DNA of 64,000 nucleotides. Origin: Dehalococcoidia bacterium. Its GTDB lineage: Bacteria; Chloroflexota; Dehalococcoidia; Bin125. The notes below the pieces were generated by a model. It saw only the letters and a list, made by a program, of their open reading frames with translations, made no database searches and was not told where the DNA came from. Position 1 is the first letter of the stretch. Each line of letters opens with the position of its first letter. The translations under genes and the position numbers were made by a program. The DNA is taken from the NCBI GenBank assembly GCA_022826965.1, contig JAJDTU010000013.1:310001-374000 (forward strand), written 5' to 3'. Positions 1-64,000 of the stretch are shown here, one piece after another.

Positions 1-719
1 GAGTAGATCAAGAGCTGTTTGCGTGTCTCCCGCTCGCCGGACACCACGGGCAACATCGGCACGTCGGCCTTGGCGTAGTCGTCGCGGTACTTCAGAGCCA
101 GCGCCCAGAAGTGCGGCGGCGTCCACATGAAAATCACGAGGAACAGGATGAACGGCGTCCAGGTGACCTCGCCGGTCACCGCCGCCCAGCCGACCAGCGG
201 CGGAATCGAGCCCGCCGCCCCACCGATCACAATGTTTTGGGTCGTCGAGCGCTTGAGCCAGATCGTGTAGACGAACACGTAAAACAGGACCGCAGCCTCG
301 GCCAGTAGAGCGGCCAACAGATTGACCGTGAGTGCGAGCTGAATCCCGCCGAGCGCCGCAAGCAGGAAGCCCCAGACCAGCGCTTGCCAGGGCTGGATGA
401 CCCCAGCCGGCAGCGGCCGATCGGCAGTCCGGTCCATGATCGCGTCGATGTCACGGTCGAACCACTGGTTGAAGGTGTTGGCGCCGCCCGCAGTCAGGAT
501 CCCACCCAACAGCGTCAGCAAGATCAGCGCCAATCCCTCGCCGAAACTGCCCTTCGGCCAACCGTCGGCCGCCACGATCATCGTCGGCACCGTCGTAACC
601 AGCAGGAGACCGATGATGCCGGGCTTGGTCAGCTCCCAGAGGCCTCGCGCGAACTCGAACGCGCGACGCGAACTCGGCAACGTGGCGGGGCGCTCGAGCG
701 TGAGGGGACGTTCGGTCAT
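1..719 (-). CDS. ctaB: Protoheme IX farnesyltransferase (heme O synthase), truncated at window edge
   Basis: This enzyme transfers farnesyl to heme B to give heme O, the precursor of heme A for the adjacent oxidase. It is an integral membrane UbiA-family prenyltransferase. About 239 residues are visible and the C-terminal part lies outside the window; the family is usually near 300 residues. The prenyl-diphosphate motif NQWFDRDIDAIMDRTADRPL is present. So are the family signatures LKRSTTQNIVIGGAAGSIPP and WTPPHFWALALKYRDDYA. The ATG at 717-719 overlaps the TGA of ctaA (ATGA), which fixes the start and implies translational coupling. It is the last visible gene of the oxidase operon. Confidence 0.95.
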   Translation of the reverse strand, partial: MTERPLTLERPATLPSSRRAFEFARGLWELTKPGIIGLLLVTTVPTMIVAADGWPKGSFGEGLALILLTLLGGILTAGGANTFNQWFDRDIDAIMDRTADRPLPAGVIQPWQALVWGFLLAALGGIQLALTVNLLAALLAEAAVLFYVFVYTIWLKRSTTQNIVIGGAAGSIPPLVGWAAVTGEVTWTPFILFLVIFMWTPPHFWALALKYRDDYAKADVPMLPVVSGERETRKQLLIY

Positions 720-1774
720 CCGTTGCCCTCGCTCTTCATCGAGGCGCCGGGACCAGCCACGCTCACCGTAGCGAGATCAGAGCTGGGTTGACCGCCCGCG
801 CGCAGACCTCCGGCGCGAAAGATCGCGACCAACGACGCTCCCGAGACCAGCAGCCAGGTGATCGAACCCATCGACAGATGCAGCGCTCGCGCCCAGGCGT
901 CGAAGTTGATCCAGATCATCGCCGCTCCGATGAATATCTGCGCGACGTACAACGTCGCCGCGCCGTGGACCATGAACGTCAGGCCGCGAGCGCGAGGTCT
1001 GAGCATGACCACGCCCATCGACGCCGCGAACAGCGAGATCGCGCCGAAGAGGACCAGGAATCGATGTCCCATGTTCCACTGAGCGTACTCGCCGTCGGGA
1101 AACAGCCCGCCGTAGCAAAGCGGCCAGTTGTTGCCGCAGGCCGCGCCGCCTGGGCCGACGTGCGCGCCCGCGTCGGGCCCAGCTCCAACATGGGTGACGT
1201 ATGAACCGACGACCACCACCGCATAGACGAGGATGGCGGTGATCAATGCGACGCGCGCATAGTTTCGGGCCTGCGATGGGGAGTCCGTTCCGAGCGGCGC
1301 CGCGTCGTCGCTGGTCACGGCGCGCCAGTCGAACGTCCCCAGCCAGGAGAAGGCGACCAGCATCAGGATCAGCATCGCCGTGGCCAGGTGCAACGTAACG
1401 ATCAGCTCCTCGAGCCGCTCAGTCACCGTCAATCCGCCGAGCACGACCTGGAGCGCCAGAAACGGGATCGCGAGAGCGGCGGGCAGCCAGACCCGAGTCC
1501 GGTCTCGGTACCGATGCCACGCCACGACGGCGTAGCCAAGGATGATCAAGCCGATGATCGCCGCGACCAGCCGGTGCGTCCACTCAAGCCAGACCTGGTG
1601 CGCGGCGAACTCGCCGAAGTCTCCTGAGGGGATCGCCGCGCCGTAACAGGCTGGCCAATCGGGACAGGCGAGACCGGAGCCGGTCACGCGCACGATCCCG
1701 CCAAGCGCGGTCAGTACGAGCAGACCGATCACCAGGCTAAGACCGATGCGCTGAAATCTGGTCATCGATGTCAT
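716..1774 (-). CDS. ctaA: Heme A synthase (COX15/CtaA family)
   Basis: It converts heme O to heme A by oxidising the C8 methyl group, in the membrane. The 352 residues form about eight membrane segments, the usual size. The candidate heme-ligand histidines lie in EWTHR, TLHLAT, MGHRF and ALHLSMG. Two cysteine pairs are present, in CPDWPAC near residue 37 and in CGNNWPLC in the second half. This matches the Bacillus-type enzyme with paired Cys in extracellular loops. It overlaps ctaB by 4 bp. The start is ATG 1774 or the in-frame ATG three codons later; neither has a strong ribosome site. Function is clear from family motifs and context. Confidence 0.95.
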   Translation of the reverse strand: MTSMTRFQRIGLSLVIGLLVLTALGGIVRVTGSGLACPDWPACYGAAIPSGDFGEFAAHQVWLEWTHRLVAAIIGLIILGYAVVAWHRYRDRTRVWLPAALAIPFLALQVVLGGLTVTERLEELIVTLHLATAMLILMLVAFSWLGTFDWRAVTSDDAAPLGTDSPSQARNYARVALITAILVYAVVVVGSYVTHVGAGPDAGAHVGPGGAACGNNWPLCYGGLFPDGEYAQWNMGHRFLVLFGAISLFAASMGVVMLRPRARGLTFMVHGAATLYVAQIFIGAAMIWINFDAWARALHLSMGSITWLLVSGASLVAIFRAGGLRAGGQPSSDLATVSVAGPGASMKSEGNG

Positions 1775-1790
1775 CTGAACCCGATCTGCT

Positions 1791-1811
1791 CACCGACCGC
1801 ACGAGTCGGTG
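1791..1811 (-). promoter_or_regulatory. Hairpin just upstream of ctaA
   Basis: A perfect 7-bp inverted repeat (CACCGAC, 7-nt loop, GTCGGTG) lies about 16 nt before the ctaA start, in the 107-bp ctaG-ctaA gap. No T-tract follows it in the direction of transcription, so it is not a classical terminator. It could be an mRNA-processing or translation-control hairpin, or chance in GC-rich DNA. Confidence 0.3.
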
Positions 1812-1881
1812 TTGCGCCCCCTAGTGTCTCACTTCTTGGCACGACGGCGAAATTTGCGCAGCGCAATCGCTGAATGCTCGC

Positions 1882-2892
1882 TTACTGTTCCCCTGGGCGA
1901 GGTCCGAGCGTCGGAATCTCGCCGTGGACGCGAATCTGCATGTCGCGCACGACGTCGTTGCGACGATCCTTGAACCCCTCGCGCTCCGCCCAGTAGTAGA
2001 CCGTCACGATGATCGCCAGCGCGAACATCATCGATCCCGGCACCCACATGATCCCCGCGCCGATTCGCTGATCAAGCAGGGCGTCCGGACCCCACTCCCT
2101 GACGGCTGCGGCGGTGGCATAGGTGTCGTAGACCGGTTCGCCGACGTTGATCAGAATCAACCCGAGCGCGATGTTCTGCAGGATCGCGACCACCAACAGC
2201 GCGCAGCGCCAGACGTGATGCGGCCGCAGTCGCGTCGCGTCGACGCCGATCACCAGCCACCAGAGCAGCACGGCGCCAAGCAGGAACACCCCATGCTCGA
2301 CGAAATGCACTGCTTCGGATGCGATCGCCGCGTCGTACGCGTCCGGCCAATGCCAGCTCCAGACGCTCGCGATGTAGATGATGATGGCCGACGGCGGCCA
2401 TGTCAGCGCGCGAACGAGCCGGGAGTTGAGAAACGGAATCAGATAGGTCGTCCGCACGCGCGGCGACGCTGCCCGCAGCGCCAGCGTCGCTGGCGCCCCG
2501 AGTAGCATCAGCGGCGCGACGATCATCGTGATCATCACGTGCTGGATCATGTGCATCCAGAACAGGTCATCGGAGTACGTGTCGACCGGCGACATCAGAC
2601 CGAGCAGCATGACCAGCCAGCCGGTCCAGAAGCACCAGGCGTGCCAGCGCGGAAAGTGGAAGTTGGGCGAGTCGCGCCGCAGGCGGTAGTAGCCCCAACC
2701 GTACAATCCGCCAACGACGATCACGATCGCGAGGCCCGGAGCGTCAATACTCCAGACTTGGAGCGCGTTGAGTAACTCGCCCGACTCCGCGTAACGACCG
2801 TCGTGGGCCCGCGACAGGGAAGGGATGAGCGCGGCTGCAAGCGCGCCGATCGCCGCGACCAGCGCCGGCAGCGCTCGCCGTTTCTTGCTCAC
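1882..2892 (-). CDS. ctaG: CtaG-type (caa3) cytochrome c oxidase assembly factor
   Basis: This is a multi-pass membrane protein of the Bacillus CtaG family, needed for caa3 oxidase assembly and probably for copper insertion. It has 336 residues. An N-terminal signal or first membrane helix (residues 8-29) ends at SRAHDG. Family signatures are HMIQHVMITMIVAPLMLLGA and SWHWPDAYDAAIASEAVHFV, followed by EHGVFLLGAVLLWW. The histidine-rich HMIQH is a plausible metal site. About seven membrane segments are visible. It is 13 bp downstream of coxC in the same operon, which supports the assignment. It is unrelated to the Cox11 proteins that are also called CtaG in proteobacteria. Confidence 0.9.
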   Translation of the reverse strand: MSKKRRALPALVAAIGALAAALIPSLSRAHDGRYAESGELLNALQVWSIDAPGLAIVIVVGGLYGWGYYRLRRDSPNFHFPRWHAWCFWTGWLVMLLGLMSPVDTYSDDLFWMHMIQHVMITMIVAPLMLLGAPATLALRAASPRVRTTYLIPFLNSRLVRALTWPPSAIIIYIASVWSWHWPDAYDAAIASEAVHFVEHGVFLLGAVLLWWLVIGVDATRLRPHHVWRCALLVVAILQNIALGLILINVGEPVYDTYATAAAVREWGPDALLDQRIGAGIMWVPGSMMFALAIIVTVYYWAEREGFKDRRNDVVRDMQIRVHGEIPTLGPRPGEQ

Positions 2893-2905
2893 GGACCGAT
2901 CCGCC

Positions 2906-3526
2906 TCAGCTGAGGAAGAAGACCAGCGGGAAGATCACCAGCAACCACACGAATCCCACGAAGTGCCAATAGAGCGTCGCCGCTTCAATCGCGGTATTGC
3001 GTTTGGCGTCGAAGTGTCCGAGCAGGCCGCGCAACCACTGGGCGAAAATGAAGACCAGGCCACCGATCACGTGAGCGCCGTGGAAGCCGGTCAGCGTGTA
3101 GAACGTCGCCGCGTACGGGCCGTCCGAGATGCCGAATCCGGCGTGGCTCCACTCGAAGTACTGGTTGATGATGAACGCCGTGCCGACGACCAGCACGATC
3201 GCCATGTTGATCAGCATCGCCTTGCGGTTGCCCTTGCGGATGGCAAAGGCCGCGAATTGCATCGGGATGCTGGTCGAGACCAACAACACGGTGAACAGGA
3301 TCGGCAGGACGTGATCGCCCTCGACTCGGTGCGCTCCGTTGGTCGGTTCCCAGAGCAGCGTGTCGCTGTGCAGGGCCAACATCGCCGCGATCAGGCCCGC
3401 GAAGAACATGATCTCGGAGAAGATGAAGAAGATGATGCCCCAGAGGCCGGTCGTCATCGGCTCGTCGCCGACGAGGAAGCTGCGCACCGGGTGAACGCGC
3501 TTGTGCGGGATGGCTCCGGCTGCCAT
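2906..3526 (-). CDS. ctaE: Cytochrome c oxidase subunit III
   Basis: A membrane subunit of the aa3/caa3-type heme-copper oxidase, 206 residues, as expected for the short bacterial form. Diagnostic segments are GIIFFIFSEIMFFAGLIAA (with the conserved Glu), TGFHGAHVIGGLVFIFAQ and YWHFVGFVWLLVIFPLVF. Subunit III stabilises subunit I and proton uptake and has no redox centre. The start lies 2 bp after the coxA stop, so the two are tightly coupled. A start at the ATG giving MAAGAIPHKRVHPV fits the spacing. Confidence 0.95.
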   Translation of the reverse strand: MAAGAIPHKRVHPVRSFLVGDEPMTTGLWGIIFFIFSEIMFFAGLIAAMLALHSDTLLWEPTNGAHRVEGDHVLPILFTVLLVSTSIPMQFAAFAIRKGNRKAMLINMAIVLVVGTAFIINQYFEWSHAGFGISDGPYAATFYTLTGFHGAHVIGGLVFIFAQWLRGLLGHFDAKRNTAIEAATLYWHFVGFVWLLVIFPLVFFLS

Positions 3527-3528
3527 GG

Positions 3529-5265
3529 CTAGCCCTCCTCCCGCGCAGACGCGCTGGGCGCCCCAGAGTGGGAACCGCCGCTTCCGTTGTGACCGTTGTT
3601 GACGTGGTAGTGCGGGTCGTCCTGCAGACGCTCACCGAAGCGCAGGTCGAACAGCGGCCGCTCGGAGCGAATCTCCGGCAGCGAGTCAAAGTTGTGAGCC
3701 GGCGGCGGCGAGGTCGTCGCCCACTCGAGCGTCGTGCCTTCCCACGGGTCCGAGCCGGCCCGCTCGCCCCACTTGAGCGAGTAGAAGACGTTGTAGAGGA
3801 AGACCATCATCCCCGCGGCCGAGACGAACGCGCCGATCGTGGTCAGCATGTTCATCAGTTCCCAGCCGGGGTTGTCGACGTAGTCGTTGATCCGGCGAGG
3901 CATGCCGTCCAGGCCGAGCAGGAGCTGGGTGAAGAAGATCAGGTTGACACCGATGAACACCAGCCAGAAGTGGATCTTGCCCAGGCCCTCGTTCATGAAC
4001 TTGCCGAACATCTTCGGGAACCAGTAGTAGCAACCGGCGAGGAAGCCAAAGGTGGCCGCGATCGACATCGTGTAGTGGAAGTGTCCGACCACGAAGTAGG
4101 TGTCGTGCAGTGCGAAATCAACCGGCACAGCGGCGTGGAAGACGCCGGTGATCCCACCGATCAGGAAGAGCATCAGGAAACCGACGCTGAACAACATCGC
4201 GGTGGGGAAGATGTTCGAGCCGCGCCACATCGTCGTGATCCAGTTGAACATCTTGACCCCGGTCGGCACCGCGATCAGGAAGGTCGCGCCCATGAAGAAG
4301 GGCAGGAAGACGCCCCCGGTCGTGAACATGTGGTGAGCCCAGACGATGAAGCCCAGCAGGCCGATCGCTATCAGCGCCAGGACCATCGAGCGATAACCGA
4401 ACACCGGACGTCGGGTGAACACACCGAACACATCGGAGACGATGCCCATCGCGGGCAGGATCATGATGTACACGGCGGGATGCGAATAGAACCAGAACAG
4501 ATTCTGCCAGAGCAAGGGTTGACCGCCGGCGGCCGGGTCGAAGAACGCGCCACCTGCGCCGTTGCGGTCGATGAAGCCGAGCACCAGCGCGGCAGCCAGG
4601 ACCGGTGTCGAGAGCAGGATTAGCAGGCCGGTGACGAGCGTCGTCCAGGTGAACAGCGGCAGACGCCACATCGTCATGCCCGGCGCGCGCATCTTGAAAA
4701 TCGTGACCAAGAAATTGACCGAGCCGAAGATCGACGCCTGGCCCAACAGGATGACACCGACCAACCACATATCCATCCCGGCGCCGGGAGGCTCGGCGTT
4801 GTTGCCGGTGTCGAGTGTGACCGGCGGGTAGGCGGTCCATCCGGCTGAAGCGGTGCCGCCCTCGGCGGCAAAGCTCAGGGTCAGCAGGACGCCGCCGAAG
4901 AGGAAAATCCAGAACGAGAGCGCGTTGATCCGCGGGAAGGCCATGTCGAGCGCGCCGATTTGCAGCGGCATCGAGTAGTTCATGAACGCCGCGCCGATCG
5001 GCAACAGGAAGAGGAAGATCATCACGCTGCCGTGCATCGTGAAGATCGAGTTGTAGGTTTCCGCGGAGATGATGGTGCCGGTTTCGGCGAGCTCGGTGCG
5101 CATGACGAGGGAGAACGCCATGCCGACCAGGCCGAATGCCCCGGCCGTCCAGAGGTACATGATGCCGATCTTCTTGTGGTCGACCGTGGTCAGCCACTCG
5201 AGGATCACACGCCAGACCGTCGCCCCGGCATATGTGCTCGTCTGTGCCCCCGCCAGTGTCGCCAT
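3529..5265 (-). CDS. ctaD: Cytochrome c oxidase subunit I, type A2 heme-copper oxidase
   Basis: This is the catalytic subunit: it reduces O2 to water and pumps protons. It has 578 residues and 12 or more membrane helices. Visible ligands are the low-spin heme His in FTMHGSVMIF, CuB His plus the cross-linked Tyr in YSHPAVY, the His-His pair in WAHHMFTTGG, and the heme a3/heme a histidines in HDTYFVVGHFHY. The K-channel Lys is in TGVKMFNW. The gating Glu of HPEVY is replaced by Ala with an upstream Tyr-Ser (YSHPAVY). That is the mark of A2-type oxidases such as Thermus caa3. The C-terminus has a soluble, Gly/Ser/His-rich tail. It lies 39 bp downstream of coxB. Confidence 0.97.
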   Translation of the reverse strand: MATLAGAQTSTYAGATVWRVILEWLTTVDHKKIGIMYLWTAGAFGLVGMAFSLVMRTELAETGTIISAETYNSIFTMHGSVMIFLFLLPIGAAFMNYSMPLQIGALDMAFPRINALSFWIFLFGGVLLTLSFAAEGGTASAGWTAYPPVTLDTGNNAEPPGAGMDMWLVGVILLGQASIFGSVNFLVTIFKMRAPGMTMWRLPLFTWTTLVTGLLILLSTPVLAAALVLGFIDRNGAGGAFFDPAAGGQPLLWQNLFWFYSHPAVYIMILPAMGIVSDVFGVFTRRPVFGYRSMVLALIAIGLLGFIVWAHHMFTTGGVFLPFFMGATFLIAVPTGVKMFNWITTMWRGSNIFPTAMLFSVGFLMLFLIGGITGVFHAAVPVDFALHDTYFVVGHFHYTMSIAATFGFLAGCYYWFPKMFGKFMNEGLGKIHFWLVFIGVNLIFFTQLLLGLDGMPRRINDYVDNPGWELMNMLTTIGAFVSAAGMMVFLYNVFYSLKWGERAGSDPWEGTTLEWATTSPPPAHNFDSLPEIRSERPLFDLRFGERLQDDPHYHVNNGHNGSGGSHSGAPSASAREEG

Positions 5266-5304
5266 CTTGTCGCCTCCCTCTGCGTAGTCGCGCCGTGGGC
5301 GGGG

Positions 5305-6657
5305 CTAGCCGCCGGCCTCTACCAGTTCAGCCAGTTTGCTTGGAATGATGTCAGCCTCCGGCGGCCGAGGGACCGTCTGCAACCAGGCGTAGATGTCGGC
5401 AATGTCCTCGTCCGAGACCTGGTCGGGCGGGAACTCCGTCATGGCCTCAAGCGGCTCGCGGTACTGCTCAACCACACGATCGAGGGGGACGATGGTCATC
5501 GCAATCGTCGGTCCGACCAGACCCTCGCCCTGGTCACCGTGACAGACGTTGCAACCGAGCGAGAAGAACAAGTTCTGACCGTTGGCCGGATTGCCGACCG
5601 CGCCCTCCTCCTGCTCGACCTCGTCCTCGCCGCCAAAGTCGCCCTCAACGGGGTCAGGAGCGCTGCCGGCTTTCTCTTCGAACCAGGCGTCGTATTCGCC
5701 CTGCGGCAGGGCGCGGACCGTGTAAATCATGCGAGCGTGGTCGCGGCCACAGAACTCCGCGCATTGGCTGATGAAGTCACCGGCGTCCGTGATCCGCACC
5801 CAGAGCGTCTGCACGCGCCCGGGCACGGCGTCGAGCTTCGTCAAGAACTGAGGCGTGTAGAAGGCGTGCAGCACGTCGGCCGAGGCGATATTGAAGCGGA
5901 TCATCTGACCGGTCGGCACCGTCACGATCGGTGTGTTGTCGGCCGCCTGGAGTCGGCCTTCGGCCACGGTGTCCGTACCGTTGAACACGCGCATCACCTC
6001 GGACCCGGCCGCGTGACGGATGGGCACCGTGCCGTTGACAGCGCGGTCGACAGTCACCACGTCTCCCGTGCGAGCGACCACGCGCATGTGTTCAATGCCG
6101 AGCTTGATCGTCATGAACGGCACAACCAGTGATGGATCCTCGAGATGGATTTCCGTGTCCGCAGGATCGTTGGAGATGCTCTCTGCCAGCTCAGTGCCCA
6201 GCGGGACGGCGTAGTTGAACGCCCAGGCCCATTGCCGACCTTGCACATCGACAATCGTGACGTCTTCGTCTTGATCGGCGGCGGCCTGGATGTCCTGGAG
6301 CACGAACAACGAGACGAAGAACAGGACGACAACAATGACGAGCGGGATGCCGGTCCAGAGGATCTCGGCCGTGGTGTTGTGCGCGACCTGGGTCGGCAGT
6401 TCGTCGTCCGACTTGCGCTTGTAGCGGAAGACGACCCAGAGGATCATCGCCTCGACGATGATGAACACGATGACGCCGATGGCCAGGACGACGAAGAAGA
6501 GCGTGCGAATCGAATCGCCCTGCTCAGTTACTGCCTCGGGCAGCGCGACCTGGGCGCTGGCCAGACCGGTGAGGGCGAACAGCGTCAGCGCCGCAGCGCC
6601 AATGACCAGCGTGAGTCGCCCGATCCGAGTTCGCCATAACCGTCGGTAAGCGCTCAC
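5305..6657 (-). CDS. ctaC: Cytochrome c oxidase subunit II fused to cytochrome c, with a 90-residue insert
   Basis: This is the electron-entry subunit with the CuA site, fused to a C-terminal cytochrome c (caa3 type); 450 residues. The order is: signal peptide ending at ASA (about residue 35), two membrane helices (52-77 and 101-121), and a cupredoxin domain with CuA ligands H264, C299, C303, H307 and M310 (CAEFCGRDHARM). A mono-heme domain with CNVCH (369-373) and a likely Met ligand in MTEFP follows. The usual short step from the WAWAFNY strand to the PTGQMIRF strand is interrupted at about residues 151-243. The insert carries a VDRAVNGTVPIRHAAGSEV motif. It is the second gene of the operon. 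Confidence 0.95.
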   Translation of the reverse strand: MSAYRRLWRTRIGRLTLVIGAAALTLFALTGLASAQVALPEAVTEQGDSIRTLFFVVLAIGVIVFIIVEAMILWVVFRYKRKSDDELPTQVAHNTTAEILWTGIPLVIVVVLFFVSLFVLQDIQAAADQDEDVTIVDVQGRQWAWAFNYAVPLGTELAESISNDPADTEIHLEDPSLVVPFMTIKLGIEHMRVVARTGDVVTVDRAVNGTVPIRHAAGSEVMRVFNGTDTVAEGRLQAADNTPIVTVPTGQMIRFNIASADVLHAFYTPQFLTKLDAVPGRVQTLWVRITDAGDFISQCAEFCGRDHARMIYTVRALPQGEYDAWFEEKAGSAPDPVEGDFGGEDEVEQEEGAVGNPANGQNLFFSLGCNVCHGDQGEGLVGPTIAMTIVPLDRVVEQYREPLEAMTEFPPDQVSDEDIADIYAWLQTVPRPPEADIIPSKLAELVEAGG

Positions 6658-6713
6658 TCCACGCTCCCTTCGCTCCCTGTGCTCAACCCGCTATTCATGC
6701 TTGTTCACCACCG

Positions 6714-7856
6714 CTAGCCGGCGCCCTGCTCAGAGCCGTCTGCACCATGCATCAGCGGCGCATCGGAGGCATGTTCGTCGTGATGCTCGTCATGTGCGGG
6801 CGCTTCGAAATCCTTAATGTCCTCCAGGAACCAGCCAACGCCGCCGAACACAATCAGAGTGATCCCCGCACCCAACACCTGATCAACGAACACCGCGCCC
6901 GCGGCCGTGATGATCAGCCCGGCAGCGAAGATTAGCGGAGAAACGCTCGGCGGCGGCATGTGGACGCCGGGAGGAGGCGACGATTCGGGCATCACTTGCA
7001 GCGGATGCTGACGGAACTCCGCCGGCCCACCAGCCTCGAAATAGCCCATGTCCTCCAGGAACCAGCGCACCGCGCCAAGCACGATCAGCGTGATCCCGAC
7101 GCTCAGCACCTCGCCCACGAAGATGGCGCCGGCCGCCATCACAATCAGCCCCAGCGCAAACAGGATCGGCGCGAGGCTGGGCGGAGGCAGGTGGGTCTCG
7201 GGTGAGTCATGCTCGCCGTGGCCGTGCTCGTCCTCGAGGCCCGAAGGCAGCGCCAGCGTCGCCGCCGGTTGCTCAGACGGAGCCGCGATGGCCGGCACAT
7301 CGCCGCTGCGCGATGCCGGGAAGGGGCTCAGGTACGAGTCCGCCACCGCTTTGCGCTCATTGCGATAAGCCATCGGCCTCAGGGCCGGCGGCAACAGTGA
7401 CGCGATCGGTTTGAACAGGTCGGGGCCGCTGTATGCCTCTTGCAGGTCGATGCCGAACCCGGCCGGTCGCTGCCGGTAGGCGATCAGCTTGTGCAGCTTG
7501 ATCCCGTTCATCCGGCACAGCCGGATCGCCCGACCGCTCTGTCCCATCGGGACGTAGAGAATCAGCGGCGCCGCCTGCGCCAGCGGCCGCCAGCGTTCAA
7601 CTGCCGTCTCGATGTTGACCTCGTGCGTCAGCGCGAGGTCGGCGGCCATGGCGATGAAGTGGCCTGGTTCGTCGGTGACAACGATGTCCGGATAGAGCCA
7701 ACCGCCCGACCTGACCCGCACACCCATCTGCTCGTGCGGGAAATTCGTCGTGGCTTCGCGATCGGGGAACTCGTCGTTGGGATAGCCGTACGAAGCTTCA
7801 GCGATCTGCTGAAGGACGCTCGCGCGCTTCTGCCTCGCCGATTCCAGCGTGGGCAT
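6714..7856 (-). CDS. Unknown fusion: nuclease-like N-terminal domain plus duplicated 2-TM (COX4-like) module
   Basis: A 380-residue protein at the head of the oxidase operon, 56 bp before coxB. Residues 1-175 look like a soluble alpha/beta domain with GGWLYPDIVV and APLILYVPMGQSGRAIRLCR. The strand order recalls PD-(D/E)XK restriction-like folds, but no clear E-x-K follows PDI, so catalysis is doubtful. After a His/Glu-rich linker (208-221), two 54-residue repeats (222-275 and 298-351) each begin H-(L/M)-PPPS, contain two hydrophobic helices and end WFLED. PPPS-starting two-helix units resemble actinobacterial cytochrome oxidase subunit IV. A role as an accessory oxidase subunit is inferred from context and this resemblance. 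Confidence 0.75.
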   Translation of the reverse strand: MPTLESARQKRASVLQQIAEASYGYPNDEFPDREATTNFPHEQMGVRVRSGGWLYPDIVVTDEPGHFIAMAADLALTHEVNIETAVERWRPLAQAAPLILYVPMGQSGRAIRLCRMNGIKLHKLIAYRQRPAGFGIDLQEAYSGPDLFKPIASLLPPALRPMAYRNERKAVADSYLSPFPASRSGDVPAIAAPSEQPAATLALPSGLEDEHGHGEHDSPETHLPPPSLAPILFALGLIVMAAGAIFVGEVLSVGITLIVLGAVRWFLEDMGYFEAGGPAEFRQHPLQVMPESSPPPGVHMPPPSVSPLIFAAGLIITAAGAVFVDQVLGAGITLIVFGGVGWFLEDIKDFEAPAHDEHHDEHASDAPLMHGADGSEQGAG

Positions 7857-7984
7857 AGGCCTATGTTCGCCTCTCGCTCAGCCGCTCCCTGAGGGAGTTG
7901 CGGTCGATCTCCGATCCTAACCCAGCCCTGCGACAGTGGCTATCCCCCGACTCGGTAGAGTCCACAGCACTCGCCTCGAGGCGA

Positions 7985-9154
7985 TTAGCCCGAGACCGAA
8001 CGCGCCGGCTGGTTGACCGGGATGTAACGAGGTCGATAGATGGCCACCCCGCGGCCTCCTCGCGCGCGGAGCCGCTCGTCGACGATCTGAGCGCCGATAC
8101 CGGCAATTCGTGACCAGCCGAACAGTGTCGTGTAGTAGTCGGGATCGGTGAAGCCGAGTGCGTTGACGAGGCTGCCGGAGATCAGGTCGACGTTCGGGTA
8201 CGGGTTGGAGACCTTGGGATTCTCCTTCAACACCGTGATGCCGGCCTCGCGCACGGCCTTGACAACATTGAACCAGTGATCGTCCGGGCACAGCTCTTCG
8301 CCGACGCGCAACTGCACCTTGGCTCGTGGATCCTCCTGGCGCAGGACCGCGTGACCGAATCCGAAGATCAGGCCGCCATCGGCGAGGCGCTTGCGCAGAA
8401 TCTCAGTCGCCTCAGCCGTGTCCGTCGTGTTGACCTCGTGCACCATCTTGAACGCGTCCTGGTTGGCCATTCCGTGTCGCGGTCCGGCGAGCGCGTTCAT
8501 GCCCGACGCCATCGAGCGATACATGTCGGCCAAACCGGAAGCGACGGCGCGACCGGTGAACGTGGAGAGGTTGCCCCCGCCGTGGTCGGCGTGAAGGTTG
8601 TAGTAGACCGACAGCAGACGCGTCAGCGCTTCCTCGTCGCCGCCGGGCATGCCCAGCATGTGCACGAAGTTGTTGACGTAGCCGCGCGCCGGCTCGGACG
8701 GGATCAGGTCGCCCCAACCCTCGCGCAGGCGGAAGATGGCCGCGAGCGCGGTCGGGATGCGCGCAACGAGGTTGAGTGCGTCTTCGTAGTAGTCGTCGGT
8801 TTTGCCCGTCATACCGAGGATCTGGATCGCAGCGCAAAACAGGTCCATCGGATGACCAGACATCGGCATCGCGGAAATCGCGGCGAGCGTCTCATCCGAC
8901 ACTTCCGAGCGTTCGGCGATGTCCTCGTGCACCGCCTGCCGCTCGGCGTCGGTGGGAAGAGACTTGTTGAACAGCAGGTGGATGATGTCCTCGGATGGCA
9001 GAAACGCCAGCTCGGCGATCGGGTAGCCGACGTATGACACACCCTCCTGCGGATCGACGTAGCTCGTCTCACAGGTTCCCACCGGATAGCCGCGTAGGCC
9101 GGTATCGAGGTTTGCGTTGGTGATCGTGAACTCAACGGTCGGGATGTCTGACAT
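7985..9154 (-). CDS. gltA: Citrate synthase, mitochondrial-like type
   Basis: It condenses oxaloacetate with acetyl-CoA in the TCA cycle. There are 389 residues from ATG 9154; a TTG at 9184 would add ten residues without a better ribosome site. The catalytic triad is readable: His in AGPRHGMANQ, His in FGFGHAVLRQEDPR and Asp in PYPNVDLISG. Substrate arginines are in GHAVLR, WSRIAG and YRPRYIPV. The wording HADHGGGNLSTFT...NALAGPRHGMANQ and GHAVLRQEDPR is closer to eukaryotic mitochondrial citrate synthase than to E. coli GltA. Methylcitrate synthase activity cannot be excluded. It sits alone between the oxidase operon and the greA-like gene. Confidence 0.92.
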   Translation of the reverse strand: MSDIPTVEFTITNANLDTGLRGYPVGTCETSYVDPQEGVSYVGYPIAELAFLPSEDIIHLLFNKSLPTDAERQAVHEDIAERSEVSDETLAAISAMPMSGHPMDLFCAAIQILGMTGKTDDYYEDALNLVARIPTALAAIFRLREGWGDLIPSEPARGYVNNFVHMLGMPGGDEEALTRLLSVYYNLHADHGGGNLSTFTGRAVASGLADMYRSMASGMNALAGPRHGMANQDAFKMVHEVNTTDTAEATEILRKRLADGGLIFGFGHAVLRQEDPRAKVQLRVGEELCPDDHWFNVVKAVREAGITVLKENPKVSNPYPNVDLISGSLVNALGFTDPDYYTTLFGWSRIAGIGAQIVDERLRARGGRGVAIYRPRYIPVNQPARSVSG

Positions 9155-9277
9155 CGGCATCACTTTCCCAGTGCGCACGCTCAAGACATCGACGATCGGC
9201 GCAACCCGGTGCGCGCAGGTCGCGCTGCATCTCGCTCGTGTACTGTTTCGCTCGGACTGCCGGCTGGCCGCGAACAG

Positions 9278-10309
9278 CTAGCCCAACACAGCGAGCAGGC
9301 GGAACCGTTTGCGACCGCTGGGCGCCTGGATTTCAATCTGCCGGTCGGCAGGCTGATCGAGCAGTCCGCGACCCAGCGGACTCTCGACCGAGATTCGCCG
9401 TGCCGCCGCATTTGCTTCCGTGGTTCCTACGAGAGTGTACTCTTTGGCGTCGCCGAGGTAGCTTCCCGTATCGTCGACCTCGACCACCGACACTCGGCTC
9501 CCGAGCTTCGCTCGCCCCGTCGCTTGCTCATCCCTGACGACTGCATGCGCAATCTGGTATTCAAGCTCGTCGATGCGAGACTTGAGGCGCTCCTGGTGCT
9601 CGCGAGCCGCTTCGAGCGGGGCATTCTCGCGAATATCCTTGTCCTCCCGTGCCGCCGCGACGGCCTGCACGGCCTCGGGCATTTCCGCGTGGAGCTGCCC
9701 CAACTCATCGTGCAGCGACTGGAGGCCATCGGCAGTCATCTCGAACGTCTGGGCCTGTTCGTGCTGGAACCGCGACGTGTCCCTGACGACGTTGGTCGCC
9801 CGCTTGATCCGCAGGAAGTTGCCCAGGTTCTGGGTCGTCGCTTGACCGCTGGTGTCAATCGTGACCGTGTAACCCTGCTTCCAGCAGTAACGCAGGAACT
9901 CCTTGACCGGCTGCAGCCTCGCCGCGAGATCCATGGTGTTGGTGCCGATCGTCTCCTGGAACCCCTCCATCGTCTTGGGCGAGAGATCCGATATCGGCGT
10001 GCTGGGACCGAAATGCCAGAGGAACCGGGTCACCGCCTCGCGCGCAGGTTCGTCGAGCACGAAGGCGCCCCGCTTGGCGCTTGATGCGTTGGCGCCCTTG
10101 CGCCGCGAGCGCTTGGCCTCTCGCTCTTCCTCCCAGGCGAAGTACTCCATGACCGCCGCATCGAGCGTCATCGCGGCGGCAGGCTCCTCGGGGACAGTCG
10201 CGACGGCGGTGCCGACTGGCTCATCGAAGATTTCGGCCTCGCCCTCCACGACGTCGTCCATTGCTTCCTCCAGCGCCTCGGCTGTCTGATCGTCGTCAAA
10301 GAAGGTCAT
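9278..10309 (-). CDS. GreA-like transcription factor with extra N-terminal recombinase-like SAM domain
   Basis: 343 residues, about twice the length of GreA (near 158). Residues 188-343 are GreA-like: a coiled coil with the acidic tip REDKDIRENAPLEAAREHQ, where D225 and E228 match the Asp/Glu pair that enters the polymerase secondary channel, then the C-terminal beta domain (GSRVSVVEVDDTGSYLGDAK to SPLGRGLL). Residues 1-47 are acidic. Residues 48-150 (EAVTRFLWHFGPSTPISDLS, VKEFLRYCWKQGYT) resemble the helical core-binding domain of tyrosine recombinases, without a catalytic domain. GreA rescues backtracked RNA polymerase; whether this version does so or acts at special sites is unknown. It may be the only GreA or a paralogue. 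Confidence 0.85.
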   Translation of the reverse strand: MTFFDDDQTAEALEEAMDDVVEGEAEIFDEPVGTAVATVPEEPAAAMTLDAAVMEYFAWEEEREAKRSRRKGANASSAKRGAFVLDEPAREAVTRFLWHFGPSTPISDLSPKTMEGFQETIGTNTMDLAARLQPVKEFLRYCWKQGYTVTIDTSGQATTQNLGNFLRIKRATNVVRDTSRFQHEQAQTFEMTADGLQSLHDELGQLHAEMPEAVQAVAAAREDKDIRENAPLEAAREHQERLKSRIDELEYQIAHAVVRDEQATGRAKLGSRVSVVEVDDTGSYLGDAKEYTLVGTTEANAAARRISVESPLGRGLLDQPADRQIEIQAPSGRKRFRLLAVLG

Positions 10310-10426
10310 GCGTCATCTCCAACACTCGAACAGCGATCGAGTCGTGCCAATCGTCTCCCGCGCCTGACACGCGGCAGAAGCGGAGCGTCGCTCAGCTCCA
10401 ACACCCCTATCCTAACCCTCCTGCCG
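10310..10426. promoter_or_regulatory. Divergent intergenic region, greA-like / rsmG
   Basis: These 117 bp separate two divergently transcribed genes and must hold both start regions. A GGAG ribosome site precedes the greA-like ATG. No convincing -35/-10 pair could be picked by eye. Confidence 0.4.
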
Positions 10427-11164
10427 ATGTCAGACCTGATAGACCCCGAGCGAATTGGCCGCGAACTGGAGCAGGCCGGGTTGGGTTATGTAGCGAGTCG
10501 CAACCCGACGATCGTCCAGCAACTCGGCCTCTGGCTCGACGCCCTGCTCGACCAGCCCCGCAACCTGACCTCCGTTCGCACTCACCAGGCCGCCATTGCC
10601 AAGCACATCATCGAGCCCCTGATCGGTCGACATCGATTGATCCATGCCGACCTGGCGGTACCGCACGGTCCGATGATTGATGTCGGCAGTGGCAACGGAG
10701 CCCCCGGCCTGCCGCTCGCTCTTTGCGAACCGCAACGTCCGGCGACGTTGCTCGACTCGCGCCAGAGCGCCGCGCGGTTCCTCACGTCGGTTGTGGATCG
10801 GCTGGAGGATGTCCGAATCGAGGTCGTCAACCAGCGTGCCGAGCAAGCGGCGCACACCGAACTTCGCGGCCGCTTTTCGCTGGCCGTCACTCGAGCCGCT
10901 GCTCCGCCGCCGATCGCGATGGAACTGCTGATTCCGTTCTTGCACGTCGGTGGCATCGCCGTGCTCTGGACGGGTGCAGTCGCTGAGCAGCCTCTCGACG
11001 AGCTGCGCGTCGTCGCCACGGAGTTGGGCGCCGAGCTGACGATGCTCGATCCGCCTCACGACATCGTCGTCGCGACCAAGCTGCGCGCAACGGACGCGCG
11101 TGTGCCCCGATCCTGGAACCAGATTCGGCGCCGGCCTCTGGGCCAGAGTCGCGCAGGACGCTGA
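10427..11164 (+). CDS. rsmG: 16S rRNA (guanine527-N7)-methyltransferase RsmG
   Basis: It methylates G527 of 16S rRNA using S-adenosylmethionine (formerly GidB). The 245 residues match the family size. The SAM-binding loop is MIDVGSGNGAPGLPLALCEP. The core continues with TLLDSRQSAARFLTSVVDRL and SLAVTRAAAPP (family R-A motif), then a hydrophobic strand HVGGIAVLW. In many genomes rsmG sits with gidA and parAB near the origin; that context is absent here. Its last codons end 34 bp before the likely start of the first MFS gene. Confidence 0.92.
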   Translation: MSDLIDPERIGRELEQAGLGYVASRNPTIVQQLGLWLDALLDQPRNLTSVRTHQAAIAKHIIEPLIGRHRLIHADLAVPHGPMIDVGSGNGAPGLPLALCEPQRPATLLDSRQSAARFLTSVVDRLEDVRIEVVNQRAEQAAHTELRGRFSLAVTRAAAPPPIAMELLIPFLHVGGIAVLWTGAVAEQPLDELRVVATELGAELTMLDPPHDIVVATKLRATDARVPRSWNQIRRRPLGQSRAGR

Positions 11165-11198
11165 CAAAGGTCGGCCATCGAACATACCTTTGCGTTGT

Positions 11199-12644
11199 AT
11201 GTCCGAACTGGTGAACACAGCGTCCGCGCTCGACCCGCGCCCGTACCGCCGCAACATCCGCGTCTACTACCTGTTCATGGGTTCGACCGGCTTCATGCTC
11301 TTTCTGCCGGTCTGGATCATCTACCTCATGGACGGTCGCGGCCTCTCGCTGACCGAGGTCGGCGTCATTGAGTCGTTCTTCTGGCTTACCGTGATCATCG
11401 CCGAGGTCCCGACCGGCGCCATCGCCGATCGCTTCGGCCGCCGAATCTCGCTCGCCCTCGGCGCGATCATGTTCGCCCTTTCCACCGTCATCTTCGCCCT
11501 CGCCGACGGATTCTCGCTCCTGCTCGGTTCCTATCTCGTGATGGGCATCGGGATGACGCTGTACTCGGGCGCCGGCGACGCACTGCTATACGACACATTG
11601 CGGGTGTTGCGCAGAACGAGGGAGTACGAACACCACGCCGGTCGAGCGCACGGCCTGTTCTTCGCGGCAATGGTGCTCGCCACCGCGGGCGGAGGGCCCG
11701 CGGCCTACCTGTTGGGCTACACCCCGACAATTCTCGTCTCGGCCGCCGTCTTCCTGGTCTCCGCCGTGGCCGCGCTGATGTTGCGCGAGCCGCCCCGACG
11801 AGAGTCCGACTTCCCTCCGGATCCGCTGCACGCAGCGCCCGCCAATCTGCGCCACACGGCCTCGGACATCGCTACGCACGAGGCCAGCGGCGTACCGATT
11901 CTCCAGGAAATGACCCGCGGCTTTGGCATCGTCTGGCGCAACCGTCCGATTCGCTACGTGGTGCCATTCGCCGCGATCACCATGACGCTGTTCGGTCTGC
12001 CGCAGTTCCTCGCCCAGCCCTTTGTCGCCCAGCACGGCCTCAACCCCCTGGACGGCGTGGCCGACGGAATCATATGGTCCTCCCTGTTGATCCCCGGCCA
12101 GATCGGGACGGTCCTTGGCATGTTGCTGGCGGCGCGGCTGATCAGCAGATTCGGCGAGCGCCGCTCATTCCCCACAATCCTGGTGTACGGCGCCGCTTGC
12201 CTGCTCCCGCTGGCGATTTGGAATCACCTCGGCGTCCTGGGCGCGATCTTCATGGTCAGCATCGCCCAGGCGGCCATCCGGCCAATCACGAACGGCTACA
12301 TCAATCGCCGCATCAGCTCCGATCAGCGGGCCACGGTGCTGTCGATCTTCTCGCTGGCTCACGGCGCCGCAATGAGCGTCGCCGTCGTGGCGATTTTTCC
12401 GGCGGCCGACCTGTTCTCGTTCCCGGTCGCGTTCGGCATCGCGCTGGCGGCGGTGGTCACCCTGGGCGCCGCTCTTTGGCTGCTCTGGCACCTGGCGCAT
12501 CGCCGCGATCAGACTGATCGCATCCGTCGCTGGTCGATTTCGGTGACAAAACCGCAGGCGCCGCAACGGTCGCACCCGATCCATCCCAACGGACAGAACG
12601 GGGAGGGCGCGGCTTTGTACCGCAATGTGCAGAACCTCGATTGA
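11199..12644 (+). CDS. MFS transporter, first of three tandem paralogues
   Basis: A 12-helix major facilitator superfamily permease of 481 residues. The ATG at 11199 (MSELVNTASALDPRPYRRNI) is chosen. An upstream in-frame start at 11100 would overlap rsmG and add a non-hydrophobic tail absent in the paralogues. Motif A between helices 2 and 3 reads GAIADRFGRRISLALG. A signature GYINRRISSDQRATVLSI near helix 10 is shared by all three copies. The short cytoplasmic loop LREPPRRESDFPPDPLHAAP is also conserved. The substrate is unknown; drug or small-molecule efflux is the default guess. A hydrophilic C-terminal tail (about residues 435-481) has no clear function. Confidence 0.88.
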   Translation: MSELVNTASALDPRPYRRNIRVYYLFMGSTGFMLFLPVWIIYLMDGRGLSLTEVGVIESFFWLTVIIAEVPTGAIADRFGRRISLALGAIMFALSTVIFALADGFSLLLGSYLVMGIGMTLYSGAGDALLYDTLRVLRRTREYEHHAGRAHGLFFAAMVLATAGGGPAAYLLGYTPTILVSAAVFLVSAVAALMLREPPRRESDFPPDPLHAAPANLRHTASDIATHEASGVPILQEMTRGFGIVWRNRPIRYVVPFAAITMTLFGLPQFLAQPFVAQHGLNPLDGVADGIIWSSLLIPGQIGTVLGMLLAARLISRFGERRSFPTILVYGAACLLPLAIWNHLGVLGAIFMVSIAQAAIRPITNGYINRRISSDQRATVLSIFSLAHGAAMSVAVVAIFPAADLFSFPVAFGIALAAVVTLGAALWLLWHLAHRRDQTDRIRRWSISVTKPQAPQRSHPIHPNGQNGEGAALYRNVQNLD

Positions 12645-12733
12645 TCGGCAAGCCGTCGTTCTTTCTGGTTCCGTAGGCTTGACTGCGTTGTCTGTCTCGC
12701 CGCCTACCTGATCTCTGTCGGACGCCAGGTTTC

Positions 12734-14170
12734 ATGTCCCGCCCTGAACGCTACGCGCGCAACATACCGATCTACTACCTGTTCCAGTTCGCCACTGGAT
12801 TCCTGATCTGGGTGCCCGTCTGGATCATCTTCCTGCAGGACGAACGCGGACTGTCACTCACGCAGGTCGGCCTGATGGAGGCCGTGTTCTGGGTCTCGAT
12901 GATGCTCTTCGAGGTGCCCACCGGCGCCATCGCCGATCGCTTTGGCCGCCGCACGTCGCTGGCTCTCGGCGGCTTCTTCTTCACGGGCGGGACGATCTTC
13001 TTCGCCCTCGCCGATGGCTTCGTCGGACTCGCGATCAGCTACGTCATCATGGCCACCTCCATGACGCTCTACTCCGGCTCTGGACACGCCCTCCTGTTCG
13101 ACAGCCTGCGCGTCCTCGGCCGGACCCGGGAGTACGAGAAACACATGGGCCGCTCCGAAGCCCTGATGACCGGCGCACTACTCGGCGCGGCCCTCTTCGG
13201 CGGGCCGATGGCCGGCCTCTGGGGACTCCAGACGGTCTTCCTGATCGGCGCGGGCACGATGGCGGCCGCGGGGTTCGTCGCGCTCCTGTTGCGCGAACCG
13301 CCGCGCTCAGAGGCCGAATTCGGCTCGGACGGTCTGCACGCCGCACCGATCTCCGCCGCCGACGCCGCCGCCGATAACCGCTCCCCGCAGGGCGTGATCA
13401 GCAACGTCTTCGAAGGCTTCCGCATCGTCATGCGCCAACGGCCGATCCTCTGGATCATCCTGCTGGCCGGCATCGTGACCGTCGCCTACGAGATGCCCAA
13501 CTTCTTCGTCCAGCCCTTCCTCCGCAGCCACGGTCTGAGTCCCTCCGGCAGCCTGCTCGACGGCGCCACCTGGAGCGCGTTGATCGTACCCGGTTTCGCT
13601 GCCATGTCGGTCGGCTCTCTCCTCGCCGCTCCCTTCGTCGCCCGCGTCGGCGAGCGTCGGGCGATTCCCTTGCTCATGTTCGGCGGGGCGTTCCTGTTCA
13701 TCCCCCTGTTGATCTTCGATCACATCAGCATCATCGCACCGATTGCGATCCTCGGCGGGATACACGCCGCCATTCGACCGATCGCGACCGGTTACATCAA
13801 CCGCCGCATTCGCTCCGATCAGCGGGCCACCGTGCTCTCGATCTTCGAGTTGATGATGGCGGCGCAGATGGCGGTGATCGTGCCGCTGATCTCGGCGTCC
13901 GCCGATGTGATCGACTTCCGCTTCGCCTACGGCCTCTCGATCGGCGTCGTGCTCACGGGCGGTGTGGTCTTCCTACTGTTCTGGCGTCGTTCACACCGCC
14001 GTGACCAGACCGACGCGCTGCGCCGGATCAGCCTGCGTCACGCGCCACAGGCGATCGCACTCACACCCGACGGAACGACCATCGGTGTTCACACCAACGG
14101 CGTGTACGCCAACGGCAACGCCGACACGGCCACATCAGACACGGTGCTCACGCAGCAAGATCGCTCGTGA
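12734..14170 (+). CDS. MFS transporter, second tandem paralogue
   Basis: 478 residues with 12 hydrophobic helices. It shares with its neighbours the opening YARNIPIYYLFQF, motif A GAIADRFGRRTSLALG, the central loop LREPPRSEAEFGSDGLHAAP and the signature GYINRRIRSDQRATVLSI. The start is ATG 12734, 89 bp after the first copy. Its TGA overlaps the GTG start of the third copy. The C-terminal tail of about 50 residues is Thr/Asn-rich and hydrophilic. The high similarity and head-to-tail arrangement indicate gene duplication. The substrate is not predictable from sequence. Confidence 0.88.
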   Translation: MSRPERYARNIPIYYLFQFATGFLIWVPVWIIFLQDERGLSLTQVGLMEAVFWVSMMLFEVPTGAIADRFGRRTSLALGGFFFTGGTIFFALADGFVGLAISYVIMATSMTLYSGSGHALLFDSLRVLGRTREYEKHMGRSEALMTGALLGAALFGGPMAGLWGLQTVFLIGAGTMAAAGFVALLLREPPRSEAEFGSDGLHAAPISAADAAADNRSPQGVISNVFEGFRIVMRQRPILWIILLAGIVTVAYEMPNFFVQPFLRSHGLSPSGSLLDGATWSALIVPGFAAMSVGSLLAAPFVARVGERRAIPLLMFGGAFLFIPLLIFDHISIIAPIAILGGIHAAIRPIATGYINRRIRSDQRATVLSIFELMMAAQMAVIVPLISASADVIDFRFAYGLSIGVVLTGGVVFLLFWRRSHRRDQTDALRRISLRHAPQAIALTPDGTTIGVHTNGVYANGNADTATSDTVLTQQDRS

Positions 14171-15444
14171 GCAGCACGACGCCGGCTGATGCGGCGTCCA
14201 GCAGCGCGTACGCGCGGAACATCCCGCTCTACTACGTCTTCCAGTTCGTCCGAGGCTTCCACTTCTGGTTGCCGATCTGGTTCATTTTCCTGCAATCCGA
14301 ACACGGCCTCTCATACGTCCAGATCGGATTCATGGAGGTGCTCTTCGGCATCGCCACCATCCTCGCCGAGATTCCGACGGGGGCGATCGCCGACCGCTTT
14401 GGCCGACGCGTCTCCCTGGCCATCGGCGCGCTCGGGTTCGCCGGCGCGACGGTGCTCTTTGCCGCGCTCAACTTCCCAGCCCTGATCTTCGGTCACATCT
14501 CCATGGCCATCACGCGCACACTCATGTCCGGCTCCGATCAAGCGCTGCTCTTCGACAGTCTCAGACAACTCAGGCGCACTGACGACTACGAGCGCCACGC
14601 CGGCCGCGCCAGCGCCGTCGCCACAGCATCGCTTCTCGCAGCCACGATCTTCGCCGGGCCGCTGGTCTCGGTCCTGGACTTCCGCGCGGTCATGATCATC
14701 AGCGCCGCCGGCATGGGGCTCGCGGGCTTGATCGCTCTCGCGCTGCGGGAGCCGCCTCGCCGCGAATCAGACATCGACCAGGCCAGCGGCCAGTCGGCGC
14801 CCCGGCACTCGGGAACCGCTGTCTTGAGTGAGATTCGGGAAGGCGTGCGAATCGCTGTGAGAACACGCCCGGTAATCTGGGCCATCCTCTTTGGAGGCGT
14901 CTTGCTCGCCACGCTTGAGCTGCCCGATTTCTTCGTTCAGCCGTTCATTCGCTCTCACGGGGTGGATCCTGCCGAAACCCTCATCGAGGGACTGACCTAC
15001 TCCGCCCTCATTCTGCCGTCGTTCCTCGGCCTCATGCTCGGCGCCCTGATCGCGTCGCCGCTCGCCGCACACCTCGGAGAGCGACGCGCGCTCCCTGCTG
15101 TGATGATCACCGGAATCTTGGTGTTCATCCCCCTGCTGGCGGTCGATCACCTCGCCCTGGTGGCGTCGCTGGCCGTACTCGCGGCCGCCACGGCGGCTGC
15201 CGAACCGCTCGTGGGCGGCTACATCAACCGGCGCATCCCCTCAGACCAGCGCGCGACTGTGCTCTCCATCCTCTCGGTCTGCACCGCTGTGATGTTCATC
15301 ATCGTGATCGGCACGTCCTCGGCATTGGTTGACGCATTCGAGTTCCGCGCCGGCTTCGGACTCGCCTTCGGACTGCTCGTGGTCGCAGGCAGCCTCTTCT
15401 GGATCGGCTGGCGCCGAAGCCACGAGGACCTCGCGGCACGATAG
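14167..15444 (+). CDS. MFS transporter, third tandem paralogue
   Basis: 425 residues, the shortest copy, lacking the long C-terminal tail. It has motif A GAIADRFGRRVSLAIG, the loop LREPPRRESDIDQASG and the signature GYINRRIPSDQRATVLSI. The GTG start at 14167 overlaps the previous stop (GTGA), so it is translationally coupled to copy two. Twelve hydrophobic segments are visible. It ends 13 bp before the convergent CoA-transferase gene. Three coupled but divergent copies suggest distinct substrates or heteromeric use; both are inference. Confidence 0.88.
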   Translation: MSSTTPADAASSSAYARNIPLYYVFQFVRGFHFWLPIWFIFLQSEHGLSYVQIGFMEVLFGIATILAEIPTGAIADRFGRRVSLAIGALGFAGATVLFAALNFPALIFGHISMAITRTLMSGSDQALLFDSLRQLRRTDDYERHAGRASAVATASLLAATIFAGPLVSVLDFRAVMIISAAGMGLAGLIALALREPPRRESDIDQASGQSAPRHSGTAVLSEIREGVRIAVRTRPVIWAILFGGVLLATLELPDFFVQPFIRSHGVDPAETLIEGLTYSALILPSFLGLMLGALIASPLAAHLGERRALPAVMITGILVFIPLLAVDHLALVASLAVLAAATAAAEPLVGGYINRRIPSDQRATVLSILSVCTAVMFIIVIGTSSALVDAFEFRAGFGLAFGLLVVAGSLFWIGWRRSHEDLAAR

Positions 15445-15456
15445 CCGAGCGACCGT

Positions 15457-16662
15457 TCACGCCACGATCTCGCGCTCACGCAACGAGGCGACGATATCGG
15501 CATCCAACCCGATCTCCGACAGGAGCTCTTCCGTGTCCTGACCGCGAATTGGCGCTCCGCCCCGGATCCTGCCCGGCGTCGCCGACAGCTTCGCCGGCAC
15601 GCCAGCCTGCCGCATCGTCCCGCCGTCCGGGGTCGGCACCTCAACGACCATCTCCCGCGCAATGTTGTGCTTGTCCTGCAGCGCTTCTTCCAGCGTCAGC
15701 ACGGGCTTGGCGCACACATCAGCATCGTTCAGAATCTGGTGCCACTCCTCAGCCGAGCGCCTCTTGAACGCGCTGGCAAAGGCTGTGCGTATCTCCTCGC
15801 GCCGCTCTGCGTTCGATGTCCCCTGGTCGTCGATGAACTGTTCCAACTCCAACGCACGGCAAAGATTCGCGTAGAAGTAGGGCTCCATCGAGCCGACCGA
15901 GAACCAACGCCCATCCGACGTCTCGTAGACCTGATAATGCGGCTCGCCGCCGTTGAGCACATGTTGCGCGGGTCGCATGTCGGCGCCCGCCCCTTCGTAG
16001 CCGGCCAGAGCTGACGTAATCAGCGACATCGCACCATCCGACATTCCGAGATCGATGTACTGCCCCTCGCCGCTGCGCTCACGAGCCTGCAGCGCGCAGA
16101 CAATCGCGAACGCCGCCATCAGTCCGCCGCCAGCGAAGTCGGCAATGATGTTGACCGGGATCGCCGGTCGGCCGCCCGTCGCGTAATCGCCAATCATGCC
16201 TAGCGCGCCGGCCGTCGCGATGTAGTTGATGTCGTGCCCCACGTGTGCCGCGTACGGCCCGGTCTGCCCGAAGCCCGACAGCGAGCAGTAGACCAGCCGC
16301 GGATTGCGGGCCGACAGCGTCTCCCAATCAACGCCCAGCCGCTTGACGACTCCCGGGCGGAAGCCTTCCAGGACCACATCCGCGTCGTCGGACAACCGAT
16401 AGAAAATGTCGCGAGCCTCGTCGCTCTTCAGGTTGAGACCGATCGAGCGCTTGCCCCGTCCCAGCGCGTAGGACGAATAGCGCCGGCGTTCCTCGTTGGG
16501 ATCGCGGGCGACGTCGCGGCGTCCGCGTGGCCGCCCCGCCTGCTCGACCAGAATCACCTCCGCCCCCATGTCGGCCAGCAGCATCGAACAGTATGGACCC
16601 GGCGCCAGTGCCGACAGATCGACCACTCGAATCCCGTCCAGCGGACCATCAAGCGTCGTCAT
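15457..16662 (-). CDS. CaiB/BaiF-type (class III) CoA-transferase
   Basis: 401 residues, the usual size. The N-terminus IRVVDLSALAPGPYCSMLLA is typical of family III CoA-transferases and alpha-methylacyl-CoA racemases. The catalytic Asp is probably in VGHDINYIATAGALGMIG. Other family blocks are GKRSIGLNLKSDEAR, EGFRPGVVKRLGVDWETL and LVYCSLSGFGQTGPYA. It moves CoA between carboxylic acids, or racemises 2-methylacyl-CoA. The racemase reading is favoured by the Gly-Phe-Gly-Gln-Thr-Gly-Pro block, but motifs do not separate the two. It is monocistronic or the end of a minus-strand run. Confidence 0.88.
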   Translation of the reverse strand: MTTLDGPLDGIRVVDLSALAPGPYCSMLLADMGAEVILVEQAGRPRGRRDVARDPNEERRRYSSYALGRGKRSIGLNLKSDEARDIFYRLSDDADVVLEGFRPGVVKRLGVDWETLSARNPRLVYCSLSGFGQTGPYAAHVGHDINYIATAGALGMIGDYATGGRPAIPVNIIADFAGGGLMAAFAIVCALQARERSGEGQYIDLGMSDGAMSLITSALAGYEGAGADMRPAQHVLNGGEPHYQVYETSDGRWFSVGSMEPYFYANLCRALELEQFIDDQGTSNAERREEIRTAFASAFKRRSAEEWHQILNDADVCAKPVLTLEEALQDKHNIAREMVVEVPTPDGGTMRQAGVPAKLSATPGRIRGGAPIRGQDTEELLSEIGLDADIVASLREREIVA

Positions 16663-16702
16663 CGCAACGTCCCTTCACTCACGAACGCCAACACCGTTCA
16701 GG

Positions 16703-17758
16703 CTAGGACTCCGGTTGCAACAGTCGGCGCTGCGGCGCGACCTGGAAAATCCAGAGGAAAATCAAGCCAACCAGGGAAATCGGGATAATCACCAGCCCGT
16801 GCAGAATCGCTGCGAACGCCACCGCCGTCGACTCCGCGTCCTGCGCGCCCAACATGCCGAGCGTCGGGAGCCAGATCAGGAGCGTCGCCTTGGTCGCCCA
16901 CTCGAACGGCCCGACCCCCCCGGCGGTGGAAGGGGCCGTAATCAACAGGTTCGCCGCCGCTGCGACCAGCAGATAGACAGGGAATGGCAGGCCGAGGTTG
17001 AACGCCTGACCGACCATCCAATACATCAGCGCCTCGAGCGCCCAGGCGATCAGGCTGGCGATCAGCGCGCCGATCACCTGCCGGCGATTGGCCTGGGCCG
17101 ACATCCCCGTAATCATCGGCCGCAGCCAGGTCCACTCCCGTTCGCCCTGTCCCGGCAGACGGCCCAGCATCCGGCCGAAAATCCGCTCAGCATCGTCCGG
17201 CCGACGTGCGATCCAACCAAACACGAGGAACGCTCCGGTGATGCCGAACACGAGGAACGCCATCGCCGCCGTCAGCTCATCGCCTGCGTCGTTCATGCCG
17301 CCGAAGCCGACCAGGCTGGCGATCACGCCGATCACGAGGAAGAACGTCAGCATCAGCCCGTCGTACACGCGGGTCATGAAGATGCTGGAGAGGCCCGACA
17401 GCCGCGAGATGTCGTGGCGCTGGTACAGCACGTGGGCGCGCACCAGTTCACCTGCTCGCAGCGGGAGCACGTTGTTTACCCCGAACCCGATCGCCACAAT
17501 CGGGAACAGGCGCCACCAGGGGATGCTCTGAATGTGCAGCAGCAGCCAATGCCAACGCCACGCGCGCGCGGCGATGCCGGCGAAGTAGACCACCAGCGCG
17601 GGCCCAATCCACCAGGCCGAAACCTCGGTGAAGGCCCGGCCAACCTGATGGAAGTCGGCGTTGCGCAGAAACAACACCAGAAACGCCGAACTGCCGCCGA
17701 GACCCAGCGCCAGACGCGCAGCCGAACCTGTAGCCCAGCTCGGTAGCCGTACCGACAT
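16703..17758 (-). CDS. Flippase-like membrane protein (UPF0104 / LPG synthase TM family)
   Basis: 351 residues with about eight membrane helices. The family is recognised from NNVLPLRAGELVRAHVLYQR, the conserved P-x-R-x-G-E signature, and TAPSTAGGVGPFEWATKATL. Members (AglD/YbhN/MprF transmembrane domain) flip lipids or lipid-linked sugars; the substrate is unknown here. It lies 30 bp downstream of the PAP2-like gene in the same direction. That pairing suggests a shared role in envelope lipid metabolism (inference). The C-terminus is short and basic. Confidence 0.85.
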   Translation of the reverse strand: MSVRLPSWATGSAARLALGLGGSSAFLVLFLRNADFHQVGRAFTEVSAWWIGPALVVYFAGIAARAWRWHWLLLHIQSIPWWRLFPIVAIGFGVNNVLPLRAGELVRAHVLYQRHDISRLSGLSSIFMTRVYDGLMLTFFLVIGVIASLVGFGGMNDAGDELTAAMAFLVFGITGAFLVFGWIARRPDDAERIFGRMLGRLPGQGEREWTWLRPMITGMSAQANRRQVIGALIASLIAWALEALMYWMVGQAFNLGLPFPVYLLVAAAANLLITAPSTAGGVGPFEWATKATLLIWLPTLGMLGAQDAESTAVAFAAILHGLVIIPISLVGLIFLWIFQVAPQRRLLQPES

Positions 17759-17788
17759 CCGCCGTCTCCGCCAGAACTTGAGCGGAGG

Positions 17789-18826
17789 CTAGCGGGCTGG
17801 CATTCGAGTCGGCGGGAATCGCAGGGCCTCACGCAGCCAGTTGGCGACACGCTGGCGTCGAGCGTCCAACTGCGCCTGTCGGAGTTGCAGTTGCAGCCGT
17901 GCGATTCGGCCGCCCTCGACCGCGAGGAATGCGATCAGCGCGACAGCGCCGCCGGCCAGGATGTCCGCGATGTAATGCTCCCCGAGGTAGACGAGAGCGA
18001 ACGTCAGCGCCATTGAGTAGAGGATCGCCGCGCCAATCACCATCCGTGAACGGAGCACAATCCCGACCCCGACCACAACGAACGAAGCGGCGAAGTGCAG
18101 CGACGGCATCGCCGCGGTGGGGTTCGGCTCTGCCATCGCCTCGAATGCCCAGGCGTAGAAGTCGGCCCCGAGCAGCGCCGGCCCGACGCTGTTCATGCCG
18201 CGAGCGACGCCCTCCAGCAACCCTTGCTGCGCCGCCATCCAGGGCGGAGCGGTGGGAACCGTGAAGTAGAGCACCAGACCGAGGTAAAAGGTCAACGCGA
18301 CGATAATCGTCACACGCCAGGCGAAGCGTCGCACGAACAGCCACGCGCCGATCACCGCGGCATGCGGGAACACGAACCAGGTCCAGTGCACGATCGCCGA
18401 GAAGTATGCGGCCAATCCGGGAGCAGTTTCCGCTCCACCGATGCGTGACTGTAACCAGGCCGAGGGCGTAATCCCCGCAAACATCCAGAGTTCCCAGTCG
18501 AGCACATAGTCGGTGAGCGTACGCAGCCCCGTCTCGTCGGCCGCGTCGCGCAGTTGAATGAAGAACCCCATGGCCACGATGTAGGCAACCAGAATCCCCC
18601 AGTCGCGCCAGCCGCGGGCCAAGACGAACGCAGCCACGACCGCGACCCCGCTCACTGGAGCGAACACAATCGGGTCGAGCGCAAAGGTCTGTCGCAGAAT
18701 GATCGCGACTACACCGACGGCGAGCGCCGCCCAGCACACGGAACGTATCGCTTCCCGCCGCTCAATGCTCTTGACCCGACGCACGGCGCCGATCACCTCC
18801 ACAACATCTCTCTGTTCTGATCGCAT
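17789..18826 (-). CDS. PAP2-superfamily membrane enzyme, inositol-phosphorylceramide-synthase-like
   Basis: 345 residues with several membrane helices. The phosphatase/phosphotransferase motifs are AAMPSLHFAASFVVV (PSxH, the catalytic His region) and LGEHYIADILAGGA (second His and Asp). The segment YFTVPTAPPWMAAQQG is typical of the PAP2_3/Aur1-like branch (PF14378), which transfers or removes phospho-head groups. A soluble basic C-terminal helix (about residues 310-345, Gln/Arg-rich) follows. Whether it is a phosphatase or a head-group transferase cannot be decided. The neighbouring flippase-like gene supports a lipid role. Confidence 0.83.
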   Translation of the reverse strand: MRSEQRDVVEVIGAVRRVKSIERREAIRSVCWAALAVGVVAIILRQTFALDPIVFAPVSGVAVVAAFVLARGWRDWGILVAYIVAMGFFIQLRDAADETGLRTLTDYVLDWELWMFAGITPSAWLQSRIGGAETAPGLAAYFSAIVHWTWFVFPHAAVIGAWLFVRRFAWRVTIIVALTFYLGLVLYFTVPTAPPWMAAQQGLLEGVARGMNSVGPALLGADFYAWAFEAMAEPNPTAAMPSLHFAASFVVVGVGIVLRSRMVIGAAILYSMALTFALVYLGEHYIADILAGGAVALIAFLAVEGGRIARLQLQLRQAQLDARRQRVANWLREALRFPPTRMPAR

Positions 18827-18890
18827 CTGCCGCTAGGCGCCAGCCTACCGAATCTGGCATTACAGGTTAACGATCCACACACGGGTCCTC

Positions 18891-19673
18891 TTAGTCGTCC
18901 GAATACAACGAGTACAAACGATCCGAGATCACGCGCGCTATCGAGTTGAGGTCGGTCAGCGGAGCCACGCCCTCCGGCTCACTGCACAGGGCCGCTCCGC
19001 TGGCACCCTGTTGATCCACGCTGTCGACCTCGCGCGTGATCTCAATCCCATTCGCCAGCAACACGACGAGGCCATCCTGAGCGAACACCAGCAGATCCGA
19101 ACGCCAGCATCCGTTGTCGTGACCGTGCAACAACTCGATCCAGACCGACACATCACCGACCACCGGCGCCGGCCGAAACGCCGCGCCGAACACTTCATGA
19201 TTTCGCGGCGTGAGGATGCGAGCGAGGCTGGGGTCCTGTGATGCCAGGTGCTTGACCCAGTCGATCGCTTCCTGTCTGCTTCGGTCGGAGATCACGTGCA
19301 GCCAGAAGACCTCCTTCGTCGGACTGTCGTCGCTGGGCTGAAAGAGTTTCCCCGTTGACGCTCGAGCTCGAGCGGGCAAGGCGGCGACCATCGCGTCCGT
19401 AGAGGCTTCGAGCCATGACGGCACGGGCGCCCAGAACTCCGTGGGCTCCAGATGCTCGCCAACATCTTCCACCGGCACCTCGAGGGTGTAGGCGCCACCC
19501 GGATCGGGCTCCTCGTCGGACGGCGGCTCCTCCACTTCAACCGGAGGCGGTGGATCCATTCGGCCGTTCTCGTCAGGCGCCGGGACCGGCTCGGAGTCGC
19601 TGCAGGCCAGCGTCAGCGCCGCCACCGTCGCGCACAACCACAGCATCCCCGGGGCCAAGCTGCGTCGAAACAC
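18891..19673 (-). CDS. Secreted or lipoprotein-like protein of a two-component operon
   Basis: 260 residues from the GTG at 19673, one nucleotide after the histidine kinase stop; ATG 19646 is an alternative. The N-terminus FRRSLAPGMLWLCATVAALT ends in LTLAC followed by SDSE. That resembles a lipobox, though the -3 residue is Thr, so lipidation is uncertain. Residues 30-70 are Pro/Glu/Asp-rich, a typical periplasmic or surface linker. The rest is a soluble domain with YTLEVPVEDVGEHLEP, VFWLHVISDRSRQEAIDWVK and SVWIELLHGHDNGCWRSDLL. I recognise no family. Its position suggests it senses or is controlled by the adjacent kinase. Confidence 0.75.
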   Translation of the reverse strand: MFRRSLAPGMLWLCATVAALTLACSDSEPVPAPDENGRMDPPPPVEVEEPPSDEEPDPGGAYTLEVPVEDVGEHLEPTEFWAPVPSWLEASTDAMVAALPARARASTGKLFQPSDDSPTKEVFWLHVISDRSRQEAIDWVKHLASQDPSLARILTPRNHEVFGAAFRPAPVVGDVSVWIELLHGHDNGCWRSDLLVFAQDGLVVLLANGIEITREVDSVDQQGASGAALCSEPEGVAPLTDLNSIARVISDRLYSLYSDD

Positions 19674-19674
19674 G

Positions 19675-21207
19675 TCAGCCGCGCCCCGAGCTGGTCGGAT
19701 CCTCTGCTTCGGCCAACTGATCGAGGCCGGGTTCAGCCAGCAGCACAATGTGGAACGTGGTGCCCACCCCCTGCTCGCTCGACACCCGAATCTCGCCTCC
19801 CTGCGCCCGCACTAGTTCGCGAGCAATCGCCAGTCCCAAACCCGTGCCGCCCTGCGCCCCGGGCCGGTCCGACTTGAAGTAGCGGTCAAACAGGTTGGGA
19901 ATCGCTTCCTCGGGTATGCCGACCCCCGTGTCGGCGACCGCGATCGACACGCTGCTCTGACTCGCTCTGCCTGCGCTCAACTGTACGTCTCCACCGGGCG
20001 GAGTGTGGCGCAACGCGTTGTCCAACAGGTTGCCCAGCACCTGGTCCAGGCGATCCCAATCACCCATCACGCTGCCGACATCCGAGGCTGCAACCGACAG
20101 GTTGACGTCAAGTTCCTGCGCTCTCAGCGCGAAGAGCTCGCCGACGTGTTCCAGCAGCGCTTCCACGTCAACCGGGGTGGACTCGACCTGTACCTGTCCC
20201 GCCTCAATCCGAGACAGGTCGAGTAACCCTTCAACCAGTCGAAGCAGGCGTCGCGACTCGTCTTCAATGATCCGATACGCATTGCGTTGCTCTTCGTCCT
20301 TGACCACGTCATCCATGAGCGCCTGGGAAAAGCCATTGATCGAGGTCAGTGGCGTCTGCAGATCATGCGACACGTTGGCCAGAAAGTCGCGCAATGCCAT
20401 CTGCTGGCGTTCGACCTCTTCGGTCATCTGGTTGAACGAACTCGCCAGTTCCTGCGCTTCCTGCGACCCACCGACATCCACCCGCTGTTGCAACTGGCCT
20501 CGCGCCACGCTGCGCGACGCTGCCGCGACTCGCTGAATCGGTCGATAGATCGATCGCGACACCAGGAAGCCGACCAGCGTGGCCACCACAAGCGCGACCG
20601 CCCCCGCGATCAGCAGCCTCGGCGCAAGGTCGCCCAACACGGCCCGGCGGGACTCTCCAACCAGGGCGACGGCGAGACAGCAGTACCCCTGACGTTGCTG
20701 TTCGGCCGGCGGCAAGCTGGTCAGAACGTAGGTCAACCGCTCGCCGCCTTCGGTGGTGATTTGGCCTTGCACAACCCGGGTCGTATTCAGGGCAGCCAGA
20801 TCGAAACCGAGTTTCTCGCCATGAAACCGATCGTCGGACTCGAGCACGCGAACCACCTCGCCCGCAGAGTCAACGCCCAACACCGGTACATCCAGTTCAT
20901 CAGCGATCGAACCCGAGAGTTGCGCAACCGTCTCAAAGCTCCGCAGCAGGTTGTCCGGCGTGACGAGCTCGCTCTCGTCGGAGAACAGCTCAGGACTCCA
21001 GGCGTTCGCCAGTTCACGCAGTCGCGACTGATCGACCCGGTCCTGATAGCCACCGAGCAGGAGGAAGAAAATCAGGCCCACGACCAGCAGGGTCAGGACG
21101 ACGATCGCTACCAGCGTGACGTAGATTCGAGACCGGATCGTGCCGAACTGAAACAGCGGCCAATGAGCTCCGGGAATGTATAGCGACCGCCGGTTCGGGA
21201 GTCCCAT
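19675..21207 (-). CDS. Sensor histidine kinase (HAMP-HisKA-HATPase)
   Basis: 510 residues. Membrane helix 1 spans about 28-52 and an extracytoplasmic sensor region about 53-195, including GYCC. Helix 2 is at 197-217, then HAMP (SRSIYRPIQRVAAASRS), then HisKA with the phospho-acceptor H281 in LANVSHDLQTPLTSINGF. The ATPase domain has the N box QVLGNLLDNALRHTPPGG, G1 VADTGVGIP, the F box LFDRYFKSD and G2 GGTGLGLAIARELVRAQGG. All catalytic boxes are intact. It lies 36 bp downstream of the response regulator and directly upstream of the lipoprotein-like gene. The signal is unknown; envelope stress or extracytoplasmic sensing is the usual role for this layout. Confidence 0.95.
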   Translation of the reverse strand: MGLPNRRSLYIPGAHWPLFQFGTIRSRIYVTLVAIVVLTLLVVGLIFFLLLGGYQDRVDQSRLRELANAWSPELFSDESELVTPDNLLRSFETVAQLSGSIADELDVPVLGVDSAGEVVRVLESDDRFHGEKLGFDLAALNTTRVVQGQITTEGGERLTYVLTSLPPAEQQRQGYCCLAVALVGESRRAVLGDLAPRLLIAGAVALVVATLVGFLVSRSIYRPIQRVAAASRSVARGQLQQRVDVGGSQEAQELASSFNQMTEEVERQQMALRDFLANVSHDLQTPLTSINGFSQALMDDVVKDEEQRNAYRIIEDESRRLLRLVEGLLDLSRIEAGQVQVESTPVDVEALLEHVGELFALRAQELDVNLSVAASDVGSVMGDWDRLDQVLGNLLDNALRHTPPGGDVQLSAGRASQSSVSIAVADTGVGIPEEAIPNLFDRYFKSDRPGAQGGTGLGLAIARELVRAQGGEIRVSSEQGVGTTFHIVLLAEPGLDQLAEAEDPTSSGRG

Positions 21208-21243
21208 GCGAACCGCGCCGTTGCCAGCGATCGTCGGCGAGCG

Positions 21244-21957
21244 CTAGTCCGCGCCGCCGTTTGGCGAGAGCGCCAGACCCGACGGGTTGTCGCGCAATGT
21301 CATCTTGTAGCCCACCCCACGTAGCGTCTCAATCTGCAGATCGCTCTCCCGCAGGTGCTGACGCAAGTGGTTGATGTGTACGTCCACCGTTCGCGTCTCG
21401 CCGCTGAACGTGTAGCCCCAGACCAACGACAACAGCTGTTCCCGCGACATCACTGTCTGCAGATTCTGCGCCAACGCGAACAGCAGATCAAACTCTTTCG
21501 TTCGCAGCTTGAGAGACTTGCCTGCCAGTGAGGCTTCACGCGTCTGCCGGTTCAGAATCAGGCTGCCGACCGAGACCTCGACGCCCGAGCGTGCGATGCC
21601 GTCGGCGCGGCGCAGAATCGCCTTGACCCGCGCCACCAGCTCCTTGGGATTGAACGGCTTGGTCAGGTAGTCATCCGCCCCCAGCTCGAAGCCGGCCACC
21701 TTGACCGCATCTTCGCGGCGCACGGTCAGCATCAAGATCGGTACGTCCGAGTCCTGGCGGATGCCCTTGGTCACCTCGAAGCCATCCAGCTTGGGCATCA
21801 TCAGGTCCAGCACAACCAGGTCGGGCCGCAGCATGACCGCCTTCTCGAGCGCCTCCTGCCCGTCCGAAGCGAACTCCAATTCATACCCCTCTCGCGAGAG
21901 GTACAGACGGACCAACTCGCGGATGTGAGGCTCATCGTCGGCAATGAGGATTTTCAT
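21244..21957 (-). CDS. OmpR/PhoB-family response regulator
   Basis: 237 residues from ATG 21957 (MKILIADDEPHIREL). The longer reading frame adds eleven residues not found in the family. The receiver has acidic D7/D8, phospho-acceptor D51 in LVVLDLMMPKLDG, the T78 switch and K100 in DDYLTKPFNPKEL. The C-terminal winged helix shows LRTKEFDLLFALAQN, MSREQLLSLVWGYTFSGETR and TVDVHINHLRQHL, typical of DNA-binding OmpR proteins. It is the first gene of the operon with the histidine kinase and probably autoregulates it. Confidence 0.95.
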   Translation of the reverse strand: MKILIADDEPHIRELVRLYLSREGYELEFASDGQEALEKAVMLRPDLVVLDLMMPKLDGFEVTKGIRQDSDVPILMLTVRREDAVKVAGFELGADDYLTKPFNPKELVARVKAILRRADGIARSGVEVSVGSLILNRQTREASLAGKSLKLRTKEFDLLFALAQNLQTVMSREQLLSLVWGYTFSGETRTVDVHINHLRQHLRESDLQIETLRGVGYKMTLRDNPSGLALSPNGGAD

Positions 21958-21988
21958 GGTCGTGCAGCCTGCCAACCAACCAAAATTC

Positions 21989-22018
21989 ACTATAGAACGT
22001 AAATCGACGAGTGTTGAA
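21989..22018 (-). promoter_or_regulatory. Candidate sigma-70-type promoter for the two-component operon
   Basis: On the minus strand a -10-like TATAGT (21989-21994, five of six matches) is preceded after 18 bp by a weak -35, TTCAAC (22013-22018). This lies about 35 bp before the response regulator start, in a relatively A/T-rich stretch of the 153-bp divergent spacer. Confidence 0.45.
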
Positions 22019-22110
22019 CGCTTCGAATTGATACCGGCATCGGGAGCTCGGAACGCTCGTTGATAGCCTCACCATTGACGACCAATGAGGAAGAAGCCAA
22101 GGAGCGGAAC

Positions 22111-23367
22111 ATGCCACGTCGAGAGGTGCCGGCAGGGGTTGAAGTTCGAGCCGCCAACGCCGAGGAGATGGAGGACTTCCGCTTCGTCGCCAACCTGGCG
22201 CTGGGCGAACACGGCAACCCGAAGCGCGACCCGGTCACCTTCTTGCAGCCGGAGTGGTCGACCTGCGTCTTCGAGCACGGTGCCATGGCGACCACCTTCG
22301 GTGCCTGGCCCTTCTCGATGCGCTTCAACGGCGAGCGCGCACACGTCGCCGGTGTGACCGCCGTCGGCACCGACCCGACCAAGCGTCGGCGGGGCTACCT
22401 GCGGCTCGCGATGGAACACTCGCTCGACGAGCAGTACGAGCGAGGCCAATCGCTGGCCGCGCTCTACGCATCGCAGGCCGGCATCTACCAGCGCTTCGGC
22501 TACGCCGTCTGCTCACGGCGCATGCGATACGAGATAGATCCGTATGACCTCAACTTCGTACAAGCGCCGACGCCAACCGGCACACTCAGTGTCTCCAACG
22601 CCAGAGATCTCCCTGAGGACGCCGTCGTCATCCGCGACCTGTATCGCCAGTACATGCAGCCGCGAAACGGACTGTTGCATAGGGGTCTCAACCTCTGGAA
22701 CGCCGAGGTTCTGGACGAACCGGGCGACATCGAGGAAGGACCGGTCCGCGTGCTCCTCTACGAAGAGGACGGCGAAGCGCTCGGCTACATGGTCTACACC
22801 AGCCGCGAAGACCAGGCCCTGAACGAGTTCAGCGCCTTCCAGCGCGACCACCGCATGACCATCCGTGAATACGGTTGGCTGACGCCGGCGGCCTACGTCG
22901 CCATGTGGCAGTTTGCCGCAAGTCAGGACCTCTCCTGGCGCATCGTGCTCAACGACGCACCCTCCGACGACCCGATCCAGCACTTCGCCCGCGACCCCCG
23001 CACCCTGCGCGTCCGTGTGCTCGACGGCATCCTCGTCCGAATCGTCGACCTGCCGCGCGCGTTGATGACGCGCAAGTACCAGGTCGAATCGGACCTCACC
23101 TTCCGAGTGCTCGACGATCTCTGCGACTGGAATCAGGGCACGTGGAGACTGTCGGTCGGACCGGAGGGCGCTGACATCCGCCAGGTCGACGAATCCCCGG
23201 AACTGACCATGGACGTCTTCACGATGGCGCACCTGGCCACCGGAGCCCTGTCGGCGACGTACTCGCACCGTCTCGGACGAATCGAAGCCCCCGACAAGTC
23301 AGCCCTGCTTCGGGCCGATCACCTCTTCGCCACCGAGTACGCCATGCATTGCATGAACCACTTCTAG
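22111..23367 (+). CDS. Eis-like GNAT N-acetyltransferase with C-terminal SCP2-like domain
   Basis: 418 residues from ATG 22111. AAGGAG lies 6 nt upstream and decides this start over ATG 22060. The N-terminal GNAT domain has the acetyl-CoA loop VGTDPTKRRRGYLRLAMEHS. It continues with LAALYASQAGIYQRFGYAV, characteristic of the Eis family. A second GNAT-like half and a C-terminal sterol-carrier-like domain (WRLSVGPEGADIRQV, LTMDVFTMAHLATGA) complete the Eis layout. The enzyme acetylates amines such as aminoglycosides or protein lysines; the natural substrate is unknown. It is monocistronic and divergent from the response regulator. Confidence 0.9.
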   Translation: MPRREVPAGVEVRAANAEEMEDFRFVANLALGEHGNPKRDPVTFLQPEWSTCVFEHGAMATTFGAWPFSMRFNGERAHVAGVTAVGTDPTKRRRGYLRLAMEHSLDEQYERGQSLAALYASQAGIYQRFGYAVCSRRMRYEIDPYDLNFVQAPTPTGTLSVSNARDLPEDAVVIRDLYRQYMQPRNGLLHRGLNLWNAEVLDEPGDIEEGPVRVLLYEEDGEALGYMVYTSREDQALNEFSAFQRDHRMTIREYGWLTPAAYVAMWQFAASQDLSWRIVLNDAPSDDPIQHFARDPRTLRVRVLDGILVRIVDLPRALMTRKYQVESDLTFRVLDDLCDWNQGTWRLSVGPEGADIRQVDESPELTMDVFTMAHLATGALSATYSHRLGRIEAPDKSALLRADHLFATEYAMHCMNHF

Positions 23368-23382
23368 CGGTTCAGACCAGTT

Positions 23383-24324
23383 TCAGACGGCCTCACCGAG
23401 CAGGTAGCGGCCCATCGCTTCCTCCAGCGCGCTGACCTCGCGCGGATCCAGGTCGCGATACGGCGGCCGCGTGTACGTCAGCGGCAGGCCGCTCGTGATG
23501 TGAACCAGCTGCTTGAGCGCGCCCACACGAGGGAACTGGTTGAGGATGTCGTGCAGCTCGTTGAGCTGGTCCTGCGGTCGATGCGGCTCACCGCCCTCGC
23601 GATGCGCGAACTGGATCGTCTTGACCAGCGCCGGCACCGCATTCGCCATCCCCGAAACGCCGCCCACGCAGCCCGCCTGGTAGAGCGGCGCGTGCGCCGC
23701 GTCGGAGCCGGCCATCACCCGAAACTCCGAACCGGGACCCTCCCTCGGCACCTGCGCCATGTAACGCTTCGTCCGCTCAGCGTCGCCGCCCGAATCCTTG
23801 ATCCCCATCAGCCGATCCGGGTGCCGCTTCAGCACCCCGGCGAGCACGTCGTCGGGAATGTCAATCCCGGCATGCGCGGGCATGTTGTACAGCAGCGCCC
23901 GACCCTCGGACGGCAACGACTCGATCACCGCGCTGAACCACTGGATCATTCCCCACGAGTCCACGTTCTTGAAGAAAAATGGAGGCAGCAAGGCCACCGC
24001 GTCGGCGCCGGCGTCGAGCGCGTCGTTGGCGGCGCGGATCGTATCCGGCAGCGACGGGCAGGTCGCGCCCGCAACCACGACCAACCCACCGCCGATCCCC
24101 CGCGACGCTTGCTTGACTGCCTCAACAACGTGCTTGCGCTCGTCCATCCCGACCGACGGACCTTCGCCGTTCGTCCCGAGCGTCAGGATCCCCGTGATCC
24201 CCATCGTCCGCATCCAGTCGATGTGCGCTCCGATCCAGTCCACGTCCACATCGCGCCCGCCCTCGGTGAACGGCGTCACCTGCGCGGCCATCAGCCCGTC
24301 GAGCCGCTCATACGCCAACGCCAT
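23383..24324 (-). CDS. Dihydrodipicolinate synthase family (DapA/NanA-type) aldolase
   Basis: 313 residues, a TIM-barrel class I aldolase. The entry motif is LTLGTNGEGPSVGMDERKHV, the catalytic Tyr is in ALLYNMPAHAG and the Schiff-base Lys in LMGIKDSGGD. All three family residues are therefore present. The second-Tyr and Arg positions that define true DapA are not clear, so 2-keto-acid aldolase activity on another substrate (for example sugar-acid degradation) is as likely as lysine synthesis. It is alone on its strand, convergent with the Eis-like gene and divergent from the glycosyltransferase. Confidence 0.88.
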   Translation of the reverse strand: MALAYERLDGLMAAQVTPFTEGGRDVDVDWIGAHIDWMRTMGITGILTLGTNGEGPSVGMDERKHVVEAVKQASRGIGGGLVVVAGATCPSLPDTIRAANDALDAGADAVALLPPFFFKNVDSWGMIQWFSAVIESLPSEGRALLYNMPAHAGIDIPDDVLAGVLKRHPDRLMGIKDSGGDAERTKRYMAQVPREGPGSEFRVMAGSDAAHAPLYQAGCVGGVSGMANAVPALVKTIQFAHREGGEPHRPQDQLNELHDILNQFPRVGALKQLVHITSGLPLTYTRPPYRDLDPREVSALEEAMGRYLLGEAV

Positions 24325-24328
24325 AGTC

Positions 24329-24356
24329 CTGCCTCCGCTCGTCTCTCTGGAGGCAG
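24329..24356 (-). promoter_or_regulatory. Hairpin that would hide the dapA-like ribosome binding site
   Basis: A perfect 8-bp inverted repeat (CTGCCTCC, 12-nt loop, GGAGGCAG). In the transcript of the DapA-like gene the downstream arm contains the Shine-Dalgarno GGAGG, ending a few nucleotides before the ATG at 24324. If it folds, the ribosome site is paired. Translational control is inferred from this geometry only. Confidence 0.45.
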
Positions 24357-24400
24357 CCTAGCCCCGCACTGCGACGCGAATCTGCCAATAGCCTCAATCC

Positions 24401-25738
24401 ATGCCTCGCATCTTCCTTTGCAGCGCAACCGGCGCACTGACGAGCGACGCCGCACCCGTCGGCGGAGGCGTTGCCGTCCTGGAAGCGCTGATCCCCCACC
24501 TGGAGGCCGCTGGCTTCGATCTGACCATCCTCACTCCGGACCGAGACGACAGACTGACCGGCAACCGCCAGTCCCTCCGGGTCCCCACGCTGGCCACTGC
24601 CGAACCGGATCGCATTCTCAAGTTGAACGCGCGAGCCTACGCGACGTTCGCGCTGGAGTGGGAATCGGCGCTCGAGCGATACTTCTCCGACATCGACCCA
24701 CGCGACGCGGTTGTCATCGCCAACGACACCTCCGAGGGGCCACCGTTCGCCGCCTTGCACGCGAACGGCTTCCGCCAGATGGGGCTCCTCCACGTGATCG
24801 TCAGCGAGTTCTTCAGCCGCCGCTACATCTCCCAGCCGACCGGGATACCGATCGGCGGCCAGCACCTCTCCGCCCTCTGGCGACTCGCCGAAGCGCGAGG
24901 ACTCACCCGCCACGCGCCCGACATCGCCCGACTGGTCTGGCCCAAAGAGGGCGACCTGGCTCGATTCGTGGACGCCCCGATTGCCCCGTCAGCGCCGGTC
25001 GCGCGCTCGCTGGCCAACTGTTACCCCGGCACGGGCGTCGCCGCTCGAACGCAGATTGTCCCCTGGGGAGTAGTCGGAAACGCCGACCCGACGCTTCGCG
25101 AACATCGACGCGACACACTTCGCCGGATCGGCGCCGACCCTAATCGTTTCACCCTGCTCACCCTCAGCCGAATCTCACCGGAGAAGCGAATCCATCTCGC
25201 GATTGACGCGCTCAAACTGATCGAAGCCCAATCGCCGACCACTGCTGAGCGAATCCAACTCGTCATCGCCGGCGCTCCGGCGTACATGGGCGGCGGGTCC
25301 TACGACCGCAAGCTTCGCCGAGCCTCCGCTCAACTCAAGCGAGCTGAAATCCATTTCGCCGGCTACGTATCCGGCGACGACAAGTGGCGACTCTTCGCCG
25401 CCACCGACACCTTCCTCTCGCCGAGCTACTACGAGGCCTACGGTCTCACCATCGCCCAGGCGCTCGCCAGCGGCGTGCCCGTCATCGCCGCACCCCACGC
25501 CGGCGCACGCGCCACCGTAGACGAGCGCCACGGCTGGATCGCCGAACCCAACCCAGCAAGCTTCGGCGCCGTCATCCGACGCGCCCTGCACGCCGACGAG
25601 ACCCGTGATATCCCGCGCCTCCGCGAGAACGCAGCCCGCTGGGGCAGCGAGCGACCGTTCACCATCGCCGCTGAGCGCCTGATTCGAATCGCCCGTAGAC
25701 TCGCCGTTGGCGAAAGACCCGAGGAGGCCCAACGATGA
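24401..25738 (+). CDS. GT4-family glycosyltransferase
   Basis: 445 residues with GT-B fold. The N-terminus has a glycine-rich acceptor loop (DAAPVGGGVAVLEALIPHL). The C-terminal half carries LLTLSRISPEKRIHLAIDAL and FLSPSYYEAYGLTIAQALAS followed by GVPVIAAPHAGA. This is the nucleotide-sugar E-x7-E region: the first Glu is in YYEAYG, and the second Glu position is replaced by Ala (QALASG). Retaining transfer from an NDP-sugar is expected; the acceptor is unknown. Its stop overlaps the start of the HAD gene (ATGA), so the two are translationally coupled. Confidence 0.85.
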   Translation: MPRIFLCSATGALTSDAAPVGGGVAVLEALIPHLEAAGFDLTILTPDRDDRLTGNRQSLRVPTLATAEPDRILKLNARAYATFALEWESALERYFSDIDPRDAVVIANDTSEGPPFAALHANGFRQMGLLHVIVSEFFSRRYISQPTGIPIGGQHLSALWRLAEARGLTRHAPDIARLVWPKEGDLARFVDAPIAPSAPVARSLANCYPGTGVAARTQIVPWGVVGNADPTLREHRRDTLRRIGADPNRFTLLTLSRISPEKRIHLAIDALKLIEAQSPTTAERIQLVIAGAPAYMGGGSYDRKLRRASAQLKRAEIHFAGYVSGDDKWRLFAATDTFLSPSYYEAYGLTIAQALASGVPVIAAPHAGARATVDERHGWIAEPNPASFGAVIRRALHADETRDIPRLRENAARWGSERPFTIAAERLIRIARRLAVGERPEEAQR

Positions 25739-26367
25739 CCCAGCGCGCGGTGTTGTTCGACTTCGGAGGTGTCTTGATCCGCATGGACTGGGATGGGTAC
25801 GACGAGTTCGGCAAGCGCTGGAATCTGCCACCGGGCACGCTGATCGACGCCTTCTACCGCACGCCCGAGTGGCACGCGATCGAAACCGGCCGCGGCAACT
25901 GGGAGACCTGGCAGCGAGGTGTCGAACAGAGCCTGACCCCATACCTCCAGGGTGACGTGGCCGCCGAGGTCCAGGACCTGCTCGACGCCTGGTACGCCCA
26001 GCCCTGGCAGTATCACCACCCGAATTTTGAACTCGCCCACGACCTCCAGACCGCGGGACACAAGATTGGCGTGCTCTCCAACGCCCCCGACGATCTGCGC
26101 GACCGGTTCCTCAGCAACCTGCCCGTCGAGGTCAACTGGGACGCGATCGTCGTCTCAGGCGAGATCGGCATGCGCAAGCCCGATCCCGGCATCTTCCACC
26201 ACGCCGCGGAGGAAATCGGCGTGTCCCCCGAACACTGTTTCTTCATCGACGACCTGGAAGAGAACGTGCTCGGCGCCCAGAAGGTTGGGATGAGCGGCTA
26301 CCACTTCACCCGCAACAACTACCGGGCGCTCAGAATCGCCCTACGCGCCGCGGGCATTGACAGCTAA
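25735..26367 (+). CDS. HAD-IA family hydrolase
   Basis: 210 residues. Motif I is LFDFGGVLI: the nucleophile Asp is present, but the +2 position is Gly rather than the general acid Asp. This is seen in the DFGGV subgroup (epoxide hydrolase N-terminal and YihX-like proteins). Motif II is VLSNAP, motif III GMRKPDPGIF and motif IV CFFIDDLEENV. It may be a phosphatase on a small sugar phosphate, given the coupled glycosyltransferase upstream; that link is inference. Its last codon overlaps the convergent aquaporin stop. Confidence 0.87.
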   Translation: MTQRAVLFDFGGVLIRMDWDGYDEFGKRWNLPPGTLIDAFYRTPEWHAIETGRGNWETWQRGVEQSLTPYLQGDVAAEVQDLLDAWYAQPWQYHHPNFELAHDLQTAGHKIGVLSNAPDDLRDRFLSNLPVEVNWDAIVVSGEIGMRKPDPGIFHHAAEEIGVSPEHCFFIDDLEENVLGAQKVGMSGYHFTRNNYRALRIALRAAGIDS

Positions 26368-27134
26368 GCGCTGTCTGCCTCATTTCGATCGCGTAAGACC
26401 GCATAGAAGACTGACGCAAACACCGCTCCCAGGCCCGGCGCGACCCAATACACCCAATGGTTGTCCCAGAACCACGCGATCGCGGCCGGGCCAAACGCGC
26501 GCGCCGGATTCATCGACGCCCCCGACACGCTCCCCGTCATCGTCACCGCTGCCGCCACGTACAGACCCACAGCGACCGCGAAGACGGTCGCCGAGCGACC
26601 ACGCTCGGCCATCATCAGGATCGCGTACACGAGGAAGAACGTGATCACGATCTCCGTCCCGAACGCCTGGATCACCGGACCGCTGCTGAAGTTCGCGCCG
26701 AGCCACGACTCGCCCTCGCCGGTGTGATTGCGAAACAGACCGTGCATCACCGACGACGCGATCAGGCCACCCACCAGTTGCGCCCCGACGTATGGCGCCA
26801 ACCGCCGGCCGGGCAGCCTCCCAGTCAGCCATAGCCCGAGCGAGACCGCTGGATTCAAGTGCGCCCCGGAAATCGCCCAGAAGGCGAAGATCATCACCGC
26901 GACGCCGAATCCGTTGACCAATCCGACGCCCAGCGCCCCGAGCTGCCCACCCGACCACCAGTTCACGTGCGCCGATCCCGCGCAGAACAGCACGAGCCCA
27001 AACGTGCCCAGCACTTCGGCCATCAGTTGTCTGGCGCTCGCCCCATTGCTCGCCCGCTCGAGACTCAGTCGCCCGAGCAGCGGGCCAACCACGCGACCCA
27101 CCGGAGCCAATGCCTGTTCGATGGGACTCATCAT
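26364..27134 (-). CDS. Aquaporin/glycerol-facilitator (MIP) family channel
   Basis: 256 residues, six membrane helices and two half-helices with both NPA boxes intact: GAHLNPAVSLGLWL and ASMNPARAFGPAAIAW. The Arg after the second NPA, part of the selectivity filter, is present. It conducts water or small uncharged solutes. The long N-terminal extension (about 30 residues, LERASNGASARQLMAEV) resembles plant-like or actinobacterial MIPs. Start at ATG 27134 or the next codon ATG 27131; a GGAGG lies just upstream and favours the second slightly. Divergent from the YyaL-like gene. Confidence 0.92.
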   Translation of the reverse strand: MMSPIEQALAPVGRVVGPLLGRLSLERASNGASARQLMAEVLGTFGLVLFCAGSAHVNWWSGGQLGALGVGLVNGFGVAVMIFAFWAISGAHLNPAVSLGLWLTGRLPGRRLAPYVGAQLVGGLIASSVMHGLFRNHTGEGESWLGANFSSGPVIQAFGTEIVITFFLVYAILMMAERGRSATVFAVAVGLYVAAAVTMTGSVSGASMNPARAFGPAAIAWFWDNHWVYWVAPGLGAVFASVFYAVLRDRNEADSA

Positions 27135-27222
27135 CGGGACCTCCCGGACGACATCAAGAATTCGAGCGAAACGCTAACAGTCGCCCCGGAGCCTGGAGTA
27201 TCCGCGCTGTTAAGGTTGGGCT

Positions 27223-29300
<2,078 letters not shown>

Positions 29301-29304
<4 letters not shown>

Positions 29305-29334
29305 CCTCCTGTGCACAACATAGTACGGTTGTGC
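29301..29334 (+). promoter_or_regulatory. Candidate promoter with overlapping operator-like inverted repeat
   Basis: A -35-like TTGACC (29301-29306) and a weak -10-like TACGGT (29324-29329) are 17 bp apart. Overlapping them is a perfect 7-bp inverted repeat, GCACAAC-8 nt-GTTGTGC (29313-29334). A repressor dimer bound there would block the promoter. It would drive the leader and the two VOC genes. Confidence 0.4.
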
Positions 29335-29364
29335 GACGTCGCGCAGAACGCAGGAGAACGCATC

Positions 29365-29655
29365 ATGTCCGTGGAAACGCTTCGACCTGCCTCACTCCCC
29401 CTCCACGGGGCATCCAACAGTGACCAAAATTGCTCAGAGGTCTTGCCGCAGGCCGGCAATTTCTGCGCAAAACTGATCAAAATTGACCACCGCGATCGCA
29501 CGATCTCCAGCGGTGCGCTGGATTTCCTCACGCTGACCCCCTTCAGAAAAATTTCTTCGTCACTTCTATCCCTTCAAGTCGTCGATCCTCAGCCCGGCCA
29601 ACTTCGCGAACACCGACCCCATCCCCGACGAACGCAGCAAGGAGACCACGAATGA
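29365..29655 (+). CDS. Possible small ORF in the leader before the VOC genes, doubtful
   Basis: The 347 bp between the YyaL-like gene and the first VOC gene contain one open frame of 96 codons. It starts at ATG 29365, has GGAG upstream and a stop that overlaps the next ATG (ATGA). That coupling is the main argument for a gene. Against it, the translation resembles no family I know and its C-terminal third is Arg/Pro/Gln-rich. The DNA is A/T-richer than neighbours and holds a 12-bp direct repeat (29421-29432 and 29474-29485, one mismatch). It may instead be an untranslated leader. Confidence 0.25.
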   Translation: MSVETLRPASLPLHGASNSDQNCSEVLPQAGNFCAKLIKIDHRDRTISSGALDFLTLTPFRKISSSLLSLQVVDPQPGQLREHRPHPRRTQQGDHE

Positions 29656-30047
29656 CCCACCAGACCATCATCCCGTCACTGCGCTACGAGGACTCCAATC
29701 GAGCCATCCAGTGGCTGTCTGATGCCTTTGGCATCACCGAGCACTTCGTCGTCCGCAACGACGACGGACACGTCGAACACGCCCAGTTGGCCTGGCGCGG
29801 CTCGCTCGTCATGCTCGGCGACCTGCAGGGCGACATGCACGACCTGCCCCATCGCCACGGCTCGATCAGCATGACCGCCGAGTCGGCGGAGCAGGTCGAC
29901 GAGATCTACGCCCGTGCCGTCGCTGCCGGCGCCAAGGTGATCCAACCCCTGACCGACACCGACTACGGCTCGCACGCCTTCACCGTCGAAGACTACGAGG
30001 GCAATCACTGGCATCTCGGAACCTACGACGCGCTGGCCCAGGAGTAG
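29652..30047 (+). CDS. VOC (glyoxalase/bleomycin-resistance) family protein, copy 1
   Basis: 131 residues with the two beta-alpha-beta-beta-beta units of the VOC fold. The first reads IIPSLRYEDSNRAIQWLSDA to ARLAWRGSLVMLGD; the second EIYARAVAAGAKVIQPLTDT to FTVEDYEGNHWHLGTY. The end WHLGTY with its preceding acidic residue fits a metal-binding or degenerate metal site. AAGGAG lies about 6 nt upstream of the ATG. The next gene is a close paralogue 10 bp downstream. The substrate is unknown; glyoxalase or antibiotic-binding roles are typical. Confidence 0.88.
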   Translation: MTHQTIIPSLRYEDSNRAIQWLSDAFGITEHFVVRNDDGHVEHAQLAWRGSLVMLGDLQGDMHDLPHRHGSISMTAESAEQVDEIYARAVAAGAKVIQPLTDTDYGSHAFTVEDYEGNHWHLGTYDALAQE

Positions 30048-30057
30048 GAAGTCCAAC

Positions 30058-30471
30058 ATGACGGAGCGAATGCATCAAACGATCATCCCCGCCTTCCGGG
30101 CAAACGACGCCCAGGCGCTGATCGACTGGCTGCGAGAAACGATCGGATTCTCCGAGCGGATGATCGTGCCGGACGGCAACGGCGGCATCGCCCACGCCGA
30201 ACTCGAATGGCGCGACAGCCTGGTCATGCTCGGCTCGGCTCGCGACGCGGGCGACCACCTCAACGAATCAATCGGCAGGGCCTCAGTCAGTATGACCGCC
30301 GAATCGAACGAACAGGTCGACGACCTGTACCGCCGCGTCCAGGACGCCGGAGCGACGATCACGGTCCCGATGGAGGACACCAACTACGGATCGCACGGCT
30401 TCAGCATCCGCGACCCGGAAGGCAACTTCTGGCACTTCGGCACCTACGATCCGTTGGCGCCGTTGGAGTAA
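30058..30471 (+). CDS. VOC family protein, copy 2
   Basis: 137 residues, clearly a paralogue of the preceding gene. It opens TIIPAFRANDAQALIDWLRE, continues AELEWRDSLVMLGSA and ends GSHGFSIRDPEGNFWHFGTY. The shared blocks EQVD, YGSHGF/YGSHAF and GNxWH(L/F)GTY show tandem duplication. The pair could act as a heterodimer or as separate enzymes. It is followed 4 bp later by the PNPOx-like gene, so the three form one transcript. Confidence 0.88.
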   Translation: MTERMHQTIIPAFRANDAQALIDWLRETIGFSERMIVPDGNGGIAHAELEWRDSLVMLGSARDAGDHLNESIGRASVSMTAESNEQVDDLYRRVQDAGATITVPMEDTNYGSHGFSIRDPEGNFWHFGTYDPLAPLE

Positions 30472-30475
30472 GTCA

Positions 30476-30949
30476 GTGCCGCTCGCACCCGAACCAGAAC
30501 GTCCGGACATCGACCCCGGCTACGGAATCGGCGACCCGCAATACCCGTTCACGCCCATCGAGTGGGACGATGTCGCGAACCGACTATCCGAATCGCGAAA
30601 CTACTGGGTGGCCACAACGAGACCGTCGGGCCGCGCCCATTCGGTGCCCGTCTGGGGTGTCTGGTGCGAGGACGCGTTCTGGTTCTTCGCCGGTCCGGAG
30701 TCCTTGACCGCCAGGAACCTGGAGCGTGACGGCGCAGCCGAGGTGCACCTCGAGAGCGGCGACGACGTCGTCCTGCTGTTCGGCGAGTTCGAGACCGTCG
30801 CCGCAACCGATGCCCTGGCCAGCGCCTATCAGGCGAAGTACGGCTTGACCGGCGACGGCAGCGAGACCGGCTTCAGGCTACGCCTGTCGAAGGCCATTGC
30901 CTGGCGCGAGCACGACTTCCCCAGCAGCGCCACCCGCTGGCGCTTCTGA
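30476..30949 (+). CDS. Pyridoxamine 5'-phosphate oxidase-fold (FMN/F420) protein
   Basis: 157 residues with a split-barrel fold. The GTG start at 30476 is 4 bp after the VOC stop. Visible blocks are RNYWVATTRPSGRAHSVPVW, GVWCEDAFWFFAGPESLTAR, NLERDGAAEVHLESGDDVV and a C-terminal FRLRLSKAIAWREHDFPSSA. These are typical of the F420- or FMN-dependent branch that reduces or binds small cofactors. The F420 version would suit the several LLM oxidoreductases in the window; this is inference. Convergent with the enoyl-CoA hydratase. Confidence 0.85.
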   Translation: MPLAPEPERPDIDPGYGIGDPQYPFTPIEWDDVANRLSESRNYWVATTRPSGRAHSVPVWGVWCEDAFWFFAGPESLTARNLERDGAAEVHLESGDDVVLLFGEFETVAATDALASAYQAKYGLTGDGSETGFRLRLSKAIAWREHDFPSSATRWRF

Positions 30950-30954
30950 CTTGC

Positions 30955-31728
30955 CTAGGTGCCGCTGAATTCGGCAGTTCGGCGCTCCGTGAACGCCGCC
31001 ACGCCTTCCTTCATGTCGTCGGTGTAGGCCAGCCGCTCGAAGTAGAGCTGCTCGATCCGCAGGCCCTCGTCCAGCGAGGTCTGCATCCCGCGCACCGCCG
31101 CCGACTTGCACGCCCGCACCGCGAGCGGCCCGTTGCGATTGATCCGCTCCGCCATCGCCCGGGCCGCGTTCATCAGTTCGTCCGCTTCAACAACCTGGTG
31201 GACGAGCCCAATCTCCATCGCCCGCTCGGCGGACAGCGGGTCGCCGGTCAAGATGATCTCCATGGCCCGGCTCTCGCCCAGCAGTCGCGGCATGCGTTGT
31301 GTGCCGCCCCAGCCCGGCAGCAGGCCAAGGCCAACCTCCGGCTGCCCCATCTGCGCCCCACTGGCTGCGATGCGGATATCGCAGGCCAGCGCGACTTCGA
31401 GGCCACCACCGAAGGCGTATCCGTTGATCGCAGCAATCAGCGGCTTGGAGATGTACATCCCGCGCATGATGCTTGGAGCGAGTTCGAACTGTTCCTTGGA
31501 CGGCTCGTCCATCAGGGCCGGGATCATGTCGCGCAGGTCGGCGCCGGCCGAAAACGCGCGGTCGCCGGCGCCGGTGATGATCGCGACCCAGGCGTCATCG
31601 TCGTCCTTGAACCGCGCGCAGGCCTCGGCGAACGCCGCGTACTGCTCGCGATCGAACGAGTTCAGCGCCTTCTGCCGATCCAACACAATCGTCGCGATTC
31701 GGTCCGAAACGTCATACGTGACAGCCAT
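30955..31728 (-). CDS. Enoyl-CoA hydratase/isomerase (crotonase family)
   Basis: 257 residues. The oxyanion-hole segments are AFSAGADLRDM and INGYAFGGGLEVALACDIRI. Both hydratase glutamates are present, in GQPEVGLGLLPGWGGTQRM and in RAMEIILTGDPLSAERAMEI. That supports true hydration of 2-enoyl-CoA in beta-oxidation or a degradation pathway. It lies 11 bp downstream of the 3-hydroxyacyl-CoA dehydrogenase in the same direction, giving two consecutive beta-oxidation steps. Confidence 0.93.
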   Translation of the reverse strand: MAVTYDVSDRIATIVLDRQKALNSFDREQYAAFAEACARFKDDDDAWVAIITGAGDRAFSAGADLRDMIPALMDEPSKEQFELAPSIMRGMYISKPLIAAINGYAFGGGLEVALACDIRIAASGAQMGQPEVGLGLLPGWGGTQRMPRLLGESRAMEIILTGDPLSAERAMEIGLVHQVVEADELMNAARAMAERINRNGPLAVRACKSAAVRGMQTSLDEGLRIEQLYFERLAYTDDMKEGVAAFTERRTAEFSGT

Positions 31729-31739
31729 ATCGAAACTCC

Positions 31740-32612
31740 TTAACCGGCGTGTTCAAAGATCCCGCGGCCGGTCTTGCGGCCCAGTCGGCCGGCCGAGACC
31801 AGCCGCCTCAGAATCGTCGGCGGACTCAGATTCGGGTCGCCGATCTCGCGCTGCATGCTCTCGGCCACATCAAGCAGGACGTCGAGGCCAACCAGGTCGG
31901 CTGTCGCCAATGGACCCATCGAGTGACCCAGCCCGAGCTGACAGGCGCGGTCGATGTCCTCGGCCGTCGCCACGCCCGATTCCCACAGCCTGAGCGCCGA
32001 GAGGCAGAAGGGCACCAGCAATCGATTGACGATGAACGCCGGCGTGTCCTTCACACGCACCGGCGTCTTGCCGGTCGCTTCGACAAACGCCCATGCGGCG
32101 TCGACCGCCTCATCGGACGCCGTCAGCGGCACCACGACCTCGACCAGCGGCAACACCTGCGCGGGATTGAAGTAGTGCAGCCCGATGACGCGCGACGGGT
32201 CTGACATGCGTTGGGCGATCTCCTGGATCGAGAGCGAAGAGGTATTGGACGCGATGAAGGCGGCGTCCGCGCAGACAGTTTCGAGGCGCTCAAAGATGCT
32301 CTGCTTGAGCTCAATGTTCTCGGAGACGGCCTCGATCACGCCCTCCGAGCCCGCGAGCGACTCGAGGTCGGTGAAGGTCGTCAGCGCTGCGATGGCCGCC
32401 GACCCCTGTTCGGCGCTGATGCGCTCTCGCGACACGAGCCGGTCGACGCCGCTCTGGATGGTGCTCTGGGCGCGCTGCAACTGGCCGGCATCGACATCGA
32501 CCAGCGTGACATCGATACCTGACAGCAGGGCAGTTTGAGCGATCCCGGAACCCATCGTCCCGCCACCGAGCACGCCCAGCCGCTTGAGATCGGGAGTTGA
32601 ATCGGGCATCAC
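31740..32612 (-). CDS. 3-hydroxyacyl-CoA (3-hydroxybutyryl-CoA) dehydrogenase
   Basis: 290 residues, the short soluble form. The NAD loop is KRLGVLGGGTMGSGIAQTAL with a following Asp (VDVD) that prefers NAD. The catalytic His is in VIGLHYFNPAQVLPLVEVVV and the conserved Asn in FIVNRLLVPF. The C-terminal helix bundle includes LGLGHSMGPLATADLVGLDV and KTGRGIFEH. It oxidises (S)-3-hydroxyacyl-CoA. Start at ATG 32612 or the next codon. It is the first gene of a two-gene unit with the enoyl-CoA hydratase. Confidence 0.93.
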   Translation of the reverse strand: MMPDSTPDLKRLGVLGGGTMGSGIAQTALLSGIDVTLVDVDAGQLQRAQSTIQSGVDRLVSRERISAEQGSAAIAALTTFTDLESLAGSEGVIEAVSENIELKQSIFERLETVCADAAFIASNTSSLSIQEIAQRMSDPSRVIGLHYFNPAQVLPLVEVVVPLTASDEAVDAAWAFVEATGKTPVRVKDTPAFIVNRLLVPFCLSALRLWESGVATAEDIDRACQLGLGHSMGPLATADLVGLDVLLDVAESMQREIGDPNLSPPTILRRLVSAGRLGRKTGRGIFEHAG

Positions 32613-32750
32613 ATCCTCCCTGCATGGGCCTGTTCGTCAGCCCTGATGCAGACTATCCGACACCTCGCGAGCGTCGGTTCGGACCTTGTTGGGCACGCCG
32701 CTACGCTAGTTGGGATCGACCGAACCGCTGATGGCACTGAGGAGCCCACC

Positions 32751-33758
32751 ATGAGCCGACGCATTGGCATGGGATTCGACTGGCAGGGATCGATGGACCG
32801 CGAGACCGCGCTCAAGCGAGCGCAGGTCGCCGATGAAGTCGGCATTGATTCGCTCTGGGTCGCCGAGGCATGGGGCCAGGACGCCTTCACCACGTTGGTC
32901 CAGCTCGCCGAGCGAACCACCAACGTGCAGGTCGCGACCGGCATCGTCAACATCTACTCGCGCACGCCCGCCGCACTGGCTCAGCACTTCGCCACGATCG
33001 ATGAGCTGTCCGAGGGCCGCGTGATCGTCGGACTGGGTAACTCCGGGCCGCAGGTGATCGAACACTTCCACGGTGTTCCCTTCCAGCCCGCCTTCAAGCG
33101 CATGCGCGAGACCGTCGAGATCATGAAGATCCTGTTCTCCGGTGAGCGGCTCAACTATGACGGCGACATCTTCAAGCTCCAGCGCGGCTTCACGCTCCGC
33201 TTCGACACCTACCGCAAGCAGCTGCCGATCTACCTCGCCACGCTCAACCCCAAGTCGGTGAAGATGACCGCCGAAATCTCCGACGGCTGGCTGCCGATCA
33301 TGATCCCCATGGACCGGCTCAAGGAGGAGATCGACCTGGTCAACGACTGGGTCCGCGAAGCCGGGAAGAGCCCGGCCGACTTCACGATCCGCGCGCCCGG
33401 AGGCGTGACGGTCGCCAACTCGCCCGAGGCGCAGTCCCGCGCCCGCGCCGGCCAGGCCGGCACGCTCGCCTTCTACTGCGCGCGCATGGGCGAGTTCTAC
33501 TACCGCCAGCTCTCGCGTCAGGGCTACGAGGACGAGGCCAACGCCGCGCGTCTGGCCTGGAAAGAGGGCGGCGGCGGCGCAGCCGCGCAATCCATCCCTG
33601 GCGAAATGCTCGAGCAGTTCGGGTTCGTCGGCACGACGGAGGAATGCGTCGAGCGTCTCGAACAGGAACAGGCCGCCGGAGCCCAACTCCACTCCGTCAA
33701 CGTGATGGAAAGCGACCCCAACGAGTTCGCCAAGATCCTCGAGGCGCTCAAGGGCTAG
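32751..33758 (+). CDS. LLM-class flavin-dependent oxidoreductase, copy 1 (F420-type)
   Basis: 335 residues from ATG 32751, with TGAGGAG 6 nt upstream; the longer open frame lacks support. The TIM-barrel luciferase-like pattern is MGFDWQGSMDRETALKRAQV, VGIDSLWVAEAWGQDAFTTL, VATGIVNIYSRTPAALAQHF and LGNSGPQVIEHFHGVPF. This is the MER/Phd-type F420 group rather than the FMNH2 luciferase group. No partner reductase is adjacent. It transfers hydride or oxygen to an unknown substrate. It is divergent from the dehydrogenase. Confidence 0.88.
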   Translation: MSRRIGMGFDWQGSMDRETALKRAQVADEVGIDSLWVAEAWGQDAFTTLVQLAERTTNVQVATGIVNIYSRTPAALAQHFATIDELSEGRVIVGLGNSGPQVIEHFHGVPFQPAFKRMRETVEIMKILFSGERLNYDGDIFKLQRGFTLRFDTYRKQLPIYLATLNPKSVKMTAEISDGWLPIMIPMDRLKEEIDLVNDWVREAGKSPADFTIRAPGGVTVANSPEAQSRARAGQAGTLAFYCARMGEFYYRQLSRQGYEDEANAARLAWKEGGGGAAAQSIPGEMLEQFGFVGTTEECVERLEQEQAAGAQLHSVNVMESDPNEFAKILEALKG

Positions 33759-33765
33759 GCGGTCG

Positions 33766-34863
33766 TCAGGCCGCCCATTCGATCCACCAGCCGTGGGGTG
33801 ACGACTTCGCCAGTAGCTGACGCCTTCGCTCTCCGTCGGTGAAGCGGGTGATGGCCAGGGTCGGTTCCTGCGTGTCGTCTATGTCCTCGAGCCTCAGTTC
33901 CAGCGTGACCAGCCAGACCGGCCGCTCCCGGCTGGTCTCGGCGAGCGTCTGATAGATCCGCTCTCGACCAGCGGCTGGGAACTGATAGAGCGCCACGGTC
34001 GAGTAGACCGTCAACGCGGCGTCGGCCGGTGTGTCGGCGATCATGGCCGGCAGCACCTTGGCCGCGTCGCCGCCGCGCAGATCAATCGGAGAACGAGCCA
34101 GCTCTGCGGCGCTGTCGATCAGTCGCTGATGCCGCTCCACGTGCTCCGGCCAGATCAGAGCGCGCAACCAACGCAGCTCCTCTTCCTGACCCAGGTCGAT
34201 CGGGTTGAGGTCGATCCCGCCTCGGAACCAGACCAGGAGATGATCGGCCAGCGGCGGCATCTGTCCGCCGCCGCGCAATTCCGCCTCCAGCGCGACGCGA
34301 GCCTCCGGCCGACCCCAGGCCGCCTCCTCGCGACCCCCGCGCAGGTAGCGGTAGCGATAGCGATCGACGTTGAGATTGAGGCCGGCGCTAGCCCCGATGT
34401 CAATCAGCGCCAGCGGCAACCCTGACTCCTGCTGCACCATCGAGAACGCGGGCAACAGGCAGGTACAGCGACGCACGACGTTGGTCTGTGTCCGATGCGT
34501 CTGGATCAGGTTCAGGATCTCGTCCCTGTGCGTCAGGCAGAAATTCCTGAAATCGGGGAACGCAGGCTGCATCGGGCGGTCGCGCCCCGAGACGATTGGA
34601 TAGTGCGCCGCCAACGGATGGTCCGCGAACTCGCCGCCGCTGAGCAGCAGGTACTGCACCGCCGCAAAGAGCATGTTGGGCGCGGGCTGTCGACGCCGTT
34701 TCTGAGCGGCCAGTTCCAACAGCTCGCGGTCCAGTGAGACGCCGTAGGCGAGTTCGGCGTACATCGGCGACGCAAGGTCGGGCGACTCGACCCGCGCGAA
34801 ACGGTGAAAGACGTCGCGATAGTGCGCCGCTCTGGGCGCGTCGAGACCACTTCGGGCAGACAT
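33766..34863 (-). CDS. DUF2332 domain protein
   Basis: 365 residues covering the whole DUF2332 family, recognised by FARVESPDLASPMYAELAYG, SPxYxxL-type opening, LLLSGGEFADHPLAAHYP and the central ALIDIGASAGLNLNVDRYRY. The latter D-x-G-x-S-x-G resembles a Rossmann methyltransferase loop. The C-terminus has STVALYQFPAAGRERIYQTL. Function is unknown; the SAM-like loop suggests methyltransferase ancestry. Convergent with the LLM gene (7 bp) and 10 bp downstream of the alpha/beta hydrolase. Confidence 0.87.
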   Translation of the reverse strand: MSARSGLDAPRAAHYRDVFHRFARVESPDLASPMYAELAYGVSLDRELLELAAQKRRRQPAPNMLFAAVQYLLLSGGEFADHPLAAHYPIVSGRDRPMQPAFPDFRNFCLTHRDEILNLIQTHRTQTNVVRRCTCLLPAFSMVQQESGLPLALIDIGASAGLNLNVDRYRYRYLRGGREEAAWGRPEARVALEAELRGGGQMPPLADHLLVWFRGGIDLNPIDLGQEEELRWLRALIWPEHVERHQRLIDSAAELARSPIDLRGGDAAKVLPAMIADTPADAALTVYSTVALYQFPAAGRERIYQTLAETSRERPVWLVTLELRLEDIDDTQEPTLAITRFTDGERRRQLLAKSSPHGWWIEWAA

Positions 34864-34873
34864 GAGCGGTGCG

Positions 34874-35659
34874 CTATGCGGTCAGGAACTCGCCGAGCTT
34901 GGCCAGCACCGCTTCCGGTTCCTCAACCTGCGGCATATGACCCGAGGCCGAGAACATCGCCACCTCGGAGTTCGGAATTGCGCGGTTGAAGTCGTCCGCG
35001 TACTGCGGCGGGATCAGCCCGTCCGACGCGCCCCAGACAATCAACGTGGGTGACGTCACCCGGTGAATCCGCTCGGAGAGCCGCTTGTCAGGAATCGGCC
35101 ACATGAAACGCGCTGCTGTTTGCAGCATCTTGGCGCGCTCCACCGTGACTGCGCGCAGCTCGTCCGGATCCTCAGGCGGAGGCGCCGTCATCATCTTCGC
35201 GCCGGGATGCTCCTGGTCGTGGAACAGGGCGGGCACCAGCTCGTGCGGCATCATCGCGAAGAAGTCCGCGACCGGGTAGTCGTCGTTCCAGAGACCGGCC
35301 GGGGCGATCAGGACCAGCTTCGCCACGCGGTTGGGCTGCATCGCCGCGACCTCGGCTGCGAACCAGCCGCCCATCGAGTGACCGACCACGACCACATCGT
35401 CGACGCCCATCGCGTCGAGGAAGTCCCAGTAGAAGTAGAAGACATCGTGATGGTCCATCAGCCACTCAACGCCAGTTGAGTTGGCCGTGCCGGGCAGTTT
35501 CGGCGCAAGCACACGGTAGTGCTGCGAGAGTTGCTCAAGGAACGGGTCCCACATCAATCCGCCGGCGCCGTGGATGAAGAGCAGGTCCGGACCCGAGCCT
35601 GCTTCCATGTAACCGACGTTGAATCGTCCATTGACGAGCGAAACAGTCTTGTCTTCCAT
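34874..35659 (-). CDS. Alpha/beta hydrolase
   Basis: 261 residues from ATG 35659, preceded by GGAGGT with 6-nt spacing, which decides against the longer frame. The oxyanion HG is in LLFIHGAGGLMWDPF, the nucleophile elbow is VVVGHSMGGWFAAEVAA, the acid is probably the Asp in LIVWGASDGLIPPQYAD and the final His is in FSASGHMPQVEEPEA. The triad is intact. This is a soluble esterase, lyase or C-C hydrolase; the substrate is not predictable. It sits upstream of the DUF2332 gene and likely shares its transcript. Confidence 0.9.
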   Translation of the reverse strand: MEDKTVSLVNGRFNVGYMEAGSGPDLLFIHGAGGLMWDPFLEQLSQHYRVLAPKLPGTANSTGVEWLMDHHDVFYFYWDFLDAMGVDDVVVVGHSMGGWFAAEVAAMQPNRVAKLVLIAPAGLWNDDYPVADFFAMMPHELVPALFHDQEHPGAKMMTAPPPEDPDELRAVTVERAKMLQTAARFMWPIPDKRLSERIHRVTSPTLIVWGASDGLIPPQYADDFNRAIPNSEVAMFSASGHMPQVEEPEAVLAKLGEFLTA

Positions 35660-35724
35660 CCGGACACCTCCAGAAGAGCACACTTCGGACTCAACCCGCC
35701 GGGCATGCGGGCACACCTGAGCAG

Positions 35725-35752
35725 GCTATGAGTCAGCCTCAACCAGTGTCAA
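35725..35752 (-). promoter_or_regulatory. Candidate promoter for the alpha/beta hydrolase gene
   Basis: Minus strand: a perfect -35 TTGACA (35747-35752), a 16-bp spacer and a weak -10, CATAGC (35725-35730). It lies about 65 bp before the start codon in the divergent spacer with the phosphohexomutase gene. Confidence 0.4.
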
Positions 35753-35799
35753 TCGACGGCTCCGCCGCCTCCTAGGCGCACCCAGCGTAGAGTGATTCC

Positions 35800-37239
35800 A
35801 TGCGAACCGGTGTGCTTCCGGCCGAGATCGTGCGTGCCTACGACATCCGCGGCACGACGCCCGATCAGGTCAACAGCGCCGTCGCCGAGCACATCGGGAA
35901 TGCGTTTGGGCAGTGGCTCCTCGACCGCGGCGCGACATCGCTGATCGTCGGCCACGACACGCGGGCCACGTCCTCCGAGCTGTACGAAGCGGCAGTCGAA
36001 GGGGCGCTGGCTGCCGGGATCAATGTGAACGCTGCGGGGCTCGCCCCGACGCCGGTGATCGGCTGGGCCGTCGATCGTCACGATCTCGGCGGCGGGCTGG
36101 TGGTCACGGCCAGCCACAATCCGCCCGAGTTCAACGGCTTCAAGCTGCTCGCCGACGGAGCGCAGCCACTGTTGCCCGAGGAGATCCGACACGTGGCCGG
36201 TCATCCGCGGCGAGTTGCAGTCGAGCCGGGAACGCGAGCCGAGATCGACGCCTGCAGCCCATACCTCGACATGCTCAACGAGCGGTTTGGAGGCGCCGCC
36301 GACGTTCGCGTGGCGATCGATTGCGGCAACGGCGCGACGACGTTCACTGCTTCACTCGCTCTGATCAACACCGGCGCACAGGTCCACGCGATCCGCAACA
36401 CTGCCCGGCCGATACAGTCTGACGCTGCCGATCCACAGAATCCGCAGACGATGCGGGCGCTGGCTCGCGTCGTGCGCGCGATCGGCGCCGATCTTGGGAT
36501 CAGCTGGGACGGCGACGGCGACCGGATCGGCGTGCTCGACCATCTGGGACGGCGCTATGAAGCGGATTGGCTGACGGCCGTACTGGCCCGTCCGCTCCTG
36601 GCGCATCGGCCGGGAGCGGCGGTACTGCTAGACCTGAAGACGAGTAGCAGCGCGATCGAGGACATTCGTCGGCACGGCGGTGCGCCACTCACGGCGAAGA
36701 CGGGATACTCCTTCTTCCGCCGCATGATGCGCGAGCAACAACTCGCGTTCGGCGGCGAGACCAGCGGTCACATCATGTTCGGACCGGAGTATCGACCGGG
36801 CGAGCACGCCCCATGGATCGACGACGGCGTCTACGCGGCGTGCGCCTTGCTCTCCTACCTCACGAAGCGGGGGCGGACACTGGCGGAGGAGATGGCCGAG
36901 ATCGAGCCGCGTCCGATCTCACCCGAGCTGCGGCTGCCCTGCCCGGATGCACAGAAGGTGCGGGTCGCCGAACGGATCGGCGACTGGTTCGCCGAGCGGC
37001 AGCACGATTCGCAGATCGATCGGATCGACGGAGCGCGTGTCACGACCGCCGACGGCTGGCTCCACGCCCGCGCGTCGAACACTGCTCCGGTGCTGAGTTT
37101 GCGCTTTGAGGCCGTGGACGAACCTGGCTATCGCCGCATCGCCGAGCAGCTTCACGCCGCGCTGGCAGAGCAGGAGTCTGTGTCGGGAATCGAGCAACTG
37201 AACGATCCTCCGACGATCGGTCCTCAGCCGCTCACTTGA
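35800..37239 (+). CDS. Phosphomannomutase/phosphoglucomutase, copy 1
   Basis: 479 residues, four-domain alpha-D-phosphohexomutase. It begins EIVRAYDIRG. The phospho-Ser loop is VVTASHNPPEFNGFK, the Mg loop ISWDGDGDRIGVLD and the sugar loop AFGGETSGHIMF. The phosphate-binding loop in domain 4 is RASNTAPVLSLRFEA, with Ala in place of the common Glu. It interconverts hexose 1- and 6-phosphates for NDP-sugar synthesis. It partners with copy 2 (37932) across a short unknown gene. Its stop overlaps that of the convergent unknown gene by 8 bp. Confidence 0.92.
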   Translation: MRTGVLPAEIVRAYDIRGTTPDQVNSAVAEHIGNAFGQWLLDRGATSLIVGHDTRATSSELYEAAVEGALAAGINVNAAGLAPTPVIGWAVDRHDLGGGLVVTASHNPPEFNGFKLLADGAQPLLPEEIRHVAGHPRRVAVEPGTRAEIDACSPYLDMLNERFGGAADVRVAIDCGNGATTFTASLALINTGAQVHAIRNTARPIQSDAADPQNPQTMRALARVVRAIGADLGISWDGDGDRIGVLDHLGRRYEADWLTAVLARPLLAHRPGAAVLLDLKTSSSAIEDIRRHGGAPLTAKTGYSFFRRMMREQQLAFGGETSGHIMFGPEYRPGEHAPWIDDGVYAACALLSYLTKRGRTLAEEMAEIEPRPISPELRLPCPDAQKVRVAERIGDWFAERQHDSQIDRIDGARVTTADGWLHARASNTAPVLSLRFEAVDEPGYRRIAEQLHAALAEQESVSGIEQLNDPPTIGPQPLT

Positions 37240-37912
37240 CGAAGACGGCCACCTGCAACGACTCCGCCAACTCGCGGGTCGCGGCGCGCGGTTCCTCCTC
37301 CACGACCAACGTCACGCGAACCTCGTCACTGCGACTGTCCAGGGACAGTTCGGCCTGCCGCACGGCGCGCATCTTGACCAGCGTGAACAGCGCTTGCTGC
37401 AGTTCGTGCGCTTCGGCGCCGGCGGGACGCACCTCGACGATCAACGATTCGGACTCGCCGATGAACGCGGCGTCCGACTCGTCGCCGGACGGGAACCAGC
37501 GCTCGGTTGCGCCGACTGCACCGACCGGCGCGCCAAGTACGTCGCCGTTCGAGGCGGCCCACTCCTTGAGCGCGCGATGGGCTGAGCTTTCGGCGGTGCC
37601 GGAGCGCGTCTTGGTTGGCGGCAGCCCGAAGGCGTAGATCCCGACCGTGACCCAGTCGAACGACTGCATCGCCCTCAGTTCAGCCGCCGATGCGTGACCC
37701 AGCAGCCCACGCAGATCCGGGGCCTTCGGGTACATCTCGGACAGCCTCGCCTGCATCTCATCGGCTACTTCGTCGAGGTGAACTGCCTCGGTAGCCGGCG
37801 GCAATCGGTTCAATGCCGCTTCCCGATCGGCCAACTCGCCCTTGCGAGCCGACTTGGTCAAGAAGCGAAACAGCGTTCGCTGCAGGTCAATCTCCGTCAC
37901 GTCGAGCGGCAT
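37232..37912 (-). CDS. Unknown protein between two phosphohexomutases
   Basis: 226 residues, soluble, with no recognised domain. Residues 1-70 are helical and charged (LQRTLFRFLTKSARKGELAD). Residues 72-118 contain AELRAMQSFDWVTVGIYAFG, and 145-180 contain DAAFIGESESLIVEVRPAG, an acidic strand pattern. It ends in a beta-rich section, VRVTLVVEEEPRAATRELAE. The gene runs opposite to both flanking mutases, overlaps the first by 8 bp and starts 19 bp from the second. Its start ATG lies at 37910-37912. The base composition matches its neighbours. I cannot assign a function. Confidence 0.65.
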   Translation of the reverse strand: MPLDVTEIDLQRTLFRFLTKSARKGELADREAALNRLPPATEAVHLDEVADEMQARLSEMYPKAPDLRGLLGHASAAELRAMQSFDWVTVGIYAFGLPPTKTRSGTAESSAHRALKEWAASNGDVLGAPVGAVGATERWFPSGDESDAAFIGESESLIVEVRPAGAEAHELQQALFTLVKMRAVRQAELSLDSRSDEVRVTLVVEEEPRAATRELAESLQVAVFVK

Positions 37913-37931
37913 GGCCGTAGGGTACTGATCG

Positions 37932-39359
37932 ATGAAGCCACCCCCGATCCCGCGTGAGATTTTCCGGGCCTACGACATCCGCGGCCGTGCGCTCGGCGCC
38001 GATGCGGTGCTCACGCCAGACCTGGCGTTTCGAATCGCATTGGCCTATGCCGAGTTGGTTGATTCGGCGGAGCGGGTGGTGGTCGGGGGCGACCAGCGAC
38101 CAACCACGCCGGGATTGCAACAGGCCGCGATTGCGGGGTTGCTGGATGCCGGCCTGGATGTCGTCGACATCGGTCGGGCGCCGTCGCCGCTGGTCTACTG
38201 GGCCGTCGCGCGGCTCACGCAGGAGCGTCCCACGGCCGGGCTGGTTATCACCGCTTCTCACAATCTGCCCGAGGACAATGGGATCAAGCTGCTGCACACG
38301 GACGCGATGCCGCTTTCACCGGAAGAGATCCAGGCGGTCGCCGACCGTGTTGCCTCGGGCGCTCCAGTCGCTGCTCGACAGGGCGAGCGCAGCCTGTGGA
38401 GTCCAAGACCAACCTACGTTCGCAGCCTGGCTGAGTCGTTTCGTCTGCGACGTCCTCTGCGGGTGGCGGTTGATCCCGGCAACGGTGTCGCGACAGTGAC
38501 GGCGGGACCAGCGTTGCGGGCGATCGGGTGCGACGTGATCGCGATCAACGACGACCCGGAAGAGACCGAGCCGCCGCATCCTGCCGATCCTCAGCATGCG
38601 GCCAATGTCGCGCAACTGGCGCAGTTCGTTGCCGACTCCGGCGCGGACCTTGGCTTCGCCTTTGACGGCGATGGCGACCGGCTGGGACTGGTCGACGGTC
38701 GTGGCCGCCGCGCTGCTCCCGACCAGGTGCTGGCGCTGCTGGCGCAGGACTGGCTGGCGGAACATCCCGGAGATGCGATCCACGTCGATGTCAAGACATC
38801 GCAGGCCGTGTTCGATCACATTCATCGACTCGGCGGCCAGGCCGTACTGGGACCGGTCGGCCATTCGCTGGGCAAGTACGCGATGCGGGAGCGCGGAATC
38901 GACTTTGGCGGCGAGGCGTCCACGCACTACTTCTACCGCGTCGACGATCCTCCGCACATCACCGACGACGCCGTCCGCACGGCCTGCCGCATCGCCCAAC
39001 TCGCATCGCACACGCCACTCGAGCCGATCCTGGACGCTATTCCTCGCTACCCAATCTCACCGGAAGTCAAGATCGCGTGCCCGGACGATCGCAAGCAAGC
39101 CGTGAGTGACGACATCGCGCGCGTTGCTCGAGGCCGCTGGCCGGTGGACGCGACGGACGGATCGCGAATCGACCTGTCAGCGCACGCGCCGGGCGCGTGG
39201 TGCGTGATTCGCGCCTCGAACACGACGCCGTACCTCACCGTGATCGTCGAGGCGCGTACTGATGAGGGGTATGAATCGGCGCGTCAGCTGACCGCCGAGA
39301 TCCTCACCGGGCAAGGGCTCGATCCGGCACCGCTGCTCAGCCAGCCGCCGCTTGAGTGA
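37932..39359 (+). CDS. Phosphomannomutase/phosphoglucomutase, copy 2
   Basis: 475 residues, the same family as the gene at 35800 but only moderately similar. It starts EIFRAYDIRGRALGADAVLT. The phospho-Ser loop is VITASHNLPEDNGIK (Leu for Pro after Asn), the Mg loop AFDGDGDRLGLVDG, the sugar loop FGGEASTHYFY and domain 4 is RASNTTPYLTVIVEA. The changed sugar loop (GGEAS-T-H instead of GGETSGH) suggests a different substrate choice from copy 1. All catalytic residues are present. Its 3' end overlaps the convergent LLM gene by 23 bp. Confidence 0.92.
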   Translation: MKPPPIPREIFRAYDIRGRALGADAVLTPDLAFRIALAYAELVDSAERVVVGGDQRPTTPGLQQAAIAGLLDAGLDVVDIGRAPSPLVYWAVARLTQERPTAGLVITASHNLPEDNGIKLLHTDAMPLSPEEIQAVADRVASGAPVAARQGERSLWSPRPTYVRSLAESFRLRRPLRVAVDPGNGVATVTAGPALRAIGCDVIAINDDPEETEPPHPADPQHAANVAQLAQFVADSGADLGFAFDGDGDRLGLVDGRGRRAAPDQVLALLAQDWLAEHPGDAIHVDVKTSQAVFDHIHRLGGQAVLGPVGHSLGKYAMRERGIDFGGEASTHYFYRVDDPPHITDDAVRTACRIAQLASHTPLEPILDAIPRYPISPEVKIACPDDRKQAVSDDIARVARGRWPVDATDGSRIDLSAHAPGAWCVIRASNTTPYLTVIVEARTDEGYESARQLTAEILTGQGLDPAPLLSQPPLE

Positions 39360-40380
39360 GGTCCGGTCTGGCCACCTCGAAGATGTCAGCCAGCAACTCG
39401 TATGAGCGCACTCGCGCGGCGAAGTCGTAGGTGATCGTCAGGACGATGAACTCGTCCACGTCGTAGGTCTGCGCGAGTTGCTCCAGCCGCTCGCGCACCT
39501 GCTCGGGCGAGCCGTGGATGCTGCGGTTCTGCATGTAGGCGAGGTAATCCAACTCCGGCTGTGAGTAGGGGAAGTTGAGCGCCTCCTCGACCGAGGGAAT
39601 GCCGCCGCGAGCGCCGCGATTGCCCTTGATCCGCCAACACCAGCGGCTCCAGCAGAGCTCCTCCGCTTCCTCGGCCGTCTCGGCCACCGTGACCGAGACG
39701 CCCAGCGACGCGCGCGGTTCGGAGCTGACCGGCGACGGTTGGAAGCGTTCGCGGTACTTGCGGACGACCTGCTCGCCGCCCTCGGGCGAGATGAAGTGGG
39801 CGAAGCAGTGCGACCAGCCGAGCTCGGCGGCGACGTGACCGCCGTAGTGGGACGAGCCCAGCAGCCAGAGCTCAGGCATGGGCGCGCCCGGCGGAGCGGC
39901 GCGGACCTCGCGGTACTGGTGATCAGGCGGCAGGTCGTCGGCGAGCCAACCGTAGAGATCGAGCAGTTGCTCGGGGAAGTGATCGATGCCGAGCGCACCG
40001 GGTCCGTGCACCAGCGCTCGGGCGGTGCGTCCGTCGGAGCCGGGGGCGCGGCCGACGCCGAGATCGATGCGGCCGGGGAACTGGGTCGTCATGGTGCGGA
40101 AGTTCTCGGCGACTTTGAGCGAGCTGTAGTGGGGCAGCATGATGCCGCCCGAGCCGACGCGGATCTGCGAGGTGCGCCAGGCGACCTGGGGAATCAGGAC
40201 CTCGGGCGAGGCACAGGCGAGGGAGCCGGCGTTGTGGTGCTCGGCGAGCCAGTAGCGCGAGTAGCCGAGGCGGTCGCAGGCCTCCGCCAACTCGAACGTC
40301 TCGGAGATCGCCGTGGCTGCGGTGCCGCCGTCGCGGATCGGGATCTGGTCGAGCACGCCGAGTGAGATATCGGAAGGCAT
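39337..40380 (-). CDS. LLM-class flavin-dependent oxidoreductase, copy 2 (YhbW/MsnO8 type)
   Basis: 347 residues with the bacterial luciferase-like opening SLGVLDQIPIRDGGTAATAI. It continues with YSRYWLAEHHNAGSLACASP, RVGSGGIMLPHYSSLKVAEN and RIDLGVGRAPGSDGRTARAL. This is the subgroup often annotated as MsnO8 or YhbW. FMNH2- or F420-dependent monooxygenase activity is expected; the substrate is unknown. It stands upstream of a 600-bp non-coding region. Its ATG is at 40378-40380. Confidence 0.9.
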   Translation of the reverse strand: MPSDISLGVLDQIPIRDGGTAATAISETFELAEACDRLGYSRYWLAEHHNAGSLACASPEVLIPQVAWRTSQIRVGSGGIMLPHYSSLKVAENFRTMTTQFPGRIDLGVGRAPGSDGRTARALVHGPGALGIDHFPEQLLDLYGWLADDLPPDHQYREVRAAPPGAPMPELWLLGSSHYGGHVAAELGWSHCFAHFISPEGGEQVVRKYRERFQPSPVSSEPRASLGVSVTVAETAEEAEELCWSRWCWRIKGNRGARGGIPSVEEALNFPYSQPELDYLAYMQNRSIHGSPEQVRERLEQLAQTYDVDEFIVLTITYDFAARVRSYELLADIFEVARPDLTQAAAG

Positions 40381-40442
40381 GGAATGATCCTACAGCGGCG
40401 TTTCGATCTTCAGCCCAGTTTTTTTCGCGGGCTCGCGGGGCA

Positions 40443-40683
40443 CGATCCCCCGTAAAACACTGGAAATCGTGCGTCCAGGGCGTTCAGGTTCTTTCAGGTT
40501 TGTTCAGTCCTGTTCGGTCGGATAGGAGGCCGAACGCGTTCGGTTTTGTTCGGCTGTGTTCGATTCCGTTCGAATGCTGGCGATGTCGGAGCGTGTGGCT
40601 TGAACGACGATTGGGTCGGTTTCGGCAAGTTTTTTTTCCTGAGGCGGAAATGAGAGGGAAGTCCAGTGTTTTGCGGGAGATCG
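40443..40683. repeat. Imperfect 22-bp inverted repeats bounding a 240-bp element
   Basis: The left arm at 40443-40464 and the reverse complement of 40662-40683 match at 20 of 22 positions; both contain the core AAAACACTGGA. The arms are 197 bp apart and enclose the GTTC decamer array. No transposase or target-site duplication is visible, so the pair may be a non-autonomous element, a regulatory locus or a structured RNA. Confidence 0.55.
40482..40577. repeat. GTTC decamer array with central palindrome
   Basis: Eight 10-bp units start at 40482, 40492, 40502, 40512, 40538, 40548, 40558 and 40568. Seven begin GTTC(A/G)(G/A); the second begins TTTCAG. The two groups of four are separated by 16 bp that contain CCGAAC. 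This forms with the fifth unit a perfect 14-bp palindrome, CCGAACGCGTTCGG (40530-40543). The 10-bp period places each GTTC on one face of the DNA helix, as in arrays bound by cooperative proteins. Confidence 0.7.
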
Positions 40684-40995
40684 CGCGGTTGGGGTGGGCA
40701 GAAATGGACATTTCGGTACAGGAATTGTCGGTCTGGCGCCAGTTTTGGCGATGGATTGGCGAGGCCGTCGCAGAATGCGGATGGAGCGCGTGTCCCGGTA
40801 CCGGAGGCGCGATAGGCATGTGAACTCTCTCCGTCAGCGGCGATATGTCGCACAAATGTACATCGATCCAGGTCGGATTGTCGAGGGCCGGCGGGCGCAT
40901 CGGAGTTGCTCAGATGACATGTTCGAGTGGCACGGCTCGATACACACGGGCAGGGACTAAGCTGAGATCTTGACGCTGGAGTCCTGGAGATCGTC

Positions 40996-42291
40996 ATGCC
41001 CGACTCGTTGAACGTCCCGCTCGATAGCACTGCCGCCAGCGCGGCTCGCGAGGCGTGGGAGCGGTTCCCTTCGATGCTCGGCACGAGCATCGCCACGAGG
41101 GGGATGTCGGCGGGCAACGCGACCGAGTGGGGCCTGGGCGGAGCGGTTCCTCAGAGCACGCTGCCGCCGATCTCGCTCGGCGGCGGCATTCCCGACGCCG
41201 AGACGCAGCCGCGCGCGGAACTGCTGGCAGCGATGGGCCGGGTGCTGGAGCAGCCCGGCGATGGGGCGCTGGTCTATGGCGGGGCCCAGGGCTTTGAGCC
41301 GCTGCGCGACGAAATGGCCACGTACTTTGCTCGCAACCACCCGGGCCGTCCTGACGCCGACTGGTACTTGCTGACGAACGGGGCGGCGGGGGCGATCGAA
41401 GCGATCTGCGCCTCGTTCCTCGACCCGGGTGACGTGGTGATCACCGAGATTCCGACGTTTGCGGGGTCGCTGCGCACGATTCGCGGCAAGCAGGCCAACG
41501 TGGTCGGCGTGAGCATGGACGACGAAGGCATTCGGCTGGATGAGCTCGAAGCGACTATTGACCGGATCGAGGCCGAGGGCCAACCGATCAAACTGATCTA
41601 TACCCAGCCGACGTTCCACAATCCGACCGGGCTGACGATGACGTTGCAGCGCCGGCTCGATCTGATTGAGCTGGCAGCCCGTCGGCGGATCCTGCTGATG
41701 GAAGATCACGCCTACTCGGAGCTCTACTTCGGCGAGCCGCCGCCACCAACGTTGTCCGAGCTGACCGACGGCTGGGGCGTGCTTACCGTGGGCACGTTCT
41801 CCAAGGTGGTTGCGACGGGATTGCGGGTCGGCTGGGTGCAGGCGCGACCGGAGTGGATCCAGGCGATGGTGCCGGCGCGGTTCGACATGGGCAACAGCCC
41901 GCTGCTGCACCGGATGCTGCATGAGTACATGGTGCGCGGGGACTTCCGCGAGCACGTCGAGCGGATGCGCGGGCTTTACGCGTTGAAGGCGAAGACCCTG
42001 GCCGGAGCGATCGAGCCGTATGGAGAGCCGTACTTCGACCTGATCGAGCCCTCGGGCGGGTTCTTCCTCTGGCTGAAGTTGCGTAGCGGCCTGACCGGCG
42101 ACGGCGTGCGCGATGCGGCCAGCGCAGACGGACTGAACTTCCCCTCGGGCAAGCGCTTCTATCCCGGCGCCGATCCCGGTGACGACGGCGAGTCGATCCG
42201 GCTCGCATACTCGTGGCCGCCGGCGGCGACGCTGGAGGAGGCGGCGGAGCGACTGGGGCGGGCGTTTCATCGCGCGGCGAACGGGGGCTGA
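40996..42291 (+). CDS. PLP-dependent aminotransferase, class I (MocR/2-aminoadipate-type)
   Basis: 431 residues, fold-type I. The N-terminal part has ISLGGGIPDAETQPRAELLA and LVYGGAQGFEPLRDEMATYF, a pattern shared with 2-aminoadipate and kynurenine/alpha-aminoadipate aminotransferases and MocR effector domains. The cofactor Lys is in TVGTFSKVVATGLRVGW; the PLP Asp-x-Ala-Tyr is in LMEDHAYSELYF, and the Asn in YTQPTFHNPTGL. There is no N-terminal GntR domain, so this is a free enzyme. The amino donor is unknown. It precedes a cluster of G/C palindromes. Confidence 0.9.
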   Translation: MPDSLNVPLDSTAASAAREAWERFPSMLGTSIATRGMSAGNATEWGLGGAVPQSTLPPISLGGGIPDAETQPRAELLAAMGRVLEQPGDGALVYGGAQGFEPLRDEMATYFARNHPGRPDADWYLLTNGAAGAIEAICASFLDPGDVVITEIPTFAGSLRTIRGKQANVVGVSMDDEGIRLDELEATIDRIEAEGQPIKLIYTQPTFHNPTGLTMTLQRRLDLIELAARRRILLMEDHAYSELYFGEPPPPTLSELTDGWGVLTVGTFSKVVATGLRVGWVQARPEWIQAMVPARFDMGNSPLLHRMLHEYMVRGDFREHVERMRGLYALKAKTLAGAIEPYGEPYFDLIEPSGGFFLWLKLRSGLTGDGVRDAASADGLNFPSGKRFYPGADPGDDGESIRLAYSWPPAATLEEAAERLGRAFHRAANGG

Positions 42292-42305
42292 GCGAGCCCC
42301 TCATT

Positions 42306-42466
42306 CGCTGCGCGACAGCTCCCCCAGAAGAGACCTGCGCGCAGGTCAATCAAGGTCGGCCCCGCGCAGGCGGGGCCATGCTGCGCCTATTCGTCAGCGG
42401 CGGCCCCCGCCTGCGCGGGGGCGACTTCTGTGGGCATGGGGCAACAGCTCCCCCGGAGGGGGAGCT
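42306..42466. repeat. Cluster of REP-like G/C palindromes
   Basis: Between convergent genes there is a CGCTGCGCGACAGCTCCCCC block (42306-42325), a 16-bp palindrome (42332-42347), and hairpins GGCCCCGC/GCGGGGCC (42358-42377), GCCCCCGC/GCGGGGGC (42403-42422) and AGCTCCCCC/GGGGGAGCT (42446-42466). Almost the same 20-bp block recurs at 52198-52217 with one mismatch. Probably an interspersed repeat family that may end transcription of both flanking genes. Confidence 0.6.
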
Positions 42467-42477
42467 CGAGATTTCGG

Positions 42478-43668
42478 CTAGTCGGAGGCTGCTTCGGCGG
42501 GGGCCTGGAGGAAGTCGGGGACGTCCTGGCCGGCGTCCTTGAAGGCCTTGGCGAGGACGTCGTTGCGGCTGAACGAGACGGCTCCACCGCCTGAGGCGAC
42601 CCACTGCTGGGTACCCTCGACCGAGGCGAGCTGGCCCTGGAATCGTGGCGCGACGTAGCGGGCGAAGAGCTCGAAGGACTTGCGGATGCCGTCGCGGTTG
42701 GCCCACTCGTGGGCCAGCATCATCAGACCGCCGAAGCCGCCCGAGTTCTCCTGCAGAATCTCGATCGCCTTGATCGCGTCGTCGGGGCTGCCGATGATCG
42801 CGCCGCCGGTCTCGACCGCGCCCTCCGGCGTCTCGGCGGTGCCGGGCAGGACGGCCTGGAGGGTGTCGCGGAAGTAGTCGATCTGCCAGGCGCGCCAGCC
42901 CTCGCGGCATTCCTCGAAGGCCTGCTCGCGGGTCTCGGCGATGTACATGGGGATCACGAGTCGCCACTTGTTGCGGTCGACTGTTTGACCTTCGCGCTCG
43001 GCGATCTGCTCGACCTCGGTCCATTGACCCTCAAGGTTCGAGCGTCCGCCGGGCAGGTAGACGCCGATGCTGAGCATGCCCATGCCGTACGTGCCGGCCA
43101 TCTGGCGACCTGCGGGAGAGACGGTCGAGGCGACGGCCATCTCGAAGTGGGGCTTGGTGTAGGGCGAGACCTGGAGTCGCGCGTCGGTCAGCTCGAACCA
43201 GTCGGTCTTCATGTTGACCGGCCCGTCCTGCTTGAGCAGGGCGAGGATGGCCCGCAACGACTCGTCCATGCGCTGTCGCTGATAGAGCGGATCGATGCCC
43301 ATCATGGCGGCGTCCGAGGAGAGGGCGCCGGGGCCGACGCCCATCATCACGCGTCCGCGGGTCATGTGGTCGAGCTGGATCATGCGGTCGACGACCATCA
43401 GCGGGTGGTGGTAGGGCAGCGAAATCACGCCGGTGCCGAGGCGGATATTGCTGGTGCGCTCTGCGGCGGCGGCGATGAAGACCTCGGGCGAGGCGATCAA
43501 CTCCCAGCCGGCCGAATGGTGCTCACCGATCCAGGCCTCGTCGTAGCCGAGCTGATCGAGCCACTCGACCAGCTCGAGGTCGCGGTGGATCGCCAGCGAG
43601 GGATTCTCGCCCACGCGGTGAAACGGCGCCATGAAGATGCCGAAGTCCATTCGTCCGTCCGATGCCAT
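42478..43668 (-). CDS. LLM-class flavin-dependent monooxygenase, copy 3 (limonene-monooxygenase-like)
   Basis: 396 residues, the longest LLM protein in the window. It opens MDFGIFMAPFHRVGENPSLA and continues LGYDEAWIGEHHSAGWELIA, RLGTGVISLPYHHPLMVVDR and RVMMGVGPGALSSDAAMMGI. These blocks match the limonene 1,2-monooxygenase/alkanal monooxygenase type. The last 60 residues hold WVASGGGAVSFSRNDVLAKA, a typical extension of the long subgroup. FMN-dependent oxygenation of a hydrophobic substrate is likely. Convergent with the aminotransferase across the REP cluster. Confidence 0.9.
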   Translation of the reverse strand: MASDGRMDFGIFMAPFHRVGENPSLAIHRDLELVEWLDQLGYDEAWIGEHHSAGWELIASPEVFIAAAAERTSNIRLGTGVISLPYHHPLMVVDRMIQLDHMTRGRVMMGVGPGALSSDAAMMGIDPLYQRQRMDESLRAILALLKQDGPVNMKTDWFELTDARLQVSPYTKPHFEMAVASTVSPAGRQMAGTYGMGMLSIGVYLPGGRSNLEGQWTEVEQIAEREGQTVDRNKWRLVIPMYIAETREQAFEECREGWRAWQIDYFRDTLQAVLPGTAETPEGAVETGGAIIGSPDDAIKAIEILQENSGGFGGLMMLAHEWANRDGIRKSFELFARYVAPRFQGQLASVEGTQQWVASGGGAVSFSRNDVLAKAFKDAGQDVPDFLQAPAEAASD

Positions 43669-43757
43669 GTCGTCCTCCAGTTCGTCATCAGGTTGGTCGG
43701 CGCTACCTTGATCGCGAGTGTAACTACCGGCGGCAGGATTGAGTGTCAGGCAGCACG

Positions 43758-45119
43758 ATGACCACGTCCCCGTACATCCAGCGGCGCACGAGCCGATTCG
43801 ATCCGACGATCAACTGGCGCGATGTCTACGCCGCGCGGCTGGCGACGCCGGAGATGGCGGCGGCGATGTTCAAGTCGGGCGACCACCTCTGGATTCCGCC
43901 GGGGCACGCCTCGCTGCCGATTCTGCAAGCCCTCGTCGCGCGCAGCGATGAGCTTGAGGGCGTCGAGGTGCGCGGGATCGTGGTGCCGGACGCAGGTTGG
44001 TTCACGGAAGAGATGATGTCGGCGTTCAGCGTTGCGCCGCAGTTTGGGACGCTGTTCGATCGGGACGCCGTCAATGCCGGGATCGCGGACTATCACCCGT
44101 ACTGGCTGGTCGGGATTCACAAGGCGTGGGACGCGGGGCGCGAGGACGAAGCGTGGCCGATCGACGTGCTGCAGATTCGTTGCACTCCACCCAATGACGC
44201 CGGCTTCGTCTCGCTGGGCAGCTCCGTCTGGGACGGCGTGACGTCGGCCAAGCGGGCGAAGACGGTGATCGCCGAGGTCAACGAGAACGTGGTTGAGACG
44301 TTCGGCGACTCCTGGCTGCACGTGTCCGAGATCGATTGCTTCGTGCCCTCGGACACTCCGGTAATGGTCAATCTCGAGTTTCCGGAGCCGAATGAGGTCG
44401 ACCTTGGCCTGACCCACTATGTGTCGCAGCTCGTCCAGGACGGCGACACGATCCAGGTCGGGGTGGGCTCGCACTCGGGCGCGCTGGCGCGGCTGGGGGC
44501 GTTCGACGAGCGCGAGAATCTCTCCTACTTCGCCGAATTGACGACCGAGGGACTGGTTCCGCTGGTCGAGCGGGGGATCATCACTGGCAAGTACTCGAAG
44601 ACGCATCCCGACAAGTTCGTCGCGACGGTGATCGGCAACACGCCGGACGAGATCGCCACTGTGCACCGCAATCCGGCATTCGAGACGTACTCAATCGAAT
44701 ACCTGCTCGATCCGCGGCAGATCGCGCGCAACGACAACATCGTGGCGATCAATGGGGCGCTGACGGCTGATCTGAGCGGTCAGCTTGGAGTCCACACCAT
44801 CGGCCCGCGGGTGTATGCCGGCGTCGGTGGTCACCTGGCCTTTGCGCTGGGGGCTTACCTGGCGCCGAAGGGACGATCGGTGACGGTGCTGCCCTCGACC
44901 AGCCGCGACGGGACGATCTCGACGATCATGGCTCAGTTCGATCCGGGTCAGATCGTGACGGTGCCGCGAGATATCGCGGATACGGTCGTGACCGAGTACG
45001 GGATCGCGCGGCTGCTGGGCAAGACGGTGCGGGCGAGGGCGGAGGAGCTGATCTCGGTGGCGCATCCCGATTTCCGGGGGGAGTTGCGCAAGGCGGCGCA
45101 GAAACTGTTCTATCCGTAG
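43758..45119 (+). CDS. Acetyl-CoA hydrolase/transferase family CoA-transferase
   Basis: 453 residues from ATG 43758 (a GTG 15 bp upstream is possible). It has the two-domain layout of 4-hydroxybutyrate CoA-transferase: GDHLWIPPGHASLPILQALV, then the catalytic Glu probably in NLSYFAELTTEGLVPLVERG. The C-terminal hallmark is VGGHLAFALGAYLAPKGRS followed by QIVTVPRDIADTVVTEYGIA and VAHPDFRGELRKAA. It shifts CoA between acids such as acetate, propionate, 4-hydroxybutyrate or succinate. The following DUF488 gene is 20 bp downstream. Confidence 0.9.
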   Translation: MTTSPYIQRRTSRFDPTINWRDVYAARLATPEMAAAMFKSGDHLWIPPGHASLPILQALVARSDELEGVEVRGIVVPDAGWFTEEMMSAFSVAPQFGTLFDRDAVNAGIADYHPYWLVGIHKAWDAGREDEAWPIDVLQIRCTPPNDAGFVSLGSSVWDGVTSAKRAKTVIAEVNENVVETFGDSWLHVSEIDCFVPSDTPVMVNLEFPEPNEVDLGLTHYVSQLVQDGDTIQVGVGSHSGALARLGAFDERENLSYFAELTTEGLVPLVERGIITGKYSKTHPDKFVATVIGNTPDEIATVHRNPAFETYSIEYLLDPRQIARNDNIVAINGALTADLSGQLGVHTIGPRVYAGVGGHLAFALGAYLAPKGRSVTVLPSTSRDGTISTIMAQFDPGQIVTVPRDIADTVVTEYGIARLLGKTVRARAEELISVAHPDFRGELRKAAQKLFYP

Positions 45120-45139
45120 TCGGAGGCGCCGGTCAGCCG

Positions 45140-45589
45140 ATGAAGCTCTACACCATCGGCTTCACCAGGAAGTCGGCCCGTGAGTTCTTCGATGAACTGC
45201 TTGGATCGAGCAGTGCGGTTCGCGTGCTGGATGTGCGGCTGAGGCCGGCGTCCCAGTTGTCGGGATTTGCCAAGGTGTCGAAGTCAGGCGGTGACTTCGA
45301 GTTCCTGCTGCAGCGGTTGTGCGGCATGGACTATGTCCATCTGCCTGTTCTGGCGCCGACTGATGATCTGTTCAAGAGCTATCGGGCGGGCGAGGTCACC
45401 TGGGACGAGTACGGGGAGCGTTACCTCGAGCTGCTGGCGGAGCGACGGGTTGAACACGCGCTGGAACGAGCGCTGTTCGACGACGGGGTGCTGCTTTGCA
45501 GTGAGGACACCCCGGAACGATGCCATCGGCGGCTTGCGGCCGAGTATCTACAGGAGGAATGGGGCGACATCGAGATCGTTCACCTCTAA
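45140..45589 (+). CDS. DUF488 family protein
   Basis: 149 residues, full family length. It begins MKLYTIGFTRKSAREFFDEL and ends LLCSEDTPERCHRRLAAEYL, the family signature with the Cys-Ser-Glu and Cys-His pairs. Conserved D-V-R appears as VRVLDVRLRPASQ. The family has no established activity; the Cys/His pattern suggests metal or nucleotide binding. Probably cotranscribed with the CoA-transferase 20 bp upstream; convergent with the SulP gene 34 bp away. Confidence 0.88.
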   Translation: MKLYTIGFTRKSAREFFDELLGSSSAVRVLDVRLRPASQLSGFAKVSKSGGDFEFLLQRLCGMDYVHLPVLAPTDDLFKSYRAGEVTWDEYGERYLELLAERRVEHALERALFDDGVLLCSEDTPERCHRRLAAEYLQEEWGDIEIVHL

Positions 45590-45623
45590 TGGTGAGTGGA
45601 GTCACGTTCCCGTGGCCGAGAGT

Positions 45624-47291
45624 TCAGACCAGCTCGGCTTCCTGATCCAGCAACTCTCTGGCGAGTTCTCGCGCTTCGGTGAGGTTGTCGGCCAGGCGGT
45701 CGGCTGAGAAGTCGTTGAGCACACCGAGCGAGTTCAGGGCGGACTCGGCGGAACCGCCCAAGCCGGCGATCACGCAGGGGGTTCCGTTCTCGTGCGCTCG
45801 ATTGAAGAGTTGCTCGATCACCAAGACGGCGCTCTCGTCCAGGCCTCCGGTGCGTGTGAAGTCGAAGATCACAACCTCGTGCTCTTCGATGTCGGCGGCA
45901 ATCACACGGACGAGGGCATTCGCGGAGGCAGCCGTGAAGCGGCCGCGCAGCTGCACCAGACCGATTCTCGCCACATAGGGGTCGTCGGGCGAACCTTCGA
46001 GCAGCGGCACAGAGATTACGTCGCTGAGTTCGAGACGCTCCAAGCGCGCAGCGTTGATTAGGCCGGCCAGGATGAGTCCGATCGCGACGGCAATCACCAG
46101 GTCGGTGAAGATCGTGGCGATCATGGTGATCAACATGACGGCGACGTGACCTCGCGGCAGCAGCCGGATATGGCGGAGGAAGCGCCAGTCGATGACGTCC
46201 CAGCCGGTCTTGATCAGAATCGCGGCCAACACGGTGTGAGGAATCGACTCGGTGATCGAGCCTGCCCCGAGGGCAACGGCGAGCATGAGCAGCGCGACGA
46301 CGACACCGGCCACCGGCGAGCGCCCGCCGGCGCGAATATTGGCCGCGGTCATCAGCATGACGCCGCCACCGGGCAAGCCGCCGATCGCACCGGCGACGGC
46401 GTTGCCGAGACCCTGTCCGATCAGCTCGCGATTTGGATCGCTGACCTCGCGGGTCATCGAATCGGCGACCGGGCAACAGAGCAGGCTGGCGAGGGCGCCG
46501 ATCAAGGCCATGATCAGGGCCGACTCGATCGCGTTGACGAGGAAGTCGCCTGAGAGGATCGGCCAGTTCAGGCTGGGTAAGCCGGATGGCACATCGCCAA
46601 TTGTCGGCGCGTCGGTCAGCCAGACGACGCCGAGCACTGTGCCGATAAGCAGCGCAGCCAGGATGGCGGGGACGACCTTGCGTAATCGAGCCGGCCAGAA
46701 GATCGTCACCAGCAGGGTGATCAGACCCAATGCGGAGGCTTCGACATTGATGTCCTGGAGCACCTGCGGCCAGGCTCCGATTGCCGACAGCAACCCGTTG
46801 GACGCGACCTCAGAGCCGAAGAAGGGGGCGACGTGCAGGACGACGATGATCGATCCGACACCAGAGACCACGCCGGAGATCACGGCGTAGGGGGTGTAGG
46901 CGACGAATCGTCCGAGTCGTAGCGCGCCCATCGCGATCTGGATGAGGCCGGCCATGATCGCGACGGTGAACGCCTCGGCCAGGGTGTAATGGCTGACGAC
47001 GGCCATCATCGCCACGGCCATCGGCGCGGATGGGGCGGAGATGAGGCCGCGGGTGCCGCCGAAGACCGCCGCAAAGAAGCCGACCGCGACCGCGCCCCAC
47101 AGTCCTGCGAGCGCTCCGACGCCGGGGGCATCCCCGGAGGTCGCGGTGATCGCGACGCCCAGCGCCAACGCCATCGGCAGCGTGATAATGGCCGTTGCCG
47201 AGCTACCGAGCAGGTCGCCGACCAGATCGTTCGCACTGTACGAGCGGACTCTGTCGACGAGCGAACCTGATCCAGCGGGTAGTTGGATCAA
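45624..47291 (-). CDS. SulP-family anion transporter with STAS domain
   Basis: 555 residues from TTG 47291; a GTG at 47351 would add a Cys-rich stretch unlike the family, and the start remains uncertain. About ten to twelve membrane helices begin with LLGSSATAIITLPMALALGV. The SulP core is in AVFGGTRGLISAPSAPMAVA and GNAVAGAIGGLPGGGVMLMT. A C-terminal STAS domain (about residues 440-540) has VIFDFTRTGGLDESAVLVIE; the phosphoacceptor Ser of STAS regulation is plausible there. It carries sulfate, bicarbonate or another anion. Convergent with DUF488; downstream of the esterase cluster by 188 bp. Confidence 0.88.
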   Translation of the reverse strand: MIQLPAGSGSLVDRVRSYSANDLVGDLLGSSATAIITLPMALALGVAITATSGDAPGVGALAGLWGAVAVGFFAAVFGGTRGLISAPSAPMAVAMMAVVSHYTLAEAFTVAIMAGLIQIAMGALRLGRFVAYTPYAVISGVVSGVGSIIVVLHVAPFFGSEVASNGLLSAIGAWPQVLQDINVEASALGLITLLVTIFWPARLRKVVPAILAALLIGTVLGVVWLTDAPTIGDVPSGLPSLNWPILSGDFLVNAIESALIMALIGALASLLCCPVADSMTREVSDPNRELIGQGLGNAVAGAIGGLPGGGVMLMTAANIRAGGRSPVAGVVVALLMLAVALGAGSITESIPHTVLAAILIKTGWDVIDWRFLRHIRLLPRGHVAVMLITMIATIFTDLVIAVAIGLILAGLINAARLERLELSDVISVPLLEGSPDDPYVARIGLVQLRGRFTAASANALVRVIAADIEEHEVVIFDFTRTGGLDESAVLVIEQLFNRAHENGTPCVIAGLGGSAESALNSLGVLNDFSADRLADNLTEARELARELLDQEAELV

Positions 47292-47478
47292 CGTACGGCC
47301 AGCATCTGCTTGAGCATCACAGCTTCGGCACGGTATCAGAGGTCGGCACACAGAGCCGACACACAGATGACGGCAGACTATGGGTGCCCGGCTCGGACCA
47401 TCGAAGCCGCGGGGGTGTGACGCTTTGCTGGACCAGGTGGGTGGTCGCCGAGCCGAACGCCGAGCCGAACGCGGTCCG

Positions 47479-48399
47479 CTACGCGCGCTGGCGGATCCAT
47501 TCGCCGATGTGGTCGATGGCCTGCTGGCCCTCGGGGAGCATGGGAGCGAAGCCCTGCCAGACGTGGAACATGTCGTCCCAGATCTCCTCAACGACCTCGA
47601 CTCCCGCATCCCGTGCGCGTGCAGCGACTCGCTCCGTGTCGCGACAGATCATCTCGACGGATCCGGCCTGCAGGAGGAGGGGACAGATGCCGTCGTAGTC
47701 GGCGAAGACCGGGGAGAGCAACGGATCGCTGCGATCCGCGTCGGCTGCGTACATTGCGGCCCAGCCCTGCGAGGCCGTGATGGCGACGGTGTTGTCGGGA
47801 ATGGTCGGGTCTTCGAGTCCGAAGGCGGACAGCTCGTCGGGTCCGGCGGCGAGGTCGGCCCAGGCGGAGAGTCCGATGCCGCCGGTGGGCATGCGCACGC
47901 CGCGCTCGCGGGCGGCGAGCAGGGTGGCCAACATGAGGCCGCCGCCGGCCGAGTCGCCGCCGACGAACACTGCGGTGGCCTCGCCCGCCTCAACCGGTCC
48001 GTTAGCCCAGATGTATTCGAGCCCGGTGATCGCATCGTCAACGGCGGCGGGGTACGGGTGTTCCGGAGCCAGGCGGTAGCCGAGGTTGAGCGCGACGCAG
48101 CCTGCGGCGCGGCAGATGTCCGCGACGAGGCGACGGTGCGTGCCGATCGAGCCGAGGACATAGCCTCCGCCATGCACGTAGAGCAGGCGGCGATTGGGAT
48201 CGGACTCGGGCAACACCGTCCACTCACCGAGCACCCCGTTGACGTCGACCGCGGTGAGCGAGATGTCGTCCTGGAGCGGGAAGCTGAAGCCCTCTTCCAT
48301 CGCTGCGCGTTGCTGCTCGACGCTGAGCTCGCCTGCGATCATGCTGGCGGCCTGCGCCTGCATCGCCTCGACGACCTGCTGGTACTGCTCCGATGGCAT
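47479..48399 (-). CDS. HSL-type alpha/beta hydrolase (esterase), copy 1
   Basis: 306 residues of the hormone-sensitive-lipase (family IV) esterases. The oxyanion loop is LLYVHGGGYVLGS, the nucleophile elbow FVGGDSAGGGLMLATLL, the acid is probably the Asp in CRDTERVA, and the His in WDDMFHVWQGFAPML. It has a 45-residue N-terminal cap. It hydrolyses acyl esters of small alcohols; the substrate is unknown. It is the third in transcription order of a tandem of three paralogues, 36 bp after the previous one, and the most divergent of them. Confidence 0.92.
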   Translation of the reverse strand: MPSEQYQQVVEAMQAQAASMIAGELSVEQQRAAMEEGFSFPLQDDISLTAVDVNGVLGEWTVLPESDPNRRLLYVHGGGYVLGSIGTHRRLVADICRAAGCVALNLGYRLAPEHPYPAAVDDAITGLEYIWANGPVEAGEATAVFVGGDSAGGGLMLATLLAARERGVRMPTGGIGLSAWADLAAGPDELSAFGLEDPTIPDNTVAITASQGWAAMYAADADRSDPLLSPVFADYDGICPLLLQAGSVEMICRDTERVAARARDAGVEVVEEIWDDMFHVWQGFAPMLPEGQQAIDHIGEWIRQRA

Positions 48400-48435
48400 G
48401 GCTTGCTCCCTTGACGGCCGGACGGGCTGATCCGG

Positions 48436-49335
48436 CTACGCGTGTTGGTTGATGAACTCGCCGATTCGCTCGACGGCCTGTTGGCCTTCAGGCAGCATCG
48501 GCGCGTATTGGTGCCACACGTGGAACATCTCGTCCCAGACTTCCTCGACCACGTCGACGCCGGCTGAGCGGGCGCGTTCTGCGGCCCTGGTCGTATCGGA
48601 GAGCAGCATCTCTGCGCCGCCGACCTGCATCAGCAGTGGGGGCAGTCCGGCGAAGTCGGCGTAGAGCGGTGAGGCGAGCGGGTTCTCGGGGTCGGCGCCG
48701 CCGAGATATTGAAGGGCGAGGTTGTCGAGCATCGGCACGCTGTTCTTCTGCGGGTCGTCATCGGGGAGGGAGGTGACCGATTCTCCCGTGTTCGCGAGAT
48801 CCGTCCAGGGGGAGATCGCGACTGCGGCCTGGGGCCGTTCGATGCCCTGGTCGCGAGCCGCCAACAATGTGGCGAGCGTCAGGCCTCCGCCGGCCGAGTC
48901 TCCGGCGACGAATGTCGACTCGGCCTCGGCTTGGCCGTCGGGCCCGTGCGCGCGGATGAACCTGAGACCCTCAATGGCGTCCTCGACGGCGGCGGGGAAG
49001 GGATGCTCGGGCGCGAGGCGGTAGTCCAGGTTGAGGACCGCGCAGCGGCCCGCGCGAGCGATGTCTTCGCAGAGTCGCCGATGGGTCAGCGCGGAGCCGA
49101 ACACATAACCGCCGCCATGGAAGTAGAGCACGCGACAGTTGGGGTCCGACTCGGCCACGACGACCCACTCGCCCGGCACGCCGTTCGCCTCAACCGGCGT
49201 CACTTTGGCCGCCTCGGTCACCGGGAAGGCATGCGCCTCCATGTTCGCGCGCATCTCATCGAGCGTGGGATTTCCCTTGAGGGCAGGCCGGGCGGCGATG
49301 AGTTCGAGGACCTGCTTCAGTTCCGCCGATGCCAT
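48436..49335 (-). CDS. HSL-type alpha/beta hydrolase, copy 2
   Basis: 299 residues, closely similar to copy 3 over its full length. The oxyanion loop is VLYFHGGGYVFGSALTHRRL, the nucleophile elbow FVAGDSAGGGLTLATLLAAR and the terminal His WDEMFHVWHQYAPMLPEG. The cap (residues 1-60) reads MASAELKQVLELIAARPALK. The catalytic triad is intact. It lies 39 bp downstream of copy 3 in the same direction. Three copies in tandem suggest specialisation on related acyl or prodrug-type substrates (inference). Confidence 0.92.
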   Translation of the reverse strand: MASAELKQVLELIAARPALKGNPTLDEMRANMEAHAFPVTEAAKVTPVEANGVPGEWVVVAESDPNCRVLYFHGGGYVFGSALTHRRLCEDIARAGRCAVLNLDYRLAPEHPFPAAVEDAIEGLRFIRAHGPDGQAEAESTFVAGDSAGGGLTLATLLAARDQGIERPQAAVAISPWTDLANTGESVTSLPDDDPQKNSVPMLDNLALQYLGGADPENPLASPLYADFAGLPPLLMQVGGAEMLLSDTTRAAERARSAGVDVVEEVWDEMFHVWHQYAPMLPEGQQAVERIGEFINQHA

Positions 49336-49374
49336 CTTCCGATTCCGTTCCGACCGAGCCTTCGGCGTGGGACG

Positions 49375-50274
49375 TCAGGCGTGCTGGTTGATGAACTCGC
49401 CGATCCGATTGACGGCTTCCTGACCCTCGGGCAGCATTGGCGCGAACTGGTGCCAGACGTGGAACATCTCGTCCCAAACTTCTTCGACCACGTCGACGCC
49501 GGCCGCGCGGGCCTTCTCGGTCACGCGGGTCGTATCGGCGAGCAGCACTTCCGCGTCGCCGACCTGGAGCAGCAACGGCGGCAGTCCGGCGTAGTCGGCA
49601 TAGAGCGGTGAGGCAAGCGGGTCTTCGGCGTCCGCACCGCCGAGATACTGGGACGCCATGCCCTCCACCATTGCCGGGTCTGTGATCAGCGGGTCGGCGT
49701 CGGCGCGGGTCTGAATCGTTTCACCGGTGATGGCCAGATCGGTCCAGGCCGAGATGCCGATCGCGGCGTTGGGCTGATCGACGCCCTGCTCGCGAGCCGT
49801 GAGCAGCGTCGCAATCGTGAGTCCGCCGCCGGCCGAGTCGCCGGCGACGAAGGTCGACTGCGCCGCGCCTTCACCGTCCGGGCCGTTGGACTGGATGAAC
49901 TTGAGCCCCTCGATCGCGTCCTCGACCGCGGCGGGGAAGGGATGCTCGGGCGCGAGGCGGTAGTCGAGGTTGAGCACTGAGCAGCCGCCGGCGCGAGCGA
50001 TGTCCTCGCAGAGGCGTCTGTGCGTGACGGCCGAGCCGATCACGTAGCCGCCGCCGTGCACGTAGAGCAGCCGCCGGTTCGGGTCCGACTCGGGGACCGT
50101 GACCCACTCGCCCGGGACGCCGTTGGCTTCGACCGGCGTCACGGTCGCGGCGTCGGTGGCAGGGAATGATCCCGCCTCCATGCCAGCGCGCATCTCCTCG
50201 AGCGTGGGATTGCCGGCGCCGAGCGGTCGCTCCGCCATCAGGGCGAGTACCTTCTGCAGTTCTTCCGATGCCAT
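49375..50274 (-). CDS. HSL-type alpha/beta hydrolase, copy 3
   Basis: 299 residues, first in transcription order. It shows LLYVHGGGYVIGSAVTHRRL, FVAGDSAGGGLTIATLLTAR and WDEMFHVWHQFAPMLPEGQE. It and copy 2 share most residues, including the YRLAPEHPFPAAVEDAIEGL stretch, so their duplication is recent relative to copy 1. Its ATG is at 50272-50274. It is divergent from the LLM gene at 50386 across 111 bp that must hold both promoters; no clear one was seen. Confidence 0.92.
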   Translation of the reverse strand: MASEELQKVLALMAERPLGAGNPTLEEMRAGMEAGSFPATDAATVTPVEANGVPGEWVTVPESDPNRRLLYVHGGGYVIGSAVTHRRLCEDIARAGGCSVLNLDYRLAPEHPFPAAVEDAIEGLKFIQSNGPDGEGAAQSTFVAGDSAGGGLTIATLLTAREQGVDQPNAAIGISAWTDLAITGETIQTRADADPLITDPAMVEGMASQYLGGADAEDPLASPLYADYAGLPPLLLQVGDAEVLLADTTRVTEKARAAGVDVVEEVWDEMFHVWHQFAPMLPEGQEAVNRIGEFINQHA

Positions 50275-50385
50275 TGTTGTCAGTCCTTCTAGTTGAAACC
50301 GTGTCGCCGCGCAGGGTAACGACTTTTGTGGGCGATACTGCGACCAGACCGATCACATTCCAATCAGAATCCTGAGGAGTTCCCG

Positions 50386-51288
50386 ATGCGCGTCCTCGCT
50401 CCGCCCAACGCGACCACGCTGGCCGGCAAGATTGAAGCGGTGAAACAACTGGAGACCGACGGCTTCGCCGGCGCGTTCCTGCCCTCGATGGCGCACGACG
50501 CGATGACCGTGTTGGCGCTGGCGGCGGGCGAGACGTCGGAGATCGAACTGGGGACCTACGTGATTCCGACGTACACGCGTCACCCGGTGGCGATGGCGCA
50601 GCAGGCGCTGGCCGTCAATGCGGCGGCGGGCGGGCGCTTCACGCTCGGTCTCGGACTTTCGCACGAGGTGGTGATTGCGGACTCCTGGGGGCTCGATTTC
50701 AGCAACGTCGTTCGGCACATGCGCGAGTACCTGGAGATTTTGGTCCCGTTGATGCGCGGCGAGGTTGTGCATCACCAGGGCGAAGCCTTCGAGGTTCACT
50801 CGCAGGTGGAACTGCCCGACTGCGAAGCGCCGCCGGTGATCGTGGCTGCGCTGGGACCGCAGATGCTGCGCGTGACCGGTCGCCTAGCCGACGGCACGGC
50901 GCTCTGGCTGTGCGGGCCGAAGTGGATTGAGGAGGTGGTGATCCCGGAGATGGGCGGCGCGGCGCGCGAGGCGGGCAAGCCTGAGCCTCGCGTGATCGCG
51001 GGCGTTCCGATTTCGGTGACCGCCGACCCCGACGGGACGCGCCAGCGCATTTCCAAGGCGTACGAGATGTACAACACGCTGCCCTCGTATCAACGAGTGA
51101 TCCAGGGTTCGGGCGCAGACGATCCGGCGGGCGTGTCGATCGTGGGCAGCGAGGAGGAGGTCGAGCGCGAGCTCTTGCGCTGGCGGGAGATCGGCGTGAC
51201 CGATTTCTACGCCGCGTTCGAGGGCGTCGATGCCGAGGAACGTCAGCGCACTCGGGAGTTCATCGCGGCGCTGGCGCCGAGTCTCTAG
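50386..51288 (+). CDS. LLM-class F420-dependent oxidoreductase, copy 4
   Basis: 300 residues from ATG 50386, with TGAGGAG 6 nt upstream; the longer open frame lacks a ribosome site. Blocks are TLAGKIEAVKQLETDGFAGA, IELGTYVIPTYTRHPVAMAQ, GRFTLGLGLSHEVVIADSWG and VIVAALGPQMLRVTGRLADG. This is the short F420-type subgroup (MSMEG-like LLM). It ends 120 bp before the NIPSNAP gene with a G/C hairpin in between. Substrate unknown. Confidence 0.9.
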   Translation: MRVLAPPNATTLAGKIEAVKQLETDGFAGAFLPSMAHDAMTVLALAAGETSEIELGTYVIPTYTRHPVAMAQQALAVNAAAGGRFTLGLGLSHEVVIADSWGLDFSNVVRHMREYLEILVPLMRGEVVHHQGEAFEVHSQVELPDCEAPPVIVAALGPQMLRVTGRLADGTALWLCGPKWIEEVVIPEMGGAAREAGKPEPRVIAGVPISVTADPDGTRQRISKAYEMYNTLPSYQRVIQGSGADDPAGVSIVGSEEEVERELLRWREIGVTDFYAAFEGVDAEERQRTREFIAALAPSL

Positions 51289-51313
51289 GAGGCGCCCCCC
51301 TCTGCCTGCGGCA

Positions 51314-51338
51314 TCTCCCCCCGCTTCGCGGGGGGAGA
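51314..51338. terminator. G/C hairpin, REP-like, between two plus-strand genes
   Basis: A perfect 11-bp stem TCTCCCCCCGC with a TTC loop (51314-51338). No T-run follows, so it is an imperfect intrinsic terminator at best. The sequence is of the same C/G-palindrome type as the copies at 42.3 and 52.1-52.2 kb. Confidence 0.45.
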
Positions 51339-51408
51339 GCGGAATTGGGAATCTCCGGTCGTGCCCGTTAGCCTTCGCGCACACGATCTGACAGATCAGG
51401 AGATCACA

Positions 51409-52080
51409 ATGGCCGTCTTTCTAGAAGTCCGACACCGCATCAAGCCAATCACCAATACTGCGTTCGACCTGTTTGTCGACTTCTACGCCGACACTGTGAT
51501 GCCAGCCATGGAGCGCCACGGGATCGACCTGTTCGGCGCGTGGAAGGTGACCGGCGGTGAGATGGGCTGGGACCTGTCGATCCACCGCTACGAGAGCATG
51601 GCCCACGCGGAGGAGTGCCTCAACTCGCTCGGTCAGGACACAGCGCTCTGGTCGGCGGTTGACAAGCTGCGTGGCGAAATCGAGATCGAGGAGATTACGA
51701 AGTTCGCTAACACGGTCTCCTACGGCACTGAAGAGCGGCTGCAGGCGGCGCTGGACGCGAACCCGGATCAACCGCGTCAGTACATGCTCGCGGTCCTGCA
51801 GACCGCAACCGGCGGCCTCCTGCCCGCGATTAAGACGATCGGTGGGCTGGTCGACACGTTGGAGGACGCGGGGGCGATGCAGCTCGCGACCGCCTACGCC
51901 TCGAGGATCGGTCGGACGGGTGAATTGACGGATCTCTGGATCATGCCGCATGGGCCGAGCGGGATGATGGAGTATCGGGCGGGCGATTCGCTCAAGGAGA
52001 TCGTTGGCCCGCTGCGAGAGCACGCGCCGGAGGAGGCGATCTACTTCCTGAATCCGCTGCCGTACTCGAAGCTGCAGTAA
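51409..52080 (+). CDS. NIPSNAP-family protein
   Basis: 223 residues from ATG 51409, with CAGGAGA upstream; the start at 51361 would use a GTG inside the spacer. Two ferredoxin-like dimeric alpha-beta barrel halves are visible: FLEVRHRIKPITNTAFDLFV with WDLSIHRYESMAHAEECLNS, and YMLAVLQTATGGLLPAIKTI with LTDLWIMPHGPSGMMEYRAG. NIPSNAP proteins are small and often adjacent to hydrolases; the substrate is not known. The only related neighbour is the LLM gene upstream. Confidence 0.85.
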   Translation: MAVFLEVRHRIKPITNTAFDLFVDFYADTVMPAMERHGIDLFGAWKVTGGEMGWDLSIHRYESMAHAEECLNSLGQDTALWSAVDKLRGEIEIEEITKFANTVSYGTEERLQAALDANPDQPRQYMLAVLQTATGGLLPAIKTIGGLVDTLEDAGAMQLATAYASRIGRTGELTDLWIMPHGPSGMMEYRAGDSLKEIVGPLREHAPEEAIYFLNPLPYSKLQ

Positions 52081-52096
52081 CGGCGGCGGCCCTCAC

Positions 52097-52232
52097 CCCC
52101 CGCCTTCGCGGGGGCAGGCTCTAGCCCTCTCCCTCAGGGAGAGGGGATCAGAACGCAATGCCCCCTCAGTCGTCGCGTCGCCCGGAGCCCCCTCTGTCGC
52201 TGCGCGACATCTCCCCCGCTCCGCGGGGGAGA
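52097..52232. repeat. REP-like palindrome cluster, 52.1-52.2 kb
   Basis: Three hairpins sit in 179 bp between the NIPSNAP and peptidase genes. They are CCCCCGC/GCGGGGG (52097-52114), CCCTCTCCC/GGGAGAGGG (52125-52145) and TCTCCCCCGC/GCGGGGGAGA (52210-52232). The last is preceded by CGCTGCGCGACA (52198-52209), matching the cluster at 42.3 kb. The genes on either side converge, so the cluster may also work as a two-way terminator. Confidence 0.6.
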
Positions 52233-52259
52233 AAAGATGCAGTGCGCGTTTCCAGCCGC

Positions 52260-53570
52260 CTACGTCACCATGCGGCGGACGATCTCGTAGGTGAGTTCGA
52301 CTCCCATATTGAAGTTTTCGATGGTCATGTGCTCATCGTTGCCGTGGAAGCCGGCGGCTTCTTCGGGACTGAGCAGGACGGGGATGAAGCCGTAGGCGGG
52401 GATGCCTTGCTGGCGGAGGAAGCGGTTGTCGGTGCCGCCGACGCAGGTTGAGGGCACGACGGTGGCGTCCTCGACCGCCTCGTTGACCACTGACTCGATC
52501 GTCCGGTAGAGCTCGGTGTCCCAATCGACCTCGACCGGCTGTTCCTGATCCCAGCCCGAGAACTCGACCTCGATCCGGTCGTCGTCAATCACGCCGATGA
52601 CCTGCTGGCGCCAGTCCTCGCGGTCCTGGCCCGGAAGCAGTCGGCAGTCGATCACGGCCTCGGATTTGGCCGGAATGACGTTGGCTTTGATCCCGCTGTT
52701 GATCATCGTGACGTTGAGCGTGTTGATGAACATGGCGTGGGTGCCCGGGTGATCGATGACGTGTGCGGCCAACTCTTCCGCGTTCTTGACCGGCGGGATG
52801 TGGCCTTCCTCAATCAGACGGTCGAGCCAGACCTGGGTGGAGGGCGTGATCGTGACGGGACGCTCCCAGGCGGCGAGCTTCTGCAGCGCGTTGACGAGGT
52901 GCACGGCGGAGTTGTCGTAGTGCGGCCGCGAGCCGTGTCCCGGCGTGCCGATTGAGGTCAGCTTGAGCCAGCAGATGTCCTTCTCGTTGGTGGCGACGGA
53001 GAAGATGTTGGCTTCCTGCCCCATCAGTTGGGTCGAGCCTGAGCCGCCTTCGGAGAGCTCGAACTCGACGTCGACCAGGTCAGGGCGGTTCTTGCAGAGC
53101 CACTCCATTCCCCAGACCGAACCGGCTTCCTCGTCCGGCACGCCGCAGAAGACGAGGTCACGGGTTAAGGGGGCTTCGGTGCGCTGGAGCAGCAGCATCG
53201 TCATCAGGTGCATGATCCCGCAGCCCTTCATGTCGACTGCGCCACGGCCATAGACCTTGCCGTCCTCGATGTAGCCCTCGAAGGCGGGCTTGGTCCAGTA
53301 CTCCTCCTCGACCGGGACCACGTCGAGGTGGTTGCAGAGCATCATCGGCTTCTTGGAGCCGTCGCCGCGCAGCCAGGCGAAGATCGCCTCGCGCTCGGGC
53401 TGGATCTCGACGTATTCGACCTCCATGCCGGCCTCGGAGAGGATTTTGCCGATCCAGCGGGCGGCCGGCTTCTCGTTGCCGGGAGGATTGGTGGTGTTGA
53501 TTTGCAGGTAGTTGACGAAGTAGTCGAGGGCTTCGTCGAATGCGGGCTGCCAGTTGATCTGGTTGGTCAC
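52260..53570 (-). CDS. M20-family metallopeptidase
   Basis: 436 residues from GTG 53570 (VTNQINWQPAFDEALDYFVN); the longer frame (to 53657) is Ser/Gln-rich and unsupported. Zinc ligands and catalytic residues are the His-x-Asp in LCNHLDVVPVEEEYW, Asp in VYGRGAVDMKGCG, Glu-Glu in GVPDEEAGSVWGM, the dimerisation-domain block VIDCRLLPGQ, and the last His in FHGNDEHMTIENFNM. It cleaves or deacylates a small peptide or acyl-amino acid; acetylornithine deacetylase, succinyl-DAP desuccinylase and carboxypeptidase are alternatives. Divergent from the reverse transcriptase across 187 bp. Confidence 0.92.
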   Translation of the reverse strand: MTNQINWQPAFDEALDYFVNYLQINTTNPPGNEKPAARWIGKILSEAGMEVEYVEIQPEREAIFAWLRGDGSKKPMMLCNHLDVVPVEEEYWTKPAFEGYIEDGKVYGRGAVDMKGCGIMHLMTMLLLQRTEAPLTRDLVFCGVPDEEAGSVWGMEWLCKNRPDLVDVEFELSEGGSGSTQLMGQEANIFSVATNEKDICWLKLTSIGTPGHGSRPHYDNSAVHLVNALQKLAAWERPVTITPSTQVWLDRLIEEGHIPPVKNAEELAAHVIDHPGTHAMFINTLNVTMINSGIKANVIPAKSEAVIDCRLLPGQDREDWRQQVIGVIDDDRIEVEFSGWDQEQPVEVDWDTELYRTIESVVNEAVEDATVVPSTCVGGTDNRFLRQQGIPAYGFIPVLLSPEEAAGFHGNDEHMTIENFNMGVELTYEIVRRMVT

Positions 53571-53605
53571 ATCTGCCTCTGATTCGCTCGAAGATTGAGG
53601 TCCAG

Positions 53606-53635
53606 TTGACAGTTTATGCGCTCCCTGCGAACGAT
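53606..53635 (+). promoter_or_regulatory. Candidate promoter upstream of the reverse transcriptase
   Basis: A perfect -35 TTGACA (53606-53611) is followed after 18 bp by a weak -10, AACGAT (53630-53635). Transcription would start near 53642, leaving a leader of about 115 nt before the reverse transcriptase ATG. The -10 match is poor. Confidence 0.35.
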
Positions 53636-53666
53636 CTGCCAACGCAGGCTTCACCAAATCGCGAAA

Positions 53667-53747
53667 ATGGTGGAACGAGTAGGCAGTGTTTCAGTAACGC
53701 CATCAGGAGAAGTGATCGAGCTGCCCGTCAAAGTCATCTTGCTATAA
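53667..53747 (+). CDS. Possible tiny ORF just before the reverse transcriptase
   Basis: 26 codons (MVERVGSVSVTPSGEVIELP, then VKVILL), ending 10 bp before the reverse transcriptase ATG. The frame extends in-frame to ATG 53616, giving 43 codons in all. The C-terminal stretch PSGEVIELPVKVILL looks like a protein strand. It may be a leader peptide or remnant, or coincidental. No family is recognised. If the promoter above is right, only the shorter version is transcribed. Confidence 0.3.
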   Translation: MVERVGSVSVTPSGEVIELPVKVILL

Positions 53748-53757
53748 GGATTGAGAC

Positions 53758-55281
53758 ATGACCCTAGAGGAGTTTCTGCAGAACGTCCGAGCATTCCTAA
53801 GTGTCGCGAATTTCCGAGATCAGCAGATGCCGGATCCAGGTGAGTACGCGGACCTCCGCTGGCTACTCAAACGCCCACCTGACCTACATCGGCTTCTCGC
53901 CCTATCCGAGGAGCAATACTTTCAGAATCCGTACGGGGTAGTGTGGGGAACCCGCAAGCACGACCGCAGCCTGCGGCACATGGTGCTAGCCAATCCATTC
54001 GCGGAACTCCACTTGCGAACACTGCTGCACCCGGCGGCCGACCTGCTGATCGAGGCGCAATCTGATCACGCACTCGCAGGTCGGCTTGACTTGCTTCCCG
54101 AATCCACAAATGGCGCTAGAGCGTTATCGACCGCAAATCCCGGTTCCATGCACGGGCGTTACCGCAAGCGGCTCGGCAAAATGAAGCGAAGAACATACAC
54201 TGCAGGAGTTCGTACTGATGTACGAAAATGCTATCACGAAATCACGCCCGAAGCAGTAGTCCGAGCGTTTGCCCTGATGGGGTTGAGGGACATCGGAATG
54301 CACGTTGGCCTCGCCCTAAGAAAGTGCGCTGGCGATACTGGGCTCGATGGCTTGCCGATCAACCCAGAGACCTCTGGGTGGATTGCGAACATCGTTCTCA
54401 GAGACTCAGACTTGAGCTTCGCTCGCTTTCCACAGGTTGACGTCGCTCGATGGAGTGACGACTATGTCTTGGCCGCAGGCACTCCGCGACTAGTTTTCGA
54501 ATGCTTCGCTGAACTGCGGACCAATCTAGGGGCTGTGGGGCTAAAACTTGCGGAAGACAAAACGCATCGGGCTCCCAATGATGGGCTGACAGTCCCAGAT
54601 CTCATCGACATGCGATCAGAGTCGCAGGCGGACATTTGGGCAAGCGTTGACGCCAAGGATCCAGACCGACTCGGAGAGTTGCTCTTGGAAGAGCTGAACA
54701 AACTCACGCCAAGTCCGGCGCGGCTTCGAGCCCTGTTTGGGCAGAGTGTCAAAGAGTCTCTGGGAACTCCTGAGAATTCCACTGCAATCCTGAGCTACAT
54801 GCTGGAGTATCCAAGCTCCTGGGAACAAAGCTGTCCTCGAGCTGCTTCTTTCCTAGGTCTTCTAGCAAATCCAGAGCAACGGCTCAAAATGATTCACACG
54901 GCTATCGATTTGGCATCGGAGGGGCTGGTAGCTAGTGAGCAGGTGGTCCATCTGCTGCGAGCGTCGATCGCAGGACCAGAGCCGTTTGCTCCAGAATCGC
55001 CACGCGAAGTCGCGCGGCTGCTGTGGAGGTTGGCCAACACACGCGACTGCGTGCCTGTCAGAGGCTGGGCTCGCAGAGTCGCCTTTGAATTCGACCCTGA
55101 GTGGGTGAATGAACGGGTCATATACGCGGGCCAATATGAAGACTTCCATCCCTTCGAGCAACGCTGGGCAATTTCCTTCGCGAACCACAATCGCGATCGT
55201 TGGTGGCTCGAGTGTCGAGCCGACTATGGACGGTGGCCATCGATGGCTGATGCTCGATTGTCCTCCGGCTTACTCCGTTAG
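53758..55281 (+). CDS. Reverse transcriptase, defence-type (UG/Abi-like), orphan
   Basis: 507 residues. RT motifs in order: SLRHMVLANPFAELHLRTLL (motif 1/2, residues 71-90); RTDVRKCYHEI with catalytic D154 (motif A); GLPINPETSGWIANIVLRDSD (motif B, 198-218), the GLP-x5-S-G form typical of unknown-group (UG) and Abi RTs rather than the QG-x3-SP of group II introns; VARWSDDYVLAAG with D234/D235 (motif C); LKLAEDKTH (motif D). The catalytic triad is intact. No maturase, HNH or integrase domain follows; residues 271-507 are helical and unassigned. AAGGA lies upstream of the ATG. Codon usage is visibly more A/T-rich than neighbours, suggesting transfer. A defence role is inferred from the motif type. 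Confidence 0.85.
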   Translation: MTLEEFLQNVRAFLSVANFRDQQMPDPGEYADLRWLLKRPPDLHRLLALSEEQYFQNPYGVVWGTRKHDRSLRHMVLANPFAELHLRTLLHPAADLLIEAQSDHALAGRLDLLPESTNGARALSTANPGSMHGRYRKRLGKMKRRTYTAGVRTDVRKCYHEITPEAVVRAFALMGLRDIGMHVGLALRKCAGDTGLDGLPINPETSGWIANIVLRDSDLSFARFPQVDVARWSDDYVLAAGTPRLVFECFAELRTNLGAVGLKLAEDKTHRAPNDGLTVPDLIDMRSESQADIWASVDAKDPDRLGELLLEELNKLTPSPARLRALFGQSVKESLGTPENSTAILSYMLEYPSSWEQSCPRAASFLGLLANPEQRLKMIHTAIDLASEGLVASEQVVHLLRASIAGPEPFAPESPREVARLLWRLANTRDCVPVRGWARRVAFEFDPEWVNERVIYAGQYEDFHPFEQRWAISFANHNRDRWWLECRADYGRWPSMADARLSSGLLR

Positions 55282-55293
55282 CCTGCGGAACAT

Positions 55294-58200
55294 ATGAGCC
55301 AGACTAACGCGACAGCTTCGGTCCTCGATGACTTCCATCCGATGGTTCGGGAGTGGTTTTCGGGGCGGTTTGGCGCGCCGACGTTTGCTCAGGAGGATGG
55401 CTGGCCTGCGATTCGGAGCGGGGAGGACTGCCTGATTGCGGCTCCGACGGGGTCGGGCAAGACGTTGACGGCGTTCCTGGCCGGGATCGATGAGTTGATC
55501 CGGGAGGGTGAGGGCATTGAAGCACGTGGGAACCTGCCCGACGAGGTGCGGATCCTCTATATCTCGCCGCTCAAGGCGCTGTCGAACGACATCCGCCGCA
55601 ACCTCGAGGAGCCGCTGGCCGAGATCCGGCAACTGGCGGACGAGCGCGGCGTCGAGCTGCCGCGGATCCGGATGGGGCTTCGGACGGGCGATACGACGCA
55701 GGCCGAGCGGCAGGCGATCGTCAAGCGGCCGCCTCAGATTTTGATTACGACGCCCGAGTCGCTGTACCTGATGCTGACGGCGAAGCGGTCGCGGGAAATC
55801 CTGCGCACGGTGCGGACCGTCATCGTGGACGAGATTCACGCCGTGGTGCGCGACAAGCGGGGCTCGCACCTGTCGCTGACGCTGGCACGGCTGGATCATG
55901 TGGCCGAGCAGCGACCGACCCGGATCGGGCTGTCGGCGACGCAGAAGCCGATGACCGAGATCGCCTCCTTCCTGACCGGGCTGGACGAGTCGGCGCGGCC
56001 ATTGCCCTGCCGGATTCTCGACCTGGGCCATCGGCGCGAACTGAAGCTCTGGATCGAGACGACCGACGCTCCATTGCAGGCGCTGGCGACGCATGAGCAC
56101 TGGGGCGCGGTGTACGACCGGCTGGCGGAGCTGATCCTGCAGCACCGGACGACGCTGATCTTCGTCAACCGGCGGTCGCTGGCCGAGCGGGTGGCGCACG
56201 AGCTAGGCATCCGCGTGGGCAAGGAGCACGTCTCGGGGCACCACGGGTCGCTGTCCAAGGAGCGGCGGCACGTGATGGAGCAGCGGCTCAAGTCGGGCGA
56301 CCTGAAGGCGGTGGTGGCGACGGCGTCGCTGGAGTTGGGGATTGATATCGGTTCGGTCGACCTGGTCTGCCAGATTGGCTCGCCGCGGCGGATTGCAACG
56401 TTCCTGCAGCGGGTCGGGCGCTCGGGCCACGCGCTGGGACTGATTCCGCATGGGGCGCTGTTCCCGACGGCGCTGGATGAGTTGATCGAATGCGCCGCGA
56501 TGGTGCGGGCGGTGGAGCGCGGCGATCTCGACCGCATCTGTCAACCGAATGCGCCGATCGAGGTGCTGGCCCAGCAGATCGTCGCCGAGACGGCGTCGGA
56601 GGAGGAGTGGGAAGAAGACGATCTATTCGGGCTGATGCGCCGGGCGGCTCCGTATGCCGAGTTGGAGCGGTCGGCGTTCGACGAGACGATCGACATGCTC
56701 GCCACCGGCATCGGAGAGGGGGGCGGGCGCTCCAATCCGCTGCTGCATCGCGACCGGATCAACGGCGTCGTCAAACCTCGGCGAGCGGCTCGGATGACGG
56801 CGATTCTCAACGGTGGGACGATCCCGGAGACCGGCGACTACCGCGTGATCAAGGAGCCTGAAGGGGCGTTCATCGGCACGGTCAACGAGGACTTTGCGAT
56901 CGAAACGGCGGCCGGCGACATTTTTCTGTTGGGCAGCACGTCGTGGAGGATTCGACGGGTCGAGAACAAGGGCATTGTGCGGGTCGAGGATGCGCACGGC
57001 GCTCCACCGACGATCCCGTTCTGGTTGGGCGAGGCGCCGGGACGCAGTATCGAGCTGTCTGCTGCGGTCGGGGAGCTGCGGCGCGAGATCGGCGGCATGG
57101 CAGACGATCCGGAGTCGGCATCGCGCTACCTGCAGCGCGAATGTCACATGCAGGCGATCGCCGCCGAGCAGATGGTCGAGTACCTGGCCGAGACACAGGA
57201 GTCGCTGCAGGTGATGCCGTCGGACACCGACGTCGTCTTCGAGCGCTTCTTTGACGAATCCGGTGGACAGCAGTTGATCGTGCACGCGCCGTTCGGCTCG
57301 GGCGTCAACCGAGCCTGGGGCCTGGCCCTACGCAAGCGCTTCTGCGTGCGCTTCGATTTCGAGCTGCAGGCGGCGGCGAACGAGGAGGGCATTTTGCTTT
57401 CGCTCGGGCCGACGCAGTCATTCCCGCTCGAGGAGGCGTTCGAGTATCTGAAGTCGGACAACGCCGAGCAGTCGCTGCGCCAGGCCGTGCTCTACGCGCC
57501 GTTCTGGAACACGCGCTGGCGCTGGGCGGCGACTCGCGCGCTGGCCGTGCCCCGACGCCGCGGCGCCAAAGAAGTGCCGCCGTACCTGCAGCGGATGATC
57601 GCCGACGACCTGCTCGCGGCCGTGTTCCCGGCGCAGGTCGGCTGCCAGGAGAACCTGGCCGGACCGCTTGAGGTGCCCAACCACCCGCTGATCGCCCAGA
57701 CGATGGACGACTGCCTGCACGAAGCGGTCGACACCGACGGGCTGATTGGCGTGCTGGAGCGAATCGAGCGCGGAGAGATCCGCCTGCATGCCCGCGACAC
57801 GGTCACGCCGTCGGGCATGGCGCAGAGCATCATCAACATCAATCCGTTCGGATTCCTCGACGACGCGCCGCTGGAGGAACGCCGGGCGCGCGCCGTGATG
57901 ACCCGCCGAACGCTGCCGAACGAACAGCGGGATCTTGGCAAGCTCGACATTGACGCGATCGAGCGGGTCCAGGACGAAGCCTTCCCGCCGATCCGCGATG
58001 CGGACGAACTGCATGAGTTGTTGCTCTCGGTGGTCGCGCTGCGCGAGAGCGAGTTGTCGACGGTCTCGCCCGTGCTGGCCGACGCCGGCACGCCGCTGAT
58101 GTTCGCCGAGTTGCGGGCGGACGGCCGCGCGGCTCGCGCTGAGGGACCGGACGGCACGGTGTGGTTTGCGGCCGAGCACCTGGAATCGATCCGGCAACTC

Positions 58201-59625
58201 TTTGCAGACCACGCGGTTGAACCGGGTTTTACCGTGCCGGAGTCGGCGCTGATCCTGCCGACCGACCGCGAGGATGCGCGGCTCAAACTGGTCCGGGGAC
58301 ACCTCGAGATCTCCGGCCCCATCAGCGCGGCGGATCTGTCGCGGCGCTGCGGACTTGCGGAGCAGGACTGCGGATTCGGACTCGCCCAACTTGAGGCCTA
58401 CGGCGAGATCATGCGCGGCCACTTCACGCCGACGCTCGGCTCGGAAGACGCTGAGGAGTATTGCGACCGTCGCCTGCTGGCCCGGATCCACCGCTACACG
58501 ATCGCCCGCCTACGCGCCGAGATCGAACCAGTAACTGTCCAGCACTATCTGCGCTTCCTCCTGCGCTGGCAGCACCTGACTCCGGACACGCGGCTGTCGG
58601 GCAAAGCGGGCGTGCGTGCGGTGATCGAACAGTTGCAGGGATTTGAGGCCCCGGCTGCGGCCTGGGAGCGGGAGTTGATCGCGCCCCGGGTCGGCGATTA
58701 CCGAGAGGCCTGGTTGGACGAACTCTGTCTCGCCGGTGATGTCGCCTGGGCGCGTCTGACCGCGCGTTCGGCGCGTCGGGCTCCGACCAAGACGACGCCG
58801 ATCGCGCTCGCGCTTCGGCGGGACTTCCGCTCGTTGCTCATGGCGGTTCGTCGCCCGGCGCCGCTGCCGGCTGCTCGCGGACGCTACGCGCCCGAGCCAC
58901 AGCCCGATGTCGCCGAGCAACTGCACGCCGAGGGCGGAGCGGCCAGCCAGATTCTGCGCTTGCTGGAGGAGCGTGGCGCGCTGTTCTTCGACGAGCTGGT
59001 CGACGGGACGCGGCGGCTCGCCACCGACGTCGAGGGCGGGCTGCGGGAGCTGGTCGCCACGGGACTCGCGCATGCGGACGGTTTCCAGGGACTACGCCAA
59101 CTGATTCGGCCCAACCGTCCGTCGCGGCGTCCGCGCTACGGCGGCGGCGGGGTGTTCATCGGCGAGGGTCCGGCCGGCCGTTGGGCGGCGCTGCCGCCGA
59201 CCATGGATGGGCCAACCGATCCGATCGAGGCCGACGACCTGGCCGAGCGTGTCGCGACGATCCTGCTCCAGCGCTACGGCGTCGTGTCGCGCGAACTGGC
59301 GACCCGCGAGAGCCTGACGATCCAGTGGCGTGACGTGTTACGAGCGCTGCGCCGGCTCGAGGCGCGCGGGGAGATACGTGGTGGCCGGTTCATTCAGGGT
59401 CTGCTGGGCGAACAGTTCGCGCTGCCGGCTGCGCTCGACCAGCTCAGGGCCGTCCGCCGCGCTGCGACCACCGACGAGAATATCTCGGTCGCTGCCAGCG
59501 ACCCTTGCAATCTGGTCGGCATCCTGATGCCGGGTCAGAAAGTGCCAGCCAGGCTCGGCTCCAAGCTCACCCTGGTTGATGGCGTGCCGCTGGAATCGGG
59601 CACCGCCCCAGTGACCGCCGACTAA
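55294..59625 (+). CDS. lhr: Lhr-family ATP-dependent helicase
   Basis: 1443 residues, close to the length of Lhr proteins. RecA-like domain 1 has Walker A IAAPTGSGKTLTAFL (49-57), ISPLKALSNDIRRNL, ITTPESLYLML and DEIH (179-182) in VIVDEIHAVV. Domain 2 has LELGIDIGSVDLVCQIGSPR and RRIATFLQRVGRSGHALG. A winged-helix/Lhr-core segment and a long C-terminal extension with repeated winged-helix-like units follow. It unwinds DNA or RNA-DNA hybrids in repair. It starts 12 bp after the reverse transcriptase with no obvious ribosome site, so the two may be cotranscribed. Confidence 0.95.
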   Translation: MSQTNATASVLDDFHPMVREWFSGRFGAPTFAQEDGWPAIRSGEDCLIAAPTGSGKTLTAFLAGIDELIREGEGIEARGNLPDEVRILYISPLKALSNDIRRNLEEPLAEIRQLADERGVELPRIRMGLRTGDTTQAERQAIVKRPPQILITTPESLYLMLTAKRSREILRTVRTVIVDEIHAVVRDKRGSHLSLTLARLDHVAEQRPTRIGLSATQKPMTEIASFLTGLDESARPLPCRILDLGHRRELKLWIETTDAPLQALATHEHWGAVYDRLAELILQHRTTLIFVNRRSLAERVAHELGIRVGKEHVSGHHGSLSKERRHVMEQRLKSGDLKAVVATASLELGIDIGSVDLVCQIGSPRRIATFLQRVGRSGHALGLIPHGALFPTALDELIECAAMVRAVERGDLDRICQPNAPIEVLAQQIVAETASEEEWEEDDLFGLMRRAAPYAELERSAFDETIDMLATGIGEGGGRSNPLLHRDRINGVVKPRRAARMTAILNGGTIPETGDYRVIKEPEGAFIGTVNEDFAIETAAGDIFLLGSTSWRIRRVENKGIVRVEDAHGAPPTIPFWLGEAPGRSIELSAAVGELRREIGGMADDPESASRYLQRECHMQAIAAEQMVEYLAETQESLQVMPSDTDVVFERFFDESGGQQLIVHAPFGSGVNRAWGLALRKRFCVRFDFELQAAANEEGILLSLGPTQSFPLEEAFEYLKSDNAEQSLRQAVLYAPFWNTRWRWAATRALAVPRRRGAKEVPPYLQRMIADDLLAAVFPAQVGCQENLAGPLEVPNHPLIAQTMDDCLHEAVDTDGLIGVLERIERGEIRLHARDTVTPSGMAQSIININPFGFLDDAPLEERRARAVMTRRTLPNEQRDLGKLDIDAIERVQDEAFPPIRDADELHELLLSVVALRESELSTVSPVLADAGTPLMFAELRADGRAARAEGPDGTVWFAAEHLESIRQLFADHAVEPGFTVPESALILPTDREDARLKLVRGHLEISGPISAADLSRRCGLAEQDCGFGLAQLEAYGEIMRGHFTPTLGSEDAEEYCDRRLLARIHRYTIARLRAEIEPVTVQHYLRFLLRWQHLTPDTRLSGKAGVRAVIEQLQGFEAPAAAWERELIAPRVGDYREAWLDELCLAGDVAWARLTARSARRAPTKTTPIALALRRDFRSLLMAVRRPAPLPAARGRYAPEPQPDVAEQLHAEGGAASQILRLLEERGALFFDELVDGTRRLATDVEGGLRELVATGLAHADGFQGLRQLIRPNRPSRRPRYGGGGVFIGEGPAGRWAALPPTMDGPTDPIEADDLAERVATILLQRYGVVSRELATRESLTIQWRDVLRALRRLEARGEIRGGRFIQGLLGEQFALPAALDQLRAVRRAATTDENISVAASDPCNLVGILMPGQKVPARLGSKLTLVDGVPLESGTAPVTAD

Positions 59626-59650
59626 GCGTCCTGCGCCAACCTCCGAATCC

Positions 59651-60544
59651 GTGGGAAAAGCCATCGAGATGCCAGGAAGCGGCTCTGCGATTCAACAGGA
59701 CTTGAAATCTGAACGGCCATTGGTTGAACGGGCGGGTTGGATCGGTCTCATTCTGGTCGTGCTGGGAGCTGCGTTCGCGTACGGGCATTTCCTTGCATTT
59801 TCCGGTGTGGAGAACACGTTTGATGAGTTGGGTGGTCATCGCGGAAACCGGTTGCTCGCCAGGGTCGAACTCTTAGCCTTCGCAGTCGCGGCAGTTGCTG
59901 CGGCGCGGTTGCAGCCTCGCGCAGATCAGATTCGAATGCTTCGCGAAACCGCGCTCGGCGCCTTACTGCCGCTCCTAATGGCGTCATCGCTCGTTGGACT
60001 CTGTGCCTACCTGATCTGGTCTGGCCAACACCCTCAGTCGGGCGTCGGGCCCGACTCCTTTGGATACACCCGTTGGTTGGGGACGGCATTGGCGATTGCG
60101 TTCCCGCTCTTCTGGGTACTGCTGTTTCCCCGAGTGACGGCGATCCTGGCGGGAATGATCGCTGGCCCCGCTCTCTTTGCTCTCTTCGGTTACGCATTCT
60201 TCGAGTCTTTGTTGGGCAACGGTGAAGAGTGCCACCGCGCTCCACTCGTGTTCTCCCTCCTGGCACCGCAGGTTGGTTTCGTTTTGTTGAGCAAGACGAA
60301 CCCGCTATGGCTGGTGCCAAGCAGTGCCGTCTCCGTTGGGCTCATTTTCACCTCGGACGACCACGTAACTGCGTCGTTGCTAACTCTTTATGCGTTGATG
60401 CTGGTCGCTCTCGCGACGGTTGCGGTCCTGAACAATCTACGGACCGAGGCGGGACCGTTGACGTGCGCAGTAGTGACCGGCCTGCTGGCTGTCGGCCTGG
60501 CCGTAGTAGGAGCGGACTTCGGGCTTAGCTGCGTCACTCTGTGA
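59651..60544 (+). CDS. Unknown multi-pass membrane protein
   Basis: 297 residues from GTG 59651 (ATG 59669 is an equally good start). About seven to eight hydrophobic helices are visible, including AGWIGLILVVLGAAFAYGHF, VELLAFAVAAVAAARLQPRA and VTAILAGMIAGPALFALFGY. A polar loop contains LLGNGEECHRAPL. No conserved family was recognised. Base composition is somewhat A/T-richer than typical in this window. It sits between Lhr and RecQ: 26 bp after lhr and 109 bp before the convergent recQ. Confidence 0.7.
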   Translation: MGKAIEMPGSGSAIQQDLKSERPLVERAGWIGLILVVLGAAFAYGHFLAFSGVENTFDELGGHRGNRLLARVELLAFAVAAVAAARLQPRADQIRMLRETALGALLPLLMASSLVGLCAYLIWSGQHPQSGVGPDSFGYTRWLGTALAIAFPLFWVLLFPRVTAILAGMIAGPALFALFGYAFFESLLGNGEECHRAPLVFSLLAPQVGFVLLSKTNPLWLVPSSAVSVGLIFTSDDHVTASLLTLYALMLVALATVAVLNNLRTEAGPLTCAVVTGLLAVGLAVVGADFGLSCVTL

Positions 60545-60652
60545 AGCTGCCGAGTGGCGGCGACTCCTGCTCTGGTATTGCCGAGCTGATCGTGGGAGCG
60601 GACGAGTTGAGTTGCGACTCCCGTGCTGGCGGCGCATGATGTTGTGACTGGA

Positions 60653-62833
60653 TCAGTCCCGGAATGCTGCCGGCGGTCTGAGGTAGGCGATGGTCAGTTG
60701 GAGTTCGGGGTGGGAGAGTCTGTGGTCGAGGCGGTCGAGAATGTCGGAGATGCTGGCATCGGGGTCGCGGCCGAGTTCTCGGCGGACGGCCTGGATCTGT
60801 TCCGTCGACGGGAGCGCCGGCTTGAGATCGACGTCGAATCCGTTGCGCAGGGCGGTGGTCAGGTGGGAGGCGACGGTCCCCGGGGAGAGCATGCGGCGCT
60901 CGGCGATGGCCAGGAGCGTGTGGCCGTCCTCGTAGAGCTCCAGGGTGATCTGCCAGCTCTGGAGTGGCTCGGAACTTTCTGCGGCCTCTGAGGTCGGCGG
61001 TTCTACCGCCGGCTGCGCGATGCCCAGGATGACCGACAACTCGTCCGCGTAGCGATCGATTGCGAGCGAGCCGACGCCGTCGACGGCGGCGAGCGCCTCG
61101 ATCGACGCGGGGGTGTGCTCGGCGATCTCGCGCATCGCCGCGAACGAGAGCAGGCTCGACGGTTCGCAGGCTTCGCTGGTGCTGGTTTCCGAGCGCCATT
61201 CGGCGAGCGCGTTGAATCGCTGTTGCCAGCTCTCAGGCGGAGTTTCGGGCGGAGCGTCCAGAGCCAGCTGGGTCTCACCAGAGGGATGGTCTGCGGCGAC
61301 GGCTGCCGTCTCGGGGGAGTGTTCTGCGACCACGTTGAGCAGTTCTTGACCGAATCTGGCTGCCTTGCGGTGGCGGATGCCCTTGATCTCGATGAGTTCT
61401 GCGATCGTGCGCGGTCGGCGACGGGCGATGTCGGCCAGTTCGCGGTTGCTGGCGACGATGTAGGCCGATGTCGCGTCGCGGCTGGCCAGCTCCGAGCGGC
61501 GTTGGCGCAGCGCCTCGTACAGCCGATCCTCCTCAGCCGTGAGCGGCGCGGGCTCGCCCTGCCCGGGCGGATCAGGGGGATCGTCCCGATTGACGTGCCG
61601 GGGAGTTCCTTCATCCACCGCGTTGGCCTCCTCGCCCAGGCAGTTGTCGCAGTGACCGCACTGCGCCGATGCCGGCTGCTCGCCGAAGTACTGGAGGATT
61701 CTCGACCAGCGGCACTGCGACTGCTCGCAGAAGTTCATCATCGTGCGCAGGCGATCGATGCGTTGCTGGCGCTCCGCGTCGTCCGTGAGCTGCCTGATGA
61801 AGAACATCTGCTGATGCCAGACGCCCTTGGTGTAGAAGAGCAGGCACTCCGACGGCTGGCCGTCGCGTCCAGCGCGGCCGGTCTCCTGGTAGTAGGACTC
61901 GACGGAAGAGGGCATGTCGAGATGCGCGACCAGGCGGATGTCCGGCTTATCGATGCCCATGCCAAAGGCGATCGTGGCGCAGATGACGGGCGTCTCGCCG
62001 CTGAGGAATCGATCCTGGACGGCGTGCCGGTCGTCGCCGTTCATGCCGGCGTGATAGAACTCGGCTGCAATTCCGCGTCCGCGCAGATCTGCGGCGGTCT
62101 TCTCCGTGTTCCTGCGCGACAGACAGTAGACGATGGCCGAGCCGGCGGACAGTCGCTTCAGCCGCGCAACGAGCTGATCCACGGCCCGACGCTTGGGCAC
62201 GATGCGCAATGTGAGGTTCTCGCGCATGAAGCTGGTGATGTAGGTCTGCATGCGGGGACGGTCGAGCTGGTCGATGATGTCGCGCTGGACCTGAGGCGTC
62301 GCGGTCGCGGTACAGGCGACAGTGGGGACATCGACAAAGCCCTCGGTCAAGCGTCTCAGCACGCGGTAGTCGGGACGAAACTCATGTCCCCATTCGGAGA
62401 TGCAGTGCGCTTCGTCGATCGCGATCAGGCTGGGGTTGCGCCGCTCGAGGAGGTCGCGGAAGCGGTCGGTGTTGACCCGCTCAGGCGCGACGTAGAGCAG
62501 CTTGACCGAGCCGTCGGCGACCAATCGCTCGACCTGCGACATCTCCATCGGCGACAGCGTGCTGTTCAGGTATTGCGCGTTCGCGCCGGCTCGCTGCAGT
62601 GCGGTGACCTGATCGTGCATCAGCGCGATCAGGGGTGAGACGACGACGGTCAGCCCATCCGAGAGGATCGCCGGGAGTTGGTAACAGAGTGATTTGCCGC
62701 CGCCGGTCGGCATCAGGACGAGCGCGTCGCCGCCCGCCATGACGTGCTCAATGGTCTCCCGTTGCTGGGGCCGGAAGGAGTCATATCCGTAGGATTCTTT
62801 GAGTTCGCCGAGGAGACGATCGGACTCACTCAC
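60653..62833 (-). CDS. recQ: RecQ ATP-dependent DNA helicase
   Basis: 726 residues. Walker A LMPTGGGKSLCYQLPA, the DEAH box IAIDEAHCISEWGHEFRPDY, and the helicase C-terminal motif HLDMPSSVESYYQETGRAGR are intact. The RQC zinc site is CEQSQCRWSRILQYFGEQPA with CGHCDNC. HRDC at about 430-520 reads LYEALRQRRSELASRDATSA and PRTIAELIEIKGIRHRKAAR. The last 110 residues add a second HRDC-like segment and a helix-turn-helix (LAIAERRMLSPGTVASHLTT). It unwinds 3'-5' in recombination and fork repair. ATG 62833 is the start. Confidence 0.95.
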   Translation of the reverse strand: MSESDRLLGELKESYGYDSFRPQQRETIEHVMAGGDALVLMPTGGGKSLCYQLPAILSDGLTVVVSPLIALMHDQVTALQRAGANAQYLNSTLSPMEMSQVERLVADGSVKLLYVAPERVNTDRFRDLLERRNPSLIAIDEAHCISEWGHEFRPDYRVLRRLTEGFVDVPTVACTATATPQVQRDIIDQLDRPRMQTYITSFMRENLTLRIVPKRRAVDQLVARLKRLSAGSAIVYCLSRRNTEKTAADLRGRGIAAEFYHAGMNGDDRHAVQDRFLSGETPVICATIAFGMGIDKPDIRLVAHLDMPSSVESYYQETGRAGRDGQPSECLLFYTKGVWHQQMFFIRQLTDDAERQQRIDRLRTMMNFCEQSQCRWSRILQYFGEQPASAQCGHCDNCLGEEANAVDEGTPRHVNRDDPPDPPGQGEPAPLTAEEDRLYEALRQRRSELASRDATSAYIVASNRELADIARRRPRTIAELIEIKGIRHRKAARFGQELLNVVAEHSPETAAVAADHPSGETQLALDAPPETPPESWQQRFNALAEWRSETSTSEACEPSSLLSFAAMREIAEHTPASIEALAAVDGVGSLAIDRYADELSVILGIAQPAVEPPTSEAAESSEPLQSWQITLELYEDGHTLLAIAERRMLSPGTVASHLTTALRNGFDVDLKPALPSTEQIQAVRRELGRDPDASISDILDRLDHRLSHPELQLTIAYLRPPAAFRD

Positions 62834-62905
62834 GACTACCGTTCACCCCGTCCAACCAGATATGTGGTGCGGGGAGCGTAGCGGGAATCCGCCCGTTGGG
62901 CGAGC

Positions 62906-64000
62906 CTATGCGTCTTCGCCGGCGAGGTAGGCGCGGGAGCGGATGATGAAGCTGAGCCGCTCTTCGCCCGAGGGTGTTTCTCCCCAGCTCACTCCGCCCT
63001 TCCAGAAGCCTTCGGGAATGATCAGGCCTCGGATCATCTTCAGTCTCTGCTCGTCGTCGGCGGCAATCTGGTGGCCGATCTGGATGATGGCCTGTCCCAG
63101 AGCGGTCTTTTCGAAGATCCAGGAGTGCATGTCATGCTGCGAAGGCGGCTTGGTGCCCTCCTGTGAGGTGACCGCCTCCTGGTAGAAGGCGCGCAGGTCC
63201 TCGACGACGAATCGGACCAGCATCGGGAAGGTATGGTTCCAGTTCGGCCCTTGCGCCGACGCGGGAATCTCCTTGAAGCCGGAGCCTTCGGCGATGGCGA
63301 CGATGAACGACACCACCTTGTCGATTTCCTCCGGTTTTGCCCCGCTGATCCCGACCGTGGTGCGACCGCGCCGTCGGCGCGCCTCCTCGTACCACGGAGT
63401 CAGCAGGTCGACCTCGGATCGGAGCGCGGCTTCGAGGTCGCTGACTTCGGGTTCGGGCAACTGAATCGAGCAGGACCACACTCCGTCGCCGCCACCGTCG
63501 GGTGCGTCGTGCGGGTAGTCCTCGATCGTCGGCTCGGTCGCCGTCTCCAGCAGGCGCAGGGCGCTGTGCAGGACGTCGCGTTGGAAATCGGGGTCGTCGG
63601 CGACGCCGAACGGTCGGCCGAGGGGGAACGGCACCCAGAGCGCACGCGGCTGCCGCGTGTACTCGGTGTGTTCACGAATGAGGCTGATGGTCGTGGTGGA
63701 GATGCCGTTGCGCTGGAGGTAATGCGAGATCACACCGACGGTGGATGTGCAGGCCGGTCAAACGGGGGCCAGCATGGCGGCATCGACGCCCAGTTCCCGC
63801 ATCCGGTTCGCCATATCCGCAGCCGACGCCTCGAAGGTCTTGGCATTCGGGCTCGCGCCCTGTACCGAGAAGTGCATGGCAGAGACGCCGCCGATTTCGC
63901 CCGCCTCGTGGAGTTCGTGGAGGCGATCGATCGGCAGCACCACATTCATGTCGCGCTGGTAATGGGTGCGGTCGAAGTTGACGCTGACCTGTGATTGGAC
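62906..64000 (-). CDS. GrdB-like reductase-family protein with in-frame TGA (candidate selenoprotein), 5' truncated by window edge
   Basis: The frame runs from the right edge through one TGA at 63758-63760 to its stop at 62906-62908. Upstream: VSVNFDRTHYQRDMNVVLPI, DRLHELHEAGEIGGVSAMHF, MANRMRELGVDAAMLAPV. Downstream of the TGA: PACTSTVGVISHYLQRNGIS and PRALWVPFPLGRPFG. This matches the glycine/betaine/sarcosine/D-proline reductase selenoprotein B family, where the site after VDAxxLxPV is Cys or Sec in a U-x-x-C or C-x-x-C motif. TGA-P-A-C is therefore read as U-x-x-C. The apparent GTG start at 63733 has no ribosome site. A premature stop (pseudogene) is the alternative. Base composition is ordinary. 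Confidence 0.75.
63729..63746 (-). promoter_or_regulatory. Candidate bacterial SECIS-like hairpin 3' of the TGA
   Basis: In the transcript, 11 nt after UGA, the 18-nt AUCCACCGUCGGUGUGAU can form a 7-bp stem (AUC/GAU and CACC/GGUG) with a bulged U and a GUC loop. In E. coli fdhF the minimal SECIS hairpin also lies 11 nt after UGA and carries a bulged U. The match was made by hand, not by folding software. Confidence 0.45.

Follow-up and report, generated by a model that had tools for sequence, protein, structure and literature searches.

The window analysed here, a 64,000-nucleotide stretch of DNA, carries a reverse transcriptase (RT) gene between an M20 peptidase and an Lhr-type helicase. The features of this locus, in window coordinates, are as follows.

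52260..53573, minus strand: left border gene, M20 peptidase (Pfam PF01546, 6.7e-32; adjoins Lhr in 18 of 20 family genomes by tblastn)
53559..55285, no strand: variable slot, in which the nucleotide sequence is not homologous to relatives (by blastn, homology with G305, G301 and G309 ends at ~53558 and restarts at ~55286)
53572..53757, plus strand: 5' leader from the divergent M20 peptidase to the RT, 186 nt (no sign of structured ncRNA; no Rfam match)
53758..55281, plus strand: UG/Abi-type RT, single gene (507-aa ORF; two full-length relatives; PADLOC Drt6, UG34 and Drt8 matches)
54160..54573, plus strand: RT palm/fingers core, residues 135-272 (RVT_1 match at residues 137-272; motif alignment with 38 other RTs)
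54217..54219, plus strand: motif A catalytic Asp154 (invariant in the trio of RTs described below; aligns with motif A of all reference RTs)
54349..54402, plus strand: motif B GLPINPETSGWIANIVLR, starting at residue 198 (lines up with Drt6 GIPIGPDTS...AE; terminates in AN, not AE)
54448..54462, plus strand: motif C RWSDD, catalytic Asp234 and Asp235 (invariant in the trio)
54658..55263, plus strand: predicted C-terminal alpha-solenoid (alphaRep/HEAT-like), residues 301-502 (AF2 model; VIA-align to HEAT/ARM solenoids; G316 domain matches alphaRep)
55258..55293, plus strand: end of the RT gene (TAG 55279-55281) inside the conserved Lhr start element CTCCGCTAAGATACGGAACATATG (which also occurs at empty sites)
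55294..59625, plus strand: right border gene, Lhr-type helicase (Pfam DEAD_assoc, WH_Lhr and WH4_Lhr; N-terminal part in 20 of 20 family genomes)

The RT reading frame begins at an ATG preceded by an AAGGA-like ribosome site. Confirming an earlier note on this DNA, which had recognized RT motifs A, B and C in a frame whose coordinates proved exact, we found motif A (RTDVRKCYHEI, holding D154), motif B (GLPINPETSGWIAN) and motif C (ARWSDDYVL, with D234 and D235) all present. As judged from these residues, the catalytic core is intact. The protein matched Pfam RVT_1 with an E value of 2e-5 at 24.8 bits, under the cut-off of 29.6 bits, and a group II RT model with an E value of 2e-4, and it is the sole RVT_1 match in the 3.0-Mb host genome. 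Together with the PADLOC matches given below, these model matches are weak but agree with one another. A PHROGs search with the RT returned weak polymerase matches and nothing stronger. The same note had described an orphan RT with a composition unlike that of its neighbours. Both observations hold, with a lone gene bordered by the M20 peptidase and Lhr helicase, a GC content of 56.7% and a GC3 of 58.9%; in seven neighbouring genes used for comparison GC3 is 79-88%. Across the window, GC content over 1.5 kb is lowest in a stretch that begins at ~53500.

Two relatives of the RT were detected among whole genomes, one in the same genus (G305, 37% identity) and one in the same Dehalococcoidia family (G316, 33% identity). 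A genome-contig collection contained the same two relatives and none further, and RT carriers amount to three of the 20 genomes of the family. The proteins of this trio are 507-517 aa long and share invariant residues D154, D234, D235, R231-W232 and K268-T269, the N-terminal blocks MPDP and NPxGxxxGxRKxDR, and the C-terminal blocks EQV...RA and PVRxWAR. Retention of these motifs at 37% and 33% identity indicates that the window RT frame is a real coding sequence. No relatives were found in phages, plasmids or viral contigs; the only phage match of the G316 homologue was the BPP-1 DGR RT. A three-sequence profile searched against 393 Dehalococcoidia genomes sampled from the class added only distant RTs (E values of 5e-12 or weaker), and these weak matches belong elsewhere. 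A different UG RT of 450 aa, UG32-like (2.7e-53), was observed in G318 (L012:1033-2382, contig C58), where it adjoins a gltX-looking gene at a locus other than that between the M20 and Lhr genes.

In each of the three carriers the RT has a lower GC content than its surroundings, a foreign composition. The patchy distribution, in three of 20 family genomes, would suit a non-functional passenger of horizontal transfer. We consider this explanation highly improbable, given full-length ORFs without stops and a catalytic core that is invariant at 33-37% identity, in contrast to a methyltransferase relic beside the G316 RT that has lost its middle.

We searched around the RT for RNA elements and repeats. 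The RNA fold of the leader gave a z-score of 0.67, with 148 of 200 shuffles folding as well, and Rfam, tRNA and promoter scans gave no match. Around the window RT there appears to be neither space for a template ncRNA nor a sign of one. DGR template/variable repeats or A-biased repeat pairs were not found near the RT in the three genomes, and long repeats near the window RT, considered as DGR repeats, were paralogous hydrolase genes.

To place the trio, we built a tree of 41 RTs over 177 columns from our own loci and annotated records, in which DRT2, DRT9 and DRT10 sequences are absent; ~17 references were labelled by PADLOC scores and the others by family search, record annotation or motif B. 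The trio was monophyletic (100/99) and grouped with Abi-P2, Drt6 and Drt3b (100/100), and Drt3a, the lone Class 2 member, fell elsewhere on a long branch. When the trio was held with other groups in AU tests, p values were 0.049 for group II, 0.045 for DGR, 0.026 for Drt8, 0.056 for UG19-21 and 0.136 for retrons; the trio outside the Class 1 references gave a p value of 0.52 and the trio with Drt6 a p value of 0.55. On this evidence, the side of the ML tree on which the trio lies is clear and its exact place is not, with retrons not formally rejected and group II and DGR marginally rejected. The earlier note's claim that the RT lies outside the group II class therefore stands in the tree, although the AU rejection is marginal (p 0.049). 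That note had also named the retron clade as a placement at odds with its reading; the trio lies outside both clades in the tree, but the AU test does not reject the retron one.

These data also bear on the idea that the trio derives from a captured or decayed DGR or retron RT. By sequence alone, the best match of the profile among solved structures was the BPP-1 DGR RT (1.6e-10), and a clade with retrons was not rejected (p 0.136). However, the trio's motif B has SG or SS instead of the SQ of DGRs and PIN, PIT or PIG instead of the PQG of retrons and group II, there is no Rfam intron around the ORF or Rfam match to a retron, and no repeat pair lies near the RT. Furthermore, DGR and retron references fall into separate clades (100/98) that exclude the trio, whose proteins of 507-517 aa carry a predicted solenoid. 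We regard a DGR or retron origin as very unlikely.

Comparison with PADLOC models further defined the position of the trio. The best models for the window RT were Drt6 (5e-9), UG34 (1e-7), UG35 (2e-7) and Drt8 (1e-6), but the Drt6 model scored only 33.5 bits with its best stretch at residues 198-270, and a full-length match failed. The top PADLOC 2.0 UG score for the trio was 64.5 bits, from the Drt8 model over residues 136-346 of the G316 homologue, again without a full-length match. By comparison, proteins from established groups reach 320-654 bits on the model of their group, and full-length Drt6 loci in Chloroflexota score 290-574 bits on the Drt6 model. Given these differences, the trio is, by its scores, a new subfamily of UG/Abi RTs on their Class 1 side, with the qualification that PADLOC dates from 2023 and the trio could belong to a group published since. 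Chloroflexota genomes also contain full-length relatives of Abi-P2 scoring 618-654 bits, at L046, L047, L057 and L059; two of these are from Dehalococcoidia.

We also compared the trio with a Class 1 signature, YTHS/T after motif A and AE after motif B, that we read off the Abi-P2, Drt6 and Drt3b references and that is not a published criterion. Every Class 1 reference has YTH after motif A. The trio has ITPEA, VRPRI or IAPQV at this position and ends motif B with IAN, LAN or LCN, so that AN replaces AE and neither element of the signature is found. The absence of YTH lowers the claim of plain Class 1 membership and leaves the architectural match as it is. No tyrosine is invariant across the trio, the nearest being Y54, which is displaced by one residue in G316; protein priming is therefore unsupported by conservation.

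Structure prediction with AF2, run with the three-sequence alignment, gave models of moderate quality for the window protein (mean pLDDT 63, pTM 0.47, with residues 1-91 below 50 and unreliable) and the G316 homologue (mean pLDDT 53, pTM 0.45). The C-termini were all-helical in both models, with pLDDT of ~65-90. In Foldseek searches of solved structures, DRT6 (E 3.5e-6), DRT4, Abi-P2, UG15 and AbiA led for the window protein, with AbiK lower (2.3e-4), and DRT4, Abi-P2, DRT6, UG15 and AbiA led for the G316 homologue. VIA-align superposed the window protein on DRT6 with Z 13.6 over 352 residues spanning 57-491, and on AbiK with Z 11.4 and rmsd 8.7 over 373 residues. Because the models are moderate, the rmsd to DRT6 is large (8.4 A) and a good part of the match is domain-wise. 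Taken alone, the C-terminal region of the window protein matched the HEAT solenoid INTS4 (Z 11.7, rmsd 4.1, 188 residues), and that of G316 matched designed alphaRep proteins (Z 12.8, rmsd 2.6, 151 residues). Because helical repeats score high in general, with Z of 11-14 being usual for helical solenoids, the solenoid assignment draws on the order of the whole-protein matches and on the agreement of two divergent sequences. The C-terminus of the window RT is thus predicted to be an alphaRep/HEAT-like alpha-solenoid, as typical of Class 1 UG/Abi RTs. The earlier note had held that the C-terminal 240 residues resemble no known domain and had proposed predicting their fold; instead, ~200 of them match a known domain type in AF2, Foldseek and VIA-align.

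All three RTs lie between a divergent M20 peptidase and a downstream Lhr-type helicase, and we read the contents of this M20-Lhr slot in 18 of the 20 family genomes, leaving out G315 (where the stretch used shows no M20 next to Lhr) and G314 (a fragment). In eight genus members the slot is empty, with an M20-Lhr spacer of 94-109 bp, and in three genomes it is occupied by the RT. One ORF combining an N6_N4 methyltransferase with HNH fills the slot of G313 and G218 (L034:3695-5320 and L035:12603-14204, 76% identical between the two), and G306 carries a D12 (Dam-type) adenine methyltransferase followed by a SacI-type restriction endonuclease (L036:3178-5396). These restriction-modification genes are oriented opposite to the RT. 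In G317 and G318, which belong to another genus, M20 and Lhr are 209-258 bp apart. The junctions of G310 (184 bp) and G312 (395 bp) are non-coding and, read by eye, resemble the M20-side flank of the methyltransferase alleles; that of G312 (L038) is probably the scar of a lost cassette, and that of G310 (L015) has a palindromic REP-like stretch, GTCATACCCGCGCTTGTCGCGGGAATGACGG, in an otherwise empty slot.

Several further observations concern the surroundings of the slot. Beside the G316 RT lies a methyltransferase-HNH remnant (L004:1009-1425) whose ends match and from which ~370 middle residues are gone. An extra ORF between the M20 and NIPSNAP-like genes of G306 (L036:6902-7657) indicates that the other side of M20 varies too. 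Upstream of the slot, the window contains three tandem alpha/beta-hydrolase-like paralogues (47479-50274), with DNA 75-76% identical where compared.

The nucleotide flanks of the slot are 91% and 86% identical between the window and G305. Between the window genome (G000) and G305, Lhr (N-terminal 400 aa) is 96% identical and M20 95% identical, versus 37% for the RTs. In a flank tree, the RT-bearing G305 was sister to the methyltransferase-bearing G313 (100/100), with the RT-bearing G000 next. The alternation of RT, methyltransferase, restriction and empty alleles, together with this tree, indicates that slot contents change between close relatives. Given near-identical flanks, RTs at 37% identity and the order of the flank tree, the two same-genus RTs appear most simply to be separate acquisitions or a replaced allele.

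The arrangement of the slot could also suggest a domesticated housekeeping RT, for example one acting in repair with the adjacent Lhr helicase, rather than a defence gene. The RT lies directly upstream of lhr in the same orientation in all three carriers, with a gap of 12-20 bp in the two same-genus genomes (12 bp in the window), which makes co-expression plausible. Most family genomes, however, have lhr without an RT, the RT has diverged strongly beside a conserved helicase, and restriction-modification genes in the opposite orientation can take its place in the slot. We therefore find a housekeeping role quite unlikely.

The earlier note's proposal of an anti-phage candidate is backed by a slot where relatives carry restriction-modification genes, and from the fold and the slot together we infer a defence role. 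We favor, with somewhat better than even confidence, the interpretation that the window RT is a single-gene anti-phage UG/Abi RT with a predicted architecture nearest Class 1 (DRT6, DRT4, Abi-P2 and AbiK). The trio is best read as a new and divergent lineage of UG/Abi RTs, and each RT would most likely act as a one-gene anti-phage system whose DNA synthesis needs no encoded RNA as template. In Class 1 UG/Abi RTs, a helical domain replaces the thumb, and these proteins form trimers or hexamers and synthesize untemplated DNA from their own tyrosine (PMC9508834, PMC13174585). By analogy, the solenoid of the trio may replace the thumb and drive assembly of a trimer or hexamer, and the oligomer would synthesize single-stranded DNA with no encoded RNA to copy, a side chain of the protein possibly serving as primer. 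Again by analogy, infection by a phage would trigger this DNA or stabilize it, and the DNA, by being toxic or by sequestering replication proteins, would halt phage growth through abortive infection. The gene itself would be gained, lost and replaced at the M20-Lhr slot via horizontal transfer. The architecture, the lack of a companion gene and the lack of any sign of a structured leader fit this untemplated mode; the lack of YTH, AN in place of AE and the lack of an invariant tyrosine do not.

Alternatively, the RT could be an RNA-templated Class 2-type UG system that uses an adjacent ncRNA as template for repetitive or coding cDNA, as DRT2, DRT9 and DRT10 do. Consistent with this possibility, a 186-nt leader exists, a motif B ending in AN is closer to templated RTs than to the AE of the Class 1 references, and over the RT core the RT of DRT9 ranks high among the structural matches (Z 11.9, rmsd 3.3 A over 168 residues). 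However, the leader folds no better than shuffled sequences and has no Rfam match, the RT-Lhr gap is merely 12 bp, the C-terminus is a predicted solenoid, and the tree, which lacks DRT2, DRT9 and DRT10, puts the trio with Class 1. Such a templated system seems unlikely to us. Somewhat more plausible, though still doubtful, is that the trio, as alpha-solenoid RTs, stands at the base of a UG lineage whose chemistry is distinct and whose DNA product is unlike known ones; loss of the YTH element and of a fixed priming tyrosine would then mean that DNA is started from another residue or primer.

Under the favored interpretation of a single-gene anti-phage RT, the trio lineage combines a Chloroflexota host and a minimal one-gene unit with the lack of a full-length match to any PADLOC group. 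To our knowledge, each UG/Abi RT so far makes a different kind of defence DNA. In the literature searched, we found no paper joining RTs and defence in Dehalococcoidia. The slot presents natural allele swaps (RT, methyltransferase, restriction pair or empty) in near-identical backgrounds, which makes defence-gene turnover directly testable. Defence hotspots of bacterial genomes and mobile elements (for example, PMC9122126) likewise hold interchangeable defence genes at one fixed position with conserved borders. The M20-Lhr slot differs in being chromosomal with usually one cassette at a time and no integrase seen, and in being flanked by a metabolic and a helicase gene in a Dehalococcoidia family.

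UG33, UG34, UG36, UG23 and Drt8 are among the better PADLOC models for the trio, mostly over the RT core, but the trio reaches at most 65 bits where the members tested (UG20, UG21, UG19 and Drt8) score 340-490 on their own models. DRT6 (UG12) and DRT4 (UG15) are single-gene antiviral RTs. They resemble the trio in an RT core followed by an alpha-solenoid, in being the top structural matches of both predicted models and in lacking a companion gene or ncRNA, and of the PADLOC models Drt6 gives the window protein its best match. The trio differs from DRT6 in lacking YTH after motif A, in AN for AE after motif B and in RWSDD for R-YxDD, and the window RT scores only 33.5 bits on the Drt6 model versus 290-574 bits for Chloroflexota Drt6 loci. 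DRT4 makes random single-stranded DNA that is stabilized by a phage protein, the same protein activates DRT6, and the single-gene toxicity of both has been summarized (PMC13213688). AbiK, Abi-P2 and DRT3b have the Class 1 alphaRep architecture and untemplated, protein-primed synthesis (PMC9508834, PMC13174585), with Y44 of AbiK and Y61 of Abi-P2 as priming tyrosines in a fingers loop (PMC9508834). No conserved priming tyrosine was found in the trio, which reaches at most 41 bits on the AbiP2 model, whose members score 618-654 bits. Its likeness to Abi-P2, AbiK and AbiA (Foldseek E 1e-5 to 2e-4) lies instead in the palm and fingers, a predicted helical domain in place of the thumb, and protein size.
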